Shown here in pieces: positions 1 to 64,000 of a stretch of DNA of 64,000 nucleotides; position 1 is the stretch's first letter; each line of letters begins with the position of its first letter. The DNA comes from Bacteroidales bacterium. Its GTDB lineage: Bacteria > Bacteroidota > Bacteroidia > Bacteroidales > UBA932. The DNA lies in the NCBI GenBank assembly GCA_015060245.1, contig SUYU01000012.1, positions 1 through 64,000 on the forward strand, written 5' to 3'. The position numbers and the translations under genes were made by a program. A model generated the notes under the pieces. It ran no database searches, was not told the DNA's origin, and worked only from the letters and a program-made list of their open reading frames with translations.

Positions 1-77
1 TTAAAGACCTCTTTGCAAAACCTAACTACAATATTGTCAATGAACTGGATGGTTCTACCGAACCAAGTTTGTTTTAA
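1..77 (+). CDS. C-terminal end of an unidentified protein (partial)
   Basis: The third forward frame is open from the window edge to a TAA at 75-77 and encodes 24 residues starting KDLFAKPNYN and ending TEPSLF. The tail looks protein-like, but too little is present to assign a family. A small inverted repeat follows it. It could also be a chance open frame. Confidence 0.35.
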   Translation, partial: KDLFAKPNYNIVNELDGSTEPSLF

Positions 78-98
78 TTGTTAAACTTTATAATAATC

Positions 99-118
99 GT
101 CCGGAACTTTTACCGGAC
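99..118. terminator. short hairpin between converging reading frames
   Basis: GTCCGG and CCGGAC form a 6-bp perfect stem with an 8-nt loop, between the end of the partial forward frame and the end of the reverse lipoprotein gene. No clear U-tract follows, so the terminator role rests on position only. Confidence 0.3.
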
Positions 119-135
119 AGCAATGAATAACTTAT

Positions 136-1497
136 TTAATTTACTAAAACTTCATATCTGTCTGTGTGTACTACTTCTCCATGTGCATTGGAGATTGAAC
201 AATACACCAAATATACTCCTCCACGCCTGAATTTAATCTGTATTGTATTATTGGATTGGTTTAAAAATTCATAACGGTCTTCTTCTTGATCAGGAATACT
301 CCATGTGTACATTGCATAACTCATATTAGGTTCCATTGTGTAGGTATATGTACTACCTGTATTTACAACATCAGAACCTTGAATATACGGTAAACTATAA
401 TTTGTTCTATTATTTGGTTGGTATATAGATGGTACATTTGTTGGAGAATGTCTCACTAATGGCCCATTAGACCACTTTGAAATATAATAAGAATTGCTCT
501 GTTTTACAGCAGAGTGGTCTCCACCATATCCAACTATTGCTACATTAGAATTTGAGCGGAAATATAAATCATTTGTAGTGTAATATGCTACAGGATCATT
601 TATCCATACCAATTTTGATGAGGCCCATGCATACGCATGGCAATTATATTTTTGAGTTGCTGGTTCTAAGATTTCTACATTGTACCGACTGACATACCAA
701 TTGGTAATATAGTCTATACTATCTTGCTCCATTTCTGGAAATATTGTAAATGGTACTGTTTTTCCAAAAGGAGTTATTACAGAATTAAGTACTTCATCAT
801 TATCATTTGTTGTATTAGATGCTTTTGATATCAAATCATAACCAAAAAGTTTGGAATGTAGGTTGTTTATCCGGTGCTGTGGTATCAATCCGTTTTTTTT
901 AAGTTTTCTATTATTTATTTTATTTACAATAACAGATCTTAGTAAATCAATGGATTCCATGTCCATTTTCTCATAAAATTTGTCATTCTTTAATAGATTT
1001 TCGGCGAATGCTTCTATTAGTTGATAGTATACATTCTCCTTATTTATAGATGCATATGATTTTATTAAACATAATGGACCATCTTCCCTGTTCAACAATT
1101 CAGATAATACATTGAAATTTGTTATCATAAAATCAATTGCATAATCTTCGTCATTTGATAGTAAAAAGTCCAAATTTAATGGGTGGGTGAGACAAATGAG
1201 AGCCAACTCCATTGAAGGGATAGTTTTAAGTATTTTTTCAGGAATTTGGCATTTATTCATTTTGTTGTCTCCGCCTTCAATTGTTTTAAGAAATTCAGGT
1301 GTGATACCATTGTTTTCCCAGTATGTATCACCTAAATAAGTTGTAGAATGAATTGCTGTGGAATCACAAAATAAACTGCTTTTTGTGGATATAATTTCTC
1401 CATCATTAACACTAGCTTCATTAATACTATGAAGGCTTTCCTTGGAACATGCTGCGAATAATACTGCAACTAAAGTAAAAAGTAAAATCTTTTTCAT
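136..1497 (-). CDS. secreted lipoprotein with a cysteine-peptidase-like (DUF7689-type) domain
   Basis: The N-terminus is a lipoprotein signal (MKKILLFTLVAVLFAAC) with the lipobox Cys at residue 17, so the protein should be anchored in the envelope. Residues about 20-240 match no family I know. Around residues 285-370 it carries YNCHAYAW, then GDHSAV, SKWSNGPLVRH and a Pro/Tyr-rich stretch. This order is typical of the DUF7689 family, a predicted papain/NlpC-like fold with Cys and His as the likely catalytic pair. The last 80 residues look like an Ig/PKD-type beta domain. The DNA is much more AT-rich than the core genes to its right, which suggests acquired DNA. A minus-strand promoter lies 75 nt upstream. 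Peptidase activity is inferred, not shown. Confidence 0.75.
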   Translation of the reverse strand: MKKILLFTLVAVLFAACSKESLHSINEASVNDGEIISTKSSLFCDSTAIHSTTYLGDTYWENNGITPEFLKTIEGGDNKMNKCQIPEKILKTIPSMELALICLTHPLNLDFLLSNDEDYAIDFMITNFNVLSELLNREDGPLCLIKSYASINKENVYYQLIEAFAENLLKNDKFYEKMDMESIDLLRSVIVNKINNRKLKKNGLIPQHRINNLHSKLFGYDLISKASNTTNDNDEVLNSVITPFGKTVPFTIFPEMEQDSIDYITNWYVSRYNVEILEPATQKYNCHAYAWASSKLVWINDPVAYYTTNDLYFRSNSNVAIVGYGGDHSAVKQSNSYYISKWSNGPLVRHSPTNVPSIYQPNNRTNYSLPYIQGSDVVNTGSTYTYTMEPNMSYAMYTWSIPDQEEDRYEFLNQSNNTIQIKFRRGGVYLVYCSISNAHGEVVHTDRYEVLVN

Positions 1498-1572
1498 AAA
1501 ATGGGTCTTTAAAAAAATAATATAAAGTAGATTTTATTTTCAATTTCTGGACGTAAAGTCCCATAGCGTTAG

Positions 1573-1604
1573 CAAAGTTAGGCATTATATTTATAATATC
1601 CAAA
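1573..1604 (-). promoter_or_regulatory. Bacteroidetes-type promoter of the lipoprotein gene
   Basis: Read on the minus strand, TTTG (1604-1601) is followed after 20 nt by TAACTTTG (1580-1573), matching the TTTG-N19/20-TAnnTTTG consensus of Bacteroidetes primary-sigma promoters. It lies 75 nt upstream of the ATG at 1497. Confidence 0.65.
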
Positions 1605-1716
1605 AATAAGACCTCATACCTTAATTTTTAACACATTGTCAATCAGGATGGTACAAAATGGAAATATAATACCTTGTTTTATCTGTGCCGTCAGGCAAAA
1701 GATTGTGGAGATTTGT

Positions 1717-1724
1717 TATCTTTG
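1717..1724 (+). promoter_or_regulatory. -7 element of the HAD phosphatase gene
   Basis: TATCTTTG matches the Bacteroidetes -7 consensus and sits 25 nt before the ATG at 1749. Transcription starting just after it would exclude the longer ORF-track start at 1674. No convincing -33 element is visible. Confidence 0.55.
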
Positions 1725-1748
1725 CGCCCTGTTTGTAAAACTGGTTTT

Positions 1749-2549
1749 ATGAGTGTGGAGAATAAAAAGATAGAGTCGCTCTTTTTTGACATTGACGGTA
1801 CGCTTGTGAGTTTCAAGACCCATGAGGTACCTGAATCTACAAAGAGGGCAATAAGGGAGTTGCGGGCCAAAGGTGTGAAGGTATTTGTGGCTACCGGCAG
1901 GATGCTCTCAATGCTGGAGGTGTTGAGTGATATTGAGTTTGATGGTTTCATTACATACAATGGCGGATGTTGCGTGGATGGCAATTTGAATGAGATATTC
2001 AGCCATCCCATTCCGGTGGAGCAACTCAAGGCTCTGGAAGAGCACCTTAAGAGAGATCATTTTCCGGTTTCGTACATGAGGAAAGATGGCATGTATGTGA
2101 ACGAACTGGCGCAGATTGTAAGGAATGTTGCGGAGCATGTGAATGTTGAGCCTCCGATTGTAATGGAGCCTGCAGAAGTGATAAAGGAACCTGTTTACCA
2201 GTTGTGCATATACCTGGAGGATGATGAAAAACTGCAGCAGATTCTCAAAGGTGTGCTTACAGATTGCATCTCCAACCGCTGGATATCATGGTTTGCCGAT
2301 GTAAATGTGAGGGGTGTGACAAAACAGTTGGGTATTGACAAGATACTGGAGCACTTCGGTTTGCCGCTTGAGACATCAATGGCATTCGGTGATGCCGGCA
2401 ATGATATTCCAATGATAAAGCATGCTGCTGTGGGCGTTGCCATGGGAAATTCATCTGACCAGGTCAAGCAGATTGCTGACTATGTGACAGAGAGTGTTGA
2501 TGATGATGGTGTATACAAGGCACTTCAGCACTTTGGTTTGCTGCAGTAG
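1749..2549 (+). CDS. Cof-type HAD-superfamily phosphatase
   Basis: A 266-residue Cof/YbiV-type hydrolase that probably dephosphorylates sugar phosphates or related small metabolites in the cytoplasm. Motif I is FFDIDGTLV near the N-terminus, with the nucleophilic and acid/base aspartates. ATGR follows as motif II, a C2-type cap fills the middle, and motif IV is FGDAGNDIPM near the C-terminus. Length and domain order are normal for the family. The start at 1749 is preferred over 1674 because a -7 promoter element lies between the two and homology begins at the later ATG. The substrate cannot be read from sequence. It stands alone ahead of grpE. Confidence 0.88.
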   Translation: MSVENKKIESLFFDIDGTLVSFKTHEVPESTKRAIRELRAKGVKVFVATGRMLSMLEVLSDIEFDGFITYNGGCCVDGNLNEIFSHPIPVEQLKALEEHLKRDHFPVSYMRKDGMYVNELAQIVRNVAEHVNVEPPIVMEPAEVIKEPVYQLCIYLEDDEKLQQILKGVLTDCISNRWISWFADVNVRGVTKQLGIDKILEHFGLPLETSMAFGDAGNDIPMIKHAAVGVAMGNSSDQVKQIADYVTESVDDDGVYKALQHFGLLQ

Positions 2550-2594
2550 TGCTGTCAATTTGTCGGGAAAAGCAGTTGGCAAATAAATTGTAAC

Positions 2595-2602
2595 TATATT
2601 TG
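2595..2602 (+). promoter_or_regulatory. -7 element upstream of grpE
   Basis: TATATTTG matches the Bacteroidetes -7 consensus, 52 nt before the grpE ATG. The nearest TTG (2576-2578) is spaced 16 nt away, shorter than ideal. No CIRCE-like inverted repeat is visible, so HrcA control is not supported by sequence. Confidence 0.5.
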
Positions 2603-2653
2603 CGGCCTTGAAAAATGGCAGTTTAAAGTGAAAAATAGAAAAATATTATAGTT

Positions 2654-3277
2654 ATGTCAGAAAAAAAGGATATCAATAAAGAGGTTAAGGAAGAGATAAA
2701 AGAGGAAGTGAAGGATCAGGCCTGCGATGTGCAGGAAAAGCCTGAGGAAGAGAAGGCAGTGGATGAAACAGCCGGTGAGGCAGCCGCAGAGCCGCAGCAG
2801 GAGCCAAGTGAGGAAGAGAAGATGGTAAAAAGAGTGGAGGAGGCAGAGGCCAAGGCTGCGGAGGCTACTGACAAATATGTCAGGATGGCGGCAGAGTTTG
2901 ACAATTTCAGGAGAAGGACAGCAAAGGAGAGGATTGAGTTGATTTCTACAGCAGGAGAGGATGTAATCAAGGGGCTTCTTCCAATTCTTGATGATTGTGA
3001 GAGGGCTCTTCAGGTTTTGCACCAGTCAAGCGATTCTGCTGCAGCCATTGAGGGTACAGAGTTGATTTATACCAAATTGATGAACTTTTTGAAGGGCAGG
3101 GGTCTTGCTGTAATTGAGGCAAAGGATAAGGAACTTGATACAGAGTTCCATGAGGCGGTTGCCCAGTTCCCTGTCGAAGAGAAGGAGAAGAAAAACAAGA
3201 TTATAGATGTGGTCCAGCAGGGCTATATGCTTAACGGCAAGGTAATCCGTTATGCAAAGGTTGTTGTTGGAATGTAG
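2654..3277 (+). CDS. grpE: GrpE nucleotide exchange factor
   Basis: The 207-residue co-chaperone that releases ADP from DnaK. The first 55 residues are very rich in Glu and Lys and probably disordered. A long helix containing EFDNFRRRT forms the dimeric coiled coil. The C-terminal beta-wing domain carries the family signature ending GYMLNGKVIRYAKV. Length is usual for Bacteroidetes GrpE. It is followed 33 nt later by dnaJ in the same direction, the standard grpE-dnaJ operon; dnaK is not in this window. Confidence 0.97.
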   Translation: MSEKKDINKEVKEEIKEEVKDQACDVQEKPEEEKAVDETAGEAAAEPQQEPSEEEKMVKRVEEAEAKAAEATDKYVRMAAEFDNFRRRTAKERIELISTAGEDVIKGLLPILDDCERALQVLHQSSDSAAAIEGTELIYTKLMNFLKGRGLAVIEAKDKELDTEFHEAVAQFPVEEKEKKNKIIDVVQQGYMLNGKVIRYAKVVVGM

Positions 3278-3310
3278 TTTTGGGAAGTTTTGTCTTAGGA
3301 GAAAAGATAT

Positions 3311-4468
3311 ATGGCAAAGAGAGATTATTATGAGGTCTTGGGAGTTGAGAAGTCTGCATCGGCAGATGAAATCAAGAAGGCCTACAGAAAAATGGCAATA
3401 AAGTATCATCCCGACAAAAATCCGGGAGATAAGGAGGCTGAAGAGAAGTTCAAGGAGGCCGCTGAGGCTTATGATGTTTTGAGCAATCCTGAGAAGAAGC
3501 AGCGTTATGACCAGTTCGGACATGCCGGAATGGGTGGCGCAGCGAGCGGCGGATTTGGCGGCGGATTCTCAATGGAGGATATATTCAGCCAGTTCGGTGA
3601 TATTTTCGGCGGCCATTTTGGAGGCGGCTTTGGAGGCTTCGGTGGCTTTGGCGGCGGAGGCAGAGCCAACAGGGTGCAGCGTGGAAGCGATATAAGGATA
3701 CGAGTGAAACTTACCCTCAAGGAGGTTGTGCATGGTGTTGAGAAGAAGGTGAGAATCAACAAGATGGTACAGTGCAGCGAGTGTCATGGAAAGGGTGCTG
3801 TATCAGATGCCGACATCAAGACATGCGATACATGCCACGGCAGTGGTGTAGTTACCAAAGTCGTTCAGACAATGTTCGGACAGATGCAGAGCCAGGGTGT
3901 ATGTCCAACCTGTAACGGCGAGGGCAAGAAGATTGTAAATCCTTGCAGCAAATGTGGTGGAACCGGTCTTGTAAAGGATTCTGAGGAGATTTCATTCAAG
4001 ATTCCTGCTGGAGTGGCACAGGGAATGCAACTTACTGTGCAGGGCAAGGGAAATGCTGCAAAAAGCGGCGGCATAAATGGTGATCTGCTTGTGGTCATAG
4101 AGGAGGTTGAGGACAAGGAACTCCAAAGAGACGGCAATGACTTGATATACTCTCTATTTATAAGTGTCCCTGATGCAATTCTCGGTACAACTGCGGAGAT
4201 CCCTGCTGTCGACGGCAAACTCAAGATAAAGATCGAACCGGGAACCCAGTCGGGCAAGATGTTGAGGTTGAGAGGCAAGGGCGTTCCCGACATCAACGGA
4301 TACGGTTCAGGTGACCTGCTTGTTTATGTGCAGGTATGGATTCCAAAGAGCACGACATCAGAGGAGAGGAAACTGGTTGAGAAACTCAAGGATTCTGCCA
4401 ATTTCTCACCTAAGCCAAACAACGACGACAAGAACTTCTTTGACAGGATAAAGAAGATGTTCAGTTAA
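3311..4468 (+). CDS. dnaJ: DnaJ (Hsp40) co-chaperone
   Basis: A 385-residue type I Hsp40 that delivers substrates to DnaK and stimulates its ATPase. The J domain (residues about 3-70) has the essential HPD in [10 protein letters not shown] Gly/Phe-rich linker follows (about 75-120). The zinc-binding region has four CxxCxGxG repeats ([32 protein letters not shown]), then two beta-rich substrate-binding domains. The protein is complete and of normal length. An AGGAG-like sequence precedes the ATG. It forms an operon with grpE. Confidence 0.98.
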
Positions 4469-4509
4469 TCGGTTGCGGTTATAATCTAACTTTAGGAGAA
4501 TTACATTAG

Positions 4510-6276
4510 ATGAAGAGAAGATACATAAATCTTGTTGCAGAAAGGAGAGCGGCCTGTGGGTTGCTCCCTTTTGTTTTATTTATGCTATGCCTTAATTTTT
4601 TTCCCTCTATGGCAAAGGCGCAGCAAAGGGATCTGCAGATTGCAGAGAGGGAGGCTGTTGAGAGCAGTGTTAATTTCAGATATCCGCTTGATGTGCCTAT
4701 GAGCCTGTCGGGAGATTATGGGGAGTTGAGGGGCAACCATTTCCACAGCGGTATAGACTTTAGGGTAGGAGGTGTATCGGGCGCTCCGATATATGCGACT
4801 GAGAGAGGATATATATCAAAAATAACTGTCTCTCCAACCGGTTATGGCAATGCTCTGTACATTACTCATCCAAACGGATATGTTTCTGTTTATGGCCATT
4901 TGCAGAAATATGCCGATGAAATACAGAAGCATGTGGTGGCCAAACAGTATGAGAAGGAGAGTTTCAGGATAGACCTTGAGTTCACTCCCGAGGAGTTTCC
5001 AGTGGAGAAGGGTCAACTTGTGGCCTATGCCGGAAATACAGGCTCTTCGGGTGGTCCGCACCTGCATTTTGAGATTAGAAATGGAGAGAATGTGCCGTTG
5101 AGCGTATTGGAGCGCGATTATGTGACTGCTGTAGACAATATGGATCCTGTGCTCAATAGAGTAGATTTTTACGGTTATGTAAATGTATTTGGTGCGCCCC
5201 GTACCTTCAGGGTTCTGCGTCCGAGGGATGCAAATGCGGCAATTGCAGTTCCACAATACTTTTATGTGGCAATTGATGCCATAGACAAGATGGAGGGAAC
5301 TCATGCAAAACTTGCAGTAAACGAGTATAAGGTGTATCTCGACTCTGATCTTGTGTACCATCTGACAATTGGGGAGGTGCCGTTTGAGGAGTCAAAATAT
5401 ATCAACTCCCTTATAGAGTATTCGCGCAGGTTCAACGAACGCAAGTCTGCAATAAAGACATATGTTGAACCGGGCAATCTGCTCTCTTACAAGATAGAGC
5501 GCAAGAATGACGGAATTCTCTTCCTGCCAGATACGCTGCCGCATAAGGTGAAGATTGAACTGCTCGACTATAAGAAGAACAGATTTTCAAAGACTTATAC
5601 TGTAAAGAGAGACGATTCGTTGTACATCGATAAAATAAAGGCGAGACCGCAGGGTACACATATGGCGTGGCACATGGCCAATGTTTATGAGCGTGGAGGC
5701 TTCAGAATCTCAATTCCGCCTGCATCGCTCTACAGAAACATCTATTTCCAGTTGGACAGTGCAGAGAGCAGAATTACCCCATTTGCACCTGTGTGGAGAG
5801 TTCATACAGGTGAAGTTCCGCTCCATTCGGGAGCCACAATCCAGATTGCCTATTCGGGTCCCGACAGCCTCGCTTCCAAGGCTCTCATTGCCTCTTGCGG
5901 AGCAAACGGACGCCTTTACGGAATTGGCGGCAGGTATGAGAATGGGGTTGTAAAGGCAAAAATTTCAACATTCGGAAACTATACCATTGCACTGGATCAG
6001 GATGCTCCCGAGATAATTCCAAACTTCAAGAATGGTGCGGTGCTCAGAGGCAATGCCGTTTCGTTTGTAATAAGGGACCGGTTGTCGGGAATAGGCAGTT
6101 ACAGGGTAGAGATAGACGGTCATTGGGTCTTGGCCCGTTTTGATGCCAAGACAGCACGCCTGACCGTTCCGCTTAAGGAGGCAAAGATAAAGAGAGGCAT
6201 TACACACAAACTCCAGATTACTGTAGTTGACAATAAAGGAAACCAAACTGTTGTAAAGAGAAATTTTAAATGGTAA
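4510..6276 (+). CDS. exported M23 (LytM) family metallopeptidase
   Basis: A 588-residue exported protein. A signal peptide ends around residue 37 (hydrophobic LLPFVLFMLCLNFF, then AKAQ). The LytM domain, residues about 55-200, contains HFHSGIDF (zinc-binding H and D) and GPHLHFEIR (the HxH motif), so it should hydrolyse peptide bonds in peptidoglycan. The remaining 380 residues are beta-rich and not assigned to a family; they probably position the enzyme in the periplasm. This large form with a long C-terminal extension is common in Bacteroidetes. It starts 42 nt after dnaJ. Confidence 0.9.
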   Translation: MKRRYINLVAERRAACGLLPFVLFMLCLNFFPSMAKAQQRDLQIAEREAVESSVNFRYPLDVPMSLSGDYGELRGNHFHSGIDFRVGGVSGAPIYATERGYISKITVSPTGYGNALYITHPNGYVSVYGHLQKYADEIQKHVVAKQYEKESFRIDLEFTPEEFPVEKGQLVAYAGNTGSSGGPHLHFEIRNGENVPLSVLERDYVTAVDNMDPVLNRVDFYGYVNVFGAPRTFRVLRPRDANAAIAVPQYFYVAIDAIDKMEGTHAKLAVNEYKVYLDSDLVYHLTIGEVPFEESKYINSLIEYSRRFNERKSAIKTYVEPGNLLSYKIERKNDGILFLPDTLPHKVKIELLDYKKNRFSKTYTVKRDDSLYIDKIKARPQGTHMAWHMANVYERGGFRISIPPASLYRNIYFQLDSAESRITPFAPVWRVHTGEVPLHSGATIQIAYSGPDSLASKALIASCGANGRLYGIGGRYENGVVKAKISTFGNYTIALDQDAPEIIPNFKNGAVLRGNAVSFVIRDRLSGIGSYRVEIDGHWVLARFDAKTARLTVPLKEAKIKRGITHKLQITVVDNKGNQTVVKRNFKW

Positions 6277-6316
6277 CTTTACAGCCATAACAGTAAAAAA
6301 ACAAACTTCAACAGAT

Positions 6317-7468
6317 ATGGAAAGCACAACTTCTACCGGAAAAGTAATTGATATTGAAAAAGGTATTAAAGTAATAGGCCTTATGTCGGGCACTTCACTT
6401 GACGGCCTTGACATTTGTTATGTAAACTTCAGATATGACAAGGATGGAAATGACGGGGCTGGCAAATGGCATTATGAGATAATCAAGGCAGAAGATGATG
6501 GCTATCCGCAGCCGTTGAAGGAAAAATTGGGCAATGCACAGAATATGAATGCCCTTGATTACGCATTGCTCCATTCTGATTACGGCATATATTTGGGTGA
6601 GCGTGTAAAGGCCTTTATGGAGAGGAACGGTGCAACACCGCATATCATTGCTTCTCATGGCCAGACGGTTTTCCATCAGCCCTCAATAAGGTTTACATCG
6701 CAGATAGGCTCAGGCGCAGGAATTGCTGCAGAGACCGGTGTTGATTGTGTATGTGACTTCAGGACCACAGATGTTGCCCTTTACGGCCAGGGAGCACCGC
6801 TTGTTCCAATTGGTGACCGCAACCTCTTCTCGGATTTTGATTATTGCCTGAATATGGGCGGCTTCTCAAATATATCTTCAGAGAGCATTGCAGTTGGAGA
6901 GGATGGCCGTAAAACAGCCACACGCGTTGCCTACGACATCTCTCCGGTAAATTACGTACTTAACCATTATACCAGAACCATTGGGCTTGAATATGATAAG
7001 GATGGCGAGATGGCACGCAAGGGAACTGTTTGTGGAGAGTTGCTTGAGAAATTGAACACTCTTGAGTTCTACTCCATGACCGGACCAAAATCGCTGGGCC
7101 GCGAGTGGGTAGAGTCAGATGTGCTTCCACTTATTGACTCTTTTGACCTTTCTCTTGACGACAAACTCGCAACATTCTGTGAGCATGTTGCTATGCAGAT
7201 TTCAAAACATATAAAGGGCGGCAAGGTGCTTCTTACCGGAGGCGGAGCGTTGAACAAATACCTTGTGGAGCGTATGCAGGCTGCAGCCCCGCAATGCCAA
7301 TATTTTGTTCCCGACAGGCAGACTGTAAACTTTAAGGAGGCACTTATCTTTGCATTCCTTGGTGCACTTTATATAGCGGATATGCCAAACTGCATGAGTT
7401 CTGTAACAGGTGCCAGATACAACTGCATAGGAGGTGCACTATACAAGGCCGGAGGAACTGCCAAGTAA
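6317..7468 (+). CDS. anmK: anhydro-N-acetylmuramic acid kinase
   Basis: A 383-residue cytoplasmic kinase that opens the 1,6-anhydro ring of anhydroMurNAc while phosphorylating it, feeding recovered wall sugar to MurNAc-6-phosphate. The ASKHA ATPase fold is marked by GLMSGTSLDGLDI near the N-terminus, a conserved GQTVFHQP, a NMGGFSNIS phosphate motif and LLTGGGALN near the C-terminus. Length is typical. It follows the M23 peptidase by 40 nt, so wall cleavage and wall-sugar recycling are adjacent. Confidence 0.95.
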   Translation: MESTTSTGKVIDIEKGIKVIGLMSGTSLDGLDICYVNFRYDKDGNDGAGKWHYEIIKAEDDGYPQPLKEKLGNAQNMNALDYALLHSDYGIYLGERVKAFMERNGATPHIIASHGQTVFHQPSIRFTSQIGSGAGIAAETGVDCVCDFRTTDVALYGQGAPLVPIGDRNLFSDFDYCLNMGGFSNISSESIAVGEDGRKTATRVAYDISPVNYVLNHYTRTIGLEYDKDGEMARKGTVCGELLEKLNTLEFYSMTGPKSLGREWVESDVLPLIDSFDLSLDDKLATFCEHVAMQISKHIKGGKVLLTGGGALNKYLVERMQAAAPQCQYFVPDRQTVNFKEALIFAFLGALYIADMPNCMSSVTGARYNCIGGALYKAGGTAK

Positions 7469-7621
7469 TGGTTGCCTGAGGGATCCGGCAATTAGATATT
7501 CAGACCTGAATGTTCAGATACAACTGGGGGTGAAGATATGTGCCTGGCAGATGCATAAGAGTCCAATCAGGTAGCCCAAAATGCGGATTGTGAAATATTT
7601 TTCAAAAAAATCTAAAATATT

Positions 7622-7652
7622 TTTGGTAAATGAAAAATAATATCTACATTTG
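7622..7652 (+). promoter_or_regulatory. promoter of rplS
   Basis: TTTG (7622-7625), 19 nt, then TACATTTG (7645-7652): an exact match to the Bacteroidetes consensus. It lies about 95 nt upstream of the rplS start, leaving a leader of about 85 nt in which I see no strong structure. Confidence 0.8.
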
Positions 7653-7745
7653 CACTCCCAAAAAATAACAAAGCAACCTCTTACAAGCACCTGAAATATG
7701 GTTTTTTTAAAAGGTGTAATGTTGCCACTAAAAACATTTAAAGAG

Positions 7746-8120
7746 ATGGATTTAATTAAGATTGCAGAGCAGGCATTTGCAGGCGAACAAAAAAATTTCC
7801 CTCAATTTAGAGCTGGTGACACTATCACCGTTACTTACAAAATCAAAGAGGGTGACAAAGAGAGACTACAGAAATTCCGCGGTGTAGTTATCCAAATCAG
7901 CGGAACAGGTTCAACAAGAACATTCACCATCAGAAAGATGTCTAATGGTGTTGGTGTAGAGAGAATTTTCCCATTCGCTTCACCGTTCATTGAGTCAATT
8001 GAGTTCAACAAGGCTGGTAAAGTTCGTAGAGCAAGAATTTTCTACCTAAGAAAACTAACAGGTAAGAAGGCTCGTATCAAAGAGAGAACTTTCGTAGCAA
8101 AAACAGATAAGGCTGAGTAA
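7746..8120 (+). CDS. rplS: 50S ribosomal protein L19
   Basis: A 124-residue ribosomal protein L19, which sits at the 30S-50S interface. The conserved RGVVI, TFTIRKMS, GVGVERIFP and VRRARIFYLR segments are all present. The ORF track begins at 7698, but homology to other L19 proteins starts at MDLIKIAEQAF, so the start is placed at 7746. It has its own strong promoter and is followed 14 nt later by a tRNA-Arg, probably in the same transcript. Confidence 0.96.
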   Translation: MDLIKIAEQAFAGEQKNFPQFRAGDTITVTYKIKEGDKERLQKFRGVVIQISGTGSTRTFTIRKMSNGVGVERIFPFASPFIESIEFNKAGKVRRARIFYLRKLTGKKARIKERTFVAKTDKAE

Positions 8121-8134
8121 TTTCTCAGCATTCC

Positions 8135-8208
8135 GGCCCCGTAGCTCAACTGAATAGAGCATTTGACTACGGATCAAAAGGTTACAGGTTTGAATCCTGT
8201 CGGGGTCA
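8135..8208 (+). tRNA. tRNA-Arg (anticodon ACG)
   Basis: A 74-nt cloverleaf. The acceptor GGCCCCG pairs with CGGGGTC, with discriminator A. The D-arm is GCTC...GAGC. The anticodon stem TTTGA/TCAAA encloses CTACGGA (anticodon ACG at 8169-8171). The T-arm is ACAGG TTTGAAT CCTGT. CCA is not encoded. It is probably co-transcribed with rplS and ends at the hairpin just downstream. Confidence 0.95.
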
Positions 8209-8215
8209 CAAAAAA

Positions 8216-8240
8216 GCATCCAATTTTGGATGCTTTTTTT
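8216..8240 (+). terminator. intrinsic terminator after rplS / tRNA-Arg
   Basis: GCATCC (8216-8221) and GGATGC (8228-8233), extended by A-T pairs, enclose a 6-nt loop and run into a T7 tract. This is a textbook Rho-independent terminator. Confidence 0.9.
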
Positions 8241-8292
8241 GTTTTATTTTATAACTTTATAAGTTTTTTTGATGTTATTAACATCAAAAATT

Positions 8293-8505
8293 ATGAATAA
8301 TAAAGATCAGGACATAGCATACTTTATATCATTTTGTATTGAGCAATACAAGAAAGCTAAGGATTTGTCGGGAGGAGAGGTCCTGGATATATTTGTAAAA
8401 TTTGGTGTTCTGGATTATCTGAAAGATCATTTTGATATTCTACATACGCAAAGTTATCAGTGGTTGCTGGAAGATATAGATGAATTTATTGAGAAGAGGA
8501 GGTAG
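8293..8505 (+). CDS. DUF3791 family protein, probable antitoxin-like partner
   Basis: A 70-residue helical protein starting MNNKDQDIAYFISFCIEQYK. The pattern, including LKDHFDILHTQS and the following W-L-L-E-D-I, is that of DUF3791. This family is regularly encoded next to DUF3990 proteins and is thought to be the neutralising partner. The ATG at 8293 is preferred to the ORF-track start at 8269. Only 3 nt separate its stop from the next ATG, so it is translationally linked to the DUF3990 gene. An antitoxin role is inferred from gene order. Confidence 0.75.
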   Translation: MNNKDQDIAYFISFCIEQYKKAKDLSGGEVLDIFVKFGVLDYLKDHFDILHTQSYQWLLEDIDEFIEKRR

Positions 8506-8508
8506 GAT

Positions 8509-8994
8509 ATGAAAATTTATCATGGGAGTTTGGACATTGTAAAAGCCCCTGAAATTCGCAAACCCAACAGAACTTTAGATTATGGAGTTGGCTTCTATGC
8601 AACATCCTCATATGATCAGGCAGTTTCTTGGGTGAAGCGTAGAATGGCTGAAAGTAAATCAGACAGTGGTTATATTAACATTTATGAATATGACCAAAAA
8701 GAGAAAAGTAATTTGAATATTCTCTTTTTTGATGGACCTTCAGAAGAATGGGTTGACTTTGTGATGAGTAATCGTACTATTAAAAATTTTACCCACGATT
8801 ATGATGTAGTTTATGGGCCGGTTGCAAATGATAGAGTTTATGCTGCATTTGCTCTCTATGAGGGAAGATTGATTGATAAGGCAACTCTTATTAAAGAGCT
8901 TAAAACATATAAACTTGTTGACCAGTTTTTATTTCATACTGAGCGTTCTCTTAAATTATTGAATTTTATACAAGCGGAGGAGGTAAAATTATGA
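8509..8994 (+). CDS. DUF3990 protein, predicted ADP-ribosyltransferase-fold toxin
   Basis: A 161-residue protein beginning MKIYHGSLDIV, with DYGVGFYATSSYDQAVSWV soon after and LVDQFLFHT near the C-terminus. The YHGS / GxGFYxT / DQFxFHT order fits the DUF3990 family, related to the mono-ADP-ribosyltransferase fold (H and Y of an H-Y-type NAD site). It lies between two small genes with overlapping or nearly touching ends, the layout of a toxin-antitoxin operon. The three genes are more AT-rich than rplS. Toxicity and target are not shown by the sequence. Confidence 0.8.
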   Translation: MKIYHGSLDIVKAPEIRKPNRTLDYGVGFYATSSYDQAVSWVKRRMAESKSDSGYINIYEYDQKEKSNLNILFFDGPSEEWVDFVMSNRTIKNFTHDYDVVYGPVANDRVYAAFALYEGRLIDKATLIKELKTYKLVDQFLFHTERSLKLLNFIQAEEVKL

Positions 8995-9224
8995 TGAACC
9001 TGAATATTACTCAAGATAATTTATATCTGCTTCTCCCTTCCAAAATCAGTTGGTTGGCAATGTTGATGGTGGAGGATAAAGGGGTTTCTATAACTGAAGC
9101 TATAGAAACTCTTTATAAGTCTGACCTGTACAAGCAATTGGAGAAGGAAGAGACTAAATTGTGGCATTTGGGACCAGTTGCATTATATGAGTCCCTTTAT
9201 TCAAGTAAACTCCAGTGTAAATAA
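8991..9224 (+). CDS. small third protein of the DUF3791/DUF3990 cassette
   Basis: A 77-residue protein whose ATG overlaps the stop codon of the DUF3990 gene (ATGA), so the two are translationally coupled. It contains LLPSKISWLAMLMVEDKG, then SITEAIETLYKSDLYKQLE and WHLGPVALYESL. The helix pattern resembles DUF3791, so it may be a second, divergent antitoxin-like partner. The start could be 8994. I cannot assign a precise function. Confidence 0.65.
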   Translation: MMNLNITQDNLYLLLPSKISWLAMLMVEDKGVSITEAIETLYKSDLYKQLEKEETKLWHLGPVALYESLYSSKLQCK

Positions 9225-9299
9225 TATGATTAAAATCAGCAGAAAGTTTATTTTTGGGTTAGGTTAATATAATAAGATTTAATTATTGGAATGGCGAAG

Positions 9300-9342
9300 C
9301 CCCAATCCTGTTTCCAACAGGACTGCCCGACCCCAAATCCTG
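9300..9342. repeat. short direct repeat with inner hairpin
   Basis: CCCCAATCCTG (9300-9310) and CCCCAAATCCTG (9331-9342) are near-identical direct repeats. Between them CCTGT...ACAGG can form a small hairpin. They lie between the toxin cassette and the converging membrane-protein gene and may mark the cassette edge or act as a weak terminator. Confidence 0.35.
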
Positions 9343-9358
9343 AACTTTGTCAAGAATC

Positions 9359-9889
9359 TTACTCTCCCTTTCTTATTCTCCTGCTTACTTCCTTAAATTC
9401 CTTATGTGAAAGGTTTCTGTATGTCTCTACCCGTACACCCTTGCTTTCCAGTGTGGAAACAATTTCTGCGTAGTCATTTGGATCAACCATCAGTATACCC
9501 AAATAGAGACTGCCCCGTTTCTTCCCTTTTCTAACCATTTCAACCGCTTCAACACTCCAATTGCCAGGTGTCGGGAGCCAGAATCTTATACACCCCAATT
9601 CTTTATAATTCCTGCTGATTTTCAGAAATGGTAGGAGGTGATTCTGCACTGTTATTTTGTCATCTTCCAGAATAATGTAAAAGTACATGCCTATATATGA
9701 GTACCATACTGCAAGCATGAATATTGATATTAAACCCAGTGCAGCCCATGAAGCCCAGTCACCGCTCTGCAGGCATGGAAGCAAAATATACCTGCCGAAT
9801 ATGAAGAGTGAAAATATGAACACCAGCAATCCCGACAGTGTAGAGAAAGAGAATGTCTTTCTGAATGGCCTTTTGTAGAGTTTAATCAT
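9359..9889 (-). CDS. membrane protein with two transmembrane segments and a PH-like domain
   Basis: A 176-residue protein. Residues about 14-36 and 45-70 are hydrophobic and should form a hairpin of two membrane helices. The remainder is a soluble domain with alternating beta strands (EDDKITVQNHLLPFLKIS...) ending in a helix, similar in layout to the bacterial PH-domain proteins seen in short membrane proteins. No catalytic motif is visible and the function is unknown. A possible -7 element on the minus strand (complement of CAAAGTTA, 9925-9932) lies upstream. It converges with the toxin cassette. Confidence 0.7.
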   Translation of the reverse strand: MIKLYKRPFRKTFSFSTLSGLLVFIFSLFIFGRYILLPCLQSGDWASWAALGLISIFMLAVWYSYIGMYFYIILEDDKITVQNHLLPFLKISRNYKELGCIRFWLPTPGNWSVEAVEMVRKGKKRGSLYLGILMVDPNDYAEIVSTLESKGVRVETYRNLSHKEFKEVSRRIRKGE

Positions 9890-10008
9890 GTTAAGTGGGG
9901 TGTTGTTGGTTGTAAACTTGTAAACAAAGTTAGAAACTTTTTACCTACTTTGCATAAAATTTACAGACTCTACAGAATATATATTTACAAGAAAATACCG
10001 TTAAAATA

Positions 10009-10039
10009 TTTGTTCCCAATCTATTTTTGCTTACATTTG
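10009..10039 (+). promoter_or_regulatory. promoter of the GntR-regulated ABC operon
   Basis: TTTG (10009-10012), 19-nt spacer, TACATTTG (10032-10039): an exact Bacteroidetes consensus promoter. The predicted start of transcription falls inside the palindromic operator that begins 3 nt later. Confidence 0.85.
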
Positions 10040-10041
10040 CA

Positions 10042-10063
10042 GTGTACTACTATACTATTACAC
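10042..10063. promoter_or_regulatory. YtrA-type GntR operator
   Basis: GTGTACTACTATACTATTACAC is a 22-bp imperfect palindrome of the form GTGTAnTAnTATAnTAnTACAC. It sits immediately downstream of the -7 element and over the expected transcription start, so bound repressor would block initiation. The form matches known YtrA-subfamily operators (GTGTA...TACAC). The likely ligand is the GntR protein encoded by the third gene of this operon, giving autoregulation. Confidence 0.8.
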
Positions 10064-10107
10064 AGGTAGAGCGTTTGACTTCATTGAATCTTATTTAAAA
10101 TATTGTT

Positions 10108-10938
10108 ATGATTTCAATCAGGGATGCACAATTTTCATATGGCAGGCACAAGGTGTTTGACAATGTGAGTCTGCAGTTGGAGCAGGGGAAGATATATGGG
10201 TTATTGGGAGAGAATGGTGTAGGCAAGTCTACTCTGTTCAAGATTTTGTCGGGACTGTTAAGGTTGCATGGTGGAGAGTGTACAGTATGCTCAGAGGTGC
10301 CTTACAAAAGGAATCCTTCATTTTTAAGGGAGATTTATTATATTCCGGAGGACTTTGCAGGTGAGAATATTGAGGTGGGCAGATATGCTATGCAAATTGG
10401 TAAATTTTACCCAAATTTTTCTCCCGACAGACTCCAGTATATTCTCTCTGAGTTCGGTGTTGACCCGAATGCAAAGTTTACCAAATTGTCACACGGCCAG
10501 CAGAAGAAGGCAATTATAGCACTGGCATTGTCGCTCCGTACAAAAGTACTGCTTATGGACGAGCCGAGCAATGGACTTGACATACCCTCAAAGGCCCTTC
10601 TGAGACGGCTTATTGCTGAGAATGCATCTGATGACCAATTGATAATAATTTCTACACATCAGGTAAAGGATCTGGAGAATCTGATAGACCCGATCATAAT
10701 TATGGATAGGGAAGGGGTGCTCTTGAATGCTTCAATTGGGGAGATTGCAGAGAAACTCTCTTTTTCAGTTGAGCCAAAATATAATGACCGGGCACTCTAC
10801 TGCCAACAGGATTTGAGGGGGTATCTTACAGTAAAGCAGAATATTGACGGTGATGAGACTCCTGTAGACCTTGAGTTGCTGTTCAATTGCGCCTTGCAGA
10901 ACAAGGCATTGTTCAAGGAGATTTTCAATAAAAAATGA
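10108..10938 (+). CDS. ABC transporter ATP-binding protein
   Basis: A 276-residue ATPase subunit. Walker A is GENGVGKST, the Q-loop region follows, the signature is the variant LSHGQQKK, Walker B is VLLMDEPSNGLD, and the switch His lies in ISTHQ. The C-terminal 70 residues are an extra domain seen in YtrB-like exporters. Its partner permease begins 8 nt downstream and the regulator is third, so this is a three-gene YtrA-type operon. Members of this class respond to cell-wall stress in Firmicutes; the substrate here is unknown. Confidence 0.9.
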   Translation: MISIRDAQFSYGRHKVFDNVSLQLEQGKIYGLLGENGVGKSTLFKILSGLLRLHGGECTVCSEVPYKRNPSFLREIYYIPEDFAGENIEVGRYAMQIGKFYPNFSPDRLQYILSEFGVDPNAKFTKLSHGQQKKAIIALALSLRTKVLLMDEPSNGLDIPSKALLRRLIAENASDDQLIIISTHQVKDLENLIDPIIIMDREGVLLNASIGEIAEKLSFSVEPKYNDRALYCQQDLRGYLTVKQNIDGDETPVDLELLFNCALQNKALFKEIFNKK

Positions 10939-10945
10939 TTGCATT

Positions 10946-11698
10946 ATGGAGAACAATATATTTTCTTTTGACAGGTTCTTTAAGGTATTGAAATATGACC
11001 TCAGGTTCAGGGTGTTGGGGTTTGCTTTGCTTTTTATTGTGCTGCTGGTCTCTGTGCATCTGTTTTATTTTCTCTTTTATAATATGGGCGAGTTAAGAAT
11101 AGTAGCGAGAGTGCAGATTATTCAGTTTCTTTTGTTCTGTTGTTCATTTATAGCACCTTTCAAGATATATAAGGAATTCAGGAGCAGGCATGGCCAGGCA
11201 TCTTTCATCATGTTGCCGGCATCAGTCTTTGAAAAATTTGCCAGCATGTTTGTCATTTCACTTATGTTGGTGCCTCTGGCATTCCTGCTTATGAGTCTGG
11301 CGCTGGATTATTTTGCAGTATTGCTCTTCGGCAATATGGGAGATGATGGATTCTTTTTGAGATATGAAGGGTTCATTTCTCCCGCTGATATTGATTTTTC
11401 TCTTTGCTGTCCTGTAATTTTTACATTGGTAAGTGCGGCAATATTTGGTAATGCCATATTTAAGAAGAGAGCAGTGGCAAAGACTATGTTATGTGTAATT
11501 GCTATGGCCTATATATTGAGTGAGGCGGTAACTCTTATTACTAATTTCATATTTTGGAATGATGAGAGGGTATATACCGGAACATGGAGAGTGATCCATG
11601 AGTATGTTCAGGATATTTCAGAAAAAGTGTGTCTAGTTTTTTCTGTGCTTTTATATGCATTTGCATATTGGAGAATAAAAAAGATGCGGATATCATAG
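10946..11698 (+). CDS. ABC transporter membrane subunit
   Basis: A 250-residue membrane protein with about six hydrophobic segments: around residues 20-45, 65-80, 105-130, 150-165, 175-205 and 228-245. It starts at MENNIFSFDRFFKVLKYDL; the ORF-track start at 10871 would overlap the ATPase gene by 68 nt and adds non-homologous residues. It has no ATPase motifs and must work with the upstream gene. Divergent permeases of this type are typical next to GntR/YtrA regulators. Confidence 0.82.
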   Translation: MENNIFSFDRFFKVLKYDLRFRVLGFALLFIVLLVSVHLFYFLFYNMGELRIVARVQIIQFLLFCCSFIAPFKIYKEFRSRHGQASFIMLPASVFEKFASMFVISLMLVPLAFLLMSLALDYFAVLLFGNMGDDGFFLRYEGFISPADIDFSLCCPVIFTLVSAAIFGNAIFKKRAVAKTMLCVIAMAYILSEAVTLITNFIFWNDERVYTGTWRVIHEYVQDISEKVCLVFSVLLYAFAYWRIKKMRIS

Positions 11699-11709
11699 AG
11701 GAATGGCGT

Positions 11710-12057
11710 ATGGATTTCAATCAGAACAAACCTATATATCTGCAGATAGCGGAGTCAATTTGTGAGAAAATTCTCTCGGGAGAATATCTTCCCGACGAAA
11801 GGATTCTCTCTGTGCGTGAACTCGGGGTAACCCTTGGTGTCAATCCCAATACCATTGCAAGGGTATATGAGTACCTGCAGGGAATGGAGATAATCTACAA
11901 TAAAAGGGGTATAGGCTATTTTGTATCACCCTCAGCACCCCAACTCATTATGGAGCAGCAAAGGAGAGAGTTCATTCAAAATGAACTGCCCCAGGTGGCC
12001 CGCAAGATGAAGTTGCTCGGTGTGCCGTTGGCGCTCCTTGAGCAGATGCTCTCTTAA
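11710..12057 (+). CDS. GntR-family regulator, YtrA subfamily
   Basis: A 115-residue repressor. The winged helix-turn-helix spans residues about 8-75: PIYLQIAESICEKILSGEY, then SVRELGVTLGVNPNTIARVYEYL, the standard GntR signature. The C-terminal tail of only about 40 residues is the hallmark of YtrA-type GntR proteins, which dimerise without a large ligand domain. The start at 11710 gives the family N-terminus; the ORF-track start runs back into the permease. It probably binds the palindrome at 10042-10063. Its stop codon shares bases with the stop of the converging MscS gene. Confidence 0.93.
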   Translation: MDFNQNKPIYLQIAESICEKILSGEYLPDERILSVRELGVTLGVNPNTIARVYEYLQGMEIIYNKRGIGYFVSPSAPQLIMEQQRREFIQNELPQVARKMKLLGVPLALLEQMLS

Positions 12058-13235
12058 GAGTTCCTGATATCCAGTCCTGTAGGACTTTGGAATACCTTGA
12101 GGTCAAAGATATGGAGCATTGCGAGGAGGTGGTCAAAGACCTCTCCCTGGAGGCGTTCATACATAACCCATGCAGTATCGGCAGAGAAGAAGTAGAGTTC
12201 AATTGGCATTCCCTGTGCAGTTGGCTGCAACTGGCGTACCATCATTGTCATATTCTGGTTTACCTTAGGATTGTGGCGCAAATAATACTCCATATAGTGG
12301 CGGAATATGTAGAGGTTTACAGGTTCAGTGCCACTCTGTTCAAAGCCCTCCATCCATGGCTGCTTCCTGAAAGCATCAATCTCCTCCTGAGTGCAGAACC
12401 TTACAGTGTTCATGTCTATGTTTATTGAACGTTTCACACGTCTTCCTCCAGTGTCAAACATTCCTCTCCAGTTCTGGAAAGAGTCATTTACTAGGGCGTA
12501 AGGGGGTACAGTGGTTATGGTCTTGTCCCAGTTCTGCACCTTTACTGTGGTAAGGGTAACTTCAATTACATCGCCGTCGGCACCATATTTTGGCATTGTA
12601 ATCCAGTCTCCAGGACGCAACATGTCGTTTACCATGAGTTGAATGCCTGCCACAAATCCCTTGATGGTATCCTGAAAGACCAGCATGAGAATGGCGGTTC
12701 CCGCTCCAAGTCCTGTAAGTATTGCAAGAGGATTCTTGTCAAGCAGTGTGCTTATAATAATGATTGCGCCCACGCACCATACCACAAGTTTGAGCATCTG
12801 GTAGAAACTCTTTAAAGAGTGGTCTTTGGTCTTCTCATGCCCGCTGAACATCTCATAAAGCGAGGAGATGAAGGCACATATAAGTTTGACAAATGCTACA
12901 ATTATGTAAACCTGACACAATTTCATAGCCAGATCCAGTATGCCTCCCTCAGGCAATGCAAAAGGAATAAGTTCATAGACCGAGATTGGAATGATGAGCC
13001 TGCACAGATTGTCCAGTACCGAATCACTCAACAGATAATCATCCCATGTCGAACCTGTCTTGGCTGTAACTTTGCGTATGGCAGGAATTATTGCCCTTCT
13101 GAATATCCTGTCAATCACAATTGCTATAATAAGTATCAGAATTACGGCCCCAGCGTATTGCAGTGGCATTACAAGGTTTTCCGATAGCCCAAACTGCTGC
13201 AGAAGCGCTGCCAATTTATCATTCAATGCATTCAT
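12054..13235 (-). CDS. MscS-family mechanosensitive channel
   Basis: A 393-residue channel protein that opens under membrane tension to relieve osmotic shock. N-terminal transmembrane helices lie at about residues 20-45, 68-90, 98-115 and 135-165. The pore helix region reads GLGAGTAILMLVFQDTIKGF, the Gly/Ala-rich TM3 of MscS, followed by the beta domain (PGDWITMPKYGADGDVIEV) and a longer C-terminal cytoplasmic part. The start MNALNDKL at 13235 is preferred to 13262. The last codon overlaps the converging GntR stop (sequence TTAA). Confidence 0.92.
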   Translation of the reverse strand: MNALNDKLAALLQQFGLSENLVMPLQYAGAVILILIIAIVIDRIFRRAIIPAIRKVTAKTGSTWDDYLLSDSVLDNLCRLIIPISVYELIPFALPEGGILDLAMKLCQVYIIVAFVKLICAFISSLYEMFSGHEKTKDHSLKSFYQMLKLVVWCVGAIIIISTLLDKNPLAILTGLGAGTAILMLVFQDTIKGFVAGIQLMVNDMLRPGDWITMPKYGADGDVIEVTLTTVKVQNWDKTITTVPPYALVNDSFQNWRGMFDTGGRRVKRSINIDMNTVRFCTQEEIDAFRKQPWMEGFEQSGTEPVNLYIFRHYMEYYLRHNPKVNQNMTMMVRQLQPTAQGMPIELYFFSADTAWVMYERLQGEVFDHLLAMLHIFDLKVFQSPTGLDIRNS

Positions 13236-13560
13236 ATTCCAAACTCTTAAAACTCCGCACAAATTTACAACATTTGGGCCATAAGTTCCAATTTGTTGGT
13301 GCGGGGAGAGTGGTGAAAAATTTCTATTTATTCAATTTCCAACATTCAGGACGTAACCAAAAAAGTCAGGGAGAATCTTGCATTTTATGTAAGGTGCAAG
13401 TTTGCATCATGCTTCACATCTGAAGATGTGGAAGATATGGTACAGGATGCCTGGATCAGGTTGCTCAACAGTTCAGCCATTGTCCATCCAAAAAAGAAAA
13501 GTGACGATGTAATATTTTTATGTAAATTGCGTATAATTGTAAAAATATAAAGATTTTTCA
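13236..13560. other. intergenic region with sigma-factor remnant
   Basis: This 325-nt gap between the divergent mscS and sbcD genes holds, on the plus strand, the open frame described separately as a sigma-factor fragment. A canonical promoter for sbcD is not clear; TAATATTTT-like AT-rich sequence occurs around 13510-13520. Confidence 0.5.
13317..13550 (+). pseudogene. remnant of an ECF-type sigma factor (region 2 only)
   Basis: One forward frame is open for 77 codons between a TGA (13314) and a TAA (13548-13550) and has no ATG until its middle. It reads ...NLAFYVRCKFAS..., then SEDVEDMVQDAWIRLLN, which fits region 2.1-2.2 of extracytoplasmic-function sigma factors. The pattern is matched by the intact sigma gene at 18462. 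Region 4 and a start codon are missing, so this is a decayed fragment rather than a functional gene. It was below the ORF-track cut-off. Confidence 0.5.
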
Positions 13561-14820
13561 ATGATGAAGTTGATACATATTGCAGATTTGCACCTCGGTC
13601 AGGTTCTGTACCAGCATTATGACCGCAAGCGGGAGCATGATGCTTTTTTTGCGCAGTTGGAGGAGTTGTGCCGGAGCGAGAGGCCGGATGCCCTGCTTGT
13701 AAGCGGTGACCTGTTTGACATTCAGCAGCCTTCTGCCTCGGTCAAGGAGGCTTTTACCGGTTATTTTGTCTCTCTGTGCAAGGCCTGCAGTGATATGAAG
13801 ATTGTGATAATTGCCGGAAACCATGACTCTGCCACAAGGCTTCAGGCCGACAGCAAGATCTGGCGCTTTGCGAATGTGCATATGGTGGGCATCCCGCCGG
13901 CAGTTGACCTCTCATCTGCAGAGCCGGGGTGGGAAGAGGAGTTTATAATAAGAAGTGTTGCAGGATATATAGTTGCCGTACCTTATGTGGCAGGCAATAG
14001 GAAAGAGACCATACAGCATCTGCTTGATATTGTGAAGGCAGAGAATGTGGGCAACTTGCCCGTGGTGCTGATGGGGCATCTGGCTGTAACGGGTTCCGAT
14101 ACAACCGGCCACAATTTTGAGCATGGTACGTTGCGGACTCTTCCTCTGGAAGATATGGGCTGTGGGTATGATTATCTTGCGCTTGGACATATCCATAAGC
14201 CGCAGACAATAGGGTATCCGCAGGATTCAATGGCGAAGGAGGTAAACTACCCCTCTCCGGTGGCAAGATATTCGGGAAGTGCCCTTCATGTAAGTTGTGA
14301 TGAGAAATATCCCCATACAATAAGTGTGGTGGAACTTGACGGGCACCGGGGAAATGTAAAAATCCGTCAGCAGAGAATAGAGGAACTGCTCCATTTTTAC
14401 GAACTTCCATTGGATGGCGGGGCATATGGGTCGGCAGATGATGCCATAAGTGATATTGCAGGGTTTGTAGATGGTGGAAAGAGCGGATATATCAGGATAA
14501 GAATGGATTACACTGCATATTTGCCGGCAGATTTCAATCAGAGGGTATATGAAATTCTGGATGGAAAGGAGGCTTGGGTAAGGTACAATCCAAAGATAAT
14601 CTGGATTGGCGAACCTGAACATGCTGAACCGCAGGCAGAGCAGATGAGGTTTGAGATAGCCGAACTGCAGCAGATGACCGATCCGGTTGAGTTTATTGAA
14701 AGAACAATTGACAAATATCCGGCTCTTGACATTGCCGAAATTAGGGATGTATTTGAGGAGGTTCAAAGGGAGTTGGCGCTTATGGCGGAAGATACAAAAA
14801 CAAAATCAAGAAAGAACTGA
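13561..14820 (+). CDS. sbcD: SbcD nuclease subunit
   Basis: The 419-residue Mre11-type nuclease of the SbcCD complex, which cleaves hairpins and protein-blocked DNA ends. All metallophosphoesterase motifs are present in order: IADLHLG, VSGDLFD, AGNHDS, LMGHLAV and LGHIHKP. The C-terminal capping region is complete. The ATG could be 13561 or 13564. Its stop codon ends one base before the sbcC region starts, so the pair is translationally coupled. Confidence 0.96.
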   Translation: MMKLIHIADLHLGQVLYQHYDRKREHDAFFAQLEELCRSERPDALLVSGDLFDIQQPSASVKEAFTGYFVSLCKACSDMKIVIIAGNHDSATRLQADSKIWRFANVHMVGIPPAVDLSSAEPGWEEEFIIRSVAGYIVAVPYVAGNRKETIQHLLDIVKAENVGNLPVVLMGHLAVTGSDTTGHNFEHGTLRTLPLEDMGCGYDYLALGHIHKPQTIGYPQDSMAKEVNYPSPVARYSGSALHVSCDEKYPHTISVVELDGHRGNVKIRQQRIEELLHFYELPLDGGAYGSADDAISDIAGFVDGGKSGYIRIRMDYTAYLPADFNQRVYEILDGKEAWVRYNPKIIWIGEPEHAEPQAEQMRFEIAELQQMTDPVEFIERTIDKYPALDIAEIRDVFEEVQRELALMAEDTKTKSRKN

Positions 14821-14821
14821 T

Positions 14822-17800
14822 ATGAAGATAAAGAAGTTGCATTTAAGGAATATAGCATCCATTGAAAAGGCTGACATAGATTTTGAAAATGGATTGAATG
14901 ATGGAATATCGGGAGACAAGGCGGGCATTTTCCTCATAAGTGGCGATACCGGAGCAGGAAAGTCAGCAATTCTTGATGGAATATCATTGGCCCTCTACAA
15001 GACTACCCCAAGGATTGATGGTATAACAAATGTAAACAACAATAAATTTACCGATGCAAAGGGCGAGAGCATAAGCATAGGAAGTGTGGAACAGTATACC
15101 CGATTGGGCATTTCAGTTGATGATGAGAGTTACAGTGAGGTTGTTTTTGAGGGTAATGACGGCAAAGAGTATACCGCAAGGCTCACATTGGGAATATATA
15201 TGGGCAACCGTACTGCCGATGGGGAGCGTCCTGTTAAGTACCGGAAACCCGAGTGGAAGGTCAGATGCGGCAACGGGGACTGGCTTTCAAAAGATGTAAA
15301 GGAGATAATCTATAGTGCGGTAGGACTCAATTTTGCCCAGTTCGGCCGTATGGCAATGCTTGCCCAGGGGCAGTTTGCCGCATTTCTTACCGGTGACAAG
15401 TCGGAGAGGGTTGCAATTCTGGAGCAACTTACCAATACCGAAATCTTTTCCAAATACGGTGATGCAATTACAAGCCTCTATGGCAAGGCAAAGCAGAAGA
15501 AAACAAGTGCGGAGGCTGAGTTGAAAGCACAGGCTCTCCATCCTCTTCCCGACAATGAAGTCTCTGACCTTCAGCAGCAAAAGGTTGTGCTTGAGAAGGA
15601 ACTGGAACTGTCGGGAAAGGCAATGGATGAAAAAATGGGACGCATAAAATTTGTGGAGCAGGTTCTGGAGCAGCAGAGGAGGGCAGAGGTGGCCCTTAAG
15701 GAGAGGGAGAAACTGATGGCCGCTTCCACAAGCGAAGAGTTCGCCTCAAAACGGAGGCTTGTGTCGGCATGGGACAATACAATTGAGCAGCGCAAAACGC
15801 TCCGGAGCCTTGAAGAGGCCAGAAACAGCAGAAGCAGGGCTGTTTTGGCAAATGAGGCTTCGCAACGCACTTTTGAGGCTCTGTTGTGTGACCTTAAGGC
15901 AAGGGAGAATGATTTGGCCTCAAAGAGGAAGAAATTGGAGAAGAGGAGGGAAGATCTTGCTCCGCTGGCCGAATGGAGTGAGTTGTATGAGAAATCAGGC
16001 ATGTTGCTTGAAAAATTGAACTCATGTGCAGATGAGGAGATATCACGACGTGCGACCGTGTCAAAGATAAATGACCTTATAGTGGAGAGAGAGGGCCTTG
16101 AGAGTGCAAAAGAGGCCGCAGATATTGCGTACCGAGCCCTATGCGGAGAAATGGAAGCCAGACAGAGGGCAATAGATGAGGCCATAAAGGAGCGTGATGC
16201 ACTTGATTTCTCATGTATACTGAAGAAGATTGAGGAGAATACCCGCCTTAATGGCAGGCTTGGGAACATGCTCAATTCAATGGAGAGATTGACCGGTAAT
16301 AAAAATGCTGCTCAGGCACTGGCCGGTGATATTGATGCGCTCGATTCAAACAGAGTGCAACTTGAAAAGGCAAGGGATGCTGCAAAGGAAAAATTTGTTT
16401 CTGCACAACAGGAGTTTGAAAGGGCGCATAATCTCTTTATTACAATGCAGAGTTCCATTGAAGATGTGCTTGTAAATTTGAGGCACAAAATGAAGGAAGA
16501 GCAGACCGATACATGTCCTTTGTGCGGACAAAGAATTGAAAATCTGTCTGTTGAGGCGGATTTTGAAAAGATGGTCCTTCCTTTGGAGAGTGAGCAGAAA
16601 CAACGCAAGGCGGAGCAGGAGTTGGCGCGTGAAGCACTTGTGGGTGCTGAAAATGATGTTGCAAGGGAGTGTGCAAAGATTGAGGCCAATCGTGCACAAC
16701 TTAAGAAGTTGCAGGATGAAATCTCAAAGGAGGAGGCCTCTCTGGCAATGGAATCTGCAGACCTCGGGCTTGGAGCGGAGATGCCAGGCCGTAAGGTTGT
16801 GGAGCAAGAAATCATTGCAGCGCAAGAGCGACTCTCTCTGCTTGACTCTCTTAAGAAGAGGGCGGAGAAGATACAGGCCGGCATAGATCTTCTGCAGAGC
16901 GAAAAGAATGCTCTTGAGACCGGAAGGAAAGAGGCTGAAAAGAGGAGCAATGATGCCCATAATGAGTACAGGAGCAATATAGTGCAGGTTGAACAGTTGC
17001 AGCAGGAGTGCGGCAGGCAGGAGAAAAAGATTCTTCAACTTAAATCAGAACTCTCCGTACATCTTCAGAAACACTATCCTGAATGGCAGGCTAACCTGCC
17101 TATGACCATTGCGTCGTTTAGAATTGAGTCAAGTTTCTATAACAAGATAAAGGGTGATATTGATGTGCTTTTGCCTGAGTACAACAATTGTGCAGCACTT
17201 TTGGAATCACTCCTGCAGCACAGGAACGAAGTTCTGGCTCTCTATCCGGCTTGGGAGTGTGATGTTGAAGCCAAGGCCTTGCAGGTTGAAAATATAAACC
17301 TGCAGTGGACCAGACTCTATGGCGAGGTCTTTAATGCAAAAAGGGAAATTGACTCATCTGAAGAGTCTATTGGAGCATTGGCCGCCGCTTTGGAGAGTTT
17401 TTATGCCCAGTCCGGCATGAGGGAATCTGACCTTAAAGAGATAGAACGCAGCACGCCAGCCCTGGATGGTCTGCGCAAGTCCATAAGTGATATGGAATCA
17501 AGCATCAAGTCAAGGAATGATGCAATCCTTGATGCGGAGTGTCAGATAAATGAGGCTCTAAAACTGCTCAATATTGAGGGTATTGACCAATTGCCTGCCC
17601 GTGATGCCCTGTTGGCCGAAAAGGAGGAATTGGCTGCAAAGATGCAGGAAACCACGCGCCAACTTGGTGCAATTGGGCAGAAACTTGAAGCCAACAGCAG
17701 GAACATTGCCCTGCTTGGCCAGGCAAGGGAGAGGGTCAATGCTGCCACAGCGGAGTTTGTGAAGTGGGAAAAGTACAACAGCCTTTTTGGCGGCGCACGC

Positions 17801-18271
17801 TTGAGGACTCTGGTCCAGACATATATACTCAGACCTCTGCTCAACAATGCAAATATATACCTTCAAAGGATAACTGACCGTTATACCCTCACATGCAGGG
17901 AGGAGAATGAGCAACTCTCCATACTTGTGCTTGACAAATACAACAAGGAGCAGATAAGGAGTGCCACAGTGCTGTCGGGAGGAGAGAGGTTTATGGTATC
18001 ATTGGCGTTGTCACTTGCCTTGTCGGCCCTGAACAGGCAGGATTTGAATGTGGATATACTCTTTATAGATGAGGGTTTTGGAACTTTGGACGACAAGAGC
18101 CTCGATTCTGTTATGGCCACGCTTGAAAAATTGCAGGAGATTGCCGGCCAGAGCAACCGCAGGGTGGGAATCATATCGCACAGGGAAGAACTCAAGGAGA
18201 GGATTCCGGTTCAGATACAGGTTACAAAACGCGGTGAGGGCCGAAGCCAGGTAACCATAAAGAACTCATAG
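14822..18271 (+). CDS. sbcC: SbcC ATPase subunit
   Basis: The 1149-residue Rad50-like SMC-family subunit that works with SbcD. Walker A is GDTGAGKSAILDGI near residue 40. Long coiled coils occupy about 200-950, with a zinc hook CPLCGQ in the middle. The signature LSGGERFMVSLALS and Walker B LFIDEGFGTLDD are at the C-terminus. The start at 14822 (MKIKKLHLRNIASIE) is correct; the ORF-track start at 14687 adds 45 residues read out of frame inside sbcD. Many ORFs listed inside this region on other frames are shadows caused by the coiled-coil codon pattern. Confidence 0.97.
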   Translation: MKIKKLHLRNIASIEKADIDFENGLNDGISGDKAGIFLISGDTGAGKSAILDGISLALYKTTPRIDGITNVNNNKFTDAKGESISIGSVEQYTRLGISVDDESYSEVVFEGNDGKEYTARLTLGIYMGNRTADGERPVKYRKPEWKVRCGNGDWLSKDVKEIIYSAVGLNFAQFGRMAMLAQGQFAAFLTGDKSERVAILEQLTNTEIFSKYGDAITSLYGKAKQKKTSAEAELKAQALHPLPDNEVSDLQQQKVVLEKELELSGKAMDEKMGRIKFVEQVLEQQRRAEVALKEREKLMAASTSEEFASKRRLVSAWDNTIEQRKTLRSLEEARNSRSRAVLANEASQRTFEALLCDLKARENDLASKRKKLEKRREDLAPLAEWSELYEKSGMLLEKLNSCADEEISRRATVSKINDLIVEREGLESAKEAADIAYRALCGEMEARQRAIDEAIKERDALDFSCILKKIEENTRLNGRLGNMLNSMERLTGNKNAAQALAGDIDALDSNRVQLEKARDAAKEKFVSAQQEFERAHNLFITMQSSIEDVLVNLRHKMKEEQTDTCPLCGQRIENLSVEADFEKMVLPLESEQKQRKAEQELAREALVGAENDVARECAKIEANRAQLKKLQDEISKEEASLAMESADLGLGAEMPGRKVVEQEIIAAQERLSLLDSLKKRAEKIQAGIDLLQSEKNALETGRKEAEKRSNDAHNEYRSNIVQVEQLQQECGRQEKKILQLKSELSVHLQKHYPEWQANLPMTIASFRIESSFYNKIKGDIDVLLPEYNNCAALLESLLQHRNEVLALYPAWECDVEAKALQVENINLQWTRLYGEVFNAKREIDSSEESIGALAAALESFYAQSGMRESDLKEIERSTPALDGLRKSISDMESSIKSRNDAILDAECQINEALKLLNIEGIDQLPARDALLAEKEELAAKMQETTRQLGAIGQKLEANSRNIALLGQARERVNAATAEFVKWEKYNSLFGGARLRTLVQTYILRPLLNNANIYLQRITDRYTLTCREENEQLSILVLDKYNKEQIRSATVLSGGERFMVSLALSLALSALNRQDLNVDILFIDEGFGTLDDKSLDSVMATLEKLQEIAGQSNRRVGIISHREELKERIPVQIQVTKRGEGRSQVTIKNS

Positions 18272-18275
18272 AATT

Positions 18276-18296
18276 AGACAAAACATAGTTGTCTTT
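18276..18296 (+). terminator. weak terminator after sbcC
   Basis: AGACAA and TTGTCT form a 6-bp stem with a 7-nt loop just after the sbcC stop, followed by a short run of T. It is modest but well placed. Confidence 0.45.
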
Positions 18297-18461
18297 ACCG
18301 GCGCCGGAATATGAACTGATATCACAGATTTGCCATCTGCCAATCAAATGCACCTATTCATTGCTCCAGGCCGCTGGTGTAGTCTTATTGGGTGCGGTTT
18401 TGGTGATTTTTTTATTTTTTTTGGTTATCTTGCCAAAATTGGGACATTAATAATTGAAGAG

Positions 18462-19169
18462 ATGACAGATTCACAGTTGGTAACCGGCATTTTGAACAAT
18501 AGTGAGAGAGCATGGATCTATATTTGCAGAAATATGAGGGGCGGTTTTAAAGCAACAATGCTCAAGAAATATATATTTTTGACCGCAGATGAGATTGATG
18601 ACCTGTTTCAGGAGTCATGCATTACCCTTATGGAAAAGGTCAAGGAGGGGCATTTTGTAGCCGGGAAACCGAATGGATTGTTCAATTATCTGCTTAAAAT
18701 AGGGGAGTTGAATGCCAATAATCTTGTAAGGAAGAAAAAGCCGGTTGCTCCTGAGGAGGCCATTCCGGAAACCGACACCTTGCATGAGGCAGAGAACAGG
18801 TTTCTCTCCTTGCCGGAAGATGTGAAGAAAAAGTTGCAGAAGGAGTGTCTGGACAGGGTAATTGAGGCATTGCCGGATACTTGCCGACGGATATTGAAAC
18901 TCTTTTATTGGGACCACAAACCAATGGATGATATAGCAAGCATAGTAGGTATGAAAAATGCAGATTCAGTTATTGCCAAAAAGTCAAAATGTATCAAAAA
19001 GGCAGAAGAAATAAGAAAAACTATTTTGGATACATGTGGGTTTAGTGAGGAGGATATACGCGATGCATTTGAGAGGAGTGCATTGAGGGCTCTGTTGAAG
19101 GAGGAGTGTACCAATATGGATGAAGGGTATGTAACGGCTGCCTATGAACCGGAAGAGGATGAAGATTAG
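18462..19169 (+). CDS. sigma-70 family (ECF-like) RNA polymerase sigma factor
   Basis: A 235-residue protein. Region 2 lies at residues about 20-65 (ICRNMRGGF..., EIDDLFQESCITLMEKV). A helix-turn-helix region 4 lies at about 130-180 (ALPDTCRRILKLFYWDHKPMDDIASIVGM). An acidic tail ends EPEEDED. The start at 18462 is preferred to the ORF-track 18330 because homology begins there and a TATCTTG-like -7 element (about 18426) lies between. The next gene starts inside its last codons, so the sigma factor and the membrane metalloprotease-like protein are translationally coupled. Confidence 0.82.
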   Translation: MTDSQLVTGILNNSERAWIYICRNMRGGFKATMLKKYIFLTADEIDDLFQESCITLMEKVKEGHFVAGKPNGLFNYLLKIGELNANNLVRKKKPVAPEEAIPETDTLHEAENRFLSLPEDVKKKLQKECLDRVIEALPDTCRRILKLFYWDHKPMDDIASIVGMKNADSVIAKKSKCIKKAEEIRKTILDTCGFSEEDIRDAFERSALRALLKEECTNMDEGYVTAAYEPEEDED

Positions 19170-19923
19170 AGAGTTTATAAATAAGATTGGCCAGGCTGTA
19201 AATCAGGAGATGGAGCAGAATGGTTGGGGACATGTGCTCTTTATTCTGGTGTACACTTTGCTGGCAGCACTTTTTTTGTGCATTCTGGTTATTTCAGTGC
19301 GCAGGAATGTTGTTGATATGATGGTGCGTGTAGGCTGGGCCTGGAGGCATCCCGGAAATTATGTGGGGCTTTGGGCCGGTTTTGTTGCGTACATATTTTT
19401 CTTGTTCTTTCTTATTATTCCACGTGTGCGCCAGAATCTCAAGTGGTTCATGAAGTTTACCCACGAACTTACCCATACTCTGGTTGCCCTGCTCTTTTTT
19501 GCAAAGATAAAAGAGTTTGTGGTTAAGGATAGAGAATGTTATGTGAATTACAAGAGTGGCCCTATAGGGTATGTTCCAACAGCATTGTCTCCATACTGTA
19601 TCCCAATATATACAATCATGCTTTTCCCGTTCAGATTTGTAGGCGACGCTGGATATATGATTGTGTTTGATGCTTTGATAGCCTTTACATATGCTTTTCA
19701 TGTGCATACATTTATAATGCAGACAAGAATTACCCAGTCTGATATTAAAAATTGCGGTCCACTCTTGTCTGCTTCCTTTATAACTTTTGTACATTTGGCA
19801 ATTCTGTCATTGATTCTGGCAATTCCAAAAGGGGGAGTGTTGAATGCGGTATGCAGGGTATTCTGGGAGTATCCTGGGCAGATTTTGATGTGGTTTAAGG
19901 AGATTGTCTGCATTACAATGTAG
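19144..19923 (+). CDS. membrane protein with HELTH zinc-metalloprotease motif
   Basis: A 259-residue protein (254 if the ATG at 19159 is used). It has a short basic N-terminus, then hydrophobic segments at about 32-55 and 72-95, then FTHELTHTLVALLFF, an HExxH zinc site (HELTH) set in a hydrophobic segment as in M50/site-2 proteases. Further membrane segments follow: IPIYTIMLFPF, IVFDALIAFTYAFHVHTF (a possible distal Asp ligand) and FVHLAILSLILAIP. The gene overlaps the sigma gene by 26 or 11 nt. An intramembrane protease role is inferred; no NPDG motif is visible. It could instead be an inactive relative. Confidence 0.7.
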   Translation: MNRKRMKIREFINKIGQAVNQEMEQNGWGHVLFILVYTLLAALFLCILVISVRRNVVDMMVRVGWAWRHPGNYVGLWAGFVAYIFFLFFLIIPRVRQNLKWFMKFTHELTHTLVALLFFAKIKEFVVKDRECYVNYKSGPIGYVPTALSPYCIPIYTIMLFPFRFVGDAGYMIVFDALIAFTYAFHVHTFIMQTRITQSDIKNCGPLLSASFITFVHLAILSLILAIPKGGVLNAVCRVFWEYPGQILMWFKEIVCITM

Positions 19924-19995
19924 GGCCCATAAAAATATCTATTTACGACTTTTTTGTGGGTATAACCTGCTGATTCTTTTTAAGTTTATGATAAT

Positions 19996-20766
19996 ATGAA
20001 AAAGATTTTTTTACTTATGGCATCTCTCTTTGCGGCATCCTTCATGTATGGCCGTGAGGAGTTCAAGAAGGGCTCTTTTGTATCACAGGCAACCGGAGAT
20101 ACGCTTCTGTACAGGTACCTTGAGCCTCAGGATATGCAGAAGGGCAAAAAGTATCCTCTTGTAATATTTCTCCATGGATCGGGTGAGAGGGGCAACGACA
20201 ATGAGGCACAACTCTTTCATGGGAGCGGACAGTTCATCAATCCGGTAAACCGCGAAAAGTATCCCGCCTATGTGATTTTCCCGCAATGTCCGGAGGGAGT
20301 TCCGGGTGCATATATGCCACGGCTTGAGACTCTTGTGCCGGCCGATATGCCTTTGGATCCGCCTGTGGCCCCGATTGTGCTTACGTTAATGGATCTTATC
20401 AATTCATATATTGCCCTGCCTGAGGTCGATGACAGGAGGGTCTACATTATGGGAATCTCAATGGGTGGAATTGCTACCTATGATATAGTTTCGAGGTATC
20501 CCGATCTCTTTGCCGCTGCTGTGCCAATCTGCGGTTCTGTGAATCCGCAGAGGCTCAAGAGTACAAAAGGTGTGGCCTGGAGAATCTTTCATGGTGATTC
20601 GGATGCAGCAGTGACTGTTGAGGGGTCGCGTGAAGCATACAAGGCACTGCGAAGTTATGGGTATGATGTGGAGTATATAGAGATTGCCGGCTGTACACAT
20701 AACAGTTGGAATCCGGCCTTCAATTACCCCGACTTCATGAAGTGGCTCTTCAGGCAGAAGAGATAA
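19996..20766 (+). CDS. exported alpha/beta-hydrolase (esterase/peptidase-like)
   Basis: A 256-residue secreted hydrolase. A signal peptide covers residues 1-20 (LLMASLFAASFMYG). The oxyanion region is IFLHGSGERGND, the nucleophile elbow is GISMGG (Ser about 156), a probable acid lies in HGDSDAAV, and the catalytic His is in CTHNSWN near the C-terminus. Phospholipase/carboxylesterase and LpqC-like hydrolases share this arrangement. The substrate is unknown. It is monocistronic and converges on the lyase gene across a strong hairpin. Confidence 0.85.
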   Translation: MKKIFLLMASLFAASFMYGREEFKKGSFVSQATGDTLLYRYLEPQDMQKGKKYPLVIFLHGSGERGNDNEAQLFHGSGQFINPVNREKYPAYVIFPQCPEGVPGAYMPRLETLVPADMPLDPPVAPIVLTLMDLINSYIALPEVDDRRVYIMGISMGGIATYDIVSRYPDLFAAAVPICGSVNPQRLKSTKGVAWRIFHGDSDAAVTVEGSREAYKALRSYGYDVEYIEIAGCTHNSWNPAFNYPDFMKWLFRQKR

Positions 20767-20825
20767 TCTGCCAACCGTTTTTTGGTAGTTAAACCCTGAC
20801 CGTTGCCCCCAAATGTTATCTTTAT

Positions 20826-20872
20826 AAACAGCGAATCGCTATTGGATGCTTTCCAATAGAGATTCGTTGTTT
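20826..20872. terminator. long bidirectional hairpin between converging genes
   Basis: Two nearly complementary arms of about 21 nt (20826-20846 and 20852-20872) fold around a 5-nt loop, including CTATTGGA/TCCAATAG and GAATC/GATTC, with one G-A mismatch and one G-T pair. It ends in TTGTTT one way and AAACA-complement T-rich sequence the other way, so it can terminate both converging transcripts. Confidence 0.75.
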
Positions 20873-20886
20873 GATGTGGGCAGGTA

Positions 20887-22335
20887 TTAGAGGCTGTCGC
20901 CAAAATCCTGTCTGAACTTGTGTACAATCTTTGACGGCCAGTCTGTAGTTGGAACAAGTTCTCCCATGAAGAAGCGCAATACGCTCGGTTCGTAAGAGAA
21001 TTTAAGACCTCCAATAAGGTGTCTGTTCTCATAAAGCCATGCAAGACGGTCAACAACATATTTTGTCTGAGACAATGTAAATACCCTTCTTGGGAACGCA
21101 AGTCTCATCAACTCCACGTCTGCAAGAATCTCATTGCCGTTCTCATCCCTTACGCTTGACATTGTTCCGCGCTCCATTCCCCTCACACCTGAACATAGGT
21201 AGAATGCTGCGGTAAGTGCACCTGCAGGGTACTCGTGTTGAGGAATGTGGCTGCAGAATGTGCCTGCGTCAACGTGCGCTCCAAGTACACCCGGAGGCGT
21301 TACCATTGGTATACCTGCCTTAACGGCACTCTCAACGCAATATTTGATGAAGTTTACGCTCTGGCTTATCATTGTCTCGTCAATGGTTTCGTAGATACCT
21401 ACTGCCATTGCCTCAATCTCCCTTATGGACATACCTCCATATGTAAGGAATCCCTCAAACAACGGAATAAGCGGTTCCATCTTCTTGTAGTAATCCTGAC
21501 GGTTGGTACAGATACCGCCACCCCTTGATGATGTAAGTTTTCTTGCAGAGAAATATACAAGGTCCGCCAAACCTGTCATCATTTTGATGATGTCTGCCAT
21601 TGTGTTCTCTTTCCACTCCTCTTCCCTCTGTTTTACAAGGTAAGCGTTCTCGCCAAGCAAACTTGCGTCAAGGACAAGCATGATGCCGTATTTGTCGGCA
21701 ACCTGTCTTACATCCATCATGTTCCTGATAGAGAAAGGCTGTCCGCCAATAAGGTTGGTAGAGGCCTCCATACGTATGAATGCTATATTTTCAGCGCCCT
21801 CTGTTTCAATGGTCTGCACAAGTTTGTCAATATCAAAATTGCCCTTGAAAGGATTGTCGGAACGCAAAATTAGAGCCTCATCCTTTACAAGTTCTATAAC
21901 CTTTCCACCAACTTCATTGATGTGGGCGAGTGTAGTTGTAAAGTGGTAGTTTGTAAGGACTGTCTGCCCCGGCTTGATGAAGGTGCGGGCAATTATGTTC
22001 TCGGCTGCACGACCCTGATGCGCAGGAAGGAAATATTTCTTCCCAAGGACCTCGTTGATTCCCTTGACCAATCTATCAAATGACTGGGAACCGGCATAGG
22101 CATCATCTGCACGCATCATTGCCGAAAGTTGGTTGTCGCTCATTGCATTGGTGCCGCTGTCGGTAAGCATATCAAGGAACACATCATTTGTGCTCAATTT
22201 AAAGGTATTGTAGCCTGCCTCCTTAATGGCGTCTCTTCTTCTTTCAATAGGAACAAGGTGCAGTTTCTGCACAATTCTCACTTTGTGGAGTTCGAGAGGA
22301 ATATCCTCCCCCTGGTAAAATTTGATGTGGGACAT
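20887..22335 (-). CDS. PLP-dependent beta-eliminating lyase (tryptophanase / tyrosine phenol-lyase family)
   Basis: A 482-residue fold-type I PLP enzyme. The family hallmarks are LTDSGTNAMSD, PAHQGRAAEN, GGQPFS, FSARK (PLP lysine), EGFLTYGG and MRLAFPRRVFT (carboxylate-binding Arg). At positions that separate the two activities it resembles tyrosine phenol-lyase: FTTT where TnaA has FDTT, MERG where TnaA has VEIG, and LRFF where TnaA has LRHF. The lysine-adjacent segment (KLTSS) differs from both reference types. It therefore releases ammonia and pyruvate from an aromatic amino acid, giving phenol or indole. Automatic annotation would probably say tnaA. Confidence 0.88.
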   Translation of the reverse strand: MSHIKFYQGEDIPLELHKVRIVQKLHLVPIERRRDAIKEAGYNTFKLSTNDVFLDMLTDSGTNAMSDNQLSAMMRADDAYAGSQSFDRLVKGINEVLGKKYFLPAHQGRAAENIIARTFIKPGQTVLTNYHFTTTLAHINEVGGKVIELVKDEALILRSDNPFKGNFDIDKLVQTIETEGAENIAFIRMEASTNLIGGQPFSIRNMMDVRQVADKYGIMLVLDASLLGENAYLVKQREEEWKENTMADIIKMMTGLADLVYFSARKLTSSRGGGICTNRQDYYKKMEPLIPLFEGFLTYGGMSIREIEAMAVGIYETIDETMISQSVNFIKYCVESAVKAGIPMVTPPGVLGAHVDAGTFCSHIPQHEYPAGALTAAFYLCSGVRGMERGTMSSVRDENGNEILADVELMRLAFPRRVFTLSQTKYVVDRLAWLYENRHLIGGLKFSYEPSVLRFFMGELVPTTDWPSKIVHKFRQDFGDSL

Positions 22336-22700
22336 AGTATAATTTTTTTAAGTTGCTTTTTGTACCCCATTGGGCACAATGTTTAATTTTATCTTTTGGC
22401 AAAAGTAGTAAAAAAATGGCATCATCCGCTACTTTGAGACTACTTGCTGCACGAATCTTAATTATTTAAAAGACAATAATATATTATATGTCTTGAATAT
22501 GGGGACAAGGTGTATCCAATATGTATATATTCCAAGAGCAGAATGAGTAGGCTTATATGTTTATAATCAGAGTTTTCATCTTTTGGTACATTTGTTTGGA
22601 GCCATTCCGGCAACCAAATGAACCTATTTGACTTTATTTGCGAACAAATTAAATGCGTAATTTTGCAAAAAAAGTCTTAGTTGTTGGTATATAATATAAA

Positions 22701-22917
22701 GACAATTGAGTACGTTCTCTTTTTAAGAGAGCGGGAATAGTAAAAAAAATTGCTTCACCATTATTTTTAGTTCTTTATAAAACATTTTTTTTACAACAGT
22801 GTAGAATCCAATTTAAACAAAACCGAAAAAAGTTTGGGCACGGCATTAATTTTGTTATATAGTACACTGTCATACAGTTTGTTATAAAATTATCCATCTC
22901 TTAAAAAGAGAATTGTC
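22701..22917. repeat. inverted repeats flanking a possible invertible segment
   Basis: TTCTCTTTTTAAGAGA (22715-22730) is exactly repeated in inverse orientation as TCTCTTAAAAAGAGAA (22897-22912). GACAATT (22701-22707) also pairs with AATTGTC (22911-22917). Each arm is itself nearly palindromic. About 165 bp lie between the arms. This size and arrangement is like invertible promoters of Bacteroidales surface loci, but a regulator-binding pair is also possible. Confidence 0.5.
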
Positions 22918-22970
22918 CGGGCCTATGAAAAAAAAGATAATTACACTACTATAATATTTTGGTTTATTTA

Positions 22971-23001
22971 TTTGTTTTATTCATCAAAATTGTTATTTTT
23001 G
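22971..23001 (+). promoter_or_regulatory. promoter of the type V pilus operon
   Basis: TTTG (22971-22974), 19 nt, TATTTTTG (22994-23001): exact Bacteroidetes consensus. It places the transcription start near 23008, which makes the ATG at 23053 the plausible start of the first gene and the ORF-track ATG at 23011 nearly leaderless. Confidence 0.8.
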
Positions 23002-23052
23002 TAACGGCGGATGTGCTTTTCTGCTGTTGAAATGCTAAAAATTATTGATATT

Positions 23053-23637
23053 ATGAGAATAAAAACCTATCTCCTGTTGCTTTTCTTTGCTTTGTTTGCA
23101 ATGGGAGCGAAAGCGCAGAGTATTGCCGTAAAGACCAACCTCCTTTATGATGCAACTGCAACTGTAAATGCCGGTATTGAGTTTGGGCTTGCTCCAAAGT
23201 GGACCTTGGATTTGAGCGGAAATTTCAATGCCTGGGAAATAAGTGAGGGAAAGAAGTGGAAACATTGGATGGCGCAGCCGGAGGCCCGCTATTGGTTCTG
23301 TGACCGTTTCTCAAGGCACTTTGTTGGAGTGCATGCACTTGGAGGACAATACAATGTAGGTGGTCTTGATACAGATTTCAAAATTTTTGGAAAAGATTTT
23401 TCAAAATTGAAGGACAGCAGATACCAGGGCCTCTTCGCAGGTGCAGGTGTAGCGTACGGTTATGCGCTTATCCTTGGCAAGCACTGGAATATGGAGTTTG
23501 AAGTAGGTGTGGGTTACATTTACACAAAGTATGACAAGTTTGAGTGTGCCGGATGTGGAAAAAGGGTTGGAACAGACCTTGAAAAACATTTCTTTGGACC
23601 TACCAAAGGGGCAATAAATCTTGTATATGTATTCTAA
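23053..23637 (+). CDS. DUF3575 outer-membrane-like protein of the pilus locus
   Basis: A 194-residue exported protein. The signal peptide MRIKTYLLLLFFALFAMGAKAQ ends at AKAQ. The rest is an eight-strand-like beta pattern starting SIAVKTNLLYDATATVNAGIEF, the DUF3575 signature, and ends in an aromatic residue (VYVF), as outer-membrane barrels do. DUF3575 genes commonly open Bacteroidales Mfa/Fim pilus operons; their function is unknown. It starts 52 nt after the promoter and precedes the DUF3868 gene by 14 nt. Confidence 0.85.
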   Translation: MRIKTYLLLLFFALFAMGAKAQSIAVKTNLLYDATATVNAGIEFGLAPKWTLDLSGNFNAWEISEGKKWKHWMAQPEARYWFCDRFSRHFVGVHALGGQYNVGGLDTDFKIFGKDFSKLKDSRYQGLFAGAGVAYGYALILGKHWNMEFEVGVGYIYTKYDKFECAGCGKRVGTDLEKHFFGPTKGAINLVYVF

Positions 23638-23651
23638 AAAAGTGAAGTGAG

Positions 23652-25076
23652 ATGAAAAAGATTATACTATTTGCAATGGTGTGTTTGGCAATGTTCAGCA
23701 GTGCCAATGCGCAGACAGTTGTTCCAGGAGCAGGTGTAAAGGATTTGAGCATGCAGCGCAACGGCAAGTTCATGTCGGTACAGATGCTGCTTGACCTTAA
23801 GGAACTTGATGTGCCTTTCAACAGGGCTGTAATATTTACACCGGTAATACGGAACGGCAATGATTCAATTGTATTGTCGTCTGTCGGAGTCTATGGCAGG
23901 AACAGATATTATTACTACCAGCGTGTGGGAATAGGCCAGATTACAGGTGAGGATGAGTTGAGTTACAGGGCATCAAAGATGCCGGAGAGTGTTCCTTACA
24001 ATTCAATTTCAAACTATGAAGAGTGGATGGAGGGCGCCACATTGGTTCTTAACCGCAAGGATTTTGGATGTTGTTCAGATATTCTTGCCGATATTGACGG
24101 TACATTGTTGGACAAATACCGCACACCGGTTAAGGAGTATATTCCAATGTTGGTGTATGTGCGTCCTGAGGCAGAGGAGCAGAAATCACGTTCGTTGAGC
24201 GGAACTGCATATATTGATTTCCCTGTGAACATTACACAAATCCGTCCGGAGTACAGGAACAACATTGTGGAACTTGCAAAAATTTCGGGTACAATTGATT
24301 CTGTGAACAACGACAAAGATATTACAATCAAGAATGTCTTCATAAAGGGTTTTGCGTCGCCTGAGGGAAGTTGGGCGCTTAATGAGAGATTGGCAAAGGG
24401 CCGTACAGAGGCTTTGAAAAAGTATGTTCAGGACCTTTACAAATTTGCTCCTGACATGATAACTACATCATACGAGCCGGAGGATTGGAGCGGATTGCGC
24501 AAATATGTAGAGAGTTCGACACTCGCAGCAAAGGATAATATCCTTGACATTATTGACTCTGACCAGAAACCTGACAGCAAGGAGTGGATAATCAAGTCAA
24601 AATACCCCGAGGATTACAGATATCTTCTTGCCAACTGTTACCCTGCTTTGAGGCACTCAGACTATGTGATTGACTACGTAATCAGAGATTTCAATACAGT
24701 AGATGAAATCAAGGAGATTATGGCTACTGCTCCGCATAAGTTGAGTCTGCAGGAGTTGTATATTCTGGCACAACAGTATGAGGCGGGAAGCAAGGAGTTC
24801 AATAATGTCTTTGAGACTGCTGTAAAGATGTATCCGGGTGATGTTACCGCAAATCTGAATGCAGCCAATGCAGCAATGGAGCGTAAGGATCTTGTAGGCG
24901 CTGAGAGGTATTTGATGCATGCCGGAACATCGCCTCAGGCAATATATGCCCGTGCAAATCTTGCTGCAATGCAGTTAAAACTTGATGAGGCAGAGAAACT
25001 ATTCATTGAAGCAAAGGAGGCAGGTATTGCAGAGGCTGATGCTTCAATTGCAAAATTGCAGGAACTTAAGAGATAA
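23652..25076 (+). CDS. DUF3868 / OmpA-like periplasmic protein of the pilus locus
   Basis: A 474-residue exported protein with signal peptide ending SSANAQ. The N-terminal half matches the DUF3868 pattern. The centre holds KGFASPEGSWALNERLAKGRTEAL, an OmpA-like peptidoglycan-binding motif. The C-terminal 120 residues have alternating helices typical of TPR-like repeats (AANAAMERKDLVGAERYL). The protein probably links pilus assembly to the cell wall or scaffolds it. It is second in the operon, as in Bacteroides fimbrial loci. Confidence 0.83.
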   Translation: MKKIILFAMVCLAMFSSANAQTVVPGAGVKDLSMQRNGKFMSVQMLLDLKELDVPFNRAVIFTPVIRNGNDSIVLSSVGVYGRNRYYYYQRVGIGQITGEDELSYRASKMPESVPYNSISNYEEWMEGATLVLNRKDFGCCSDILADIDGTLLDKYRTPVKEYIPMLVYVRPEAEEQKSRSLSGTAYIDFPVNITQIRPEYRNNIVELAKISGTIDSVNNDKDITIKNVFIKGFASPEGSWALNERLAKGRTEALKKYVQDLYKFAPDMITTSYEPEDWSGLRKYVESSTLAAKDNILDIIDSDQKPDSKEWIIKSKYPEDYRYLLANCYPALRHSDYVIDYVIRDFNTVDEIKEIMATAPHKLSLQELYILAQQYEAGSKEFNNVFETAVKMYPGDVTANLNAANAAMERKDLVGAERYLMHAGTSPQAIYARANLAAMQLKLDEAEKLFIEAKEAGIAEADASIAKLQELKR

Positions 25077-25136
25077 AACAATATAGGTAAAAACAATAGA
25101 AATAATTAACTTATTCATTTATAAATTCCAATTATC

Positions 25137-26861
25137 ATGAAAAAACTACTATTTGCCCTTTTTGCAATGGCCGTAGTTATTGGCTGTTCAAAAGATGACA
25201 ATGTGACCTCTCCTCAAGAGGCTAATGGACAGGCATCATTCTTGTCTGTGAACTTCAAGGCGGCAGGTTCTATTACAAAAGCAGAGCCAGGTTCATTTGA
25301 GTATGGATCTGCCGACGAAAATGCCGTTAACTCAATCACTTTCTATTTCTTTGACGCGAATGGCAACAAATATGCCGTTCAAGGTATGGACAACTATATG
25401 ACCGGTACCTTGTCAGAAGGAGACTGGGCTAAAGGTACTGAACCTGAAGTCGAGAAATTGTCAGGTATGATTTTGGTCATCAAACAGGTTCAGGACAAAC
25501 AGATTCCTTCACAGATGGTTGCTGTGTTGAATGCACCTGCAGATTTGCAGAAATCAATGAGTTTGGCGGAGTTGGAAGCAGCAGTACTTGACGAACTTAC
25601 TGTAGCAGCGGACAATAAAAATTTCTTCATTATGTCAAACTCTGTTTATGTTGATGAGCAGGCAGAAACACGCATAAGCACAACAAAAATTACAGAGGAT
25701 AACCTTTTCGAGTCAAACATTGCAGAGGGTGAGCCTGGCTACAACAAGCCTGGTACAATTCTTCCGGAGGGTTCAGTTCCTCAAGAGGTCAAACCTGTTG
25801 ACATCTATGTTGAGCGTGTGGCTGCAAAAGTAAAGGTACAGTTCTCCGGTATAAATGATCAAAATGATTTTATAGAAGTTAAGGGTGAGGATGGCAAACA
25901 GTTGACTCTTCCTAAAGCCGGCAGCGATGAAGAGGTTGCTGCATACATTAACGTTCTTGGTTGGGATCTTACAAACACAACATTCGAGTGCAATCTTTTG
26001 AAACAGATTGAGACATCTTATGATAAGGATGTTCTTGGTTTCTCTCCATGGAATAACCCTGCATTCTGCAGATCATATTGGGCAGAGACTCAGGCTGAGC
26101 CTTTGCATACTCTTACCTTTACTGATTTGATTGATCAGGATATAGATGCTGCAAAATACTATTTTGAGAACACTATGCAACCTGCTACTGAAACAAATGG
26201 TGTAAATGTTGAGATAGTTGACGGAAAAGTTCAATTCGTTAAATCTGATGCTGAAGATGCTAACAAGGCTTCACAACTTGTGGTTGCTGCACAGTTGGTA
26301 GATCAAAGCGGCAATGCGTTGCCTTTCGGCAGATGGTATGGCAAGAACTATCTTGTAGATGACCTTAAGGCTGCTATGGTTGCAACTGTTGACCACAGAT
26401 TGTTCATCCTTGAGTCTACAGATGAGCAGGGCAACAAGAAGTTCAGACCTATTCAAGTTGGTGATGTTTCTTTCCAACAAATGAGTGTAACTGAAAGCAA
26501 AGGAAGATACAAAGTTTATATGACTGCATACGATAATATTCCATATTATGATGCAACAGGTGCTGAAATGAAAACTGCAGATGCCGCATATATTCTTGAG
26601 CATGTTGATCCTGCACAAATCTGGGCTGACGGTCATACATACTACTATGCTACAATCAAACACTTCGGTGATGCAATAGGTATTGTACGTAACCACTGTT
26701 ATGTTCTTACAATTGATTCTGTTACCGGCTTTGGTACTCCAGTATTCGATGATGGTTTTGTAATCACACCGGAGAAACCTGAGGACAGCGAGGCAACAAA
26801 CCTTTCTGCAACAATCAATATCCTTTCATGGCATCTTGTTGAGCAGAATATTAATCTATAG
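25137..26861 (+). CDS. Mfa1-like major fimbrillin (type V pilin)
   Basis: A 574-residue lipoprotein precursor. The lipobox is VVIGCSKDD (Cys about 17). Shaft pilins of this class are exported as lipoproteins, then cleaved after a basic residue so the N-terminal strand can be exchanged; SITKAEPG at about residues 46-53 is a candidate site. The long beta-rich body with VDIYVERVAAKVKV and the closing NILSWHLVEQNINL are typical of the Mfa1/fimbrillin family. The conserved end is the donor strand. A terminator follows it, consistent with the shaft being made in excess over the anchor and tip. Confidence 0.85.
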   Translation: MKKLLFALFAMAVVIGCSKDDNVTSPQEANGQASFLSVNFKAAGSITKAEPGSFEYGSADENAVNSITFYFFDANGNKYAVQGMDNYMTGTLSEGDWAKGTEPEVEKLSGMILVIKQVQDKQIPSQMVAVLNAPADLQKSMSLAELEAAVLDELTVAADNKNFFIMSNSVYVDEQAETRISTTKITEDNLFESNIAEGEPGYNKPGTILPEGSVPQEVKPVDIYVERVAAKVKVQFSGINDQNDFIEVKGEDGKQLTLPKAGSDEEVAAYINVLGWDLTNTTFECNLLKQIETSYDKDVLGFSPWNNPAFCRSYWAETQAEPLHTLTFTDLIDQDIDAAKYYFENTMQPATETNGVNVEIVDGKVQFVKSDAEDANKASQLVVAAQLVDQSGNALPFGRWYGKNYLVDDLKAAMVATVDHRLFILESTDEQGNKKFRPIQVGDVSFQQMSVTESKGRYKVYMTAYDNIPYYDATGAEMKTADAAYILEHVDPAQIWADGHTYYYATIKHFGDAIGIVRNHCYVLTIDSVTGFGTPVFDDGFVITPEKPEDSEATNLSATINILSWHLVEQNINL

Positions 26862-26934
26862 TTCCAGGTAGGGTGGCTGCCCGCAGTCAAGCAGCAGTCA
26901 TCTGCATAGGAGCAACCAGATTTTTAAATCAAGA

Positions 26935-26967
26935 ACGGCGGGGAGTTCCCGCTCCCCGTCTTCTTTT
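26935..26967 (+). terminator. terminator after the major pilin gene
   Basis: GGGGAG and CTCCCC, extended by flanking GC pairs (ACGGCGGGGAG...CTCCCCGTC), form a GC-rich hairpin followed by TTCTTTT. It sits about 75 nt after the major pilin stop and would reduce readthrough into the anchor and tip genes. Confidence 0.8.
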
Positions 26968-27000
26968 AAATTTGGCAACGTTGCCTTAATTTTTAAACGG

Positions 27001-27268
27001 GATTTTGTGTTGTTGAGATGTGTGCTATAGAGTGGGGAATAGGGGATGGAGATTCGTGTAAGAGTGATTGGTATAGAGTGATTTTTTGAAAGTGGATCAT
27101 GCAAAGAAATTAGTGAAGAGAGATTTGTGGAAGAAGATGAAAAGATGATTCGTTAAGGGAGATTGGGAAAGTAAATTTTTGGAGAGAAGATTTTATAAAA
27201 GAGAGTCTTGAAAAGATTGTCGGGAAGAGAAAGTGGGTAAGAGAATGTGTGATGGGGTTGTGGTGAAA
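27001..27268 (+). other. cytosine-depleted leader between pilin and anchor genes
   Basis: I counted 7 C among 268 nt on the plus strand while G is abundant. The tetramer GATT recurs nine times, and AGAGTGATT occurs twice within 25 nt. No coding frame is supported; the minus-strand ORFs listed here (26898-27104, 27153-27386) arise because C-poor DNA yields few stop codons on the other strand. An RNA made from this region could form almost no Watson-Crick GC stems. Confidence 0.6.
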
Positions 27269-27360
27269 CATTATGCGCCTTTGTGCGGCTTTTGGGTTTG
27301 AAAACGATACTGCTTTGCAGTTTTACATATAACTTGATAATACTAAAAACAGATAACAAA

Positions 27361-28380
27361 ATGAAAAAATTATTATTTCTTGTCATTGCTCTCGCCGGCC
27401 TGATGTTCGCTTCCTGCGAGAATGTAATTTTTGATGATGAGGGAGATTGTTCTGTAAACTACAGAATAAGGTTCAAATATGACATGAATATGAAATTTGC
27501 AGACGCATTCTCCAATTGTGTGTGTTCTGTTCATCTTTATGCATTTGACAAGAATGGGGTGCTGGTATATCATAAAAAGGAGGCTGGTGAGGCTCTGAAA
27601 AATGAAGACTACGCCATGGATGTTGAACTTATCCCCGGCAAATACACACTTGTTGCATGGTGTGGCCTTACCGGTGGTGATTCATTCAGCCTCTCCAATA
27701 CAATTTCAGTAGGTTCAACTACTCTCGAAGAGTTGAAGTGCGAAATGAAGAAGGAGTATGACCAGAATGGAAATGTATATTCAGATAATGAACTCAACGA
27801 CTTGTATCATGGCATGCTTGAGGTAAATCTTCCTGATGAGCCTGGTACACATACGCGTACAATATCACTTGTAAAGAATACCAATATTGTTAGGGTCGTT
27901 TTGCAGCACTTGAGCAGTGTTGACATCTATCCGGAGGATTTTGTTTATGAGATTACTGATGACAACACTTTTATGGCACATGACAACACCATTCTTGACA
28001 ATGAGGAGATTGATTACTATCCATGGAGCGTTACTTCAGGCAAGGCCGGCATCTATGCAGATTTGAATATGACCAAGGCCGCTTCTACAGTCAATGTGGC
28101 AGTTGCGGAGTTTACCATCAACAGGCTTGTTGTTGAGAACAATCCGGTTCTCTCAATTTATAATGCAAAGGACAACTCCAAAGTACTTGCAATTCCGTTG
28201 AAAGATTATGCTTTGCTGGTTAAGGGCAACTATAACAAGGCAATGGGTGACCAGGAGTATCTTGACCGTCAGGATGAGTATAACCTTACATTCTTCCTTG
28301 ATGAGCACGGGTTGTGGTCAAGCAGCAGAATCATTATCAATTCATGGCATATAGTTTTACAGAACCCTGATTTGCAATAA
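27361..28380 (+). CDS. FimB/Mfa2-family pilus anchor lipoprotein
   Basis: A 339-residue lipoprotein (LMFASC lipobox). The body starts CSVNYRIRFKYDMNMKFADAF, the common opening of the Mfa2/FimB family, followed by SVHLYAFDKNG and PGKYTLVAWCG. Mfa2 proteins cap and anchor the shaft at the outer membrane. The start MKKLLFLVIAL at 27361 gives a clean signal peptide; the ORF-track start at 27283 does not. It begins a second gene block after the terminator and C-poor leader and is followed by another pilus lipoprotein 8 nt later. Confidence 0.85.
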   Translation: MKKLLFLVIALAGLMFASCENVIFDDEGDCSVNYRIRFKYDMNMKFADAFSNCVCSVHLYAFDKNGVLVYHKKEAGEALKNEDYAMDVELIPGKYTLVAWCGLTGGDSFSLSNTISVGSTTLEELKCEMKKEYDQNGNVYSDNELNDLYHGMLEVNLPDEPGTHTRTISLVKNTNIVRVVLQHLSSVDIYPEDFVYEITDDNTFMAHDNTILDNEEIDYYPWSVTSGKAGIYADLNMTKAASTVNVAVAEFTINRLVVENNPVLSIYNAKDNSKVLAIPLKDYALLVKGNYNKAMGDQEYLDRQDEYNLTFFLDEHGLWSSSRIIINSWHIVLQNPDLQ

Positions 28381-28388
28381 AAATAGAG

Positions 28389-29498
28389 ATGAAAATTAAA
28401 TTGACATATTGGGTTGCGGCAATATTGCTTCTGGTTCAGTTCCAGACCTCCTGCATTTATGACAAGGAGTATGTGGATACTGAAGAGGAGAGCCTTACCT
28501 CAAAATATATATCCTTCTCAGTCAATGTGGCCCAGCAGGCGGCTGCCACAAGGGCCGACGGTTATACTTGGGGCGATGATTATCCGAGTGTACTGGGAAC
28601 TGACTTTGAGAACAGGATCCTGACCGGCTCATTGAACGTATATGCGTTTGATGTGAATGGTAATTATCTTGCAACAGTCCAGAATATCTCATATGGTGGA
28701 CTCCAGCAGGATGAGGGAATTTATGAATTTTTTGGTGTGCTACAGAACGAGACAATCAATCCCGATCTCTCCATTGGGGCCGGTACCGAACTTATGCTTG
28801 TGGTAGCCGCCAATTGTGGTACTATTACAATAAAGGATGGTGAGCCGGATTTGGAGGGACTAACATTTGTAAATGAGTGGGATGCCTTCATTTCGCAGAA
28901 GAGTTCCATTCCAATGTGGGGAGCCAAGAAGATAACCTTGACCGGTGATGCCAATCAGGATGTGGGAGAGATAGACCTTTTGCGTGCCTTGGCAAAAGTT
29001 GAGATTTTGTTGGATAACGGCATCAAGGATAAGTATGAGATTACATCTGCACAGATTACAAAATCATATACTACAGGTTATTGTTTTCCAGGAAACTGGA
29101 ATATAACTCCTACGCCGTCGCTTCTTCATGAGAACTCTTTCAGGGAGTATGGAAAGCCGGAAGCAATTGTAAACAATGTAAATCTCTTCCCGGTCAGTTC
29201 AAGTTATATGATATATATGCCTGAAATTGACAACCAAAAAGACGATGTAAGGATAAACATAACCATTAAGGACAAGACAAACAACAATGCAATATATGAG
29301 TTCAGCGGAGACCGGGCAGTGAGATTTGCCACTTATGAGAATACAGGTCTGCTTCCCGATAATCCGGTCCCTTTCAATGTGGTGCGCAACCACTATTACA
29401 GGTATATATTGACCGGTGTGGGTCCTGCAGATATCAAAGTTATTTGTGATGTACGTCCTTATGCAGAGGTTAACCTCAGACCTGGATTCGGACTATAA
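28389..29498 (+). CDS. minor fimbrial lipoprotein (Mfa3/FimC-like)
   Basis: A 369-residue lipoprotein precursor with lipobox FQTSC. AAATRADGYT at about residues 52-61 is a typical Arg-dependent cleavage site for pilin maturation in this system. The middle carries the fimbrillin-like pattern LTGSLNVYAFDVNGNYL and RALAKVEILL, and the end shows HYYRYILTGV then the strand-rich tail. It fits the accessory or adaptor pilins that sit at or near the pilus tip. It lies between the anchor and tip genes, 17 nt before the latter. Confidence 0.78.
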   Translation: MKIKLTYWVAAILLLVQFQTSCIYDKEYVDTEEESLTSKYISFSVNVAQQAAATRADGYTWGDDYPSVLGTDFENRILTGSLNVYAFDVNGNYLATVQNISYGGLQQDEGIYEFFGVLQNETINPDLSIGAGTELMLVVAANCGTITIKDGEPDLEGLTFVNEWDAFISQKSSIPMWGAKKITLTGDANQDVGEIDLLRALAKVEILLDNGIKDKYEITSAQITKSYTTGYCFPGNWNITPTPSLLHENSFREYGKPEAIVNNVNLFPVSSSYMIYMPEIDNQKDDVRINITIKDKTNNNAIYEFSGDRAVRFATYENTGLLPDNPVPFNVVRNHYYRYILTGVGPADIKVICDVRPYAEVNLRPGFGL

Positions 29499-29515
29499 AC
29501 TAAATTGTCGGAAAG

Positions 29516-32500
29516 ATGAAAAGAGTCTATTTTTTTACAATATTGTTCATGATGTCGCTTCTTATGGGCATTGTATCTTGCGAACCTTATGAAGTGGAAC
29601 AACTCGTTGACAAGAATATACCGGAGGGAGAAACCACACTCTCTGCAAAAGTTACATTCAACTCTTTTAAAGATGCCCTTATAGGTTCAACCAAAAGTGC
29701 GGGTGATGCAATCAGGCAGATTGAGGGGTTGGCACTGCTTGTGTACGATAAAGAGGGAAAGTTCCTCCAGTCGCAGTACTTTTCTGCAAACCAACTTGCA
29801 ATAGAGGATGTTGAGCGCAATCCGTCAGATACCGGCGAAAAGCAGGAAGATGGTACAACAGACCGGAATAATGCAGAGTCAACAACTCCTCAAGCAACTT
29901 TTAACTTTACAATTCCGTATGGAATCTATAGTATTTATGTGGTTGCCAACATGGGCGATATTGCCAATGACAACAACTACAAAGATCAGGTTCAGACAAT
30001 AGAGGGGCTCCGGAACATCTCTTTCAATTGGGTGCAGGACAAAACAGAAAATCCTACAAATATATCAAGGAACAACCAGATGTTCGGATATTTTACAGCA
30101 GGCGCATCCAATACAAATGGGGAGCAGATTACCATCAACAAGGAGGGACTTGAGTTGCATGCCTGGTTGAAGAGGGCTGTTTCAAAGGTAACAGTTGCCT
30201 TTAATGGAGAGGGTTTGAATGAGAATATACGAGTTACAGTAAAATCTGTGCAGATAAAGGATATTCCTGTATCATGCCTTCTTGATGCCGACAATATTCC
30301 TGATGCCGACAATGAAATTCTGGCTAATGGAGAGATTATCTCTTATGCCGATGCACAGGGTGAATTTCCTGTAATTACCAAGGGCGGTGTAATTTTTGGC
30401 GCAAATCACTATCAGGGCTGGAGAGAGGCTGATGGCTCAACTTTCAAGGATTTTGATCCTAAAGGAGAGAATGGCGCTTCGCACCTTGAGAGTTCTCCTG
30501 CACTCTATTTTTATGAGAATCTGCAGGGCATTGCCGAGTCTGGTTCAACTGCAGACAAGAGCCTGAATAAACTCGAGTATACCCAGAAGGGCAAAAAATA
30601 CGGAACATACATTGAGGTAAAGGGTTATTATGAAAACCAGAATATGGGTTCGGTAACCTCAGGTGAGATCATTTACCGTTTCATGTTGGGCAAGAATGTT
30701 ACAACCAACTATGATGCAGAGCGAAACCACCACTACAAGGTTACACTTTGTTTCAAGAACGACGCCAATGACGTAGACTGGCGTATTGAATATAATGAGA
30801 ATACCGGTATTTATGTTCCGAATCCTTACTATATTTCGTATTTGTATAACCAGTCCACACAACTTCCAATGAAGGTTGTAATTCCTGAAGACGACCAAAT
30901 CGCCTCAATAAAAGCAGAAATAATTGAAAACAACTGGGAACCGAGCGGCGATGTAACTTATTTAGATACCTATTATGGAAATAATAGTGATACCAAGGAT
31001 ATATATAAAGCGACAGGAGAAGGTGGTGCTGAAGTAATTGGTAAAACAACTGAAGGTAATACTGATGCGGAGTGGATTGGATTTCTCTCTCTTGTTGATG
31101 AGGCTGTTGTAATGAATGGTGTAAATTCAACAGAGCACAATATATCATTGGAGCATGGATTGACGACCTTTACCAAATACTTGGATGATCAGGTGGGTTA
31201 TCCATATTTGCATTGGACTGGTAATTGCAATTGTCCTAATCCTGCTCATCTGGGTCTTAAGGAAGATTATTATGAGAATGCTCAGGAATATGGTTTTACA
31301 GGTTATGAGACTACTGGAACAAATACTATTTCCGCATCATTCCAAATTCCGTTCTATACAAGGACAAAACAATTGTTCAGGGTAACGGGTTTTGTAGGCA
31401 ATAATCCTTACTATACACACGATAGGGAGGCAAAGGTGCAAATTGTTGTAAAAACAAAAAATGGAAACGAATATAGCAATGTTGTTAAAATTATTCAGGT
31501 AAGACGCCTTATCAATCCTACGGGCATTTGGAGATCTCATAATAATGCTGAAAGTTTCAATGTCACACTTATGAACATGTCTTTGGAAGCAGCGGATTCA
31601 GGAGTTTTTTCTCCATTGATTTCCGACGGTCCTTGGACTGCCAAAGTGATTAGAGGTCAGGATTGGGTTCTGTTGAATGGTAAGTTAGGCAATATTGTAA
31701 CGGGAAGTACAGGAACGTCTGTGCAGTTTACATATAAACCTAACGGTACGATAGGTCAGAATGAAGTCAGGTGTGGAATTATTGAGGTTTATTACCATAA
31801 TAACTCATGTGTTCACAGAATCTTTGTAAGACAAGGATATGCTCCGTATGCACTTGCCAATGGTGAGGCGCAGTGGTATACATTCAATATGAATACCCAA
31901 ACCTCAATGACAGCATCTCCGCTTGATGAGGGGTCTTTATTCAGATATGGCAAGCCTGAATATCCTATTTCGGAGGTAAATAATTTAGATCCTCTATTCT
32001 CGTATGCGGTGAATCCAGGCAGCAATCCACTTGCTATAGAAGGATCAACTACACCGAAGACGTGGTCTGAGATAGGCAGTTTGTCGCGTACTGCTGCATT
32101 TGAATTTTCTGTAGATAATGCGAGGTTGCCATATTTGTCGGAATATGATAAGTTGTTGAATTATGATAATGGATATGGTGTGTTGTATGGGGATGGTGCG
32201 ACAGAGGTGGCTACCACTTCTACCGAGGCATTTGCGTACAGGAAACATGCTCCAATTAGCCAGGACAAACTTAAAAAAAGGGGTATGCGTGGAATATTTG
32301 TTTACAACGAAAGTAATGGCGGAAATCTCTTTTTCCCTATTGGTGCAGTTGGACATGGTCATAGGAAGCATCATAATTTGAGCGGTATTAGTGGTCAATA
32401 TGGGATATTGAGATATGCTACAGCAAATGTTCCTATAGAAAGTCCGTACAGACCGCTTCTGTATAACCTTTTTTCACAATATGGTGCACTATATTGGACT

Positions 32501-32689
32501 GGTGGTGAGAGTGACGGGTATACCGGTGATGCATGGGATATCAACTTCAACCAATTGGATTTTAATGAATATAGTTATTCAAATGCTTTTGCAACTAGTT
32601 ATAATTCTGATGGTACCTCAAAGGGTAATGGTAAGGATCCTAATTTGGGAGATGCCTGCTACGTCCGTTGCGTTGTAGGAACAAGGTAG
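29516..32689 (+). CDS. large tip fimbrillin (DUF4906-type)
   Basis: A 1057-residue lipoprotein precursor (lipobox GIVSC). The N-terminal 430 residues are fimbrillin-like (ALLVYDKEGKFL, HAWLKRAVSKVTVAF, NHHYKVTLCF). The C-terminal half is a large extra region ending GDACYVRCVVGTR, the closing seen in DUF4906 proteins that crown these pili. From about 30.9 kb onward the codon use is more AT-rich than in the first half, which suggests a recombining or recently acquired tip region. It probably acts as adhesin. Confidence 0.8.
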   Translation: MKRVYFFTILFMMSLLMGIVSCEPYEVEQLVDKNIPEGETTLSAKVTFNSFKDALIGSTKSAGDAIRQIEGLALLVYDKEGKFLQSQYFSANQLAIEDVERNPSDTGEKQEDGTTDRNNAESTTPQATFNFTIPYGIYSIYVVANMGDIANDNNYKDQVQTIEGLRNISFNWVQDKTENPTNISRNNQMFGYFTAGASNTNGEQITINKEGLELHAWLKRAVSKVTVAFNGEGLNENIRVTVKSVQIKDIPVSCLLDADNIPDADNEILANGEIISYADAQGEFPVITKGGVIFGANHYQGWREADGSTFKDFDPKGENGASHLESSPALYFYENLQGIAESGSTADKSLNKLEYTQKGKKYGTYIEVKGYYENQNMGSVTSGEIIYRFMLGKNVTTNYDAERNHHYKVTLCFKNDANDVDWRIEYNENTGIYVPNPYYISYLYNQSTQLPMKVVIPEDDQIASIKAEIIENNWEPSGDVTYLDTYYGNNSDTKDIYKATGEGGAEVIGKTTEGNTDAEWIGFLSLVDEAVVMNGVNSTEHNISLEHGLTTFTKYLDDQVGYPYLHWTGNCNCPNPAHLGLKEDYYENAQEYGFTGYETTGTNTISASFQIPFYTRTKQLFRVTGFVGNNPYYTHDREAKVQIVVKTKNGNEYSNVVKIIQVRRLINPTGIWRSHNNAESFNVTLMNMSLEAADSGVFSPLISDGPWTAKVIRGQDWVLLNGKLGNIVTGSTGTSVQFTYKPNGTIGQNEVRCGIIEVYYHNNSCVHRIFVRQGYAPYALANGEAQWYTFNMNTQTSMTASPLDEGSLFRYGKPEYPISEVNNLDPLFSYAVNPGSNPLAIEGSTTPKTWSEIGSLSRTAAFEFSVDNARLPYLSEYDKLLNYDNGYGVLYGDGATEVATTSTEAFAYRKHAPISQDKLKKRGMRGIFVYNESNGGNLFFPIGAVGHGHRKHHNLSGISGQYGILRYATANVPIESPYRPLLYNLFSQYGALYWTGGESDGYTGDAWDINFNQLDFNEYSYSNAFATSYNSDGTSKGNGKDPNLGDACYVRCVVGTR

Positions 32690-32754
32690 AGCAGACCAAT
32701 GATGATGCCCTTGATTTTAAGGGTGGATAAGTTCAAGTAGTTTATATGAACAAC

Positions 32755-32786
32755 AAATCCTCGTCAGAATACTTTGGCGGGGATTT
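32755..32786 (+). terminator. terminator at the end of the pilus locus
   Basis: AAATCCTCG and CGGGGATTT form a 9-bp stem with one G-T pair, about 65 nt after the tip gene. The tail is only mildly T-rich. No other element is seen in the 272-nt gap before the converging thioredoxin-like gene. Confidence 0.6.
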
Positions 32787-32961
32787 GCTGTTTATTAAGG
32801 AGGTTTTCGGGATGCCTCATAACCGGTTCTATAGGAACTGATATGTGGCCTTAAGTTTATGTAACACAAAAGATGATTTCCTAATCTTTCAATCAAATGT
32901 TTTGAGAGTGTTTGAATGTGCGTATTTTGCAGACTTGTGCGTATTTCGCAGACTTGACCGA

Positions 32962-33468
32962 TTATTTGAGGGCGTCTATTGCACTATTTATGCCGGTGGC
33001 CGTTGGGGCAGGGGTGTCGGAGAATGTTGCTGTAACAATGCCATCTTTGCAGATGTAGATTCTTGGAATTACAGATTTTGCAAAGAGAGAGTATATTTCT
33101 CTGCTGTTTTGGGCCGAATATGGCATTGTGTAGCCATTTTCCTGCCAGTGGAGTAGTATGCTTTCTGCACTCTCTTCCCTGCTTATAAGGGCAAATTTTA
33201 CTCCATTCACGGATTGTGAGTTGTAGACCTGCTGCATCTGGGCAAGTGCATCCCGGCAATCCTGGCACGAGGTGTCAAAAAACATTATGCATGCGATGCC
33301 CTTTTGCAAATCACTGGAGTTGAGTGTGGTGCCGTCGTCCATAACAACTGAAAAAGCAGGGATATGGTCTCCTGCCTCTATTATTGCAGTTGAGACTCCA
33401 ACATCATCCTTTATGCATCCCAAAAGCAGGCAGGCAAGAGAAAAAAAGCATATTATTATCTTTTTCAT
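32962..33468 (-). CDS. thioredoxin-like (TlpA/AhpC type) lipoprotein
   Basis: A 168-residue lipoprotein (CLLLGC lipobox at about residue 18). Residues about 32-165 form a TlpA/redoxin fold: GDHIPAFSVVMDDG, then FFDTSCQDCRDAL with an active CxxC (CQDC), and a cis-proline-like IPRIYI. It probably reduces or isomerises disulfides in the envelope. It diverges from the outer-membrane barrel gene. The plus-strand ORFs at 32845 and 33272 are shadows of it. Confidence 0.85.
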   Translation of the reverse strand: MKKIIICFFSLACLLLGCIKDDVGVSTAIIEAGDHIPAFSVVMDDGTTLNSSDLQKGIACIMFFDTSCQDCRDALAQMQQVYNSQSVNGVKFALISREESAESILLHWQENGYTMPYSAQNSREIYSLFAKSVIPRIYICKDGIVTATFSDTPAPTATGINSAIDALK

Positions 33469-33552
33469 AGCGGTTGTTCCATAAAGTTTAGTTACAAAAT
33501 TAGTATTTAATGCCGAATCAATGAAAGTGGAGTCGCCAATTTTTCATAAATT

Positions 33553-33560
33553 TACCTTTG
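33553..33560 (+). promoter_or_regulatory. -7 element of the outer-membrane barrel gene
   Basis: TACCTTTG matches the -7 consensus, 23 nt before the ATG at 33583. A -33 element is not clear. Confidence 0.5.
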
Positions 33561-33582
33561 GAAAGTAAATTGACTGCATCGT

Positions 33583-36099
33583 ATGCCTATGAAGAGAATT
33601 GCCCAAATAGCCAAAATACTTTTGACCCTGATATTCATTATGTCAGGCGGGGCATCGCTGATAGCAGATGAGGGTAATGGCATGAGGATAGACAGCACAG
33701 TGGTGTCATTTGCTTCAGAAAATTACCTCGAGGATTATAATGCTACGCTGGAAGATCTCTTTGGCTCACTGCCCGGTTTTGACCTCAGGGATGACGGTAC
33801 GCTCTATGTCTCCGGCCAGCCTGTAACAAAAATTACAATCGGCGGCCAGGATTTCTTTTTCAATGACATCTCCAAGGCAATCAAAAACTTTCCCGCCCGT
33901 ATGGTCAAGAGTGTAATGCTTTTTGACCGTTTCTCTACTAGGGAGACCGACCTCCATATTCCCGATATGGACAAGCCGGAGAAAAAGATTAACATTGCGC
34001 TTACAGATGAGGCCAAACATGCCCATATAGGGCTTGTGAGGTTGCAAGGAGGAGGTGCCTTTGCAAATGGCAACAAAATTGGAGGGTCGCTTCATGTGCC
34101 TGAAGGCAAGTCCCTTGATATGGGAAGGGGTGGCCTGTATGATGGCGGGTTGTTGCTGTCGGGAAGCAAAAATGCAGACCATATTGCAATAGTTGCAGAT
34201 GCCTCCAATAATATTTTGGATGAAAAGGGATTGCGGAAGGAGTATGATGGTGGCCTCAATTTTTACACGTATGCAATCAAAAACCATATGCTCAAATTGA
34301 GCGGCAGTTACAAGTCCCAACTTCTGGAGGAGGGAAGGGTTGCTTCGAGACAAACCTTTACAGGGTCATCACAATTTCTCTCATCTTCATTTGATGAGGG
34401 TGTGGATGAAAATGGACTCTTTGAGGTGACAGCCGAATTTTCAAGGGCAGTAGCAGGAAAATTCTACTATGAAATAACTCCATACTTCTCTTACGGAAAG
34501 AATGAATTGCAGACGAGTTCCTTTTCTGAAACATTCAGCACCTGGCAGCAACTGAATGCGTCGCAGGTCAACAGCATGTCAAATACAAGAACAACAAGTC
34601 ACACTACAAACATCTATTTGGCATACAGCAATTTTGGAAAAGTGGGAAGAGTTCTCATCCTTGACATGAACTATTATTTGCAAAATGGCAACTGGAACAG
34701 CGCAGAGTCTTCAAATAGAGTTTTGTACAGTAATGCCCAGGAAAGCATCTATACCAATATGGAGTATGAGGGCAAAGGAAGCAGGAATGGAATTGACGGT
34801 TATATCACTTATGTTGAACCAATAGATGAGCGCTGGAGTGTGAATGCCAAACTGGCGGCGGAGTATATCGTTTCAACAGAGGATGAGGATGCATACGAGT
34901 TTGCTCACTACAGTAAGGCTTTTTCATCGTATGTGAGGAGTGCAGACTTTACAACACAGGCAAGAGTTCTGGCGCAGTACCGCCGCAATTCAATGATACT
35001 TCAGTTTGGTGGTCAGGTGCAGGCAGCGATGAATGAGGTCTCCACTGATATGGGGGGCATTGTGGGTAGAGTAGGGAAAGATGATTATCTATGGGACTGG
35101 TCTCCTTTTGTGAATTTTAAAATGACTGGAGCCAAAGGCCGCTCCATTATGGTAAACTACTCCGGAGAGACATCTGCTGTGCACTCGTCGCTCTTGTCAA
35201 ATGCTCCTGACATTTCGGATCCTTTGCATATAAGGTTTGGCAATGTATATCTCAGGCCGGGATTCAGCAACAACATTAACTTTTACTATAATTTTTACGG
35301 CAAGAAGAAATTCAATCTCATGTATTTGAATTTCAACATTGAACGCAAGCGCAGGGCTATAGTGGATGCAACCTGGTTTGATACGGGAGGAGTCCAGTAC
35401 TCTGTGCCTGTAAATTCCCGAAAGGTTGCCCGCAACTTCTCTTTGGAGTACAGTTTCAACAACATTCCGGTTGACCGCAGGCGCGATCTTATACTCAATC
35501 TCTCGCTTGAGGCTTCACGTGGGGTAAATTATGGCTATCAGGCAACAGAGAGGAGTATGGAGATTGATATTGATAATTTTGACTATGCCACATTCATGAG
35601 GCGTTTCTGGGGCGACAGTGCTGATGGCAAAGATTTCTACAACGGCTCCACCGGTTTCTGCGAGAGCAAGTCAAGGACTTTGTCAATAGAGTGGGATATA
35701 AACTTTGAGTATGCCTTGGGCCGGTTTGACTTTACGCTTGGTACAGGTGCCCAAAGATATTTGACAAAATACACCCTTGATGAAGATGCCAATATAAATA
35801 CCTGGGACTATGGTGCGTACCTTAATGCAGGCTATCAGGGCCCCGGCGGATTCAAAATTGAAACAGACCTTGACTATAAGTTGTACGACGGTTATCCTGC
35901 CGGTTTTGGCAAGAACCGTTTCATTTGGAGTATAAGTGCCATGAAACGCCTTGGCAAGTTCATACTCAAGGCCTCACTCCATGACCTTCTTGATGAGTCA
36001 ACCGCAATGCACCGTACAATTACTGAGAGTTATGTGGAGGACAGTTATTCATCATCACTTGGCCGACGTTTCATATTGGGGGTAGCCTATGACTTTTAA
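33583..36099 (+). CDS. outer-membrane beta-barrel protein, TonB-receptor-like
   Basis: An 838-residue outer-membrane protein. The signal peptide is about 25 residues. The N-terminal part, DYNATLEDLFGSLPGFDLRDDGTLYVSGQPVTKITIGGQDFF, corresponds to a plug-like domain. The rest is barrel (OMP_b-brl_3 type) with aromatic-rich amphipathic strands, ending FILGVAYDF with the terminal Phe required for BAM insertion. The usual N-terminal carboxypeptidase-regulatory domain of TonB-linked transporters is absent. No SusD partner is next to it. The transported substrate is unknown. The start could be 33583 or 33589. Confidence 0.82.
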   Translation: MPMKRIAQIAKILLTLIFIMSGGASLIADEGNGMRIDSTVVSFASENYLEDYNATLEDLFGSLPGFDLRDDGTLYVSGQPVTKITIGGQDFFFNDISKAIKNFPARMVKSVMLFDRFSTRETDLHIPDMDKPEKKINIALTDEAKHAHIGLVRLQGGGAFANGNKIGGSLHVPEGKSLDMGRGGLYDGGLLLSGSKNADHIAIVADASNNILDEKGLRKEYDGGLNFYTYAIKNHMLKLSGSYKSQLLEEGRVASRQTFTGSSQFLSSSFDEGVDENGLFEVTAEFSRAVAGKFYYEITPYFSYGKNELQTSSFSETFSTWQQLNASQVNSMSNTRTTSHTTNIYLAYSNFGKVGRVLILDMNYYLQNGNWNSAESSNRVLYSNAQESIYTNMEYEGKGSRNGIDGYITYVEPIDERWSVNAKLAAEYIVSTEDEDAYEFAHYSKAFSSYVRSADFTTQARVLAQYRRNSMILQFGGQVQAAMNEVSTDMGGIVGRVGKDDYLWDWSPFVNFKMTGAKGRSIMVNYSGETSAVHSSLLSNAPDISDPLHIRFGNVYLRPGFSNNINFYYNFYGKKKFNLMYLNFNIERKRRAIVDATWFDTGGVQYSVPVNSRKVARNFSLEYSFNNIPVDRRRDLILNLSLEASRGVNYGYQATERSMEIDIDNFDYATFMRRFWGDSADGKDFYNGSTGFCESKSRTLSIEWDINFEYALGRFDFTLGTGAQRYLTKYTLDEDANINTWDYGAYLNAGYQGPGGFKIETDLDYKLYDGYPAGFGKNRFIWSISAMKRLGKFILKASLHDLLDESTAMHRTITESYVEDSYSSSLGRRFILGVAYDF

Positions 36100-36165
36100 C
36101 CGAACAAATTTACCGTAGGATTGTTTTTATTTTGAGTCGGAGACTCGGAGAAATGGAGTTTTGGG

Positions 36166-36200
36166 AAAAGAAAAAGTCCCACTGTTTCTACAGAAGGACT
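36166..36200 (-). terminator. terminator of tRNA-Leu
   Basis: Read on the minus strand, AGTCC...CTGT-AGAA-ACAG...GGACT folds into a stem with a small internal loop, followed by TTTTTCTTTT. It starts 5 nt after the tRNA 3' end. Confidence 0.85.
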
Positions 36201-36204
36201 CAAG

Positions 36205-36288
36205 TGCCCAGAACAAGACTCGAACTTGCACACCGATACCGGCACCACCCCCTCAAAGTGGCGTGTCTACCAATTTCACCATCTGGGC
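36205..36288 (-). tRNA. tRNA-Leu (anticodon GAG)
   Basis: An 84-nt class II tRNA. The acceptor GCCCAGA pairs with TCTGGGC, with discriminator A. The anticodon stem CCACT/GGTGG holds loop TTGAGGG (anticodon GAG). A long variable arm (TGCCGGTATCGGTGT) is typical of Leu, and the T-arm is GCAAG TTCGAGT CTTGT. CCA is not encoded. Confidence 0.94.
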
Positions 36289-36295
36289 GGGAGTG

Positions 36296-36324
36296 CAAAT
36301 ATAGTAGTTTTTTGTTAAACACAA
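36296..36324 (-). promoter_or_regulatory. promoter of tRNA-Leu
   Basis: On the minus strand TTG (36324-36322) precedes TATATTTG (36303-36296) by 18 nt, near the Bacteroidetes consensus. It ends 7 nt before the mature 5' end of the tRNA. Confidence 0.7.
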
Positions 36325-36389
36325 GCATATTTTTTTGTATCTTCGTATATTATTTTGAAAATTTTACATAAAACACAATTTTTGGGCTT

Positions 36390-37148
36390 ATGGTAGAGAT
36401 ATACGGACAGCAGATTGCAGAACTTGATGACCTTGTGGATATCAGTGATGTTCTTGCCAAAGACAGCAATTTTCAGAAAGGTTTAAAAAAATATATTGCA
36501 AATCCTTTTGATGCCGACATTGAACGTGTCGCCAAGGGAGTCTTTACGGTTGCCGTGAGCAAGTCGGAGTCCCCTTCTCTTGACAAATATGATGAGACTG
36601 TTGCAGTTACAAGGGCCAACAATGAAGTAATCATTAAGTTGGCATGTGTAGGTGCCAGGTATCTTACCATAAAGAATTCTGACGACAGGAGAATAAATGC
36701 ACTTGGTTTAGTCAAGTCAAAAAAGAATATAACATCAATGGCCTTTGACTGCAAAGGCGACACCATCTACCTTGTAGGCAGCATGGAGCATGGCGAAAAC
36801 TTCAATGCCAACCATCTGAATGCATTGGTAAAGGCAATTGAGAATGAACTTGTAACAAGCGCTCATTATATCTCTTCAAATGGTCTCTTCCTCTCTCTTC
36901 TCGAGTGTTGTGCTCCTCATGAGTTGGGTTTTGACATTACCGGTGATGCGGAGGTCGAGGACAAGGAGTTCCTTTTTGGTGAGAGCAGATATATGGCAAT
37001 TGTAACCGTGAATGACTCGCAGGAGAATGATTTTGTGGATTATCTCTTCAACAATGATGTTCCGGTAACCCTTTTGGGGCACGTTACAAAGGGCGAGATG
37101 AGACTTGATGAACTCTCATTTGGCGGAGTATCCGATTATGTTCTGTAG
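36390..37148 (+). CDS. orphan AIR-synthase-related (PurL-like) domain protein
   Basis: A 252-residue protein. The second half resembles the C-terminal domain of AIR synthase/FGAM synthase: ISSNGLFLSLLECCAPHELGFDI aligns with the DVSDGGLAVAL region of PurL, LFGESRYMAIVTV with its FGES motif, and VPVTLLGHVTKGEMRLD with its PVxxIGxV strand. The first half may correspond to a degenerate linker or N-terminal AIRS domain. It is far shorter than the 1200-residue PurL of Bacteroidetes and has no glutaminase. The catalytic Asp-Gly of DGG is lost (SNGL), so it may be regulatory or bind a ligand. It lies 37 nt before cls. Confidence 0.65.
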   Translation: MVEIYGQQIAELDDLVDISDVLAKDSNFQKGLKKYIANPFDADIERVAKGVFTVAVSKSESPSLDKYDETVAVTRANNEVIIKLACVGARYLTIKNSDDRRINALGLVKSKKNITSMAFDCKGDTIYLVGSMEHGENFNANHLNALVKAIENELVTSAHYISSNGLFLSLLECCAPHELGFDITGDAEVEDKEFLFGESRYMAIVTVNDSQENDFVDYLFNNDVPVTLLGHVTKGEMRLDELSFGGVSDYVL

Positions 37149-37185
37149 CGCCACTGAATAAGGCTCCCCAATAATACTCTATATC

Positions 37186-38670
37186 ATGTGGCAAGGCACT
37201 TTTTGGCAGATATTATCGGCAGTACTGTATTTGATGAATATGGTACTTGCTGTTTTTATATCTACCAACTTGATACTCAGAAAGCAGGATCCCGTAAAGA
37301 CTCTTGCCTGGGTAATGGTGGTCATGCTGTTGCCATATTTTGGAGTTATATGTTATCTTCTCTTCGGACAAAACTACAGAAAACAGAAGATTTTCAGCCG
37401 CAAGGGAATAGCAGACTATAAGTTGAGACGCGAGGCCAGCGTGAACCAGTTGAAACTCATACAAAAGAATCCGCAACTTTTGGGAAGCGAACTGCATCCG
37501 TTCAGAAAACTTATATACCAGAATCTCAAGAACAGTTATACCCTCATTGAGGACAATGAGCAGATTGAGTTCTATTTTACCGGCAAGGAGGCGCTTGATG
37601 CAATGTATGCCTCAATCAAAGGGGCAACTCATCATATACACTTGCAGTCATATATCTTTGAGGATGACCGTACTGGTTTGCATTTTAAGGATCTTCTTGT
37701 AAAAAAGGCTTCACAAGGTGTTGAGGTTAAGGTGCTTGTAGACGGAGTTGGCAGTTTTTTCCTCAAGGAACCCATAATAAACGAGATGAGGGAGGCCGGT
37801 GTAGAGGTAATTGTCTTCTCTCCATTGAGGCTGATTATGCCCTTCTCAAGAATAAATTACAGGAATCACCGCAAAATTTTGATTATTGACGGCAAGAGCG
37901 CCTTTATTGGGGGTGTGAACATTGCCGACCGCTACTATTACGGAACAACTGCAGGAGAGTGGCATGATACCCATATGAAGATTAGGGGAGAGTCGGTCTT
38001 CTCGTTGCAGGCCTGCTTCCTTATGGACAGGATCTTTGCCCTCAACCGCAGAAGGCTCCGCTTCAAAAAGAAATACTATCCCCCAATTGAGATAAACAAC
38101 GAGAGACTGATAAAGGGCCAGCACCTCTATTCACAAATAATTTCAAGTGGCCCCGACAGCGACTGGTCTAGCATAATGCAGTGCTATTTCAGTGCAATAA
38201 CAGCCGCTGTTGACCACATCTATATAGTGACTCCATACTTCACTCCGTGCGAAACAATCCTCAATGCAATCAAGATTGCCGCATTGGCAGATGTGGATGT
38301 AAGGATAATGCTTCCCGAAAAATCTGATACAAAAATTGCACATTGGAGTACAATGTCCTATATTGCGGAACTTTTGGAGGCAGGGGTAAAAATCTATCTC
38401 TTCAAGAAGGGTTTCAACCACTCAAAAGTCATAAGTATTGATGGAAAAATGAGTATTGTTGGCTCCGCAAATATGGATGTGAGGAGTTTTGAACACAATT
38501 TTGAGGTAATGGCCGTCATATACAACGCCGATTCTGCCGGTATAATTGAGGGGCAGTTTATGGAGAATATTAAATCATGCAGGGAGGTGTCGGCCAACAA
38601 ATGGGCACAAAGAAGTGTGCCGGACAAGGTCAAGGAGAGTTTTGCCCGCTTATGGAGCCCTCTGTTGTGA
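37186..38670 (+). CDS. cls: cardiolipin synthase
   Basis: A 494-residue membrane enzyme of the phospholipase D superfamily that joins two phosphatidylglycerol molecules to form cardiolipin. Two N-terminal membrane helices (about 8-30 and 38-60) are followed by two HKD domains: NHRKILIIDGKSAFIGG and NHSKVISIDGKMSIVGS (HxKxxxxD in each). Length and order are those of bacterial ClsA. Confidence 0.95.
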   Translation: MWQGTFWQILSAVLYLMNMVLAVFISTNLILRKQDPVKTLAWVMVVMLLPYFGVICYLLFGQNYRKQKIFSRKGIADYKLRREASVNQLKLIQKNPQLLGSELHPFRKLIYQNLKNSYTLIEDNEQIEFYFTGKEALDAMYASIKGATHHIHLQSYIFEDDRTGLHFKDLLVKKASQGVEVKVLVDGVGSFFLKEPIINEMREAGVEVIVFSPLRLIMPFSRINYRNHRKILIIDGKSAFIGGVNIADRYYYGTTAGEWHDTHMKIRGESVFSLQACFLMDRIFALNRRRLRFKKKYYPPIEINNERLIKGQHLYSQIISSGPDSDWSSIMQCYFSAITAAVDHIYIVTPYFTPCETILNAIKIAALADVDVRIMLPEKSDTKIAHWSTMSYIAELLEAGVKIYLFKKGFNHSKVISIDGKMSIVGSANMDVRSFEHNFEVMAVIYNADSAGIIEGQFMENIKSCREVSANKWAQRSVPDKVKESFARLWSPLL

Positions 38671-38734
38671 TCTCCTGCGAAAGTGATTGGATTATGAGCA
38701 AGAAATCAATAATTGAATAAATTTTAAAAATAAA

Positions 38735-40027
38735 ATGACTATGGAAAGTAAAAAAAGTTATGCATTGCCAATTGCAATGATGTTCGCTCTCTTTTTTATG
38801 ATTGCGTTTGTTACAGGATTGCAGAATCCTATGGGTGTCATTATCAAATCTCAGTTTGGAGCCAGCAACCTGGTTTCACAATTGGGTAACTTTGCCAATT
38901 TCATCGCTTATGCCTTCATGGGTATCCCTGCAGGTATGCTTTTGAGCAAGATCGGTTACAAAAAGACTGCGCTTGTTGCTATTACAGTTGGCTTTGCGGG
39001 TGTTGGAGTAACCTATTTGTCGGGACTGATGGGTAATTCAGGTGCCGGAAACAATGCTATCTTCTCTGTTTATCTTTTGGGAGCGCTTGTTTCAGGCTTC
39101 TCAATGTGTATGTTGAACACAGTTGTAAACCCTATGTTGAACACACTTGGCGGTGGCGGCAACAAGGGTAACCAACTTATCCAGTTGGGCGGTTCATGCA
39201 ACTCGATTGGTGCAACAATAGTTCCTGTGCTTGTAGGTTACCTTATGGGCGATGTTTCGCAGGCAACCATTTCAGATGCAGCCCCTGCAATGTGGATAGC
39301 AATGGGAATCTTTGCATTGGCATTCATTGTACTCTCATCAATGTCAATTCCAGAGCCTTATATCGAGAAAGAGCAGAAGGTTGAGAAGGGCAAATACAGC
39401 GCATGGAGTTTCCGCCACTTTGTTTTGGGTGTTGTGGCAATCTTCATTTATGTAGGTGTTGAGGTTGGTATTCCAAATATTGCCAACTTGTTTATGACCA
39501 ACGAGTTGGGTATTGCCCCTTCAGAGGCTGGTACAATTGTGGGAACATATTGGTTCCTTATGCTTATTGGCCGTTTGATTGGTGGTGCTGTTGGTGCAAA
39601 AGTTTCGAGCCGTGCAATGCTTTCAACAGTATCTGTAATTGGACTTGTATTTGTACTTATTGGAATGTTCGCACCGCTTTCAACTAAAATCATGATGCCT
39701 GTTTTCCAGAGCGACATCTCTTTCGGTATGGTTGAGGTTCCTATTTCAATCACATTCTTCATTCTTTGTGGATTGTGTACATCTGTAATGTGGGGCGGTA
39801 TCTTCAACCTTGCAGTTGAGGGTCTTGGTAAATATACAGCAGCGGCATCAGGTATCTTCATGATGATGGTTTGCGGTGGCGGTATCCTTCCTGTATTCCA
39901 GGGCTGGATTGCCGACATGACAAGTTTCATGACAAGTTATTGGGTAATCTTCGGCGGTATGCTATATTTCTTGTTCTACGCTTTGGTGGGTTCAAGAAAT
40001 GTGAACAAGGATATTCCTGTTGAGTAA
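38735..40027 (+). CDS. sugar MFS transporter (FucP/NagP-like)
   Basis: A 430-residue protein with 12 predicted membrane helices. The start, MMFALFFMIAFVTGLQNPMGVIIKSQF, and the loop SKIGYKK match the FucP-like sugar:proton symporters of Bacteroidetes. An ROK sugar kinase is encoded 120 nt downstream, so the pair most likely imports and phosphorylates a hexose. The exact sugar cannot be read from the sequence. The ATG could be 38735 or 38741. Confidence 0.9.
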   Translation: MTMESKKSYALPIAMMFALFFMIAFVTGLQNPMGVIIKSQFGASNLVSQLGNFANFIAYAFMGIPAGMLLSKIGYKKTALVAITVGFAGVGVTYLSGLMGNSGAGNNAIFSVYLLGALVSGFSMCMLNTVVNPMLNTLGGGGNKGNQLIQLGGSCNSIGATIVPVLVGYLMGDVSQATISDAAPAMWIAMGIFALAFIVLSSMSIPEPYIEKEQKVEKGKYSAWSFRHFVLGVVAIFIYVGVEVGIPNIANLFMTNELGIAPSEAGTIVGTYWFLMLIGRLIGGAVGAKVSSRAMLSTVSVIGLVFVLIGMFAPLSTKIMMPVFQSDISFGMVEVPISITFFILCGLCTSVMWGGIFNLAVEGLGKYTAAASGIFMMMVCGGGILPVFQGWIADMTSFMTSYWVIFGGMLYFLFYALVGSRNVNKDIPVE

Positions 40028-40147
40028 TCCTCAAGAATCTTTAAAGTTGATCGGCAGTTGCGCCTGGAGTGGCCTTATGGATCTTCACACAGAAACAACT
40101 GCTGATTGTTTATATTGTCAACAATAAATTTTTAAATATACATTAAT

Positions 40148-41101
40148 ATGACTAAAGAGTATGTAGTTGGTGTGGATATAGGAGGCCAGACCACAAAAAT
40201 AGGTGTTGTAGATAAAAGGGGCAACATTGTTGCGCAGACTGTAATCAACTCAAAATATGGCCGTAATGAGGAGAACATCTTCATGGACTCTGTGTGCGAA
40301 ACCATCAAGGAACTTGCTAAAGAAGTTGGTCTTGAAAACGTGAATGGTATTGGTATAGGTGCTCCTAACGGAAACTTCTATACAGGAGAGGTTGTTGATG
40401 CCGCAAACCTTGAGTGGGCAAAGGGCAAGGCAATTCCATTGGCAAAGACAGTTTCAGAAAAATTGGGAGGCATTCCGGTTACCCTTACAAATGATGCAAA
40501 TGCTGCGGCGGTAGGAGAGATGTATTATGGTGCTGCCAAAGGAATGAAAAACTTCATCATGATCACTTTGGGCACAGGTGTAGGCAGCGGAATCATCATT
40601 AATGGAGAACTTGTTTATGGCCACGACGGCTTTGCAGGAGAACTTGGCCACGTTTGCGCTGTACGCGAGAACGGACGCTCTTGCGGATGTGGCAAGAGTG
40701 GTTGTCTTGAGGCTTATACCTCTGCAATAGGTGTTGCACGTACTGCAAAGGAGAGACTTGCCAACAGTGATGAGCCAAGCCTTTTGAGAGGCAAGGAGGA
40801 TATAACTTCAAAGGATGTGTATGATGCTGCTGTTCAAGGCGATAAACTGGCTCTCGATATCTTTGACTACACCGGAAGGATGTTGGGCCGTTCATTCGCA
40901 GATTTTGTAGCGTTCAGCGCACCACAGGCAATTGTCCTTTTCGGAGGCCTTGCACGCGCCGGCGAGTTCATCTTCAAACCTATCAGAGAGGAGATGGAGG
41001 CCAACCTCATCTCAATATGGAAAGGCAAGGTAGAACTTTTGCCTTCTGCATTGAAGGAGAGCGATGCTGCAATTCTTGGCGCATCTGCCCTTGCGTGGTA
41101 G
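40148..41101 (+). CDS. ROK-family sugar kinase (glucokinase-like)
   Basis: A 317-residue cytoplasmic kinase. The ATP motif is GVDIGGQTTKIGVVD, ITLGTGVGSGIIING is the second phosphate motif, and GELGHVCAVRENGRSCGCGKSGCLEAY is the ROK zinc signature. It has no N-terminal DNA-binding domain, so it is a kinase rather than a repressor. It pairs with the upstream permease and probably makes hexose-6-phosphate for glycolysis. Confidence 0.93.
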   Translation: MTKEYVVGVDIGGQTTKIGVVDKRGNIVAQTVINSKYGRNEENIFMDSVCETIKELAKEVGLENVNGIGIGAPNGNFYTGEVVDAANLEWAKGKAIPLAKTVSEKLGGIPVTLTNDANAAAVGEMYYGAAKGMKNFIMITLGTGVGSGIIINGELVYGHDGFAGELGHVCAVRENGRSCGCGKSGCLEAYTSAIGVARTAKERLANSDEPSLLRGKEDITSKDVYDAAVQGDKLALDIFDYTGRMLGRSFADFVAFSAPQAIVLFGGLARAGEFIFKPIREEMEANLISIWKGKVELLPSALKESDAAILGASALAW

Positions 41102-41130
41102 TGCCAGAAACATTCACTTCATAAAATATA

Positions 41131-41167
41131 AAGGGTAACCCGACAAATCTGTAGGTTGCCCTTTTTT
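41131..41167 (+). terminator. terminator of the permease-kinase operon
   Basis: GGGTAACC (41133-41140) pairs with GGTTGCCC (41154-41161), with one G-T pair, and is followed by a T6 tract. Confidence 0.85.
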
Positions 41168-41193
41168 ATGCACTTATACAATACTACAAACTA

Positions 41194-41226
41194 AAGGGTG
41201 CCCTTTGCAATATGCCGGACACCCTT
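41194..41226 (-). terminator. terminator of the hydroxyacid dehydrogenase gene
   Basis: AAGGGTG (41194-41200) and CACCCTT (41220-41226) form a 7-bp stem in the gap between the converging kinase and dehydrogenase genes. The TTT on the minus-strand side supports termination of the dehydrogenase transcript. Confidence 0.6.
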
Positions 41227-41250
41227 ATTTGGTATTCTGTCGGGAACCAA

Positions 41251-42183
41251 CTATGAGTTGTTCCTGATGTTTTCTGCGATTTTTTCTACAAGGCATGTGC
41301 GGGCCTCCTGGCTTGCCCAACCGATGTGAGGGGTGAGGATTACCTTGCTCATATCCTTGATGTTGAAGTATGGAGAATCCTTTGGTAGAGGCTCTTTTGT
41401 GAATACGTCAACTCCGGCACCTGCAATGAGATTCTCATTGAGGGCCTGTACAAGGTCAGCCTCATTGATGATTCCGCCACGGCCAAGATTAATGATGTAG
41501 GCACTCTTCTTCATCTGTTTCAAGTGCTCATATTTTATAAGGTCATTGGTGCGCTCGTTAAGTGGAGCATGGATTGAGACTATATCGCACTCCTGCATAA
41601 GTTCATCAAGTGAAACTGCCTTGAACTCATCTGAATGGGCAACGCCGCTTGTAGGGTAGTAGACAACATCCATTTCAAATGCCTGTGCAATTTTTGCCAC
41701 GCGTGAACCAATGTTGCCAAGGCCTACAACGCCATACTTTTTGCCTTTAAGTTGCCAGAAGATCTTTGATACATCTGTAAAGAGGCGTCCGTTTGAGTAT
41801 TTGCCAGATTTTACAGCATCATCAAAGTAGGCAACCTGGTTTACAAGGGCCATTACAAGTGAGAATGTAATCTGTACAACACTGTCGGTTGAGTAGCCTA
41901 TTGCATTCTTTACAATTACTCCCTTGCTGTTTGCGTAGGGAATATCTATGTTGTTTGTTCCGGTTGCGGCAACGCAAATGAGTTTGAGGTTAGGAGCAGC
42001 GTCAATCTGCTCTTTGCCCATAATCACTTTATTAACAATAAGCACGTCGCAATCCTGTATCCTTTCAAAAACCTCTTCTGGCTTTGTGTAGGGATAACTT
42101 GTATATTCACCGAGTGATGAGATTGGAGACATGTCAATGTCTGCACCAATTGTGTCTGCATCAAGAAATACTATTTTTCTCAT
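41251..42183 (-). CDS. D-2-hydroxyacid dehydrogenase
   Basis: A 310-residue NAD(P)-dependent oxidoreductase of the glycerate/phosphoglycerate dehydrogenase superfamily. The nucleotide-binding GVVGLGNIGSRVAK is near residue 145, NLGRGGIINE carries the substrate Arg region, and ILTPHIGWAS has the catalytic His. It matches the Bacteroidetes proteins annotated as glycerate dehydrogenase; the substrate is not certain. It lies 63 nt downstream of the SDR gene. Confidence 0.9.
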   Translation of the reverse strand: MRKIVFLDADTIGADIDMSPISSLGEYTSYPYTKPEEVFERIQDCDVLIVNKVIMGKEQIDAAPNLKLICVAATGTNNIDIPYANSKGVIVKNAIGYSTDSVVQITFSLVMALVNQVAYFDDAVKSGKYSNGRLFTDVSKIFWQLKGKKYGVVGLGNIGSRVAKIAQAFEMDVVYYPTSGVAHSDEFKAVSLDELMQECDIVSIHAPLNERTNDLIKYEHLKQMKKSAYIINLGRGGIINEADLVQALNENLIAGAGVDVFTKEPLPKDSPYFNIKDMSKVILTPHIGWASQEARTCLVEKIAENIRNNS

Positions 42184-42246
42184 AAGTCTTCTTCTTTTGA
42201 AATCTGGTTTAGTCTATTGGATTTGTCCCGATATGCAGGTTTGCTC

Positions 42247-43074
42247 CTATTTCAGTGGCGAATTGGGCTCCTTTTTCATGTAGTTGTATTCAAGCCTGTC
42301 AACAAGGCGCGGGAAGAACTTGTTGAGCCATACTGTAAGGTTGCCGATAGGGGTAAGCACAATCTGGGATTTTCTTTTGATAATGCCTTTTGCCATTCTT
42401 GCTGCAACCTCCTCTGCGCTCATCATCTTCTCCTCGTCCCTTGGAGTTTCGCCCTGCTGGCTGCCGTCGGCAGTGAGGGCCACGTTCCTGATGTTTGAGG
42501 TTGTGAATCCGGGAGCAAATACCATAACATGCAATCCGTCATGGAGATGCTCAATTCTCAATGTGTCAAGGAAGCCGTATATGGCAAATTTTGAAGATGA
42601 ATATCCTGTACGTGCAGGAAGACCTTTGAAGCCGGCAATTGATATTACACCAACAACGGAGCCTTTTGCCTCAAGCAGATATGGCAATGCATATTTGGTA
42701 CAATATACCGTTCCCCAGAAGTTTACATCCATGAGGTTTCTGATTACACTCAAGTCAAGATCCTTGAACATTGCACGCATTGAGATTCCTGCATTGTTCA
42801 CAAGAATGTCAATCCTGCCAAAATGTTCCACACTCTTTGCTACAAGGTTTTTGCAATCCTCCTCTTTGCTGACGTCTGCAGTAACGGCAATGAATCTGCT
42901 CTTGCCGTTTGCATCGTTGCCATATTGGGAGTTGAGTTCCTGAACTGTAGATTCAAGTTTTGAGGTGTTTCTGGCTGCCAGTACAACGCTCGCACCCCTC
43001 GATGCAAACTCCTTTACGGTTGCCAGGCCAATACCTGAACTGGCACCTGTAACTATTGCTACTTTTCCTTTCAT
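42247..43074 (-). CDS. short-chain dehydrogenase/reductase, possible ketosphinganine reductase
   Basis: A 275-residue classical SDR. The nucleotide site is TGASSGIG, NNAG follows in the middle, and the catalytic Ser/YSSSK motif gives Tyr and Lys (GYSSSKFAIYG). The C-terminal extension with NLTVWLNKFFPRLVDRLEYNYMKK is basic and amphipathic, as in membrane-associated SDRs. Its neighbour upstream on the same strand is serine palmitoyltransferase, and a strong terminator separates the two. A role in reducing 3-ketosphinganine is a reasonable inference, not proven. Confidence 0.85.
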   Translation of the reverse strand: MKGKVAIVTGASSGIGLATVKEFASRGASVVLAARNTSKLESTVQELNSQYGNDANGKSRFIAVTADVSKEEDCKNLVAKSVEHFGRIDILVNNAGISMRAMFKDLDLSVIRNLMDVNFWGTVYCTKYALPYLLEAKGSVVGVISIAGFKGLPARTGYSSSKFAIYGFLDTLRIEHLHDGLHVMVFAPGFTTSNIRNVALTADGSQQGETPRDEEKMMSAEEVAARMAKGIIKRKSQIVLTPIGNLTVWLNKFFPRLVDRLEYNYMKKEPNSPLK

Positions 43075-43112
43075 AGTTCTGTTCCTGTGTTAGAGTAACT
43101 CTAAAAGATATA

Positions 43113-43145
43113 ATAAAAAAGAGGGGAGACCTCTGCCACCCCTCT
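43113..43145 (-). terminator. terminator after serine palmitoyltransferase
   Basis: On the minus strand AGAGGGG (43145-43139) and CCCCTCT (43126-43120) form a 7-bp GC-rich stem followed directly by TTTTTT. It separates the SPT gene from the SDR gene; TATCTTTT just downstream (about 43102-43109) is a possible -7 element for the SDR gene. Confidence 0.85.
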
Positions 43146-43161
43146 TCTTATATGTTGATTT

Positions 43162-44418
43162 CTAGTAAATGGCCATATCTTGAATCTCTGTAGAACCTTT
43201 GTATTCTCCAGCCTCAAGTTTTTTCTTAACAGCCTCAAACGCTTTAAGAGTATACTCCACATGCTCCATCTCGTGCATTGCAGTAGGGATAAGGCGGTAC
43301 ATGATAACGCCTTTAGGTACAACTGGGTATACTACGCAAGAGCAGAAGATGCCATAGTTCTCTCTAAGGTCAACAAGCATATTTGTAGCCTCAGGAACAT
43401 CTCCTTTCATGAATACAGGAGTGATACAAGCCTCTGCAACTCCAATATCAAAGCCTCTCTCTCTCAAACCGTCTTGTAGAGCGCGGGTAATCTTGAAGAG
43501 TTTCTCACGTTTGTCGTGACCTTTTCTGATGATGTCCAATCTCTTCAAACAGCCCTCAACGATTGGCATAGGAAGTGATTTTGCATAGATCTGTGAACGT
43601 AGGTTGTATCTCAAGTAGTTGATGATCTCTTTGTCACCTGCTACGAAACCGCCGATACAAGCCATTGATTTTGCATATGCACCAAAGTAAAGGTCTACCT
43701 GATCCATAACACCGTAGTGCTCAGAAGTACCTCTACCGTTAGGGCCCATACAGCCAAAGCCGTGAGCATCATCAATAAGTATTCTGAAGTTATATTTCTC
43801 TTTAAGTTTGCAGATAAGGTCAAGACGGCCAAGGCCTCCTGTCATTCCATAAACACCTTCTGTAATCAAAAGGATTCCACCGCCTGTCTTCTCGGTAAGT
43901 TTGGTAGCCCTTTGAAGAGCCTTCTCACATCTCTCCATATCATTGTGCGGGTAAACTATTCTCTGACCCATGTGAAGACGTACACCATCCATAATACAAG
44001 CGTGTGCCTCAGAGTCATATACAATAACGTCATGTCTTGTGACAAGAGCGTCAATTGTAGAGATCATGCCCTGGTAACCGAAGTTGAACAGGTAGGCATC
44101 CTCTTTGCACTCGAACTCTGCCAACTCTTTCTCCAACTGCTCGTGAAGAGAAGTGTGGCCACTCATCATTCTGGCACCCATAGGGTATGCAAGGCCCCAT
44201 TTTGCTGCTGCTTCAGCGTCAACTTTTCTAACCTCAGGATCGTTTGCAAGACCAAGGTAGTTGTTGAATGTCCATGCAAGGACCTTCTTGCCGTTAAAAG
44301 TCATGTAAGGGCCAATCTCTCCCTCAAGTTTAGGGAACATGAAATAGCCATGTGCCCTTTTTCTGTACTGTCCTAACGGACCGCCTTCGTCTTTTTTAAT
44401 TCTTTCAAAAATATCCAT
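43162..44418 (-). CDS. spt: serine palmitoyltransferase
   Basis: A 418-residue PLP enzyme of the alpha-oxoamine synthase family. SPT condenses serine with an acyl-CoA to give 3-ketosphinganine, the first step of sphingolipid synthesis, which is characteristic of Bacteroidales. Visible motifs are FNNYLGLANDPEVR, the cofactor ring site YDSEAHACIMDG, LIDDAHGFG (PLP-binding Asp) and AYAKSMACIGGF (Schiff-base Lys). The N-terminus DIFERIKKDEGGPLGQYRKRAHGYFMFP is that of SPT and separates it from KBL and BioF relatives. It is complete. Confidence 0.93.
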   Translation of the reverse strand: MDIFERIKKDEGGPLGQYRKRAHGYFMFPKLEGEIGPYMTFNGKKVLAWTFNNYLGLANDPEVRKVDAEAAAKWGLAYPMGARMMSGHTSLHEQLEKELAEFECKEDAYLFNFGYQGMISTIDALVTRHDVIVYDSEAHACIMDGVRLHMGQRIVYPHNDMERCEKALQRATKLTEKTGGGILLITEGVYGMTGGLGRLDLICKLKEKYNFRILIDDAHGFGCMGPNGRGTSEHYGVMDQVDLYFGAYAKSMACIGGFVAGDKEIINYLRYNLRSQIYAKSLPMPIVEGCLKRLDIIRKGHDKREKLFKITRALQDGLRERGFDIGVAEACITPVFMKGDVPEATNMLVDLRENYGIFCSCVVYPVVPKGVIMYRLIPTAMHEMEHVEYTLKAFEAVKKKLEAGEYKGSTEIQDMAIY

Positions 44419-44508
44419 GGTAATTGGTATTAGGTTATTATTATTTCAGTTAATATTCTCTTTTTTTTATCCCGACAGCAGGCTGCTGCCGCAATCATAC
44501 CTGTTCAA

Positions 44509-47467
<2,959 letters not shown>

Positions 47468-47492
47468 TTAAACGTGCGAAGATACTAAAAAA

Positions 47493-49241
47493 TCACAATT
47501 TTACCAATACCCCTGCGGTAAAACTTACCCCTTTTTCAAGATATTCCGGTATGTGCTGGATTTGGGCATTCAACAGGTTGTCTCCACGTAAAAAGAGTGA
47601 AAAATTCCTGTTGAAAAGATACCTCGCATCAATGCCAAGATTGCAGTATCCCTTGGCCTTGTAGCCCGGCATGATTGGAGTGGAAGAGTTGATATCAGCC
47701 GCAATTCCAATGAAAATTCTCTCTCTCCAGTTGTATCTTCCGTAAATGAACCAGTTGAATGGAGAGTAGCCGTAAGGTTTTGAACCGTTGGCCAATGTGC
47801 TGTTTTTTGCGTTGGAATAGGCTGAATACCTGAAACTTGTTCCGGCATCAAATGCCTTGCTTTTCCAGTTTATTGAGGCTCCGGCCGTAAACTCGGTGTG
47901 GTTGGAGTATATGGCATCTATTGTGCAAAGGCTGCTGTCGGGACCCATCAAATGGCCCATGAACTGCATCATGCCTTTATGCACTGCATATTTTACAAAA
48001 ACGTCGTAATGGAGTTTCCCGTATGCCTGCCCCTTGAATCCTCCGCGAATCAAGAAAGGAGTGGAGCCGGTCCTCAATTCAGACAGCGGCGATATCCATC
48101 TGTTCTGCTCAAGTATTTGTGAGTAACTGTTCATATGGTTGCCTCCGTCAACAGCAGCGTAGAGCCACAGGTTATTCCTTACAATGTTGAGCATGAGGTC
48201 TGCCTTTGCAAAGAGGTATGTGTGGCTGCCCTTTATGGAGTCGTTGCTCCTGTATCTTCCCGACAACTTTACTCCAGCCCTGAACGACAGCCTGCCTTTT
48301 GTCAACTCATATTGTGGAATAATTTCATATATGCCGTAATTATACTCCTTCAGCCCTGAATAGAGCACATTCTCTGAGTTCAACTCTATGGAGAACCTGT
48401 TGTATCTGCCGTTGAGAGGAGAGAGTGCTCCCGTTGCCTTTATGTAGTTTTCTGCCAGTTTGCCCCCTTCAAGCGCCATTGCGTAGGTTGCCTCTTCCGA
48501 CATCTTGTCTGAAGTATTCCTGTACTCGATGTCAAATCTGTAGTCAAGTCTTGCGCGGCTCCTTGGGCCATGGGTGGAGAATATGTTGAAGAGTAGCCCC
48601 AACTGGTCATATTTGTGTGACATGTTCTCCTGGGCGCAGCCATAGTATGTGTAGAAATTGTTGCTGTAGTGTGCCCCCAGATTGAGTTCTCCACCATTCC
48701 ATCTGTATCCGTAGCCGGCCTTGGCTCCAAATATGGAGTTTGAGGCATCCCTCTTTTCTCCGCTCACCCTTTCAATCACCCCGTTTTCGCCTTTGCAAGC
48801 AATGTTGTTGTCTCCGTAATAACCATCGTAAGATGCTTTCAATGAGAGGGAATTGCCACCTTTAAGCCTTGGTTCAAAGGCTATTGCGGCAAAAGGATTG
48901 AGCGGGAATCCCAAGCCGGCCTTTGCAAGCAGGACAGGGTACTTCTCCTGTACTGCGCTCTGTATGCGGGCAGATGGAAGTGGCGTAAATTCGTAAAGGT
49001 CCTTGTATGGCTTGTCAAAGATGGTGTAGTTGAAATCAAGGTTGAAGGATGTGAGGCTGTCGGGAATGGAACTGTTGAGGGCTCCCTTTACAATGTTGGT
49101 CATTTTTCCGTCAAACTCCTTCTCCACCTCAACTGTGGGGTCAATCTTTTGCTGGGCAAAGGAGGCCCCTGCAGTTGCCAATATTAGCACTGTTGCTGTT
49201 AAAAATCTGTGAAACAGAGCGGTGTGGTTATATCTGTTCAT
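47493..49241 (-). CDS. outer-membrane beta-barrel protein downstream of TPR gene
   Basis: A 582-residue protein with a signal peptide ending GASFAQQ. The body has many amphipathic beta strands, and YLFNRNFSLFLRGDNLLN near the end is a TonB-receptor-like closing strand, with VLVKL at the C-terminus. No plug domain is apparent, and no substrate can be assigned. Its ATG overlaps the stop of the upstream TPR gene (TAATG), so the two are translationally coupled and probably act together. gyrB follows 34 nt later. Confidence 0.8.
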   Translation of the reverse strand: MNRYNHTALFHRFLTATVLILATAGASFAQQKIDPTVEVEKEFDGKMTNIVKGALNSSIPDSLTSFNLDFNYTIFDKPYKDLYEFTPLPSARIQSAVQEKYPVLLAKAGLGFPLNPFAAIAFEPRLKGGNSLSLKASYDGYYGDNNIACKGENGVIERVSGEKRDASNSIFGAKAGYGYRWNGGELNLGAHYSNNFYTYYGCAQENMSHKYDQLGLLFNIFSTHGPRSRARLDYRFDIEYRNTSDKMSEEATYAMALEGGKLAENYIKATGALSPLNGRYNRFSIELNSENVLYSGLKEYNYGIYEIIPQYELTKGRLSFRAGVKLSGRYRSNDSIKGSHTYLFAKADLMLNIVRNNLWLYAAVDGGNHMNSYSQILEQNRWISPLSELRTGSTPFLIRGGFKGQAYGKLHYDVFVKYAVHKGMMQFMGHLMGPDSSLCTIDAIYSNHTEFTAGASINWKSKAFDAGTSFRYSAYSNAKNSTLANGSKPYGYSPFNWFIYGRYNWRERIFIGIAADINSSTPIMPGYKAKGYCNLGIDARYLFNRNFSLFLRGDNLLNAQIQHIPEYLEKGVSFTAGVLVKL

Positions 49242-52200
49242 TATTGTGCATTCAATTTTGATAGTTTGTCCAATCTCGTTTTAAGAAGTCCGGCAATGTC
49301 ATCATTCACGCCTGACGGTTCATAATTCTCCTTTATGCTGTTGAATGTGGCCAATGCCTGTTCAATATTGTTCTGTTCGACGTAAGAGTCTCCAAGCACA
49401 ATAAAACTCCTTGCCAGCCAATATGATTCGCCTGATCCCGATTCGGAGAAGGCAAATGTGCGGTTTTCCACTGATGTAAAGTCTCCTGTATCGTATGCAT
49501 CTTCAATGAGCAGATAGGTTGCTTCTGCACCAATGGCATCACCCTTCTCCTTTGAGAGCGCTTCAAGCAGCGGTATTGCCTCTTCACGCTTGTCTGTGGC
49601 GAGCAAACTCTTTGCAAGATGATAGTTGCCAAGACGTTTCATACTATTGTCTGCCTTTGGATTGGCGAGCAGTTCCTTGGCCTCTATTATGGTCTGTTCA
49701 TAATTTCTGCACATGAAGTAAGACTTCATCTTGCCAACCAGAGCCTCAAGTTTGTTGTTCTCAAGTTGGGCAATTTGGCTGAGTGTCTCATATGCGTTCA
49801 CTGCCTCTTCGTACTTTTCAAGGGAGTAGCAGAGGCGGCCGTAGTTCAGGGTAGAGATTTCGGAGAAAGCCCCGTCCTGGGTCTCCATGACCTTGTAGTA
49901 ATATTGTGCGGCCTTTTCTCTTTTGCCCTCTTTGTTGTAGCACTCGGCAATATAGAAATTTGCCTGGGCAATCTTTTCGGCCTGGGGATACTTTTCAATG
50001 AATGCATTGAGGGCGGCAAGTGCCTCGGTGCAGTTTCCGCTCAAGAATATCTGCTCTGCCGAATTGAAGAGCATATTCTCCCTTTCGTCTGCACTCTTTA
50101 CCGACGAGAGTCCTATATTGTCGAGATAGGCCAGGAAGAGGTCCGGTCTGTTCTGGCTCTGGTATATGTTCTCTATGCCGGCAAGCGCACTTTGTCCCTC
50201 TTCAGTTACAGGCGCCAGTTCCACAACTCTCTTGTAGTATTCCAAAGCCTTGTTGTACTCCTTTCTGTTGGCATTTATCATGCCCATCTCGTTCAGAGCC
50301 TTGTAGTAATATGGAGTATTGCCCGGGTTCTTCAGCAATTTTTCGAGAGCCTCCTCGGCCTTTTCATCTTCAACGTTCTGTATCCTTGTCCTTGCGAGTT
50401 CGTAGAGGGCCTGGCTATATAGAGGTGAGTTCTTGTGGATTGCCTTATCGCCGGTTATCTCCTCCAGAAGGGCGCACTTCTTTGTGTAGTTCCCGACAAG
50501 ACCGTATGAGATGGCTGCCTGAAGAGGGGCATACATGTCGGCATATCCACTCCCGGCAGCGAGCCTTTCGTAGAGTTCAGCCGCCTGACTGTAGTTGCGC
50601 TCCATGAACATGCAGTCTGCAATCCTGAGGCTTGCCTCGTATTCATACTCCCTATCTTGTGACTCTGAAGCGAGGTATCTGTTGAAAATTTCAAGAGCCT
50701 GCGCAAATTCTCCCTTTTTGAAGAGGTTGTAGCCCATGTTGTATATTGACGTCGGGAACTCGTTGCTCTCCCTGAAGCGGCTGCTCTTCTGGAGTTGGTC
50801 AAGAATCTCCATGGATTTGTCAAAATTATCCCTTCTGTAGTGGCACTCTGCAAGCCAGTACTGGCAGAGGTTCTTGAGATCATGGTTGCCTGTGGGGATC
50901 ACAGTTGCCTGCTCCAGATATGGGATTGCGTTGCCGAATGAGCCGCTTCTTACAAGTTGCATTGCGCGCAAAAAAGAGGCCTTCTGAAGAATCTGTCGGG
51001 AAGCGGATGTGTGGTTCCTCATATTCTTGAGGGCGGTTATGGCATCGGCATAATTGCCGTTCATTATGAATTCTGTTGCAATGTAACTGTGTATTTCATC
51101 CCATTTGGCATCTGTGTGCGGATAGAGCCTCAAGTATTGGCCTATCGGCCCCATGTTTCTGTTGAGGTCAAAAGAGAGTTTGGCATAGTTGAAAAGGGCA
51201 TCCTCCTTGATCGTAGGGTCAAAATTGCTTTCAGAGGCAAGTTTGAAAGCCTTTTGTGCCGCCACTTTGTTTTTTAACTGTATATAACTCTGCCCCAGAT
51301 GATAAGCGGCATTCTGGCCAATTGAGTCCTTTGTGCCTGCAACCTTTGAAAAGGCGTCTGTTGCCGCAAGATGATTGTTGAGGGTGTAGGCAATCATGCC
51401 TGCATAAAAGTTGTCACTTCTGCTCAGGTTTGTTCCCGACAGAGTGTAGAGTTCAAAATAGTACCTTGCCTTTTCTGTCTGGTCAAGCGCATAGTAGGCT
51501 TCTGATATGATTCTTGCAATCCTTGGCCTTGAAGTCTGGTCTGTCTCCTGATACAGGGCGGGGCCCTGCGATACAACATAGTCATAATCCTTCAGCATGA
51601 ACCTGCATTCAAGCAGATGTGACTTGCAAAGGAGATTGAACCTTGTGTCGTTCATTGCCTTCTCAAAATGGGGAATGGCCTTGCCGAACTCCTCTACAGC
51701 ATAAAGAAGATAGCCGCAGTAGTAGTGTGAAGGAATGAGGTATGGAGTATTACCTTCTGATATTACCCCGTTGAAGATATTTATTGCTGAGGCTGTATTG
51801 CCGCTCCTCATCTTGCAGTAGGCTCTTCTGAAGTTGTATCCCGAACGCTCTTCCTTTGCAAGTGACCTTTTGTCAACGGCGTCAAAGAGCCTGCCTGCCT
51901 GAACATACTCCCCGTTGTCAAAATGGGAGAGGGCCCTGCTGTATCTTATGCTGTTGCACAAATGGGAGTGGGGGAATCTCTTCTCGTACTCCTGTGCCGC
52001 ATTATGGGCATTCGGACTCTTTACCATTATAAGGCATAGTGTGCGGTATCCCTCCATCTCCGCAACAACTCTGTGGGAGGCATCGTCATCTGTATCAAGC
52101 AATCTGACAATGTCGTCAAACTCATTGAGTGCGCTGTTGTAAAGTTTGTTGTTGTAGAGTTCCTTTGCCGCTGCAATCCTCTGGTGAATACCTCTGGCAG

Positions 52201-52321
52201 ATTTTTCTGCCAATGTGTTATTTTGTTGTGCTGTAGCGTATTGGTGTGATGAGAATATAACAAGGGCAATGATTGATACTGCCGTTTTTACCCTTCTCCC
52301 CAAGTATTTTGCCAAATCCAT
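49241..52321 (-). CDS. large TPR-repeat envelope protein
   Basis: About 1026 residues from the ATG at 52321 (MDLAKYLGRRV), with an N-terminal membrane-targeting segment (VKTAVSIIALVIFSS) followed almost entirely by TPR-type helix pairs, for example YNSALNEFDDIVRLL, KAIPHFEKAM, ALEIFNRYLAS and KALEYYKRVVEL. It is likely a periplasmic or outer-membrane-associated scaffold. The start at 52321 fits the minus-strand TACATTTG promoter element at 52355-52362; the ORF-track start at 52357 would lie inside that element. Coupled to the downstream barrel gene. Confidence 0.85.
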   Translation of the reverse strand: MDLAKYLGRRVKTAVSIIALVIFSSHQYATAQQNNTLAEKSARGIHQRIAAAKELYNNKLYNSALNEFDDIVRLLDTDDDASHRVVAEMEGYRTLCLIMVKSPNAHNAAQEYEKRFPHSHLCNSIRYSRALSHFDNGEYVQAGRLFDAVDKRSLAKEERSGYNFRRAYCKMRSGNTASAINIFNGVISEGNTPYLIPSHYYCGYLLYAVEEFGKAIPHFEKAMNDTRFNLLCKSHLLECRFMLKDYDYVVSQGPALYQETDQTSRPRIARIISEAYYALDQTEKARYYFELYTLSGTNLSRSDNFYAGMIAYTLNNHLAATDAFSKVAGTKDSIGQNAAYHLGQSYIQLKNKVAAQKAFKLASESNFDPTIKEDALFNYAKLSFDLNRNMGPIGQYLRLYPHTDAKWDEIHSYIATEFIMNGNYADAITALKNMRNHTSASRQILQKASFLRAMQLVRSGSFGNAIPYLEQATVIPTGNHDLKNLCQYWLAECHYRRDNFDKSMEILDQLQKSSRFRESNEFPTSIYNMGYNLFKKGEFAQALEIFNRYLASESQDREYEYEASLRIADCMFMERNYSQAAELYERLAAGSGYADMYAPLQAAISYGLVGNYTKKCALLEEITGDKAIHKNSPLYSQALYELARTRIQNVEDEKAEEALEKLLKNPGNTPYYYKALNEMGMINANRKEYNKALEYYKRVVELAPVTEEGQSALAGIENIYQSQNRPDLFLAYLDNIGLSSVKSADERENMLFNSAEQIFLSGNCTEALAALNAFIEKYPQAEKIAQANFYIAECYNKEGKREKAAQYYYKVMETQDGAFSEISTLNYGRLCYSLEKYEEAVNAYETLSQIAQLENNKLEALVGKMKSYFMCRNYEQTIIEAKELLANPKADNSMKRLGNYHLAKSLLATDKREEAIPLLEALSKEKGDAIGAEATYLLIEDAYDTGDFTSVENRTFAFSESGSGESYWLARSFIVLGDSYVEQNNIEQALATFNSIKENYEPSGVNDDIAGLLKTRLDKLSKLNAQ

Positions 52322-52354
52322 TCCTGCTGCTGTTAATGTGAGTTGTATAGTTTG

Positions 52355-52362
52355 CAAATGTA
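52355..52362 (-). promoter_or_regulatory. -7 element of the TPR-barrel operon
   Basis: The plus strand CAAATGTA is TACATTTG on the minus strand, an exact -7 consensus. It lies 34 nt before the ATG at 52321 and helps decide that start. No consensus -33 element is clear. Confidence 0.6.
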
Positions 52363-52408
52363 TAAATTAATAACCAAATTTGTATGTTTAATTTCAATTG
52401 CAAAAATT

Positions 52409-53167
52409 ATGCAGGAAAAGTTGGAAATATCGCATACACAGGACTCTCTGCCCATTATAGAACTGGATAATGTGGATATTGTCAATGACGGCCACCTTAT
52501 TCTCTCCAATGTCTCCCTCAAGGTAAGCAAAGGAGATTTTGTCTATCTGGTAGGAAAAGTGGGAAGCGGCAAGAGTTCCATAATTAAATCACTTATTGCA
52601 GAGATTCCCATAAAAAACGGTATGGCCAGGGTAGGGAACCACAACCTGGTAAAAATCAAGAAAAAGCAGATTCCATATCTGCGAAGGGGAATCGGTGTTG
52701 TATTTCAGGATTTCCAACTGCTTATGGACAGGAGTGTAGAGGAGAATCTCCTCTTTGTACTTGAGGCTACAGGGTGGAAAAAGCGCTCCGAGATGACAAA
52801 GCGTGTATGCGAAGTGCTTGATATGGTCGGAATGGGTACCAAGGCACACAAGATGCCCCATCAACTCTCAGGCGGTGAGCAGCAGCGTGTGGTAATAGCA
52901 CGAGCATTCCTCAACAATCCTCCCATTATTCTTGCAGATGAGCCTACAGGCAATCTTGATCCCGACACAACTGTTGAGATCATGGATCTCTTTATGAAGA
53001 TTCACAAGGAGCACTCTCCTGCACTTATACTCGTAACGCACAACAGGGATCTTGTCAAGAAGTATCCCGGAGTCCTGATGGAGTGTAAAAAAGGAACTCT
53101 TGTCAAACGCCGGACAGAGGTTGAAATAAATTTTGAGGATGATATATTGGGCGGATTTGCAGAATAG
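52409..53167 (+). CDS. ftsE: FtsE-type cell-division ABC ATPase
   Basis: A 252-residue ATPase. Walker A is GKVGSGKSS, the signature is LSGGEQQRV, and Walker B is [12 protein letters not shown]. The start [10 protein letters not shown] and the early NVSLKV region fit FtsE, which with FtsX controls wall hydrolysis during division; ftsX is not adjacent here. The start at 52409 is preferred to the ORF-track 52343, since the earlier codons are AT-rich intergenic sequence. It is followed 15 nt later by nth. Confidence 0.85.
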
Positions 53168-53182
53168 TTAAGGTTTCAGGTT

Positions 53183-53815
53183 ATGAAGAAACAAACCAAC
53201 AGCAACAGCAAGGAGATTTTGGCGTGGTTCAAGGAGAACATGAAGTCGGCCAGGAGTGAACTTGATTTCCAGAATCCTTTTCAACTCGTTATTGCAGTGC
53301 TCCTCTCTGCCCAGTGTACCGACAAGCGGGTGAACATTGTTACACCGGCTCTTTTTGAGCGTTTCCCTACACCGGCATCACTTGCCGATGCCTCTTTTGA
53401 GGAGGTGTTTGAGTATATCAAGTCGATATCTTTTCCCAACAACAAGGCGCGCCATCTGATAGGCATGGCAAGAATGTTGGCAGATGAGTTTGATTCAATA
53501 GTCCCTTCAACTGTAGAGCAACTTGAAAAACTTCCGGGAGTGGGCCGGAAAACAGCAAATGTGGTAGCCTCAATTATATATGGGGCTCCGGTAATTGCGG
53601 TTGACACTCATGTCTTCAGGGTGTCGCACCGCTTGGGCTTTTCCCGGGGAAAGACCCCGCTTGAAGTTGAAAATGACCTGAATGCCCTTATCCCTGAAGA
53701 TGACAGGGCCGAGGCGCATCACTGGCTCATTCTTCACGGGCGTTATGTCTGCACTGCCCGCAAACCCAAATGTTCAGGGTGCGGAGTGGCCCAATGGTGT
53801 CCGAGTGCGGTTTGA
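53183..53815 (+). CDS. nth: endonuclease III
   Basis: A 210-residue base-excision repair glycosylase/AP lyase that removes oxidised pyrimidines. LPGVGRKTANVV is the helix-hairpin-helix with the catalytic Lys, VDTHVFRVSHRLG holds the catalytic Asp, and CTARKPKCSGCGVAQWC is the [4Fe-4S] loop (C-x6-C-x2-C-x5-C). Complete and of normal length. Confidence 0.96.
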   Translation: MKKQTNSNSKEILAWFKENMKSARSELDFQNPFQLVIAVLLSAQCTDKRVNIVTPALFERFPTPASLADASFEEVFEYIKSISFPNNKARHLIGMARMLADEFDSIVPSTVEQLEKLPGVGRKTANVVASIIYGAPVIAVDTHVFRVSHRLGFSRGKTPLEVENDLNALIPEDDRAEAHHWLILHGRYVCTARKPKCSGCGVAQWCPSAV

Positions 53816-53856
53816 TGCTTCTTGAGATTAATGCTACTTCAATGTGCCGCTGAATG

Positions 53857-53917
53857 TTGTGGATGAGGTTGGTTTGTCCACAAAAAGCGATGATTTTGTG
53901 GATGATGTTGGTTTGTC
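53857..53917 (+). repeat. 39-bp in-frame tandem duplication ahead of xerD
   Basis: TTGTGGATGAGGTTGGTTTG at 53857 recurs with one change at 53896 (22-bp match starting TTGTGGATGATGTT). The offset is 39 bp, exactly 13 codons, and in the GTG-initiated frame it encodes VDEVGLSTKSDDF then VDDVGLSMQKDTF. It overlaps the region where the xerD start must lie. Confidence 0.75.
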
Positions 53918-53918
53918 T

Positions 53919-55094
53919 ATGCAGAAAGATACTTTTAAAATAAAGGTTGATGAGTTTTGCGACTTTATGAGGCTGGAGCGTTCGCTCTCGCCCAACACCA
54001 TTGCTGCATACAGGCGTGATGTTGAGGGATTTTTGCAATTTGTTACTGCGCCGTGTCCTTCTGAAGAGGCTTCTCCTTCTGTATCGCTTGATTCTTCTGC
54101 CTCTTCGGTTGTTGATGCTGCTCCGTCCGCCGCCTCTTCTGGTAGTTCTGCTCAAGGCAATAGGGATGTTGTTTCAGCAACCGCACCTGGTTTGGTACGA
54201 AATGAAGAACTTGAGCCTGTCGGGAGACTTGAGGATATAGATGAAAGGTATCTTTGGGATTATATAAACGCAAGGTATTCAGGCGGAATGCGGCAGAGAA
54301 GCCAGGCAAGGATGATAAGTGCAATAAATGCATTTTTCAAATTCCTGGAGAGCGGCAACAATCCGTGCGACAAGATAGATTCACCAAAACTGCCACGATA
54401 TTTGCCAGATGTGCTCTCTGTTGAGGAGGTTGTGGCAATATTGGAGTCGGTACAGACTTCAGATTTTGAAGGCCAGCGCAACAGGGCAATACTTGAGATG
54501 CTCTATTCGTGCGGTTTGCGTGTCTCGGAACTTGTAGATTTGCGTCTGGAGGATCTCTTTTTCAAGGATGGATTCATTCGGGTTATAGGAAAAGGCAACA
54601 AACAGAGGCTTGTTCCGGTTGGTGAGGTGGCTATAGAGGCTGTAGAAAACTATATTTCATCAAGATGGACATTGATACAGAGTCTAAAGCAGAGTAGGGG
54701 AAAGAGCCGGGGAAAGCATCTTGATGGGGCAAAGTCAGATTCAGAAAGGGGTGTAAAATTGGGCAAGTTGAAAAAGAGAAAAAGCATTGGAAAGATTCTG
54801 CAGGAGGCAGATGAAACGCTCTTTTTGAACCGGCGAGGGGGAAAACTTACCCGTGAAATGGTTTTTACTATAGTCAGGAGGCAGGTTGCGGCGGCAGGGG
54901 TACAGAAGAAGGTCTCTCCTCATACATTCCGCCACTCATTTGCAACGCATCTGGTTGAGAATGGTGCCGATTTGAGGGTTGTGCAGGACATGTTGGGCCA
55001 CTCCAGCATACTTACCACCGAAATATATACGCATGTGAGCAGCAAGCAGTGGATGAAAGACATTCTTGACCATCATCCTATAAAAAGAGTATAG
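53919..55094 (+). CDS. xerD: XerD-like tyrosine recombinase with inserted linkers
   Basis: About 391 residues from the ATG at 53919 (416 from GTG at 53844). The N-terminal SAM-like domain starts FCDFMRLERSLSPNTIAAYRRDV. The catalytic domain has the Arg in CGLRVSELVDL, the Lys in GKGNKQR, HTFRHSFATH, LGHSS and the nucleophilic Tyr in TTEIYTHVS. It resolves chromosome dimers with XerC at dif. Two insertions are absent from typical 300-residue XerD: a Ser/Ala-rich run near residue 55-85 and a Lys-rich run (SRGKSRGKHLDGAKSDSERG region) before the distal catalytic motifs. All catalytic residues remain. Confidence 0.88.
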   Translation: MQKDTFKIKVDEFCDFMRLERSLSPNTIAAYRRDVEGFLQFVTAPCPSEEASPSVSLDSSASSVVDAAPSAASSGSSAQGNRDVVSATAPGLVRNEELEPVGRLEDIDERYLWDYINARYSGGMRQRSQARMISAINAFFKFLESGNNPCDKIDSPKLPRYLPDVLSVEEVVAILESVQTSDFEGQRNRAILEMLYSCGLRVSELVDLRLEDLFFKDGFIRVIGKGNKQRLVPVGEVAIEAVENYISSRWTLIQSLKQSRGKSRGKHLDGAKSDSERGVKLGKLKKRKSIGKILQEADETLFLNRRGGKLTREMVFTIVRRQVAAAGVQKKVSPHTFRHSFATHLVENGADLRVVQDMLGHSSILTTEIYTHVSSKQWMKDILDHHPIKRV

Positions 55095-55214
55095 CCGCTC
55101 CATATGATCTTCGCATTGAGTATTCGCCGATTGCCGGATAATAAAGGTGCCGATTCCAAAAGTTTCTCACTAAACAGCAGATGACACTTGATAAAAAGTA
55201 ATCTTTATAACAGA

Positions 55215-55246
55215 CCCCCGAAAGTTTTTTGTCTGACTTTCGGGGG
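55215..55246. terminator. 11-bp perfect hairpin downstream of xerD
   Basis: CCCCCGAAAGT (55215-55225) and ACTTTCGGGGG (55236-55246) pair perfectly across a loop of about 10 nt. There is no T-tract on either side, so termination may be Rho-assisted or the hairpin may stabilise the 3' end. Confidence 0.65.
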
Positions 55247-55275
55247 AGATGTCAAATGTCTCTCATCAAAGGAAT

Positions 55276-55307
55276 AACCCCTATTAGAGTGCATTCTAAC
55301 AGGGGTT
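55276..55307. terminator. second hairpin between converging genes
   Basis: AACCCCT/AGGGGTT with inner TTAGA/TCTAA forms a stable stem with one small mismatch. It lies close to the end of the minus-strand guaA transcript and also downstream of xerD. Confidence 0.7.
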
Positions 55308-55313
55308 TACTAT

Positions 55314-55427
55314 TCATAGAGATCTCTTTTGAGTCTTCCACTTCAATGTGAGGTGAGTGACCTTTGGGCCATTCTCTTCTGTTACAGTTCCGGCATAATT
55401 GCCGTTTGTTCCTTTAAATGGAAGATT
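55314..55427 (-). other. open frame directly after the guaA stop (possible remnant)
   Basis: On the minus strand, in frame with guaA and right after its stop, 37 codons are open and encode ...GNYAGTVTEENGPKVTHLTLKW... before TGA. The amino-acid composition looks like the end of a beta-barrel protein (calycin/lipocalin-like) rather than random sequence. No start codon in frame is convincing. It may be a pseudogene end fused behind guaA; readthrough is also conceivable. Confidence 0.3.
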
Positions 55428-56735
55428 TTACTCCCACTCGATTGTTGCGCTTGGTTTTGGAGACATGTCGTAACATACACGGTTAACGCCGTCAACCTCC
55501 TTGAGGATCCTGTCTGTAATCTTCATGAGGATTGGCCAGTCAACCTGCTCGATTGTTGCGGTCATTGCATCAATTGTGTTTACGGCGCGGATAATTACAG
55601 GCCAATCGTATGAGCGTGCATTATCTTTCACTCCAACTGACTTGAAGTCAGGAACAATGGTAAAGTATTGCCAAACCTTTTTGTCAAGGCCTGCTTTTGC
55701 AAACTCTTCGCGAAGGATTGCATCAGATTCCCTTACTGCCTCAAGACGGTCACGGGTGATTGCTCCAAGACATCTTACGCCAAGACCAGGACCAGGGAAC
55801 GGCTGACGGAAGACCATTTCGTATGGAAGGCCAAGTTCAAGGCCGCATGCGCGAACTTCATCTTTGAAGAGTTGTTTGATAGGCTCAACAAGTTCAAACT
55901 GCATATCCTCAGGAAGGCCTCCCACATTGTGGTGTGATTTTACCATCTTGGCAGTCTTTGTACCGCTCTCCACAATGTCCGGATAGATTGTTCCCTGTCC
56001 AAGGAAATCTATACCGTCAAGTTTACGTGCCTCCTCTTCAAAAACTCTGATGAACTCACCACCGATGATTTTACGTTTCTGCTCAGGATCCCCAACACCT
56101 GCAAGTTTGTCAAGGAAGCGGTCTGTTGCATCAACGTATACAAGATTTGCGCTCAACCGGTTTCTGAATACCTCCACAACATTCTCAGACTCGCCTTTAC
56201 GCATTAGTCCATGGTTTACGTGAACGCATACAAGGTTGTTTCCGATTGCCTTCAACAATAGGGCGGCAACTACAGAACTGTCAACTCCACCTGAAAGGGC
56301 AAGAAGGACTTTTCTGTCTCCAACCTGTTTTCTTACAAGTTCGATCTGGTCATTTACAAAATTGGCCATATTCCAGTTGGCTTCTGCCTTGCAAGTCTCA
56401 AATACGAACGATTTTACAGCCTCTTTAACTGCATTTTCATCATTTGTGAACTGTGCAAGTTTTGTTTGGCAAAGAGCCTTGTCATGACCTGCAGCCATTA
56501 CTGGGAATCCTGCATTATATATATCCGGATTGACATCGATTGCAACCCCATCTATAACATTGTTTGGACCTCCGTTTATGATAATACCTTTAACGTTAGG
56601 CAGGGCTTTCAGTTCTTCAGCCGTAATATCATGCGGATAAATCTCGCTGTATACACCCAATGCGCGGATTGCTCTGGCTACCACTGTATTCTCATGGCTG
56701 CCCAAGTCCAAAATTACAATCATGTCCTGTTTCAT
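55428..56735 (-). CDS. guaA: GMP synthetase with truncated glutaminase domain
   Basis: A 435-residue enzyme; the usual length is about 510. The ATP-pyrophosphatase half is complete: LLALSGGVDSSVVAALL (P-loop), VHVNHGLMRKGE, QGTIYPD, KSHHNVGGLPE, RQPFPGPGLGVR and the dimerisation end KPSATIEWE. The N-terminal glutaminase half starts normally (IVILDLGSHENTVVARAIRALGVYSEI, INGGPNNV) but ends after about 115 residues. The nucleophile motif GICYG is replaced by VMAAGHDKALCQ, and the His-Glu pair (FHPEV) is absent. It should therefore use free ammonia unless another subunit supplies glutaminase. Confidence 0.9.
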   Translation of the reverse strand: MKQDMIVILDLGSHENTVVARAIRALGVYSEIYPHDITAEELKALPNVKGIIINGGPNNVIDGVAIDVNPDIYNAGFPVMAAGHDKALCQTKLAQFTNDENAVKEAVKSFVFETCKAEANWNMANFVNDQIELVRKQVGDRKVLLALSGGVDSSVVAALLLKAIGNNLVCVHVNHGLMRKGESENVVEVFRNRLSANLVYVDATDRFLDKLAGVGDPEQKRKIIGGEFIRVFEEEARKLDGIDFLGQGTIYPDIVESGTKTAKMVKSHHNVGGLPEDMQFELVEPIKQLFKDEVRACGLELGLPYEMVFRQPFPGPGLGVRCLGAITRDRLEAVRESDAILREEFAKAGLDKKVWQYFTIVPDFKSVGVKDNARSYDWPVIIRAVNTIDAMTATIEQVDWPILMKITDRILKEVDGVNRVCYDMSPKPSATIEWE

Positions 56736-56793
56736 CTTACTAGTATTTAAATGTTATCACCTGTTCCCAACGGATTTTTTAAAAAATAACGTG

Positions 56794-56801
56794 CAAAAAT
56801 A
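56794..56801 (-). promoter_or_regulatory. -7 element of guaA
   Basis: CAAAAATA on the plus strand is TATTTTTG on the minus strand, 58 nt before the guaA ATG. Confidence 0.45.
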
Positions 56802-56822
56802 CTATAAAAAAATAATTATTTA

Positions 56823-56830
56823 TACTTTTG
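56823..56830 (+). promoter_or_regulatory. -7 element of typA
   Basis: TACTTTTG, 13 nt before the typA ATG at 56844, matches the -7 consensus. The leader would be very short. The -7 elements of the divergent guaA and typA genes are only about 20 nt apart and may interfere. Confidence 0.5.
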
Positions 56831-56843
56831 CAACCGAATAATT

Positions 56844-58646
56844 ATGCAAAATATTAGAAATATAGCAATCATAGCCCACGTTGACCATGGAAAAACCACA
56901 TTGGTCGACAAAATGATCCAGTATGCCCTGCTTACAAGGAATGCTGAGAAGATGGGCGAACTCATTCTGGACAACAATGATCTGGAAAGGGAGAGAGGTA
57001 TCACTATCCTCGCAAAGAATGTAAGCGTGCCTTACAAGAACTACAAAATCAACATAATTGATACCCCGGGCCACGCCGACTTCGGTGGCGAGGTTGAAAG
57101 GGTTCTGAATATGGCAGATGGAGTACTGCTTCTTGTTGATGCATTTGAGGGTACAATGCCACAGACAAGATTTGTGCTTCAGAAAGCAATAGAGATGGGC
57201 AAGAAACCTGTAGTGGTTGTAAACAAGGTTGACAAGTTGAACTGTCGTCCAGAAGAGGTGAATGAGCAGGTGTTTGACCTTATGTTCACGCTTAATGCCT
57301 CTGAAGACCAACTTGATTTCAAGACAATGTACGGAAGTGCAAAGCAGGGTTGGATGTCGGCAGACTGGAAGAATCCTTCAAAAGACATATCTCCGCTGCT
57401 TGACCTTATTCTTGATGAGATTCCTGCTCCAGAACAGGAGGAGGGTACGTGCCAGATGCTCATTTCCTCTTTGGAGTATTCTCCGTACGTGGGCCGTATT
57501 GCAATCGGTCGTGTAAAGAGGGGTGTGCTCAAGGCAAACCAGAATGTGACTTTGTGCAAACGTGACGGCTCAATGGAGAAGTCCAGAATCAAGGAACTTA
57601 TGGTTTTTGACGGTCTGGGAAAGAAAAAGGTTGATTCAGTTGTGAGCGGTGATATCTGTGCTGTGGTGGGAATCGACGGTTTTGAGATTGGTGATACCAT
57701 TGCAGATTATGAGAATCCGGAGGCTCTGCCTCCAATCTCGGTTGATGAACCTACAATGAGTATGCTCTTCTGTATAAATGATTCTCCGTTCTTTGGAAAA
57801 GAGGGCAAGTTCGTTACATCGAGACACCTTAAAGAGAGATTGGAGAAGGAACTTGAGAAGAATCTGGCACTAAGGGTAAAGGATGGTGTAACCTCTGATT
57901 CGTTTGTGGTTTCAGGCAGGGGCGTTCTCCATTTGTCGGTACTGATTGAGACTATGAGAAGGGAGGGATTTGAACTTCAGGTAGGACAGCCAAAGGTAAT
58001 TGACAGAAATATAAATGGTGTAAGATGTGAACCTATAGAGCACCTTACAATAGATGTTCCTGAGGAGATGGTCGGAAGGGTTATTGAGATGACCACCCGC
58101 AGGAAAGGATCACTCCTTCATATGGACCACAGGGAGGATAGGGTTCACCTTGATTTTGACATTCCTGCCCGTGGTATCATCGGATTGAGGAGCAATCTGC
58201 TTACAGCGACCCAGGGTGAGGCCATAGTTGCGCACAGGTTCAAGGGGTATGAGCCATATAAAGGTGAAATAGAGATGCGTACCAACGGCTCTCTGATCGC
58301 CCTTGAGACCGGAACTGCTGTTGCCTATGCAATGGACAAACTGCAGGATAGAGGCAAGTTCCTCATTTTCCCGGGAGAAGAGATTTATGGCGGTCAGGTT
58401 ATTGGAGAGCATACAAGAATAGGGGATTTGACAATCAATGTATGCAAGACCAAGAAACTTACAAATGTGCGTGCTTCCGGAACGGATGAAAAGGCGGTGC
58501 TTCCTCCACCTTTGCAGTTCTCACTTGAAGAGATGCTGGAGTATATTCAGGAGGATGAGTTGGTTGAGGTTACTCCAAAATCGATGCGTATCAGAAAAAT
58601 TTATTTGGACGAAACAGAGCGTAAACGCAGACAGAAGAATTTGTAG
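56844..58646 (+). CDS. typA: translational GTPase TypA/BipA
   Basis: A 600-residue ribosome-binding GTPase involved in stress adaptation and large-subunit assembly. G1 is HVDHGKTT, G2 is RERGIT, G3 is DTPGHADF, and G4 is NKVDK. EF-G-like domains III and V and the TypA-specific C-terminal domain follow ([28 protein letters not shown]). Complete and of normal length. It diverges from guaA. Confidence 0.97.
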
Positions 58647-58655
58647 CAATTTTTG

Positions 58656-58686
58656 TTGCCTTTTTGCTTAATATTGACTATCTTTG
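58656..58686 (+). promoter_or_regulatory. promoter of the yceD-rpmF-plsX-fabH operon
   Basis: TTG (58656-58658), 20 nt, TATCTTTG (58679-58686): a good Bacteroidetes promoter, 22 nt before the first ATG and 10 nt after the typA stop. Confidence 0.75.
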
Positions 58687-58708
58687 CACGCTCTTTATGG
58701 ATTTTTGA

Positions 58709-59263
58709 ATGGTTATGAGAGAGCAACATGTTGGAAATAAGAACTTTATAATACAAATTAAAGGTCTTAAGATAGGAAAGTATGAATACGATTTTCCTGT
58801 AGACGGTGCTTTCTTCAGAGAGTTTGAGAATACACAGATATTGGATGCATCACTTGATGTCAAGATTATTCTTGAAAGGGGCGGAGGATGGATGAATCTT
58901 GTAAGCAATATCAGGGGTACTGTGACCGTTGAGTGTGACAGATGTCTTGATAACCTGGATTTGCCTGTGGATTTTTCGGCAAACCTCGCTGTAAAGTTCG
59001 CAAAGAGTGATGAGGATCCGCAAAGTGATGAGTTCCTTGTAGTGGACCCTTCCGACGGGGAGTTGGATTTGAACCAGTTCATATATGACTATGTATGTGT
59101 GAACTTGCCGTTGCAGAGGGTTCATCCGGAGGGAGGTTGCAACCCGCAGGTGATTGCAAGGTTGAGTGGAATGGAGGCGGAAAACAATATTGGGCAGGAA
59201 AGCGGCAATGAGGTCAATTCACCTTTCGGTGCATTGGGCGAATTGCTTAAAAATATGAAATAA
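58709..59263 (+). CDS. yceD: YceD/DUF177 family protein
   Basis: A 184-residue protein of the DUF177 family, which affects 23S rRNA accumulation in other organisms. A conserved motif near residue 70 is VECDRCLDNLDLPVDF. As usual it precedes rpmF (20 nt) and the plsX-fabH fatty-acid genes. The start may be 58709 or 58715. Confidence 0.9.
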   Translation: MVMREQHVGNKNFIIQIKGLKIGKYEYDFPVDGAFFREFENTQILDASLDVKIILERGGGWMNLVSNIRGTVTVECDRCLDNLDLPVDFSANLAVKFAKSDEDPQSDEFLVVDPSDGELDLNQFIYDYVCVNLPLQRVHPEGGCNPQVIARLSGMEAENNIGQESGNEVNSPFGALGELLKNMK

Positions 59264-59283
59264 CAATTAAAAAATAAGTAGAG

Positions 59284-59466
59284 ATGGCACATCCTAAACA
59301 CAAAATTTCGAAACAGCGCAGAAACAAACGTAGAACTCACGATAAAGCAGTAGTTCCTACACTAGCATCTTGTTCAAACTGCGGTGCTACAGTAAGATAC
59401 CACCATGTTTGCCCAGAGTGTGGTTACTACCGTGGCCGTTTGATCATTGAGAAAGCAAACGCGTAG
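59284..59466 (+). CDS. rpmF: 50S ribosomal protein L32
   Basis: A 60-residue ribosomal protein. AHPKHKISKQRRNKRR at the N-terminus is conserved. A zinc ribbon is formed by SCSNCGATV and VCPECGYY (CxxC...CxxC), so this is the zinc-binding form. It lies between yceD and plsX. Confidence 0.97.
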   Translation: MAHPKHKISKQRRNKRRTHDKAVVPTLASCSNCGATVRYHHVCPECGYYRGRLIIEKANA

Positions 59467-59469
59467 TTG

Positions 59470-60420
59470 ATGATCAGGATTGGAGTTGATGCAATGGGTG
59501 GAGATTATGCCCCCGAAAATGTTATTTTGGGGGTAATTGATGCCTATTCACATCTCGATTCTGAAACAAAGATTTTCCTGGTTGGAGATCAGGAAAAGAT
59601 TACCGAAGTCTGCCGTCATTACGGTCTGGACTCCGGTAATTTTGTAGTAATCCATGCCTCCCAGACCATAGGCATGGGAGAGCATCCTGTAAAGTCTTAC
59701 CTGCAGAAGTGTGATTCAAGCATAAATGTGGGATTCAACAAGTTGCTGGAGGGTGAGATAGATGCCTTTGCAAGTGCCGGCAGTACCGGTGCAATGCTTA
59801 TGGGCTGTGTGCGTACACTCAAGACTTTGAAAGGATTGTTGCGTCCCTGCATATCTGCACAAATTCCTTTGGCCAACGGAAAGAACATGCTTATTCTAGA
59901 TGTGGGCCTCAATACCGAGAGCAAACCAAAGATGCTCTATCAGTTTGGCATAATAGGTTCGATATATGCCAAGACCATGATGGGCATAGCCAATCCGAGG
60001 GTGGCTCTTCTGAATATTGGAGAGGAGAGGGAAAAGGGGACACTTGTTGCCCAGGAGGCCTATAAAATGATGGAGGCTTCAGAAGACCTCAATTTTGTAG
60101 GCAATATGGAGGCAAACTCACTGTTCAACGGCGGTATAGCGGATGTTTTGGTTACCGACGGCTTTGTAGGCAATGTTTGCCTCAAGCAGACTGAGAGCAT
60201 GTACGAAATGTTCTCAAAACTTGGTGTCAATCATCCCTTCTTGAGCAGATTTAACTATGAATATTATGGCGGAACACCTGTTTTGGGTGTTACAGCACCG
60301 GTGGTTATAGGCCATGGTGCATCTACCCCGTTGGCCATCAGGAACATGATTCTTGAGGCAGAAAAATCAGTCAAGAACAGATTGGTGGAGAGGGTACAGG
60401 ATGCAATGTCGGGCCAGTAG
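59470..60420 (+). CDS. plsX: phosphate acyltransferase PlsX
   Basis: A 316-residue enzyme that makes acyl-phosphate from acyl-ACP for phospholipid synthesis. The start MIRIGVDAMGGDYAPENVILG is the family signature, with ASAGSTGAML and NIGEEREKGT later. The ATG at 59470 is used; the ORF track starts with TTG at 59467, directly behind the rpmF stop. It is followed by fabH. Confidence 0.96.
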   Translation: MIRIGVDAMGGDYAPENVILGVIDAYSHLDSETKIFLVGDQEKITEVCRHYGLDSGNFVVIHASQTIGMGEHPVKSYLQKCDSSINVGFNKLLEGEIDAFASAGSTGAMLMGCVRTLKTLKGLLRPCISAQIPLANGKNMLILDVGLNTESKPKMLYQFGIIGSIYAKTMMGIANPRVALLNIGEEREKGTLVAQEAYKMMEASEDLNFVGNMEANSLFNGGIADVLVTDGFVGNVCLKQTESMYEMFSKLGVNHPFLSRFNYEYYGGTPVLGVTAPVVIGHGASTPLAIRNMILEAEKSVKNRLVERVQDAMSGQ

Positions 60421-60453
60421 CAAGACTGTCGGGATACTAAAAACAAACCTAAA

Positions 60454-61437
60454 ATGAAAGCAATTATTACAGGGATTGAGGCGTTTTTGCCTGATTACAT
60501 TCTTACCAACGAGGAGTTGTCTACAATGGTGGATACATCTGACGAGTGGATAATGAGCCGTGTCGGTATCAAGGAGAGAAGAATTCTGAAAGAGGACGGA
60601 TTGGGTACTTCATATATGGGTGAGCAGGCTGTAAGGAAGTTGCTTGCAGCCACAAATACCAAGCCGGAGGAGATTGAACTTCTCATTTGTGCTACAGTGA
60701 GTCCGGATATGCTCTTCCCTGCTACAGCAAATATCATTTCAGACAAATGCGGAATCCTTAATGCCTGGGGTTATGATATGAATGCAGGCTGTTGCGGATT
60801 CATCTTCAGTTTTGAGACTGTAAGAAGATTCATTGAGACTGGCAAGTACAAGAAAGCCATTCTTGTATGCGGAGAGAGAATGAGCGGTATGACCAATTAT
60901 GAAGACAGAACCACATGTCCATTGTTTGGTGATGCTGCGGTTGCAATGCTTATTGAGCCTACGGAGGATGAGAATCTCGGCTTCCAGGATTCAATCATGC
61001 ATGTTGACGGCATAGGCCGCCACTACCTCTACCAGACTGCAGGCGGTTCGCTTTATCCTCCGACTGAGGAGACTGTAAAGAACCGTCTTCACTTCATACA
61101 CCAGGATGGCCAGCATGTATTCAAGTATGCGGTTTCGCGTATGGCTGATGTATCTGTTGAGATGATGGAGCGTCACAACCTTACAGCAGATGATATTGCA
61201 TATCTGATTCCTCATCAGGCAAATTTGCGTATCATTGATGCAACCGGCAGAAGAATGGGTCTTACTCCAGATAAAATTCTTATTGACATCGAGAAGTTCG
61301 GAAATACAGCAGGAACATCAATCCCATTGGCATTGTGGGACTTCAAGAATAAGTTCAAGAAGGGAGATACACTTATTTTCTCTGCATTTGGTGCCGGATT
61401 TACATGGGGTTCAATCCTATATCGCTGGGCATATTAA
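60454..61437 (+). CDS. fabH: beta-ketoacyl-ACP synthase III
   Basis: A 327-residue condensing enzyme that starts fatty-acid synthesis from acetyl-CoA (or a branched primer) and malonyl-ACP. The catalytic Cys lies in NAGCCGFIF, His in PHQANLRIID and Asn in GNTAGTSIPLA. DTSDEWI near the start is typical. Complete. The classical plsX-fabH pair supplies acyl chains for phospholipids and, in this lineage, sphingolipids. Confidence 0.96.
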   Translation: MKAIITGIEAFLPDYILTNEELSTMVDTSDEWIMSRVGIKERRILKEDGLGTSYMGEQAVRKLLAATNTKPEEIELLICATVSPDMLFPATANIISDKCGILNAWGYDMNAGCCGFIFSFETVRRFIETGKYKKAILVCGERMSGMTNYEDRTTCPLFGDAAVAMLIEPTEDENLGFQDSIMHVDGIGRHYLYQTAGGSLYPPTEETVKNRLHFIHQDGQHVFKYAVSRMADVSVEMMERHNLTADDIAYLIPHQANLRIIDATGRRMGLTPDKILIDIEKFGNTAGTSIPLALWDFKNKFKKGDTLIFSAFGAGFTWGSILYRWAY

Positions 61438-61456
61438 ATAAGATGGTGTCCAAAAG

Positions 61457-61487
61457 TTGGATAACTCAATAAAATTTTATACATTTG
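61457..61487 (+). promoter_or_regulatory. promoter of tRNA-Arg(CCT)
   Basis: TTG (61457-61459), 20 nt, TACATTTG (61480-61487), followed by the tRNA 19 nt later. Confidence 0.8.
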
Positions 61488-61506
61488 CATCCCCTTGTGG
61501 AGCAAT

Positions 61507-61578
61507 GGCCCTATAGTTCAAGGGATAGAACGAAAGTTTCCTAAACTTTAAATACAGGTTCGAGTCCTGTTGGGGCTA
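61507..61578 (+). tRNA. tRNA-Arg (anticodon CCT)
   Basis: A 72-nt cloverleaf. The acceptor GGCCCTA pairs with TGGGGCT (with G-T pairs), discriminator A. The D-arm is GTTC...GAAC. The anticodon stem AAAGT/ACTTT encloses TTCCTAA (anticodon CCT). The T-arm is ACAGG TTCGAGT CCTGT. The 3' part is read on the other strand as the last codons of a recombinase fragment, so this tRNA was used as an integration site. Confidence 0.93.
61541..61578. other. likely attachment site in the 3' half of tRNA-Arg
   Basis: The minus strand here encodes the final residues PTGLEPVFKV of the serine-recombinase fragment while the plus strand forms the tRNA T-arm and acceptor. This nesting is the usual sign that an integrated element uses the tRNA 3' end as its att core. 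Confidence 0.6.
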
Positions 61579-61583
61579 CTAAA

Positions 61584-61614
61584 GAGGACAAATCGCAAGA
61601 TTCGTCCTTTTTTT
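61584..61614 (+). terminator. terminator of tRNA-Arg(CCT)
   Basis: AGGACAAATC (61584-61593) and GATTCGTCCT (61599-61608) form a stem with one mismatch followed by a T7 run. Confidence 0.85.
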
Positions 61615-62028
61615 GTGTGTTTTCATTTTTATAAGTATTTGATACACTGAATATTAAATCAAAGAACAAATTTCCAAACTCGGTTAGATAAGCCCTATTT
61701 TCCTTATCCCATTTTACTCCATTAGGAAAGACCATTTTTTGTATCTTTTGACTGACTTCAAAGTCGCCCATATTCCAATAACTACTTAAATTACAAGCAA
61801 TTCTGATTGCATCCTCAATGTAAGACGCAAGGTTCGAAAGGTTCACAGAGATTTTTTCCAACTCTGCCTCCGTAGAGCGTTTTTCAGCCTCCAAATCGGC
61901 GATGGCACTGCTGTACGCATCTTCGTCCACTTTACCTATTGCGAAGTTCTTTTTAGCCGTTTTAATATAGGTATTGATAGTTGCCAAATGCTTCTTTACT
62001 GCATTGATGTCATCTTCCTGTGGAGTAG

Positions 62029-62303
62029 TTGAATTAGCCCACCAGCGAGGGCTAACGATGTCGGACATTGCCAAAAAGGTCGGCATCAGCCGTGTGAACT
62101 TATCGAATAGCCTCAACGGGAATCCAACCCTCTCTCGACTTACCGAGGTGGCGGAGATATTGGGCGTTGAGGTTTCGGAACTATTCAAGCCCACCTCGAC
62201 CCAAAAGGTTGTGAGCGGTTATTTGGAGTGTGATGGTCGCATCGTGAAGGTCGATAGCCTCGATGCGGTTAAGCGTTTTGTTGCCGAGGTTGAAGCAAAA
62301 TAA
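62029..62303 (+). pseudogene. 5'-truncated XRE-family HTH regulator
   Basis: About 90 codons encode ELAHQRGLTMSDIAKKVGISRVNLSNSLNG, a helix-turn-helix of the XRE family, followed by a short C-terminal domain ending VKRFVAEVEAK. The usual N-terminal start is missing; the reading frame runs back into the recombinase fragment. The internal ATG at about 62057 would leave an incomplete HTH. Base composition and codon choice (more CG) change here, marking a junction with different DNA. The ORF-track start at 61974 lies in the recombinase side. Confidence 0.65.
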
Positions 62304-62304
62304 C

Positions 62305-62331
62305 AAGGGGTACCAGTATTGGGTACCCCTT
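62305..62331. terminator. bidirectional terminator before the exporter genes
   Basis: AAGGGGTACC (62305-62314) and GGTACCCCTT (62322-62331) form a perfect 10-bp stem with a 7-nt loop and are followed by TATTT. It separates the converging regulator fragment and ABC-2 permease. Confidence 0.85.
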
Positions 62332-62349
62332 ATTTGGTAGATGATACTT

Positions 62350-63453
62350 CTACGCCTGCTTTTTATAGGTAAGGGCGGCGAGGGTGTTGAAGATGATGGC
62401 GAAGATGCCTAGGGCTGCGTAGTTTGTCCACAGTTCGGCAATGGTGGTTCCCTTCAAATATACCGAGCGCAGAATCTCTACATAGTACCGTGGCGGCAAT
62501 ATGAGCGTGAAGCGTTGCGCCCACACAGGCATTGAATCAATAGGCGTAAGCAGTCCACTCATCAACATAAAGGTCATAATAAAGAAGAACATAACAAACA
62601 TTGTCTGTTGCATTGTCTCCGAGAAATTGGCGATGGTCAGGCTGAAGCCCGAAATCGTAAGGATAAAGAGCAACGCTCCGAAATATATTGCTCCGATAGA
62701 GCCTACGGGTGCAAGGCCATAGACCAATCGAGCCACAAGCATCGCCACTGTCACGACAAACAATCCTATAATCCAATACGGCACAAGTTTCGAGAGGATA
62801 AACATAAAACGTGAGATAGGCGTTACATTTATCTGCTCAATAGTACCGCTCTCCTTCTCGCCCACGATACTCAACGCTGGCAGGAAACCGCAAATCAAGA
62901 TAAAGAGAATAATCATCAGCGCGGGAATCATATAGTGGCGGTAGTTGAGCGTGGGGTTATAGCGATTCTCAATAGTTACCAACTCCGACAACTTCGCAGG
63001 GCTCTTCTCGCCACGCAGTTCGGCCAAGGTGCGGGCTATGGTCTGCACGACATACTGCATTCCCATACCTCCCTTTGTAGCATTTACTGCATTGGCGGTT
63101 ATGCTGATGCGCTCGGGTGTGGCAACAGTCATATCGCGCTCAAAGTTGTCGGGTATCTGCACAATAACATCCACCGCACCCTGCTCCAAAGCATCAATAG
63201 CAAGCGGATACTCCGAGGTCGTCTGCGCCAATGTAAGATACTCCGATGCTTCGATATGAGAGGCGATACGGCGCGAGGTTGTCGAGCGGTCGAGGTCAAC
63301 AACCGCAACATTGACATTGCGGACATCCATAGTCATAATGAGCGGCATAAGCAACATCACAAGTATCGGGAAGGCGATGATTAGTCGCGGCAGAAACGAG
63401 TTGCGACGTATCTGCAAAAATTCCTTCTGAACAAGTACGATAAATGTTCTCAT
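62350..63453 (-). CDS. ABC-2 type export permease (YhhJ/YbhR-like)
   Basis: A 367-residue permease. One membrane helix at about residues 20-42 is followed by a long periplasmic domain, then five helices from about 180 on, with the family motif GEKESGTIEQINVTPI. This is the half-transporter type of multidrug or lipid exporters that work with HlyD and ATPase partners. The gene uses CGN arginine codons heavily, unlike the AGR-rich genes elsewhere in the window. It lies 2 nt after a paralogous permease gene. Confidence 0.88.
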   Translation of the reverse strand: MRTFIVLVQKEFLQIRRNSFLPRLIIAFPILVMLLMPLIMTMDVRNVNVAVVDLDRSTTSRRIASHIEASEYLTLAQTTSEYPLAIDALEQGAVDVIVQIPDNFERDMTVATPERISITANAVNATKGGMGMQYVVQTIARTLAELRGEKSPAKLSELVTIENRYNPTLNYRHYMIPALMIILFILICGFLPALSIVGEKESGTIEQINVTPISRFMFILSKLVPYWIIGLFVVTVAMLVARLVYGLAPVGSIGAIYFGALLFILTISGFSLTIANFSETMQQTMFVMFFFIMTFMLMSGLLTPIDSMPVWAQRFTLILPPRYYVEILRSVYLKGTTIAELWTNYAALGIFAIIFNTLAALTYKKQA

Positions 63454-63455
63454 AA

Positions 63456-64000
63456 TTACTCCAACTTATCGTTAAACTTTTTGAGTGATACGCCGAGAAT
63501 AACTACCGTCATACTGAGCAGAATCACGCAATTCTTCCATACAGCCACAAGCGGCAGGCCCTGAATCATCATCTTGCGCACCGCATCGATATACCACCTC
63601 GCAGGTACAATGTTTGACACCACCTGGAAAAATTTGGGCAGATTTTCAATCGGGAACAGCATACCCGACAGCATCAGGATAGGCATCATCATAACCATTG
63701 CCGAGATTAGCAGTGCTGCCATCTGCGTGGTGGCGATGGTCGAGACCAAAAGTCCGAGCGAGAGCGATAGCATAAGGTAGAGCAACGACAGCGAGAAGAT
63801 ACCCCCGACACCGCCCGTCATCGGCACTTCGAGGAGGTATCGTGCCAAAAGCAGTATAGTCACAAGCACGATACACGATATGGCGAAGTAGGGTATCATC
63901 TTGGCAAAGATAATCTTCACGGGACGCACGGGCGAAACCAGAAGCACCTCCATCGTGCCAACCTCCTTCTCGCGGACAATCGACACCGAGGTCATCATCG
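63456..64000 (-). CDS. second ABC-2 type export permease (partial)
   Basis: The C-terminal 180 or so residues of a paralogue; the start lies beyond the window. It contains REKEVGTMEVLLVSPVRP, the same family motif, followed by five membrane helices and MLFPIENLPKFFQVVSNIVPARWYIDAVR. Tandem permeases of this kind normally sit downstream of HlyD and ATPase genes, which should lie to the right. Composition matches the neighbouring permease. Confidence 0.88.
   Translation of the reverse strand, partial: MMTSVSIVREKEVGTMEVLLVSPVRPVKIIFAKMIPYFAISCIVLVTILLLARYLLEVPMTGGVGGIFSLSLLYLMLSLSLGLLVSTIATTQMAALLISAMVMMMPILMLSGMLFPIENLPKFFQVVSNIVPARWYIDAVRKMMIQGLPLVAVWKNCVILLSMTVVILGVSLKKFNDKLE

Follow-up and report, generated by a model that had tools for sequence, protein, structure and literature searches.

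Tyrosine integrases classically land in tRNA genes, and many serine recombinases of Bacteroidota end there too. The authors of Islander restricted tRNA islands to those with tyrosine integrases, serine integrases not being known at that time to target tRNA genes (PMC4383910, 2014). In the rumA-type serine integrases of streptococci, the 3' end of the integrase gene overlaps the target gene (PMC4701971). A large survey of serine recombinases leaves tRNA unmentioned in its text, and one step of its procedure discards attachment centres above 20 bp (Durrant et al., PMC10083194). No later paper describing an association between serine recombinases and tRNA genes was found in a literature search of incomplete coverage, and priority is not claimed.

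The window analysed here is the whole 64,000-bp stretch at positions 1-64000 of an 85,377-bp contig (C8) from a Bacteroidales draft genome, and the island that is the subject of this report (61580-69436, 7.86 kb) begins near its right end. Like the tRNA islands collected by Islander and TIGER, the island lies at the 3' end of a tRNA gene, has an integrase gene reading into that tRNA gene, and differs in content among relatives; unlike them, it has a serine recombinase, shows no duplicated tRNA 3' fragment that could be found, and has its right end deleted. The large serine recombinases of integrative elements (ICE/IME), namely TndX of Tn4451, the rumA-type integrases of streptococci and CcrAB, share with the family described here the Resolvase and Recombinase domains and a length of about 500 residues, and the rumA integrases also share the overlap of the integrase 3' end with the target gene. 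Unlike TndX, the rumA-type enzymes and CcrAB, the present group ends in many kinds of tRNA gene with its last 12-28 codons antisense, and it is represented in this genome only by fragments.

The joint between two truncated genes

The preliminary description of this DNA had placed an abrupt junction between a broken integrase and a broken regulator at about 62.03 kb and had noted that the integrase end is nested in tRNA-Arg. Both observations hold, and the position can be sharpened. The assembly does contain the joint, which falls between 62022 and 62023 according to the DNA of L084, a goat caecum contig of Alistipes RGIG1781 that carries the same operon and whose match to this contig begins exactly at 62023 (Table 1). 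To the left, the minus-strand recombinase C-terminus (61541-62022) reaches its stop codon at 61541, 39 bp inside the tRNA-Arg(CCT) gene; about two thirds of the protein is missing, since the alignment starts at approximately residue 359 of an intact relative of 497 residues. To the right, the fragment abuts the truncated XRE gene (62023-62303), whose protein is 89% identical to its intact L084 homologue from residue 5 onward.

The PF00239 (Resolvase) and PF07508 (Recombinase) domains are absent from the fragment, as they belong to the part that was lost, and are present in intact homologues of about 500 residues with matching C-termini. These homologues are serine recombinases, which rules out a tyrosine integrase. 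The remaining fragment cannot be active, and a search of the rest of this genome yielded no complete member of the family.

Table 1. Features at the island and its borders (contig positions; the window ends at 64000)
Feature	Position	Strand	Basis or remark
tRNA-Arg(CCT), intact; insertion site	61507..61579	+	ARAGORN; Rfam; identical site followed by helicase in relatives
Large serine recombinase, C-terminal fragment	61541..62022	-	terminal 39 bp in tRNA; intact homologues with PF00239 + PF07508
Recombinase C-terminal fragment fused to XRE gene (scar)	62022..62023	none	L084 homology starts at 62023
XRE (Cro/C1-type HTH) regulator gene, lacking about 5 first codons	62023..62303	+	HTH_3, 1.8e-8; L084 homologue
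ABC-2 type permease (YbhR/YbhS-like), final gene of export operon	62350..63453	-	97% identical to L060
Second ABC-2 permease	63456..64000, on to 64550	-	
Two ABC ATPases, HlyD, TolC and TetR genes	up to 68987	-	remainder of operon, beyond window
DUF6291 gene fragment	~69140-69430		beyond window
DEAD-box helicase, host	from 69437		beyond window

A variable interval between tRNA-Arg(CCT) and a helicase gene

In relatives from the same genus the gene order is fabH, tRNA-Arg(CCT), helicase. Alignments place the helicase stop codon about 40 bp from the tRNA end in one relative (G009), 80 bp in a second (G021) and 170 bp in a third (G007), whereas G016 and G022 have about 2.7 kb there, G010 3.2 kb and the genome studied here 7,857 bp. 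The inserts of G016, G022, G010 and the sister genome G012 differ from the island of this contig; in G012, whose flank is 94% identical, the helicase abuts an apparent glycosyltransferase. Comparison of these genomes marks the interval between the tRNA and the helicase as an insertion hot spot, which is filled exactly by the island.

A foreign segment here separates the tRNA gene from the flank that adjoins it in relatives, and the codon usage of the operon in that segment differs from that of the host. A direct repeat of the tRNA 3' end (attL/attR) was not found at the far end of the island, and for this reason we call it a decayed island and not an intact member of its class. The search for a second att copy, which had been suggested in the preliminary description, gave no match near 69.4 kb, nor any convincing copy within this island or in the elements of twelve relatives. 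The island is broken at its right end too; because the truncation lies inside a gene, the att mark may have been lost along with that end.

Sequence composition across the island edges

A switch of arginine codons from AGA/AGG to CGN at the joint had been reported from the window, and it is confirmed by counts that extend past the window end. The AGA/AGG share of arginine codons is 0.56-1.0 in host genes to the left of the joint and 0.47-1.0 in most of the flanking host genes, falls to 0.00-0.14 in the seven operon genes (62350-68987), and returns to 0.65, a host-type value, in the helicase at 69437. Host sequence resumes 5.4 kb past the end of the window, where the foreign stretch ends. Because codon usage flips at both island edges, the change at the joint marks where a foreign segment begins on the left, and that segment is bounded on the right as well.

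The window contains 30 copies of the octamer TGTCGGGA, where 1.13 would be expected. Its copies were said to stop to the right of the joint, and this is borne out, with no copies from 60434 to 70456, where the octamer reappears. The gap is a weak sign when taken alone, because host DNA elsewhere has stretches of 7-9 kb that lack the octamer, and its use as independent proof of foreignness was dropped on that account. Copies of TGTCGGGA are present on both strands, and one lies directly ahead of a start codon (60427).

The export operon and its relatives

The operon has the order TetR-TolC-HlyD-ABC-ABC-permease-permease, and all seven reading frames are open. The HlyD-type adaptor matches the PRK03598 model (3.6e-26). 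The YbhG-YbhFSR exporter of E. coli has a TetR regulator, CecR, and it shares with the island operon the TetR gene, the HlyD-type adaptor, two ABC ATPase units and two ABC-2 permeases, which are collected here in one operon; unlike in E. coli, the island encodes each ATPase in its own gene and also has a TolC-type gene. The operon presumably exports a toxic or antimicrobial compound, as judged from family membership only.

A scan of 84,980 genomes with permease 1 returned 108 relatives, the nearest being in Rikenellaceae and Alistipes, mostly from ruminant guts. The operon DNA is 91.5% identical over 6.7 kb to that of L060 (Rikenellaceae SIG178), with 96, 48 and 421 differences at first, second and third codon positions over 2,203 codons, a distribution as expected under purifying selection. 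In a third locus, L069, the operon lies among other genes near a tRNA-Glu gene. Since the neighbourhoods of L060 and L069 differ, the operon occurs in several contexts. Its neighbour in L060, the closest relative, is a large gene (9155-10456) that resembles mobilisation (relaxase-type) proteins when its sequence is read, with no Pfam match, so that the operon probably has other mobile carriers as well.

History of the joint

The gene order XRE-operon-DUF6291 is common to the island and L084. In L084, reading leftward in the orientation of the window, the intact XRE gene is followed by a WYL_2 gene, a gene for a small resolvase and the beginning of a large serine recombinase gene; on the other side of the operon the DUF6291 gene is intact. 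Homology to L084 ends at 62023, inside the XRE gene, and at 69419, inside the DUF6291 gene, and these stops within genes identify both edges as breaks. The recombinase N-terminus of L084 shares 60% identity with the recombinases of the genus mates G032 and G026, whose C-termini match the fragment at 61541-62022. Through these shared relatives the fragment and the L084 N-terminus can be assigned to one family; both also flank the XRE gene that the two loci have in common, with side and orientation agreeing. The genus mate G032 also has a neighbouring pair of a large serine recombinase and a small resolvase, at a tRNA-Leu gene.

These comparisons favour a decayed tRNA-Arg(CCT) island in which about 2.9 kb was deleted inside one element, a reading to which we give a probability of about 0.6. 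The ancestral layout would have been tRNA, large serine recombinase, small resolvase, WYL_2 protein, XRE, export operon and DUF6291 protein, integrated through that recombinase, with the recombinase 3' end antisense on the tRNA. A deletion would then have removed the N-terminal two thirds of the recombinase, the resolvase, the WYL_2 gene and the start of the XRE gene, thereby fusing the recombinase and XRE remnants at 62022/62023; its size of about 2.9 kb was estimated from the spacing in L084 and the recombinase length of 497 residues. A second loss, with its break at 69419-69437, would have taken the right attachment end together with the start of the DUF6291 gene, and the island would thereafter have been locked in place while the operon was retained by purifying selection. 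The kinship of the fragment with L084, on the same side and in the same orientation beside the XRE gene, makes a single deletion the simplest history.

The single-deletion reading is weakened by three observations. The C-terminus of the L084 recombinase and its tRNA context are absent from the L084 contig, where the gene is cut by the contig end; the G+C content is 37% in the fragment and 48% in the L084 N-terminus; and no displaced tRNA 3' fragment marks the right end. An alternative, which we regard as unlikely although it deserves consideration, is that two events took place: an old recombinase fossil was in decay at the tRNA-Arg gene, and a piece of another element, extending from the XRE start to the DUF6291 gene, was captured beside it later by illegitimate recombination from a donor of Rikenellaceae type. 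Such a history would accommodate the low G+C content of the fragment, which is unlike that of the operon (51%) as well as that of the L084 N-terminus, the fact that the donor piece breaks inside genes at both edges, and the occurrence in this genome and genus of another fossil of the recombinase, at tRNA-Met and 54% identical over its best part. However, the donor DNA would have had to land exactly at a remnant whose family partner adjoins the same XRE gene in L084.

The preliminary description had left a choice between a recombination scar at the end of a formerly integrated element and a chimeric contig joint. The first is supported by host synteny on both sides, by the empty sites of relatives and by the unbroken genes of L084. 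The second, a false join either at 62.02 kb or of the whole island, might be entertained given that the genome is a draft of 39 contigs and that the operon is nearly identical to that of gut bacteria likely to occur in the same kind of sample, but we consider it improbable. Host sequence of a single chromosomal locus stands on both sides of the island in the correct order and orientation, and a false join would have had to return by accident to the right neighbour, in the right orientation, 7.4 kb later, which is very unlikely. The island also fills exactly the interval that varies within the genus. Apart from the diverged fossil on contig C26, nothing else in the assembly repeats the flanks of the joint. 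They contain no long repeat: the recombinase remnant has no word in common with L084 that exceeds 11 bp, a length that would not mislead an assembler. That the island is real and the assembler only skipped the 2.9-kb stretch in a mixed population is more improbable still: strain mixtures can collapse in this way, but no bridging repeat was found at the joint and the right edge is independently truncated in a similar manner. The suspicious joint near the window edge is thus a natural scar, a matter settled by looking 5 kb further; as an ordinary deletion scar it is of low interest in itself, and the part worth following is the group of serine recombinases nested in tRNA genes.

Serine recombinases that end inside tRNA genes

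Relatives of the recombinase were gathered from Bacteroidota genomes with an N-terminal query that excludes the tRNA-encoded tail, which avoids bias toward that tail. The resulting set of 68 full-length proteins includes two genus-mate recombinases (L141, L142) that had been found earlier with the C-terminal fragment. Among the 68, 44 end inside a tRNA gene, all 44 in antisense orientation, where about 0.1 would be expected by chance. Nineteen anticodon types are covered, including those for Met, Arg (five anticodons), Leu, Ser, Ala, Pro, Asn, Val, Lys and Glu. The overlap with the tRNA is as short as 1-11 bp in three of the 44, not counting the two genus mates, where it is 10 bp. The fragment in the present genome has the same arrangement, the 3' end of its coding sequence being antisense in the tRNA over 39 bp.

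In a tree of the family the tRNA-nested members are scattered across most of the diversity sampled, and close relatives differ in the tRNA gene they use: L220 and L238, from a single genome, end at Arg(ACG) and Ser(TGA), respectively. We infer from these positions that the recombinases act at tRNA genes. More tentatively, a widespread Bacteroidota group may integrate at many kinds of tRNA gene and borrow its last 12-28 codons from the host tRNA; integration would then alter the C-terminal tail and could serve as a switch between integrated and free forms, a possibility that we hold as somewhat doubtful. If activity were confirmed, the group would supply integrases for a range of conserved integration sites in gut Bacteroidales; island finders limited to tyrosine integrases at tRNA genes would then be missing a class of islands.

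The recombinase was absent from viral contigs. The fragment used as query matched no plasmid, and an intact relative used as query against phages and plasmids retrieved only remote serine recombinases, mostly below 30% identity.

Several further occurrences of the family were recorded. Intact relatives include a recombinase of 530 residues at tRNA-Ala(CGC) in G259 and the one of 497 residues at tRNA-Leu in G026. A single-contig genome of 5.08 Mb (G482, contig C1) contains eight members (L240, L270-L276), several of them at different tRNA genes. On contig C26 of the present genome, a second and more decayed fossil of the recombinase C-terminus lies at a tRNA-Met gene (L006, 10291-10631), and similar recombinase fossils are found at tRNA-Met in genus mates. 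A GCACAA core had been proposed for the tRNA-Leu elements of G026 and G032 from a comparison of sister genomes in which a terminator hairpin appeared displaced; it was dropped as unproven when the hairpin and a 132-nt repeat were seen to recur in the cargo modules of relatives. These modules are arranged in tandem like cassettes downstream of tRNA-Leu(TAG) in L213 (1674-5087, genome G017) and also in L216, L177 and L179, each being about 0.9-1.5 kb long and ending in the 132-nt repeat and a CAGGCATCCG hairpin.
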